Assembly: GCA_003557545.1 (NCBI GenBank)
Contig: PWOD01000189.1
Span: 1-18,763, forward strand
Direction: 5' to 3'
Source: a bacterium
Lineage (GTDB): Bacteria > T1Sed10-126
DNA length: 18,763 nt
Shown here: in pieces, positions 1 to 18,763 of the stretch
Numbering within the stretch: the stretch's first letter is position 1
How the letters are laid out: each line of letters starts with the position of its first letter
Position numbers and translations under genes: made by a program
Notes under the pieces: generated by a model
Told to the model about the DNA's origin: nothing
What the model saw: only the letters and a program-made list of their open reading frames with translations
Database searches by the model: none

Positions 1-104
1 CCATACATAACGCCAGTGAACAGGCCAGCAAAAAGCAGGAGGAGCTGCTGGGCGGTATGGCCCCGGGTGGCGGAATGGGAGGCCTCGGCGGTCTGCTGGG
101 GTAA
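1..104 (+). CDS. YbaB/EbfC-family nucleoid-associated protein, C-terminal fragment
   Basis: Only the last 33 codons are in the window; the first complete codon is at 3 and the stop TAA is at 102-104. The readable tail contains HNASEQASKKQEELLGGM followed by a Gly/Met/Pro-rich end (MGGLGGLLG). YbaB/EbfC proteins, small dimeric DNA-binding proteins, typically end with a helix of the type N-[DA]-A...K..E followed by a glycine/proline-rich tail, so this is the best match I see. In many bacteria ybaB lies between dnaX and recR; here recR is about 8 kb downstream. The stop overlaps an ATG (TAATG) and the next gene, rnpA, follows almost directly, suggesting cotranscription. The family call rests on a short tail and could be wrong. 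Confidence 0.55.
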   Translation, partial: IHNASEQASKKQEELLGGMAPGGGMGGLGGLLG

Positions 105-110
105 TGACAG

Positions 111-473
111 CTGTCCCTGACAAGAGAACGACGTCTACGCTCCTCAGCTGAAATTGAGGCGGTTTTTTCAACGGGATCTTTCATCAGTGGAGAGTTATGT
201 CACCTGGTTTTCCAAAAACAGAACCGGGCTTCTCCAAAAACCCGGGCGGCCTTCATTGTGGCTAAGAAAACCGCCCGCCGGGCAGTCGATAGAAATCGTA
301 TAAAACGGCTTATGAAAGAGAGCTTTCGGCTGCAGATTGATCGGTTGAAAGAAGGCTTCTCGCTGGTTTTTCTGGCGACCAGAAAGGCTCAACCTAATGT
401 TTCTCAGGCTGCCTTCGCAGCCACTATCGAAGCTCTGTTGAGAGAGGCGGATCTATTTGCGAGGACTGATTAA
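111..473 (+). CDS. rnpA: Ribonuclease P protein component, CTG start likely
   Basis: RnpA is the protein subunit of RNase P. It helps the catalytic RNA bind pre-tRNA leaders during 5' maturation. The family signature is clear: an N-terminal LTRERRLRSSAEIEAVF segment and the conserved RNRIKRLMKESFR helix around residues 61-73. Length from CTG 111 is 120 residues, normal for the family. The frame is open back to stops at 102 and 105, but the first ATG, GTG or TTG is the GTG at 258, which would delete the conserved N-terminal half. The best start is CTG at 111, about 9 nt after a GGGG purine run (98-101); CTG at 117 is the alternative. An out-of-frame ATG at 104 overlaps the preceding stop and would need a +1 shift to enter this frame. 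The gene overlaps yidD at its 3' end, so the two are probably coupled. Identity is sure; the start is not. Confidence 0.93.
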   Translation: MSLTRERRLRSSAEIEAVFSTGSFISGELCHLVFQKQNRASPKTRAAFIVAKKTARRAVDRNRIKRLMKESFRLQIDRLKEGFSLVFLATRKAQPNVSQAAFAATIEALLREADLFARTD

Positions 474-684
474 TCATTTGATCAGCTCTTATCAAAAAAT
501 CCTGTCTCCACTGTTGGGTAAAAACTGCCGCTACCATCCAACCTGTTCGGAATACTGCCGGCAGGCAATAAATGGACATGGGTTGTTCTACGGGGGCTGG
601 CTGGCTGTAAAACGTCTGCTAAGCTGTCACCCGTGGGGAGGGAGCGGATATGATCCGGTCCCCGGGCAGAAAAAAAATAAATAA
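457..684 (+). CDS. yidD: Membrane protein insertion efficiency factor YidD
   Basis: YidD is a small inner-membrane-associated protein that assists YidC-dependent membrane protein insertion and is usually encoded between rnpA and yidC, as here. The 75-residue sequence carries the family core: a hydrophobic amphipathic N-terminus (LINHLISSYQKILSPLLG), the Cys-containing motif CRYHPTCSEYCRQAI at about residues 24-38, and SCHPWGGSGYDPVP near the C-terminus. The chosen start is TTG 457, which overlaps the end of rnpA by 17 bp and has a GAGAGGCGG purine run upstream, consistent with translational coupling. The C-terminus is lysine/asparagine-rich and encoded by an A8 run. yidC itself is about 3 kb downstream, separated by a tRNA, an exported protein and an ABC transporter, which is less compact than in most genomes. 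Confidence 0.95.
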   Translation: MRGLINHLISSYQKILSPLLGKNCRYHPTCSEYCRQAINGHGLFYGGWLAVKRLLSCHPWGGSGYDPVPGQKKNK

Positions 685-704
685 AGTTTTAACCAAGCTT
701 ACCC

Positions 705-795
705 GGAGAGGTGGCTGAGTCCGGTTGAAAGCGCCGCACTCGAAATGCGGTATGCCCTTTAGTGGGCATCGTGGGTTCAAATCCCACCCTCTCCG
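705..795 (+). tRNA. tRNA-Ser (anticodon CGA, reads UCG)
   Basis: The cloverleaf can be drawn by eye. The acceptor stem GGAGAGG (705-711) pairs with CCTCTCC (788-794), with G795 as discriminator, the expected serine identity base. The anticodon stem is CCGCA/TGCGG with loop CTCGAAA, placing the anticodon CGA at 741-743. A long variable arm (ATGCCC/GGGCAT) marks it as a class II tRNA, and the T arm GTGGG-TTCAAAT-CCCAC is canonical. CCA is not encoded (the next bases are CTT), so it must be added after transcription. It sits about 20 bp after yidD in the same direction and may be processed from the same transcript. Confidence 0.97.
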
Positions 796-819
796 CTTAT
801 TGTTTGTTCGATTAATAAC

Positions 820-858
820 CCCACTCACTCTGGTGGGCTAACGCTGTTAGATTTTCTT
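820..858 (+). terminator. Possible terminator downstream of tRNA-Ser
   Basis: Two small adjacent hairpins lie between the tRNA and the next gene. CCCAC (820-824) can pair with GTGGG (833-837). CTAAC (838-842) can pair with GTTAG (846-850) around a 3-nt loop, followed by ATTTTCTTT. The second hairpin plus T-rich tail resembles a weak intrinsic terminator. Stems are only 5 bp, so partial read-through is likely. Confidence 0.35.
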
Positions 859-884
859 TATCCTGTTGTTGAGGTGTGTTCAAA

Positions 885-1703
885 ATGAAATTGATCGTCT
901 TACTTCTCTTTCCGTTGTTTTACCTGATTTTACCCCTGTCACCGGTGATCGGTTCTCAACCGACTATCGCCCGCTTAGAATATGATCAGGATGAAACTGA
1001 AACTATCCAGCTGTGGTTAAGGAACGGACAGGCTCGAACCGATTTACTATTAAACGGTCAGCTTCAACATTCAATTGTTTTTGACAGCACTCAAGAGCCC
1101 CTGACCCTCTACTTGCTGGAGGGTAACCAGGCAATAAAACTTACCCGTCCGGCGCTTGAGCGGGTAACAGCCCATCTCAACATAAGGTATGAACAGATGC
1201 GGCAGCAACTGGATGAAACCTACGGTCACCTGTCCGAAGAAATACGTCAGGAGCTGATTCAGGATCTTCCGAAAATTGATCCGATAAATCTAGATACGCC
1301 ACCTCTAATCGAGTTTTCTCCCGAAGAAAAGATCGACTGGCAGCAGCGCCCCGCTGAAAAAGGCTCTTTTTTAGTAGAAGGTGTCCGACGGGATACAGCA
1401 ATTCTTCTCAAAGAACCGGTAATTGAACTGTCTGACGGGCAACGAGAAACCCTTGAAAACTTTCAAGGAATCCTGTTTAACTGGATAGAAATTGTCCGAC
1501 GGCAACCAGAATTTACCGGTGGAGAAAACCCCTACGAGGAGACCCAGAACCTGATTATCAACTATTTTCCCCGTCTTGTCCGGCTGACCAACGGTGTAGA
1601 GATACGGCTTACCGACTGGCAGTTAAAACCGGACAGCCCCGAACCTTTTGAACTACCGGATGATCTCCAGATCCAGGAGATCGATCGCGGACTGTTTAAC
1701 TAA
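885..1703 (+). CDS. Exported protein of unknown function (possible LolA/DUF4412-like fold)
   Basis: I do not recognise this protein with certainty. The N-terminus (MKLIVLLLFPLFYLILPL) is a clear signal peptide, probably cleaved after VIGS near residue 24; there is no lipobox cysteine, so it should be released outside the cytoplasmic membrane. The mature part begins with alternating strand-like segments (IARLEYDQDETETIQLWL, then an NGQ..TDLLLNGQ stretch) that recall the half-barrel of LolA, LolB or DUF4412 periplasmic proteins; this is a structural guess. A more helical, charged middle and a C-terminal strand pair follow. The mature chain is acidic. Start ATG 885 is preferred over in-frame GTG 876 because GAGGT (871-875) lies 9 nt upstream of the ATG. 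An ABC-2 transporter follows 92 bp downstream in the same direction, so a shared envelope role is possible. Confidence 0.85.
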   Translation: MKLIVLLLFPLFYLILPLSPVIGSQPTIARLEYDQDETETIQLWLRNGQARTDLLLNGQLQHSIVFDSTQEPLTLYLLEGNQAIKLTRPALERVTAHLNIRYEQMRQQLDETYGHLSEEIRQELIQDLPKIDPINLDTPPLIEFSPEEKIDWQQRPAEKGSFLVEGVRRDTAILLKEPVIELSDGQRETLENFQGILFNWIEIVRRQPEFTGGENPYEETQNLIINYFPRLVRLTNGVEIRLTDWQLKPDSPEPFELPDDLQIQEIDRGLFN

Positions 1704-1722
1704 AAAGCGGGAGGACCTATCC

Positions 1723-1803
1723 GTGGTACTCAATCGACCGGTAAATCTGAAACGTCCTAAATCCGCCCGTGTGGGCACTATGGAGAGCTATAAAGATGAC
1801 TGA
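1723..1803 (+). CDS. Candidate 26-residue leader peptide upstream of the ABC ATPase
   Basis: A GTG-started short ORF is preceded by a strong Shine-Dalgarno sequence (GGAGG at 1710-1714, 8 nt spacing). It encodes a basic peptide (MVLNRPVNLKRPKSARVG, then eight more residues). It ends at TGA 1801-1803, overlapping the ABC ATPase start codon at 1796, an arrangement seen in translationally coupled leaders. A GCCC-GTGT-GGGC hairpin (1765-1776) lies inside it, just before the ATPase ribosome binding site. No homologue is known to me. It may be chance, but the strong ribosome binding site otherwise has no obvious gene. Confidence 0.35.
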   Translation: MVLNRPVNLKRPKSARVGTMESYKDD

Positions 1804-2746
1804 ACAACCACTGCTCGAATATATTAATGTAAGTAAAAAATATGGCGATCTGCAGGCCCTATCTCAGCTCAATTTAAAACTCTGCCCGGGCGATTTTTTG
1901 GGACTGGTGGGCCCTAACGGAGCAGGAAAAACAACTGCAATTCATCTGGCAACCGGGCTGGCGAAACTCCGTTCAGGAAAAATAAAAATCAAAGGTCTGG
2001 ACGTAGTAAAAAACTATACAGCCGCCCGACGGCTGGTCGGAGTAGCACCTCAGGAACCTAACTTTGACCGATTTTTTTCAGTGCTTGACTGCCTTATATA
2101 CCAGGGCGGCTATTTCGGAATGAAACGCCGTGAAAGCCGCCAACGGGCCCTGGAGCTGCTGGATTTATTTGAGCTTACTGATAAAATCAACAGCAAACCT
2201 CCAGAGCTTTCAGGAGGACAGAAAAGACGGTTGTTACTTGCCAAAGCAGTTATTCACAACCCTGAAATAGTTATTCTTGACGAACCGACCGCCGGGTTGG
2301 ATGTCGAACTCAGACATCGGCTCTGGGATTATCTCAAACGGTTAAAAGAACGGGGAAAAACCATCCTCTTGACCACTCATTACATTGAAGAGGTCGAGGC
2401 CCTCGCCAACCGGGTCGCCATCCTTAACCGAGGTAAACTTATTTTAGAAGACAAAATTGAAGATGTGATGAACCGTTATGGCCGTTATGGATGTCTTTTT
2501 AAAGTCGACCGGCTTCCTCGAGAGCTGGCCGAAAAACTCGAACAAGATTATCCCTTTTTGCAGATAGAAAACCACTCAATCAGAGCTTGTGGGCACAGTT
2601 TTGACAGTCAGATTCATGAGATTTTAACCAGGTTACTTGAAAATGGAATTAAAATCTCTGGTATGCAGGTCGACGAAACACCGCTTGAGGAGATCTTTTT
2701 GGAACATCTCAAACCATCAATGCCGACAGGGGAGGCTAACAGCTGA
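1796..2746 (+). CDS. ABC transporter ATP-binding protein (ABC-2 / CcmA-type)
   Basis: This is the nucleotide-binding subunit of an ABC-2 type exporter working with the permease encoded directly downstream. Motifs seen, numbered from ATG 1796: Walker A GPNGAGKT (39-46), Q-loop Q86 (VAPQE), signature LSGGQ (138-142), Walker B VILDEP (159-164) and H-loop TTHY (H195). About 100 residues follow the ATPase core and form a C-terminal extension typical of CcmA-like multidrug or polysaccharide export ATPases. ATG 1796 is chosen because GGAG (1782-1785) precedes it at good spacing; an in-frame GTG at 1769 would add nine residues and lacks a good site. The stop overlaps the permease start (TGATG), so the pair is translationally coupled. 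The substrate cannot be read from sequence; location in the rnpA-yidC cluster gives no clue beyond envelope function. Confidence 0.95.
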   Translation: MTEQPLLEYINVSKKYGDLQALSQLNLKLCPGDFLGLVGPNGAGKTTAIHLATGLAKLRSGKIKIKGLDVVKNYTAARRLVGVAPQEPNFDRFFSVLDCLIYQGGYFGMKRRESRQRALELLDLFELTDKINSKPPELSGGQKRRLLLAKAVIHNPEIVILDEPTAGLDVELRHRLWDYLKRLKERGKTILLTTHYIEEVEALANRVAILNRGKLILEDKIEDVMNRYGRYGCLFKVDRLPRELAEKLEQDYPFLQIENHSIRACGHSFDSQIHEILTRLLENGIKISGMQVDETPLEEIFLEHLKPSMPTGEANS

Positions 2747-3501
2747 TGCAGGATTTTTTCACTCTTGTCCGACGGGAATTGCGCCGTTTTTTAAGTCTAC
2801 CAAACCAGACCATCTTTCCTCCGGTCCTGATGACGATTCTCTATATCCTGATTTTCGGTTACTCCCTGGGAGATGACATTCGGGAAATAGCCGGCTATCC
2901 CTACGTGGTCTACATTCTTCCGGGCCTGATTATGATGGGTGTAATAAACTCCGGCTACGCTAACTCGACAACATCACTATTTATTGCTCGACACGAAGAT
3001 TTTATCCAGGACCTTCTGGTCTCTCCTCTATCTTATCTAAAGATTGTCAGCGCCTATATAATCGGTGCCACAACCCGGGGACTTATCATTGGCTTTTTAA
3101 CCCTGGGGGTCAGTCTATTTTTCATCGATATTCCAGTTAATCACCCCCTGGCCATGCTGTTTTTTATGACTCTGACCGCCGCTACTTTTGGTTCTTTCGG
3201 TCTGATAGTCGGCCTCTGGGCTGAACGCTGGGATAATATTGCAGTCTTTTTAAACTATCTGATAACTCCTCTGGTATTTCTCGGCGGGGTATTTTACAGT
3301 CTTGATAATCTACCCAGTCCCTGGCGAGATTTGAGTAAATTTAACCCACTTTTTTACATGGTTGACGGTTATCGCTACTCGCTACTCGACTATTCGGAGG
3401 TCAACCCCTGGCTATCCTTCGGAATAATCTTCTGCCTGTTTATACTATCAACCGGGTTGGCCCTCCAGCTGTTCAAAATCGGCTGGAAGCTGCGACGATG
3501 A
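2746..3501 (+). CDS. ABC-2 type transporter permease (YadH/NodJ-like)
   Basis: This is a 251-residue integral membrane protein with about six hydrophobic segments, the usual size for an ABC-2 permease half-transporter. It starts with a cytoplasmic amphipathic stretch (FFTLVRRELRRFLSLPNQ), then TM1 at about 24-39. The mid-protein charged segment FIARHEDFIQDLLVSPLS matches the ABC-2 signature region that contacts the ATPase. The later LGGVFYSLDNLPSPWR segment and following FNPLFYMVDGYRY are typical of the YadH/NodJ group. Start ATG 2746 overlaps the ATPase stop by one base. The pair most likely exports a lipid, polysaccharide or drug-like substrate, but nothing in the sequence fixes which. A 27-codon ORF overlaps its stop codon. 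Confidence 0.94.
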   Translation: MQDFFTLVRRELRRFLSLPNQTIFPPVLMTILYILIFGYSLGDDIREIAGYPYVVYILPGLIMMGVINSGYANSTTSLFIARHEDFIQDLLVSPLSYLKIVSAYIIGATTRGLIIGFLTLGVSLFFIDIPVNHPLAMLFFMTLTAATFGSFGLIVGLWAERWDNIAVFLNYLITPLVFLGGVFYSLDNLPSPWRDLSKFNPLFYMVDGYRYSLLDYSEVNPWLSFGIIFCLFILSTGLALQLFKIGWKLRR

Positions 3502-3581
3502 ATAAAACGACTAATCCGCACGACCCAAAGTTGATCCTGAAAAAGCTGGAAACTGTTGCCGGAATAGCTAAATATGTTTAG
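3498..3581 (+). CDS. Candidate 27-residue small protein coupled to the permease
   Basis: The ATG at 3498 overlaps the permease stop (ATGA), with GGAAG about 8 nt upstream. The product is a lysine-rich peptide beginning MNKTTNPHDPKLILKKLE and ending in AGIAKYV, with an amphipathic helix-like centre and no membrane segment. Stop-start overlap is a common sign of real coupled genes, but the ORF is very short and no family is recognised. The remaining interval to yidC (3582-3663) holds only the yidC ribosome binding site and no hairpin I trust. Confidence 0.3.
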   Translation: MNKTTNPHDPKLILKKLETVAGIAKYV

Positions 3582-3663
3582 ACTGTACCGGTTGTAAATC
3601 ATTAATTATCATTCTGGCATAACAGAATCTCTCTGCAGACCGGAATAAACGGAGGCAACAACA

Positions 3664-5313
3664 TTGCAAAAACCTGAATTTAGAATGGCTCTGGCCTTAA
3701 TTCTTTCAGTGCTGGTTATATTTCTTTTCTCCTATTTTCAACAACCAGAGGAGATTGAATTCGATCAACAGCAAGAACCAGAACAGGTGGAAACTGTTGA
3801 ACAGCCGGAACAACCAGAACCGACAGAACCTCTTGAAACCGTTGATTTAGAACCGGTAGAGGCCGATACCATCCCCTTCCAGTTCAAAGATCTGGTCGGA
3901 CGGTTTAACCTCGCCGGAGCCGAGCTGGAGGCTGTAAAACTACCTGATTATCCACTGATCGAATCTCCCGATCAACCCTTTAACCTGGTTCATCACCGGG
4001 GTAGGGGGCTGCTGCTGGAAACGGCTTTTCCGCGCCCGACTCTTTCCCGAACAATCTATAACTCGGAAAAATCTGAATCACAGAAACTTTACAGATTTTT
4101 TCAACAGACAGATGAAGCACTGGATATCGAAAAAAGCTATCAGTTTTATCCCGACCAGCCCTACAGGGCAACCCTCAGAATTCAGCTTACCAACCGTGGT
4201 GAGGAAAAAACGCAACTTAATAGCATAGACTTTCCTGGCGGAGTTGCCGGGAGAGGAGCTTTCGCCCTGAGATGGGGACCGGGATTTGGTCTCGACGGAA
4301 CAGAGGCCACAAGGTTCGATGCCAATTACGTCTATTATGCACAAGATCATGATATGAGCTATTTCAGCCCGGAGGGCGGAGGCTTCTGGCAACTTTTTGG
4401 GGGTGGCGGCGAAAGAAAATATGAGTTTGCCAGAGGACCAATCAACTGGCTGGGAATAACCAACCGCTACTTTATAGCCGCTATCATTCCTCAAACCCCA
4501 TTTAATATGATCTACATGGAACGTAATCCCGACGATCCCGAACTATTTACCACCTGGGCTGGCTATGGCGAACTGGCTTTAGGACCGGGTGAAACCAGCA
4601 GCTACAGTTTTGAACTTTATCTTGGCCCTAAAAAATATGAGGTCCTGGCCGAGACAGCGGAGGGCCTTCAGGGTACCATGAATTTTGGTTGGTTCACCTT
4701 CTTAAGCCTACCATTACTCTATATACTTAACTTCATCTACAATATAATTCCCAACTATGGAATTGCCATAATTCTGTTAAGCATTCTAATCAAACTGATT
4801 CTTCACCCCTTAACCTCCAAAGGCTTAAAAAGCATGCAAAAGATGAAGGAAATTCAGCCGAAAATGAACAAACTCCGTGAAAAATACAAGGAGGACAAAG
4901 AAAAACTCAACCAAAAAATGATGGAGCTCTACCAGAAGGAGGGTGTCAATCCCGTAGGCGGGTGCCTGCCGCTACTTTTACAGATGCCGATCTTTATTGC
5001 ACTCTATCGAACCCTGCAATACAGCATTGAACTGCGGGGCGCCGGGTTTTTCCTCTGGATAACCGATCTGTCGGCTCATGATCCCTACTACGTGCTTCCT
5101 GTTATCATGGGGATCACCATGTTTTTCCAACAATCATTACAACAACCAGCCGGCGGTCCGGGAGGCCAACAACAATTTTTAAAATATATTATGCCGGTTG
5201 TATTCGTTTTTATCTTCATGAACTTTCCGGCAGGACTTGTTCTGTACTGGATGACCAACTCGCTGGCCACTGTATTCCAGCACTATTTAATCAACCGGCA
5301 GCTAGCTAAATAG
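3664..5313 (+). CDS. yidC: Membrane protein insertase YidC, Gram-negative (long) type
   Basis: YidC/Oxa1 inserts and folds inner-membrane proteins, alone or with SecYEG. The 549-residue length and layout match the diderm form: TM1 at about residues 7-24, an acidic Glu/Gln/Pro-rich linker at 28-68, a large periplasmic P1 beta domain to about 335, then the five-helix insertase core. In the core, the segment before HPLTSKGLKSMQKM carries Lys where E. coli has the hydrophilic-groove Arg. The cytoplasmic hairpin KMKEIQPKMNKLREKYKED and NPVGGCLPLLLQMPIF are strongly family-like. Start TTG 3664 has GGAGG at 3651-3655. Classic monoderm Firmicute YidC (SpoIIIJ) is about half this length and usually a lipoprotein, so this form suggests an outer membrane. 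khpB follows after 30 bp. Confidence 0.97.
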   Translation: MQKPEFRMALALILSVLVIFLFSYFQQPEEIEFDQQQEPEQVETVEQPEQPEPTEPLETVDLEPVEADTIPFQFKDLVGRFNLAGAELEAVKLPDYPLIESPDQPFNLVHHRGRGLLLETAFPRPTLSRTIYNSEKSESQKLYRFFQQTDEALDIEKSYQFYPDQPYRATLRIQLTNRGEEKTQLNSIDFPGGVAGRGAFALRWGPGFGLDGTEATRFDANYVYYAQDHDMSYFSPEGGGFWQLFGGGGERKYEFARGPINWLGITNRYFIAAIIPQTPFNMIYMERNPDDPELFTTWAGYGELALGPGETSSYSFELYLGPKKYEVLAETAEGLQGTMNFGWFTFLSLPLLYILNFIYNIIPNYGIAIILLSILIKLILHPLTSKGLKSMQKMKEIQPKMNKLREKYKEDKEKLNQKMMELYQKEGVNPVGGCLPLLLQMPIFIALYRTLQYSIELRGAGFFLWITDLSAHDPYYVLPVIMGITMFFQQSLQQPAGGPGGQQQFLKYIMPVVFVFIFMNFPAGLVLYWMTNSLATVFQHYLINRQLAK

Positions 5314-5343
5314 TTTAATAACCTTAACCAGGATGAATTGAAA

Positions 5344-5982
5344 ATGACTGAACAGATAGTTTATGTCGAAGCTCCGACGGTTGAACAGGCTATTGAGCAG
5401 GGCCTGACAGGACTTAATAAAAATCGTGATGAGGTCCAGATCAAAATCATCCGGGAAGAACAGCCCGGTCTGTTTCAACAAACTGCTGAAAATGCCCGAA
5501 TAAGAATTAGCTATAATGGTTCTAAGCTAAAATTAAAAATTAAAAATGAAATAGCCGGACTAATGCAAATCTTGGATATACAAGATTACCAGCTGGAAAT
5601 AGAGCTTTTAGCTGATCACTACAAAATCACTATTGAATCCAGAGAGCAGCCGAAAAAACTGCTGGGGCCGGGTGGCGCAACTATCAGACGGATCCAGAGG
5701 ATTGTGCAAGAAAAAATAAACCAGTTTTCCGAAAAACCTCTGCGGGTCGTTCTGGACAGCGGCAACTACCGTATAGAGCGGACAAATCAGCTGATCCGTG
5801 AGACACATTATTATGCTAATCTTGTTATTAGAAATAAGCAGAGTTACAGGTTGGAGTCTATGATGCCGGAGGATCGCCAGATAGTACATGATACAGTAGC
5901 AACGATTGCCGGGCTGAGTAGCTCTGATATCGGGGAGGGGTTCTGTCAGCAGGTAGAGCTCCAACCAGATAAAACGAGGTGA
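5344..5982 (+). CDS. khpB: RNA-binding protein KhpB (Jag): Jag-N, KH and R3H domains
   Basis: KhpB/Jag (EloR) is an RNA-binding protein linked to cell elongation and envelope growth; its gene normally follows yidC. Domains numbered from ATG 5344: Jag-N at about 1-50 (EAPTVEQAIEQGLTGLN), a KH domain at about 85-145 and R3H at about 168-208. The KH loop is GPGG (108-111), without the basic residues often found in Jag GxxG loops but like the PNPase KH loop. The R3H motif is present as R178xxxH182 (RQIVH). The C-terminal strand that usually reads RRVVI is diverged (CQQVELQP). ATG 5344 is preferred over in-frame TTG 5338 because AGGATG (5330-5335) gives better spacing to the ATG. mnmE starts 6 bp after the stop. 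Confidence 0.94.
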   Translation: MTEQIVYVEAPTVEQAIEQGLTGLNKNRDEVQIKIIREEQPGLFQQTAENARIRISYNGSKLKLKIKNEIAGLMQILDIQDYQLEIELLADHYKITIESREQPKKLLGPGGATIRRIQRIVQEKINQFSEKPLRVVLDSGNYRIERTNQLIRETHYYANLVIRNKQSYRLESMMPEDRQIVHDTVATIAGLSSSDIGEGFCQQVELQPDKTR

Positions 5983-5988
5983 ATCAGC

Positions 5989-7371
5989 TTGGCCCATGAA
6001 GAGACTATCGCCGCTATCGCTACTGCTCCGGGTGAAGGAGGGATTGGTGTAATCAGATTGAGCGGGCCACAATCGCTGGCAGCAGTCCAGCAGATCAGTC
6101 CTGACTTCCCCCACAATCCCGAGCCCCGGAAAGCTTACCTGAGGACAATTCAAATCAACCACAACAGCGATCTTACAGATCAGGCCGTCCTCACCTATTT
6201 CAAAACACCTGCTTCCTACACCGGTGAAGATGTTGTGGAAATTTCCTGTCATGGCAGCCCCCTGCTGCTGCAGAAACTACTGCAGGAGCTACTAAAAATT
6301 CCTGACGTCCGACTGGCACGGCCGGGCGAATTTACACGACAGGCTTTTACTGCTGGAAAACTTGATCTGGCCCAGGCGGCGGCGGTGGGCAACTTAATTG
6401 CTGCTCGCTCTGAAGCAGCCCTTAGAGCCTCATCCAGGCAACTCAGCGGTGAACTTTCTAAACTGATCGAACAGCTTCGAGAAAAAGTTGTTACTATTCG
6501 CTGTCTGCTTGAAGCTTCACTCGATTTTAATGACGAAGATTCTGTCCAGGAACTGGACCTTGATCAGCTTGCTGAACAACTCCGGGAGGTGAACGCCAAA
6601 CTAACCGGCCTGATCGATCAAGGTGAGCTGGGAGAATTAATAACAAGCGGCTGTCAACTGGCCATTGTGGGCCCCCCAAATGTCGGAAAATCTAGTCTGT
6701 TTAACCTGTTACTAAAAAAGGATCGGGCGATTGTCACCGCTCAGCCCGGAACTACCCGTGATATTCTTCGGGAAGATATCTCGCTTCAGGGTATACCCAT
6801 AACCTTACATGATACTGCCGGCATCCATGAAGCGGCTGAAGAGATAGAAGCACATGGAGTAGAACGAAGTGAAGCAGCCCTGGAAACTGCTGATGCTGCA
6901 ATTTTTCTGCTTGATTCACGCTATCCACCCGGACAGAATGAACAACAGATTAACCAACTGATCCAACAGGCCAGGACACCGACAGTTGTAGTTTTAAATA
7001 AGATTGATCTTGAAGATCAGATCTCAGATTCAACTGTTGAAAAAAAGCTGGCCAGACCGGTAGACTGCCGGATCAGTGTGAAACAACGGATGGGAATCGA
7101 CAAACTGGAGAAGCAAATAGTACAAAAACTCTGGAGTGGAGAAGTTACTCTTGATAATCCGCTGGTTACCCGGGCTGAACAGATCGAACTATTAAAATCT
7201 GGCCGTGCCCATCTCAAAGCCGCGCTGACAAAATTAGACTGCCAGGATGAACTGACACTGATTGCTGAAGATCTCAGGTTATGTACTACTGAAATCAGCA
7301 AGATTATCGGCGAAATAAGCACGGAAGATATTCTTGATAGAATATTTTCCGATTTTTGCATCGGCAAATAA
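5989..7371 (+). CDS. mnmE: tRNA uridine-5-carboxymethylaminomethyl modification GTPase MnmE
   Basis: MnmE with MnmG installs the (carboxymethyl)aminomethyl group on wobble uridine 34 of several tRNAs, using GTP and a folate C1 unit. The 460-residue protein has the full layout: folate-binding N-domain (EETIAAIATAPGEGGIGVIR), helical domain, and inserted G domain with G1 GPPNVGKS (228-235), G2 TTRD (255-258), G3 DTAG (275-278) and G4 NKID (337-340). The C-terminal FCIGK carries the catalytic cysteine. Start TTG 5989 has AGGTG at 5976-5980 inside the end of khpB. mnmG, often next in line, is not here; the next plus-strand gene is recR. mnmE converges with gerM with only 15 bp between their stops and no evident terminator. 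Confidence 0.98.
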   Translation: MAHEETIAAIATAPGEGGIGVIRLSGPQSLAAVQQISPDFPHNPEPRKAYLRTIQINHNSDLTDQAVLTYFKTPASYTGEDVVEISCHGSPLLLQKLLQELLKIPDVRLARPGEFTRQAFTAGKLDLAQAAAVGNLIAARSEAALRASSRQLSGELSKLIEQLREKVVTIRCLLEASLDFNDEDSVQELDLDQLAEQLREVNAKLTGLIDQGELGELITSGCQLAIVGPPNVGKSSLFNLLLKKDRAIVTAQPGTTRDILREDISLQGIPITLHDTAGIHEAAEEIEAHGVERSEAALETADAAIFLLDSRYPPGQNEQQINQLIQQARTPTVVVLNKIDLEDQISDSTVEKKLARPVDCRISVKQRMGIDKLEKQIVQKLWSGEVTLDNPLVTRAEQIELLKSGRAHLKAALTKLDCQDELTLIAEDLRLCTTEISKIIGEISTEDILDRIFSDFCIGK

Positions 7372-7386
7372 ACCGTCCTTATCTCC

Positions 7387-7875
7387 TCAGGGCTGCAGCC
7401 GGCCCTCTGTCTCTCCTTCAACCATAATCATTACCTCGTCAACCGTAGAAAACTGGTTCAAACTTCTGGTAACCTGATCCTTTATAGCCAGCACCCAGGC
7501 CGAACCACCCGGTGGCTCGATCTCAGAACTAAAATCAACCCGGGCAACCCCCTCATCTATATCCAGTGACAATAGATCGGTTGCCGGATCAATCGCTGTT
7601 TGGAATCCCTGTTCTTCTTCTGCAGGAGTTGGTCCGGCAAGCAGTTGTTTCAACATTAATTCTTCCGGCTGCTGATCCGCTTCTAACCAGAGCTCCCTGG
7701 TTATATACTGTAAACTCTCCTGACCGTCAGAAACCACTATGAAGTACAATTTGACCGGCGTCCGCTCAACCTCCGCCTCGAAAAACTGTTCTTGCCGATC
7801 CGGGAGAATAAACTGAACCAGATAAACCAGCGCCAGAATAATTATCAATCCATAAATAATTTTTTTATAAAAAAT
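7387..7875 (-). CDS. GerM-domain exported/membrane-anchored protein, possible ATT start
   Basis: GerM domains occur in spore-coat/germination lipoproteins and in other secreted proteins; the biochemical role is not settled. The family pattern is visible: LKQLLAGPTPAEEEQGFQTA, LLSLDIDEGVARVDFSSE and the closing LNQFSTVDEVMIMVEGE. A single hydrophobic N-terminal helix (LIIILALVYLVQFIL) anchors or exports it; there is no lipobox. The first conventional start is TTG at 7848, which has no clear ribosome binding site and cuts into the helix. The frame stays open upstream, and a perfect AGGAGGG (complement of 7882-7888) lies 7 nt from an in-frame ATT at 7875; this would add the basic flank IFYKKIIYG. 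I therefore extend to 7875 tentatively. It converges with mnmE and diverges from recR. Sporulation itself is not shown by this gene alone. Confidence 0.85.
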   Translation of the reverse strand: MFYKKIIYGLIIILALVYLVQFILPDRQEQFFEAEVERTPVKLYFIVVSDGQESLQYITRELWLEADQQPEELMLKQLLAGPTPAEEEQGFQTAIDPATDLLSLDIDEGVARVDFSSEIEPPGGSAWVLAIKDQVTRSLNQFSTVDEVMIMVEGETEGRLQP

Positions 7876-7881
7876 CCTAAA

Positions 7882-7888
7882 CCCTCCT
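7882..7888 (-). promoter_or_regulatory. Strong ribosome binding site upstream of gerM-like gene
   Basis: On the minus strand this reads AGGAGGG. It is 7 nt from an in-frame ATT codon (first base 7875) and over 30 nt from the first conventional start codon (TTG 7848). It is the main argument for an ATT start. Confidence 0.6.
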
Positions 7889-7922
7889 GTGACTCTGGAA
7901 AAATCGCTTCGCTCAACTATCT

Positions 7923-7953
7923 ATTATGGTAAAATAAATTCTTACGGTGGCAA
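7923..7953 (-). promoter_or_regulatory. Weak candidate promoter for the gerM-like gene
   Basis: In the gerM/recR divergent intergenic region, the minus strand reads TTGCCA (7948-7953), a 19-nt spacer and CATAAT (7923-7928). The spacer is longer than ideal. On the plus strand the same AT-rich patch offers TAAAAT at 7930-7935 as a possible -10 for recR, and TTGACT at 7959-7964 is a -35-like match without a convincing partner. The rest of 7889-8034 shows no gene or strong hairpin. Confidence 0.3.
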
Positions 7954-8045
7954 CTCTTTTGACTGAGATTCGACACCAGACAAGTCAGATAAATCCAGTG
8001 GAATAACCGCTGAACAGATTATTAAAAACCAACGGAGGTTACCAG

Positions 8046-8660
8046 GTGAAAAGTTTTGAAGCTGCCGTTGACCGGCTCAGCAGATTACCCGGAATAGGTA
8101 AAAAATCAGCGCGCCGGATAGTTTTCCATCTGCTGTCGATAGCTGATGACCAGGTTGAAGAATTAACCGACGCCATCATCACGGCTAAATCTCAACTGGG
8201 ATACTGCAAACAATGCTACGGATTAAGTGAGACAGAGCTCTGTAAAATCTGTTCTAACAGCCAGCGCAACCCTGACCAGCTCTGCGTTGTTGCCTCGCCT
8301 GAAACAATTTTAAAAATCGAAAATACCGGAAAATTTAACGGACGGTATCATGTGCTGCGAGGACTCATATCACCACTGGACGGCATCGGCCCACAGCAGC
8401 TGACAATCAGCCAGTTAATCAACCGGCTGACAACCCCCAATGAAACTATTCAGGAGGTAATTTTTGCCTTTAATCCAACTAATGAGGGGGAAGTAACGAT
8501 CAACTACCTCCGCCAGCGGCTCCGGGATTATCCGATCAAACTCAGTCAGCTGGGCTACGGTCTGCCGGTTGGCAGTGATCTTGAATATACCGACAGAATG
8601 ACCCTTAATAAAGCTTTTGAAAACCGGATCAAACTTAACCCGGAGGCCGAAAACAGCTGA
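8046..8660 (+). CDS. recR: Recombination mediator protein RecR
   Basis: RecR acts with RecO (and RecF) to load RecA on gapped single-stranded DNA. The 204-residue protein shows all family parts: helix-hairpin-helix LPGIGKKSARR (14-24), a four-cysteine zinc site (C54, C57, C66, C69), a Toprim domain beginning near residue 78 (LCVVASPETILKIE), the characteristic SPLDGIGP, and FNPTNEGEVTINYL near its end. The start is GTG 8046 with GGAGG (8034-8038) upstream. The stop TGA overlaps the CTG start proposed for comEA (CTGA), implying translational coupling. In many genomes recR directly follows ybaB; here it follows mnmE and the divergent gerM gene. Confidence 0.97.
   Translation: MKSFEAAVDRLSRLPGIGKKSARRIVFHLLSIADDQVEELTDAIITAKSQLGYCKQCYGLSETELCKICSNSQRNPDQLCVVASPETILKIENTGKFNGRYHVLRGLISPLDGIGPQQLTISQLINRLTTPNETIQEVIFAFNPTNEGEVTINYLRQRLRDYPIKLSQLGYGLPVGSDLEYTDRMTLNKAFENRIKLNPEAENS
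8642..8646 (+). promoter_or_regulatory. Ribosome binding site supporting a CTG start for comEA
   Basis: GGAGG inside the 3' end of recR lies 10 nt before CTG 8657. The comEA frame has a stop at 8636-8638, and no ATG, GTG or TTG occurs between that stop and the CTG, so this site decides the start. Confidence 0.7.
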
Positions 8661-9289
8661 CCAACAACGCCCGCCTGGCTATTTTATTACTGGCAGCAGT
8701 TATCACAGGAGCGGCGGCTGCTTACCTGTTTTTTCCGCCGCTGCCGCCCGAGATAAGAACAACTAAAATTACCGAGCCGGCCCCTCGGATAACTGACTCT
8801 GAAGCTCCAGCGCCGCTCATCCGGGTAACAATTAATGGTTCAGGGATAACTAATCCAGGTATCTATCAGCTACCCGAGGACAGCGCGGTTATCGACCTGA
8901 TAGAAACCGCAGGAGGGCTCACACCAACCGCCTACAGGCTGGGACTTCCGGTCCACCAAAAACTCCATAACGGTCTACATCTAACTATTCCCAGCCAGAC
9001 TGCTTTTGATAAGATTAGACGGGGGCAACGGCCGTTAACCAGAACAGATTTAATCGCTTTTCAACTTGAAGAACAATCCGAGGAGCCCTCCTCAAAACTA
9101 ATAAATATCAATACAGCGGACCGAACAACTCTACAAAAACTGCCCGGCATCGGTGAGGAACTGGCCGCCAGAATTATCAACAGAAGAGAGGAAATCGGTG
9201 ATTTTCAAACCCCTGAAGAGATTCAGCAGGTCATGGGGATCGGCCGCGGAAGATATCGTCAGATAGCCGAACTAATTACGGTAAATTAA
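8657..9289 (+). CDS. comEA: ComEA-like competence/DNA-binding protein with SLBB and HhH domains, CTG start
   Basis: ComEA binds incoming double-stranded DNA outside the cytoplasmic membrane during transformation. I translated this frame directly: it is open for 210 codons and ends at TAA 9287-9289. An N-terminal membrane helix (ARLAILLLAAVITGAAAAYL, about 6-25) is followed by a Pro/Thr-rich linker, an SLBB domain at about 56-112 (IRVTINGSGITNPGIYQLP) and a helix-hairpin-helix pair at about 148-208 (INTADRTTLQKLPGIGEELA, then QQVMGIGRGRYRQI). This order is diagnostic of Firmicute ComEA. No ATG, GTG or TTG occurs in frame before the late VMGIG codon, so automated callers may miss the gene. CTG 8657 overlaps the recR stop and has GGAGG 10 nt upstream. 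comEC and comEB are not next to it; uraA converges 12 bp downstream. Confidence 0.92.
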   Translation: MTNNARLAILLLAAVITGAAAAYLFFPPLPPEIRTTKITEPAPRITDSEAPAPLIRVTINGSGITNPGIYQLPEDSAVIDLIETAGGLTPTAYRLGLPVHQKLHNGLHLTIPSQTAFDKIRRGQRPLTRTDLIAFQLEEQSEEPSSKLININTADRTTLQKLPGIGEELAARIINRREEIGDFQTPEEIQQVMGIGRGRYRQIAELITVN

Positions 9290-9301
9290 CGGATGGAAGA
9301 G

Positions 9302-10522
9302 TTATTCGCAGTCAGGCAACAGCTGGTTAAGCACTATTCCCACCACAGCAGCCACGACCATACCACTCATCTCAACACCCTTAACCGGTGTAAAACTTTC
9401 CAGTCCCACACCGACGATTAAAATTACACTGACAATCAAGAGATTCCTCGAACTTGTCATATCCACCTCATTATCAACCATAGTCCGTATACCAACAGCG
9501 GCAATCATTCCGTACAGCAGGATTGAAACACCACCAATTACCGACTCAGGGATCGTCTGAATAGCTGCTTCAACCTTCGGAATAAAGGCCAACAGAATCG
9601 CCCAGGCCGCCCCGATGCTAACAATTACTGTTGAATAAACCCCGGTCAGCGCCAGAACTCCAATATTTTCTCCATAGGTAGTTAATGACGGCCCACCAAG
9701 AAACCCGGAGATTATAGTTCCAAGACCCCCGCCGTAAAAAGTGGGGTCCAGACCTGGATCCCGTTTAACATCCCGGCCGATCGTATGACCGATCGCTAAA
9801 ATATCCCCCGTATGTTCGACAATTGATACAATCGCCGCCGGGGTTACTATCAATAAAACCTGCCAGTTAAAAGCCGGCAGGCTGAACCCCGGCCAGCCGA
9901 TCCAGGAAGCCTCGGCAATCATTTCAAAAGATATCAGGTCAAAAGCCATTGCTGCGGCGTAACCGCAGATTAGTCCAAGCAAAATCGGAATAACCCGACG
10001 AAAACCGCTGCCAAAGACAGTGATTGAGATTGTATAGAAAACAGTGATAAGTGCCACTGTCCAGTTAGTAGAACTCCAGTCGAGAGCCACCGGCGCAAGG
10101 GCCAGTCCAATCACCATAATTATCGGGCCGGTTACTACCGGAGGAAAGATTTTAGCAACATTATCAGCCCCAATTATCCGGATCATAAATCCAACTGCAA
10201 GGTAGACCAGGCCGGCTCCAATGATACCTGTCTGAGCGTGACGTAAACTCAATTCAGCCGAATTACTGACCAGAATAAGCGGCGCAATAAAAGCAAATGA
10301 TGAACCCAGAAAACCTGGTATTTTTCCGCCCGTAAATAGATGAAAAATCAAAGTTCCCAGACCAACACTGAAGAGCGTCGCAGAAACATTTAATCCGGTC
10401 AACAGAGGTACCAGTATGGTGGCTCCAAACATCGCCATCGTATGCTGTAAACCTAGAAAAAGTTTCTGAGGAAGGTTAAACGTGCCTGGTGCAGGAGTAC
10501 ATTCAAAGGTTGTCTGTTTCAT
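9302..10522 (-). CDS. uraA: Uracil permease, NCS2 family (UraA/PyrP)
   Basis: This is a proton-coupled uracil uptake transporter of the inner membrane. The 406-residue sequence is hydrophobic throughout, consistent with the 14-helix NCS2 fold. Family hallmarks: LGLQHTMAMFGATILVPLL near the N-terminus, IVEHTGD (E236, matching the substrate-binding Glu241 of E. coli UraA; the residue matching His245 is Asp240) and TTYGENIGVLALTGVYST (E284, matching Glu290). The nucleobase-binding GENIGV stretch favours uracil over xanthine or urate substrates. Start ATG 10522 has a GGAG about 10 nt upstream. It is the last of a co-directional minus-strand series after hpnE, with 45 bp between; no PyrR-type attenuator or purine/pyrimidine riboswitch can be fitted in that gap. 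Its stop faces comEA at 12 bp. Confidence 0.96.
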   Translation of the reverse strand: MKQTTFECTPAPGTFNLPQKLFLGLQHTMAMFGATILVPLLTGLNVSATLFSVGLGTLIFHLFTGGKIPGFLGSSFAFIAPLILVSNSAELSLRHAQTGIIGAGLVYLAVGFMIRIIGADNVAKIFPPVVTGPIIMVIGLALAPVALDWSSTNWTVALITVFYTISITVFGSGFRRVIPILLGLICGYAAAMAFDLISFEMIAEASWIGWPGFSLPAFNWQVLLIVTPAAIVSIVEHTGDILAIGHTIGRDVKRDPGLDPTFYGGGLGTIISGFLGGPSLTTYGENIGVLALTGVYSTVIVSIGAAWAILLAFIPKVEAAIQTIPESVIGGVSILLYGMIAAVGIRTMVDNEVDMTSSRNLLIVSVILIVGVGLESFTPVKGVEMSGMVVAAVVGIVLNQLLPDCE

Positions 10523-10567
10523 TAAAAATCAACTCCACTAAAAATTCTTTCAACCCAACTACAAGCT

Positions 10568-11866
10568 TTATTTTAGCTTATCCAGTTGATCTGCCAGCCG
10601 CCGGGCAACACTCTTACCGGAGCTGATTGCCGCCTCTATTGTGGCCGGCCAGTCCGGCACAGTCCAGTCTCCCGCCAGATAGATATTTTTAAACCCCAGA
10701 TCATTTCCAACCGGTGAACACTGTTGACCCGGAGGCCGCAGATAGGTTGCCCGGGGATTTTTAATTACCCGGTAGTTAGTAACCTTCTGGAAATTCAGCA
10801 ACCCTAACGATTCTAACTGCTGCAGACCCTGCCGGGCAATAGCTTCACCGGGTTCTGTAAGAAGATCATCTGCATTGCTTTTCAACAGCTGCAGATAGCC
10901 TTCACCCGGGCGATTCGGAGAATGACTGAACAGCCAGTCAAAAACTCCTGTTTCCAGCAGCATTGGAGAAACCACTCGCGGATCACTATCCAGCCGGTAA
11001 TGGACAGAAATTATCGGAGAAGCAGAAAAACTCTCTAAACTTTCAGATAAAGTTTTACTGTAGGACAGGGGAGATAACAGTTTTTGCAGCGACGGCGGCG
11101 GCAGAGCCAGAATCAATCTATGATAGTTAAAATGTTGACCGGTGGCCGCTTCAATCATCCGCTGATCCGGTCTAATACGGCTAATCCGACAGCCTGTAAG
11201 CAGTTTTATTCCGGTGGCCTCAAGCTGTTCAACCAGCTGCCCCACAACCGTCTTCAAAGATTCTCGAAAAAAATACAACTTAAGGCCATCAGTATCATTT
11301 AAAACAGCCTGCCCGAACCACTGTTGGAAAAACTCGAAATTTATCTTACGGGGAGAGGTATTAAAAACGCTACCGATAAAATTCGACCAGAATATCTCCC
11401 TTAAAGCTGCCGGTTGATTGAGCTCCAACCACTGCTGAAGATGATCATAGGCAGCCGGAGAGTCGGCCGGCAAGCATAAAATTTTCCAGCCGCCATAGAG
11501 AGCCTTAAGATAACTGCCTGCCCATCTTTTAAATAATTTAAACAATCCCATTGACCAGGGCAGGGTAACTGCTGGCAGTTCTGTTTGATCTTCCAGATAG
11601 AATCCCTCAGGACCCTTTAGTTGATGAGGAAGCAGCTCGCCGAAAAAATCCAGACTATTATGACAGCTGCCGGTAATAAGATGCTGAGCATTATCGACGG
11701 GATAGGGAAACTCCGGAAGTTGCCAGGAATTAAACCGGCCGCCAAAACCGGGGGCCGCTTCAAAAATCGTAATTTCCAGCTCTTCCGACTTAAAATATTT
11801 TGTTAAATAGAAGGCGGTACTCAGCCCGGCAAGACCACCGCCGACAATACCTACTCGAACAGACAA
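10568..11866 (-). CDS. hpnE: Hydroxysqualene dehydroxylase HpnE (FAD-dependent)
   Basis: HpnE reduces hydroxysqualene to squalene, the last step of the bacterial HpnCDE route. The 432-residue protein starts with a Rossmann FAD-binding fingerprint, GxGxxG at residues 9-14 in VGIVGGGLAGLSTAFYL, followed by the acidic strand end ITIFEA. A PYPVDNAQHLITGSCHNSL segment and the C-terminal flavin-contact motif NIYLAGDWTVPDWPATIEAA are characteristic of squalene/phytoene-desaturase-like amine oxidases. Start TTG 11866 overlaps the hpnD stop by 16 bp, and the order hpnC-hpnD-hpnE on one strand supports this function over a carotene desaturase. The ribosome binding site is weak (GAGACG), so coupling to hpnD is likely. 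Confidence 0.92.
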   Translation of the reverse strand: MSVRVGIVGGGLAGLSTAFYLTKYFKSEELEITIFEAAPGFGGRFNSWQLPEFPYPVDNAQHLITGSCHNSLDFFGELLPHQLKGPEGFYLEDQTELPAVTLPWSMGLFKLFKRWAGSYLKALYGGWKILCLPADSPAAYDHLQQWLELNQPAALREIFWSNFIGSVFNTSPRKINFEFFQQWFGQAVLNDTDGLKLYFFRESLKTVVGQLVEQLEATGIKLLTGCRISRIRPDQRMIEAATGQHFNYHRLILALPPPSLQKLLSPLSYSKTLSESLESFSASPIISVHYRLDSDPRVVSPMLLETGVFDWLFSHSPNRPGEGYLQLLKSNADDLLTEPGEAIARQGLQQLESLGLLNFQKVTNYRVIKNPRATYLRPPGQQCSPVGNDLGFKNIYLAGDWTVPDWPATIEAAISSGKSVARRLADQLDKLK

Positions 11867-12777
11867 TTTTCAGCGTCTCCCAGAGTAGCCCTCAAAACCT
11901 TCCACAATAAAACCGGATAAACTACAGATGAGATATCAAGCTGCGCTTCCCAGGGGTTAAAATCCGGTTGTTTTAATTGTTTTAAATAGTAGTTATACCT
12001 GGCAGTCATCATCCCGATAGTCAGCCGGTGGCGCCAGCCAAGCAGCGGTAAAAGCTCAAGTCCCTGACGATAGTTAACAGTCGAACGGTCAACAGCCTGA
12101 TGGAAAACCTGCTGCAATTCAACTGTCATTCGAGACTCTATCCAGCCTTCGACAGCTGCCTTATGACAGCCGTCAAAAATCGGGAGATAACAACGATCCC
12201 GCTGCCTATCCTCGGCCAGATCACGTAAAATATTGGTTAGCTGAACCGCCCGGGCCAGAGCTTTACCGGCCTCTGTCGCAGGCCCCGATGTTGTCCCGAA
12301 TATATGGAGCATGATTAGACCGACTGTACCGGCCACCAGATAACAATACCGATCTAATTCCTTCCAGCTTTCCACTCGTACCCTGCCGAGATCAAATCTC
12401 ATACCTTCGATTAATTGATAAAAATATTTGCGCGGTATCTGGTATTGTTCAATTAGATTCTCCATAGCCAACCAGAGCGCCCCGGAGCGCTCACCCGAAA
12501 TCCCCGCTTCTAACTTTGTTAACTCCTCCCGGCTGGCTGCCGGATCTTCCAGCTCATCGACCGCATCATCCACCCGCCGGCAAAAATAATAGACAGCAAA
12601 CAGGGCCTCCCGCTGCGGCCGGGAGAGAAAAATAAAGGCCGGGTGAAAACTACTGCCGGCCTCCAGACTTTTCTTCCGGCAAAAGGCAAAAGCCTCGCTA
12701 AGTTCAGCTGGTCGGTGGGCTGGAGATTCCGGCAAGACAGCGACACACTCCTTTAAATCCCAACCAGAGCTTATCAT
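11851..12777 (-). CDS. hpnD: Presqualene diphosphate synthase HpnD
   Basis: HpnD condenses two farnesyl diphosphates to presqualene diphosphate. The trans-isoprenyl synthase fold is evident from two Asp-rich motifs: DDAVDE at 70-75 in CRRVDDAVDELEDP, and DLAED at 186-190 in LTNILRDLAEDRQRDRCYLP. Also typical is the SFHPAFIFLSRPQREALFAV stretch just before the first motif. Length from ATG 12777 is 308 residues, slightly long; this start overlaps hpnC by 74 bp and has only a close AGGA. An in-frame TTG at 12735 with AAAGGAG about 12 nt upstream would trim 14 residues and could be the true start. Phytoene synthase shares the motifs, but the adjacent hpnC and hpnE make HpnD the best call. Confidence 0.9.
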   Translation of the reverse strand: MISSGWDLKECVAVLPESPAHRPAELSEAFAFCRKKSLEAGSSFHPAFIFLSRPQREALFAVYYFCRRVDDAVDELEDPAASREELTKLEAGISGERSGALWLAMENLIEQYQIPRKYFYQLIEGMRFDLGRVRVESWKELDRYCYLVAGTVGLIMLHIFGTTSGPATEAGKALARAVQLTNILRDLAEDRQRDRCYLPIFDGCHKAAVEGWIESRMTVELQQVFHQAVDRSTVNYRQGLELLPLLGWRHRLTIGMMTARYNYYLKQLKQPDFNPWEAQLDISSVVYPVLLWKVLRATLGDAENCLFE

Positions 12778-13612
12778 ATCCTGTCAGCGTCCAACGGCGT
12801 TGAAACGGATCGTAATCGGCAGCAGCCAGTTTATCAAGCACCTTCCAGCCACCGGCGTTAAACAACTCAACCGCCAGGGAAAGAGGAAAAGTTAACCGGC
12901 TACTTAAATTCCAACCAACCCGCAACCAATCCCGCGTCCGCTCAATCTCAAAACTCATTAGTTGCCGAAAATTTTGATCAACAATACCATCCTTAATCTG
13001 CTTTTCATCAACCTTAAATTTATCCCTGTCCTCCTCCGGCAAATAGATCCTGCCCAGCTTTAAATCAAGAGGAATATCAGCCCAGAAATTAACCAGCTGT
13101 AGAGCGATCGAGGTGAGATCAGCGTAGTACTGGTTAAGCTCTGTCTGCTGGTCAAAACAGGCCAGGACAAGCCGACCCACCGGCGCCGCGCTGCGGCGGC
13201 TGTAATCAACCAGCTCCGCAAAACTCCGATAACGAAACTGACGCTGGTCCTGCCGGAAAGCCGATAAAAGATCACGAAAAGGGATAATCGACAGAGAACG
13301 ACGTTGAACAGTCTCACTTAAAGCCCAAAAAACCGGATGGGGGGGGGGAGAACCGGAAAAAACAGCATCCAGCATCTTTTCAAATTTTGCCAGGTCTGAA
13401 AGAATTACAGGGGGGGCAAGAGGTCGATCAGCCAGATCATCAACCCAACGACAGTAACAGTAAATATTAGCCAGATCCTGCCGTAAATCCCGATTTAAAA
13501 GGGGCAGTGATACTGTAAAATTTTCATAATGGGAACCAGCCAGGCGGCGGCAATAACGGGCCGCATCCTCAAGACTGTCAACGGTCAGTTTCAGCGAACG
13601 ATTTTCAAGCAC
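12704..13612 (-). CDS. hpnC: Hydroxysqualene synthase HpnC (squalene synthase family), contains C10 tract
   Basis: HpnC converts presqualene diphosphate to hydroxysqualene. Diagnostic features are the HYENFTVSLPLL segment, first Asp motif DDLAD (58-62 from GTG 13612, WVDDLADRP) and second motif around 179-183 in LVNFWADIPLDLKLGRIYLP; the F/W-x-D-(I/V) form is typical of HpnC, against the NILRD form of HpnD. The start is uncertain. GTG 13612 overlaps the preceding gene by 8 bp with a weak site. TTG 13657 has a strong GGGAGG but overlaps by 53 bp and adds an unconserved stretch. The coding strand has ten consecutive C at 13348-13339 (residues PPPH, about 89-92) and seven C at 13416-13410; a length change in either would shift the frame. 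hpnD overlaps the 3' end. Confidence 0.9.
   Translation of the reverse strand: MLENRSLKLTVDSLEDAARYCRRLAGSHYENFTVSLPLLNRDLRQDLANIYCYCRWVDDLADRPLAPPVILSDLAKFEKMLDAVFSGSPPPHPVFWALSETVQRRSLSIIPFRDLLSAFRQDQRQFRYRSFAELVDYSRRSAAPVGRLVLACFDQQTELNQYYADLTSIALQLVNFWADIPLDLKLGRIYLPEEDRDKFKVDEKQIKDGIVDQNFRQLMSFEIERTRDWLRVGWNLSSRLTFPLSLAVELFNAGGWKVLDKLAAADYDPFQRRWTLTGYDKLWLGFKGVCRCLAGISSPPTS
13339..13348 (-). repeat. Homopolymer C10 tract inside hpnC
   Basis: Ten G on the plus strand, hence ten C on the hpnC coding strand, reading TCT-CCC-CCC-CCC-CAT. The present length keeps hpnC in frame. Tracts of this length are known slippage hot spots in other bacteria. Confidence 0.9.
13410..13416 (-). repeat. Homopolymer C7 tract inside hpnC
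   Basis: Seven G on the plus strand, encoding Ala-Pro-Pro in hpnC, about 60 bp upstream (in coding sense) of the C10 tract. It is shorter and less prone to slippage, but it makes the local region doubly C-rich. Confidence 0.85.
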
Positions 13613-13856
13613 TGCAGCCGTTCCAGAGCTGCTCAAACTCTTCGGCCGTAACTTCAACAACTTCCTCCCTCACCAGTTCCATGGTCCAGTCCACATCCAG
13701 ACAATCATATTTCTCCGTGCCGAGCAGATGGGTGACAAACCGTTTCACCAGCAAAGCCCCCTCCGTATCCCGGCCACACTCATAAATCGTCACAGCTTCA
13801 CCATGGTCGGGAATCTCCCGGTTAAACTTATAGTAACTTAAGCACGCATCTTCCAC
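13605..13856 (-). CDS. Hypothetical protein, 83 residues, between gyrA and hpnC
   Basis: I do not recognise this protein. It is small, soluble-looking and acidic, with three cysteines and tryptophans near the C-terminus (VDWTMEL and FEQLWNG). It has no signal peptide or membrane segment, and its centre (ECGRDTEGALLVKRFVTHLL) looks alpha/beta. Start GTG 13856 is preceded by a GGGGAG purine run about 9 nt upstream, which supports real translation. It follows the gyrA stop by 48 bp and overlaps the beginning of hpnC, so it is likely cotranscribed and translationally coupled to the squalene genes. The overlap suggests a link to hpnC but no function follows from that. Confidence 0.75.
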   Translation of the reverse strand: MEDACLSYYKFNREIPDHGEAVTIYECGRDTEGALLVKRFVTHLLGTEKYDCLDVDWTMELVREEVVEVTAEEFEQLWNGCSA

Positions 13857-13904
13857 TGCTTATCTCTCCCCAAAATAAAAAATCTATCTGTATAATTTAA
13901 CAAC

Positions 13905-16364
13905 CTAGCTATCATTATCACTGTTACGAACCGAAACAGTTACATCGGTTATCTTCTGGCTCTCCATTACCCTCATCATCTTCACTCCCTGGGTAGTGCG
14001 CCCGATCTTACTGACGTCGGCAGCAGCAATTCTCAATATAATTCCCCGGTCAGAAATACAGACCAGTTCTTCCTCAGGGGCAACTGAATCGATAGTAACC
14101 ACATCGCCTGTCTTCTGTCTATTCTTCAGATTGATCAGACCTTTACCGGCCCGGGTCTGCTGACGGTATTCTACAAACTCAGTCCGTTTGCCAAAACCAT
14201 CAGCACAGACAGTAAGTAAATCCTTACCCTCTTCCACCCGGGTAACTCCCACAACTCGATCGCCAGACTGCAGGTCAATACCCCGCACTCCCTGGGTTCC
14301 CCGGCCGGTTGAACGAACATCCTTCTCACTGAAACGAATCGCATAACCTCCCGCGGTCGCAAGAATAAGATCATCCTCTCCCGTCGACCGGCAGACCGAC
14401 ACAAGCTCGTCAGCTTCCGGCAGATCTATTCCAATAATTCCCCCACGACGGGGACGGCTGTAGGCTTCTAGATCGGTCTTTTTCACCCGACCGGAGCGGG
14501 TTGCCATCACCAGATATCCTTCGGTTAACTCCCGCAACGGTATCATGGCCCGCACCTCTTCACCGGGCTGAATATCAATCAGGTTAATAATCGGAGTTCC
14601 ACGGGTCCGGCGCCCCCCCTCCGGTACATCATAACCTTTTAACCAGTAACAGATACCACGGGAACTAAAAACCAGTAAATAATCATGGGTATAGGCGGAG
14701 AAAATTCCGGCTATATAATCACCCTCCTTGGGGTCAGCACCATAAACCCCACGCCCTCCCCGGTGCTGTAGTCTAAAACTGGCCGGATCGGTTCGTTTAA
14801 TATAACCCTCACCAGATAGGGTAAAAACCGCAGGTTTATCCTCGATCAGATCCTCTTTACTTACATCCAGCGGCTCATCGCTAAAAGTTGATCGACGAGC
14901 ATCACCATAACTGTCGACAATCTCGTCCAGCTCTTCTCCGATTATCCGGTTGACCAGCTCCCGACTGGCCAGTATTTTTTCATATCCCTCGATATCTTCT
15001 AACAGTCCCCGGTGCTCTTTCTCAACCTTATCAGCCTCCAGCGAAGTTAATCTCTGGAGCTGCATACGAAGAATAGCCTCGGCCTGCTTCTCGGTGATTT
15101 CAAAATTCTCTATAAGTTTTTGGCCCGCCACATCGGGACTCCCCGAACTTTTAATTATTTTAACAACCTCATCGATATTGGCGATCGCAATAATATAGCC
15201 CTCAAGAATATGGGCCCGACGGCGAGCCTTACGAAGACGGTATTCTGTCCGACGCCGGATTACATCCCGTCGATGGCCCAGAAAATGACTGATAAACTGT
15301 TTGAGGTTTAAAATCTCCGGTTCATTATCAACCAGGGCCAGCATTTGAGCGCCAAATGTATGCTCCAACCGGGTATATTTAAAAAGCTGATTTTTGACGA
15401 TCTCTGGATTTGCCGCCCGGGCCAGTTCAATAACCACCCGGATTCCTTCCTGATTCGATTCATCCCGAATATCTCTGATACCTTCAATCTTTTCATCTTT
15501 AACACGATCGGCAATCCGTTCGATCATTTTGGCCTTGTTAACACCATAGGGAACCTCCCGGATAATCAGTCGGCCGGCCGCACTGCCACGTCCCTCCTCC
15601 ACCTCTATCTTACCCCTGATAACAACTTTACCCCGTCCCTCTTTGTACATCTCCTCTATTCCACGAGAAGAACAGATTATCCCGCCAGTGGGAAAATCCG
15701 GGCCAGGTAAGAACTCCATCAATTGATCAATGGTACAGTCCGGAAACTCCAGCTGATGTTTCACCGCGGCCACAACTTCACAAAGATTATGAGGGGGAAT
15801 ATTGGTTGCCATCCCCACAGCAATTCCCGAGGTACCGTTTACCAAAAGATTTGGAAATCGGGCCGGAAGCACCACCGGTTCCTGCATTGAATCGTCAAAA
15901 TTTGGTCGGAAATCAACCGTTTCTTCATCAATATCAGCCAGCAATTCTCCGGCTATTTTAGACAGCCGAGCTTCGGTATAACGCATCGCAGCAGCACTAT
16001 CACCATCGATACTACCAAAGTTACCCTGACCATCAACCAGAGGATAACGTAACGAAAAATCCTGGGCCATTCTGACCTGGGTGTCATAAACAGCACTGTC
16101 ACCATGGGGATGGAACTTACCCAACACCTCACCAACAATCCGAGCACTTTTTTTGTAAGGCCGATTATAATACAGGCTAAGTTCCTGCATTCCGTATAAA
16201 ATACGACGATGAACCGGTTTAAGACCATCTTTCACATCCGGCAGAGCACGCCCCACAATTACACTCATAGCATAATCGATGTAGGAATTTTTTATCTCTT
16301 CTTCAACAAAAGCAATCTCTACCCGTTCTTCTGATTGTTCATTCTGGATCAAATCATCGGACAT
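13905..16364 (-). CDS. gyrA: DNA gyrase subunit A
   Basis: GyrA is the DNA breakage-reunion subunit of gyrase, which introduces negative supercoils with GyrB. From ATG 16364 the 819-residue length is typical. The N-terminal winged-helix domain carries the catalytic tyrosine Y129 ([15 protein letters not shown]). The quinolone-resistance region [11 protein letters not shown] has Ser90 and Asp94 at the positions equal to E. coli Ser83 and Asp87, the wild-type sensitive state. The C-terminal beta-pinwheel has repeated blades and a GyrA box, QHRGGRG at 533-539, which separates it from ParC. The ribosome binding site AAAGGTG precedes the start. The gap to gyrB is 46 bp, so the two are an operon. 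Confidence 0.99.
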
Positions 16365-16410
16365 TTTTTACAACACCTTTTAAAATTAAAATCGTCAGAA
16401 CCACGACTGG

Positions 16411-18309
<1,899 letters not shown>

Positions 18310-18416
18310 TTAAACCAGTCCAAAATTAAATATTTAACCAGTCACAAAAAACTCAGTTATTGTTGCAGATTAACCCTCACTTTGAACTTCAGATCAGAGG
18401 AGAATTAACGGTCTGA

Positions 18417-18445
18417 ATTATAACAAAACTGCTGGCTTCTGTCCA
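18417..18445 (-). promoter_or_regulatory. Predicted sigma-A promoter for gyrBA
   Basis: On the minus strand: -35 TGGACA (18445-18440), a 17-nt spacer, and -10 TATAAT (18422-18417) with TTTTGT before it. This is five of six plus six of six matches to the vegetative consensus. Transcription should begin near 18410, giving a leader of about 100 nt. An inverted repeat, GCTGG-7 nt-CCAGC (18447-18431), overlaps the -35 and spacer and could be a regulator site or chance. Confidence 0.75.
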
Positions 18446-18483
18446 GCACGCTCAAGCACATGCTCGCTTATATGGGAAGGCAG

Positions 18484-18504
18484 AAAAACCGACTATATCA
18501 GTCG
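18484..18504 (-). terminator. Possible weak terminator after dciA
   Basis: Minus strand CGACT (18504-18500), a 5-nt loop, and AGTCG (18494-18490), followed by GTTTTT. The stem is only 5 bp, so it is a weak intrinsic terminator at best, 20 bp past the dciA stop. Confidence 0.4.
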
Positions 18505-18523
18505 ATATCAGGAGCAACCATTT

Positions 18524-18763
18524 CTAATTAATAACCCGTATCTTTTCAACAAACTCATATCCCAGGTAATGATTTATCGCTTTGATGATTTGTGGTTTCA
18601 AAAGCTCCCCCTCCTGACTCCAGCCGGGGTCAGAAGCCTTAATCACCAACCGTTTTTTTTGATAATTGACACTGACAATCTTCAAATGTTGGGCAGCTGA
18701 ACCCGGTATAACCTGCTGCCAGTTAGCTTTAATCCTATTGTAATCCAGCCGGTCCTGTAATCC
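18524..18763 (-). CDS. dciA: DciA (DUF721) replication protein, C-terminal part
   Basis: DciA-type DUF721 proteins are thought to help load the replicative helicase in bacteria lacking DnaC/DnaI-type loaders, and the gene commonly sits between recF and gyrB. The 79 residues visible (reading frame open to the window edge; stop complement of 18524-18526) match the family pattern: RIKANWQQVIPGSAAQHLKI, then a strand KRLVIKASDPGWSQEGELL, then LKPQIIKAINHYLGYEFV and EKIRVIN. The usual W-x-x-V-x-G...L..H and W.QEL cores are recognisable, though the latter reads WSQEGELL. The N-terminal part lies beyond the window. Position directly before gyrB supports the call. Confidence 0.82.
   Translation of the reverse strand, partial: GLQDRLDYNRIKANWQQVIPGSAAQHLKIVSVNYQKKRLVIKASDPGWSQEGELLKPQIIKAINHYLGYEFVEKIRVIN

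Follow-up and report, generated by a model that had tools for sequence, protein, structure and literature searches.

Which codon begins the comEA-like gene that follows recR when the 5′ part of its frame holds no ATG, GTG or TTG? The window, as we call the whole 18,763-nt stretch of DNA analysed here, belongs to an uncultured bacterium represented by a draft metagenome assembly of 239 contigs (G000). We compared it with G001, a genome of another genus in the same family and the sole relative in this phylum-level, two-genome comparison. The features at the recR-comEA junction are as follows.

8046–8660, plus strand: recR, GTG start; its stop TGA (8658–8660) overlaps the comEA start; TIGR00615 match at 7.9e-69, over the cut-off
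8642–8646, plus strand: Shine-Dalgarno core GGAGG within the recR 3′ end, 10 nt upstream of CTG, from the sequence and a Shine-Dalgarno scan
8657–8660, plus strand: CTGA, the putative comEA start CTG overlapping the recR TGA; GTGA at the homologous G001 site
8657–9289, plus strand: comEA, 210 residues; transmembrane segment at about 7–25, SLBB domain at 56–94, helix-hairpin-helix (HhH) domain at 146–208

The start site of comEA

The comEA frame (8639–9289, plus strand) is opened by an in-frame TAA at 8636–8638 and closed by a TAA at 9287–9289. The first ATG, GTG or TTG among its 216 codons is codon 198 (counted from 0), and for this reason the list of open reading frames contains no ATG-, GTG- or TTG-started frame of at least 80 residues here. 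Given how often the genome uses each sense codon, a run of 197 codons free of all three would have a probability of ~2e-4, a figure noticed post hoc in a genome of ~2000 genes. An earlier reading of the sequence alone had held that such a gene would escape callers limited to these codons, and this is borne out: Prodigal ignores CTG, ATT and ATA by design (PMC2848648).

The same sequence-only reading placed the start at a CTG sharing bases with the recR stop and preceded by a Shine-Dalgarno core, an arrangement that we find exactly as described. The CTG occupies 8657–8659 and the recR TGA 8658–8660, giving a four-nucleotide NTGA stop/start overlap, and the GGAGG lies upstream with a spacer of 10 nt. 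In a census of NTGA overlaps across the sampled parts of both genomes, no gene other than comEA has a plain CTGA start; the other CTGA matches were set aside, having a canonical start either adjacent (mostly CTGATG, starting at the ATG) or far upstream. A genome search found GGAGG-N10-CTGA 17 times and the reversed control 12 times, which is background, so the evidence for the comEA start is the gene context and not the motif.

In G001, too, comEA follows recR, and GTGA stands at precisely the homologous position (L005:1498); the stretch matching the window's Shine-Dalgarno contains GGGGAGCC/GGGG there. The start-codon comparison with relatives that the earlier reading had proposed, in which an ATG at this position would have spoken against CTG, thus yields a GTG, and near the N-terminus of the G001 gene there is no other canonical start. 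The two ComEA proteins (210 and 213 residues) are 43% identical, and their alignment begins at residue 1 (MTNNARLAILLL to MTTDSRFVVILV) and stays gap-free for ~40 residues, through the part ahead of the transmembrane segment and the segment itself. Upstream of the start, the frames of the two genomes share nothing evident (PGGRKQ versus KSSKSRRGAAAG). Homology therefore begins at codon 1 of the CTG reading, where the orthologue has its own start codon, and the identical position of the GTGA together with the gapless alignment from residue 1 fixes the comEA start at 8657, an assignment that these comparisons support well. The codon itself differs between the genera, GTG in G001 and CTG in the window, and the CTG of comEA is thus not conserved.

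Identity of the product and its competence setting

The comEA frame is certainly coding. Its product scores over the Pfam cut-offs for HHH_3 (1.2e-17; 64.2 bits against 27) and for SLBB (1.6e-10; 41.1 bits against 27), the SLBB domain lying between the transmembrane segment and the HhH domain. The hydropathy profile has one maximum, 2.38 at residues 7–25, and elsewhere stays at or below 0.67, as predicted for a single N-terminal transmembrane segment. In the PDB, the product is matched best by two chains that carry the name ComE operon protein 1 (8dfk and 8dss). The ComEA identity claimed earlier from the transmembrane-SLBB-HhH layout is upheld by these matches. The search with HMMs that had been suggested as a check went both ways, since the two domain models pass and the NCBIfam comEA models TIGR01259 and TIGR00426 stay below their cut-offs (68.6 against 152.35 and 49.5 against 53.1), as does the G001 orthologue with the NCBIfam comE models. 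Judged by its predicted architecture the product is a ComEA, though not a member of the curated NCBIfam families, and its function would be the one that this architecture suggests.

The ComEA of the comE operon in Bacillus-type bacteria likewise has a predicted N-terminal transmembrane anchor, an SLBB-type domain and a C-terminal HhH DNA-binding domain. There the usual neighbours of comEA are comEB and comEC, whereas in the window comEA follows recR and its product falls under the NCBIfam comE cut-offs. Partner machinery is present in both genomes, each with ComEC (two loci), DprA and several T2SSE/pilus ATPases.

The organism had been expected to look as if it lacked a competence DNA receptor once comEA was skipped, and this expectation fails. 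Contig C106 encodes a 293-residue triple-HhH protein with an ATG start whose score of 207.8 clears the NCBIfam comEA cut-off (152.35); annotation would call it ComEA and so credit the genome with a receptor. The genome also encodes further HhH proteins that have ordinary starts. The CTG-started product is nevertheless the only SLBB-plus-HhH protein found in the assembly, and skipping it would lose the one such form.

Secreted or lipoprotein-type HhH proteins with three and two HHH_3 copies are clustered on C106 of G000 (L124:1122–3944, plus strand) and on C47 of G001 (L153/L154). The cluster adjoins proteins resembling the C-terminal metallo-hydrolase part of ComEC, one of which was tested and gave no Pfam match, and the G001 version adjoins a second ComEC. 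It is possibly a second unit for DNA uptake or extracellular DNA processing.

Other apparent non-canonical starts in the lineage

The case for a conserved CTG start is stronger for another gene of the window than for comEA.

111–473 (frame 108–473), plus strand: rnpA, RNase P protein, apparent CTG start; Pfam Ribonuclease_P match at 2.3e-22

The rnpA gene is normally essential. Its CTG at 111 comes two codons after the TAA (102–104) of a ybaB-like gene, and in G001 rnpA the corresponding codon is likewise CTG (L152, minus strand, 4499). Neither rnpA frame has an ATG, GTG or TTG before codon 50 (G000) or codon 34 (G001). In each genome a NeuB-like synthase gene has CTG three codons past the upstream TGA (G000 C87, L120:5789, plus strand; G001 L164:13903, minus strand). 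Here the next canonical start in G001 does not come until codon 23, and in G000 a GTG five codons past the CTG is a possible alternative. The sequence leading to this CTG in G000, GGGGTGA-N6-CTG, is much like the GGGGTAA-N6-CTG of rnpA. Because rnpA and the NeuB-like gene share their CTG codon across two separately assembled genera, CTG starts are, on this comparative evidence, very likely real in the lineage.

Further genes appear to use other codons. In G000 infC appears to start with ATA after GGAGGT, and G001 has ATA at the same codon with a TTG just upstream as an alternative there (infC at L249:1035 and L250:2010, both minus strand); such a start fits the known non-canonical start of infC. 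A PD-(D/E)XK nuclease gene of G000 (C208, L127:10580, plus strand) has an apparent ATT start; in its G001 orthologue an ATG stands equally far from the first conserved residues. The G001 lipoprotein gene before dprA has a CTG or ATT start. Three candidates were rejected: DprA and a Bipolaricaulota protein start with TTG, and SelD has an in-frame UGA.

For a census of start codons, stop-to-stop frames from ~670 kb of G000 and ~580 kb of G001, slightly less than a third of either genome, were compared with each other in both directions. We retained the frames that had an orthologue in support and a stop upstream, 188 in G000 and 193 in G001. Once false cases had been removed by eye, those lacking a canonical start close to the conserved N-terminus were comEA, rnpA (CTG), infC (ATA) and the nuclease gene (ATT) in G000, and rnpA (CTG), the NeuB-like gene (CTG) and the lipoprotein gene (CTG/ATT) in G001; the canonical starts in G000 were ATG (114), GTG (29) and TTG (21). 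Run on 237 frames taken from a mixed set of GTDB loci, the same pipeline yielded a single ATA case, itself doubtful, and no CTG. The lineage thus shows a surplus of non-canonical starts, 7/381 against 1/237, that is suggestive and not significant (Fisher p = 0.16), the orthologues among them not being independent. CUG has been put at 0.024% of bacterial starts, with a yield of ~0.9% of that of AUG in E. coli (PMC11497404). Against that rate, two CTG starts in 188 frames have P of about 0.001, and the rate itself is probably too low, given that gene callers disregard CTG (PMC2848648). A broader reading, which we put forward tentatively and think doubtful, is that this little-sampled phylum uses CTG, ATT and ATA starts at ~2% of genes as against well under 0.3%. 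They would form a regular class of low yield, perhaps tuned by IF3, with an essential gene among its members and with its rnpA and NeuB-like cases conserved between genera. If the ~2% were true, a whole gene set would be absent from the annotations of the phylum.

These cases bear on whether the CTG at 8657 is the true codon. The C could be a consensus error of the metagenome assembly, the true codon being GTG as in G001, or else ATG or TTG. Single-base errors in assembled contigs are rare, and the CTG codons shared by rnpA and the NeuB-like gene in separately assembled genera also tell against an error, which we regard as unlikely. What speaks for it is the draft state of the genome, the GTG in the relative, and the great rarity of the change it would spare us, since only one of 5,080 reconstructed GUG starts had switched to CUG (PMC5622118).

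It is also conceivable, although very improbable, that a recent GTG-to-CTG mutation silenced comEA and left a young pseudogene. The frame is unbroken through its 210 codons and keeps both domains as well as the transmembrane segment, the Shine-Dalgarno and the stop/start overlap are retained, and the normally essential rnpA apparently uses CTG; on the other side, other HhH proteins could substitute, and at the E. coli yield of CUG expression could be nearly lost (PMC11497404).

A RecR-ComEA fusion made by −1 frameshifting ahead of the recR stop would suit a comEA frame that is the −1 frame of recR and stays open for six codons ahead of the CTG, but is extremely improbable: the last recR codons (CCG GAG GCC GAA AAC AGC TGA) hold no X_XXY_YYZ heptamer, the open stretch upstream is not conserved, G001 has an ordinary GTG, and RecR would precede a membrane anchor.

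A model for initiation at the CTG

With good though not full confidence we favour the reading in which an intact comEA, the second cistron of recR-comEA, starts at CTG 8657 by termination-reinitiation with the standard fMet initiator tRNA and at low yield. Ribosomes ending recR at the TGA would sit on the overlapping CTG, the GGAGG would keep the 30S subunit at the junction, and the initiator tRNA would begin comEA with methionine at low efficiency. As the lineage appears to tolerate CTG, ATT and ATA starts in several genes, their products should be scarce and may be sensitive to the level of IF3, and initiation of comEA probably has this sensitivity too.

The genome has an anticodon arm of the initiator type, GGGCTCATAACCC, at a place where tRNA-Met genes are called, and the arm is standard, on which ground an unusual initiator tRNA was rejected as the cause of CTG use. 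A search of the genome for a loss of IF3 revealed nothing obvious; IF3, looked at as a whole protein, is ordinary and full-length. It is from the reinitiation geometry, the standard initiator arm and the ordinary IF3 that we infer low-yield reinitiation on the CTG, possibly IF3-tuned. In E. coli, reinitiation needs the initiator tRNA and IF2 and is reduced by excess IF3, less so with a Shine-Dalgarno (PMC2268962), and IF3 represses non-canonical starts such as the GTC of sigR (PMC5472188).

The junction resembles ATGA and GTGA pairs with four-nucleotide overlaps (PMC10666635, PMC2268962), in which the TGA shares bases with the next start and the Shine-Dalgarno lies within the upstream gene, and G001 shows GTGA in the same geometry as the window's CTGA. 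Unlike in those pairs, the first base in the window is C, a much weaker start codon, and the coupling would follow from the likeness. With infC (ATT/ATC) and Streptomyces sigR (GTC), both IF3-repressed (PMC5472188), comEA shares an intact gene that callers miss or misplace and an expected low yield; it differs in its codon, CTG, and in the gene concerned, and here control by IF3 would be an extension from those cases.

The CTG-started comEA is well supported but is essentially a known kind of exception. As an example of a CTG start passed over by standard callers it is clean and backed by alignment, and from it we came to the further cases in the lineage, rnpA included. Absence calls in metagenome genomes, for competence genes and even for the RNase P protein, can be artefacts of the start codon, and an all-frame comparison of two related genomes recovers skipped genes cheaply.

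Other features of the window

Two further features lie in the window. Between mnmE and recR, the opposite strand encodes a GerMN-domain (sporulation and germination) protein (7387–7848, minus strand), and yidD is separated from the gene after it by a tRNA gene (705–795, plus strand).
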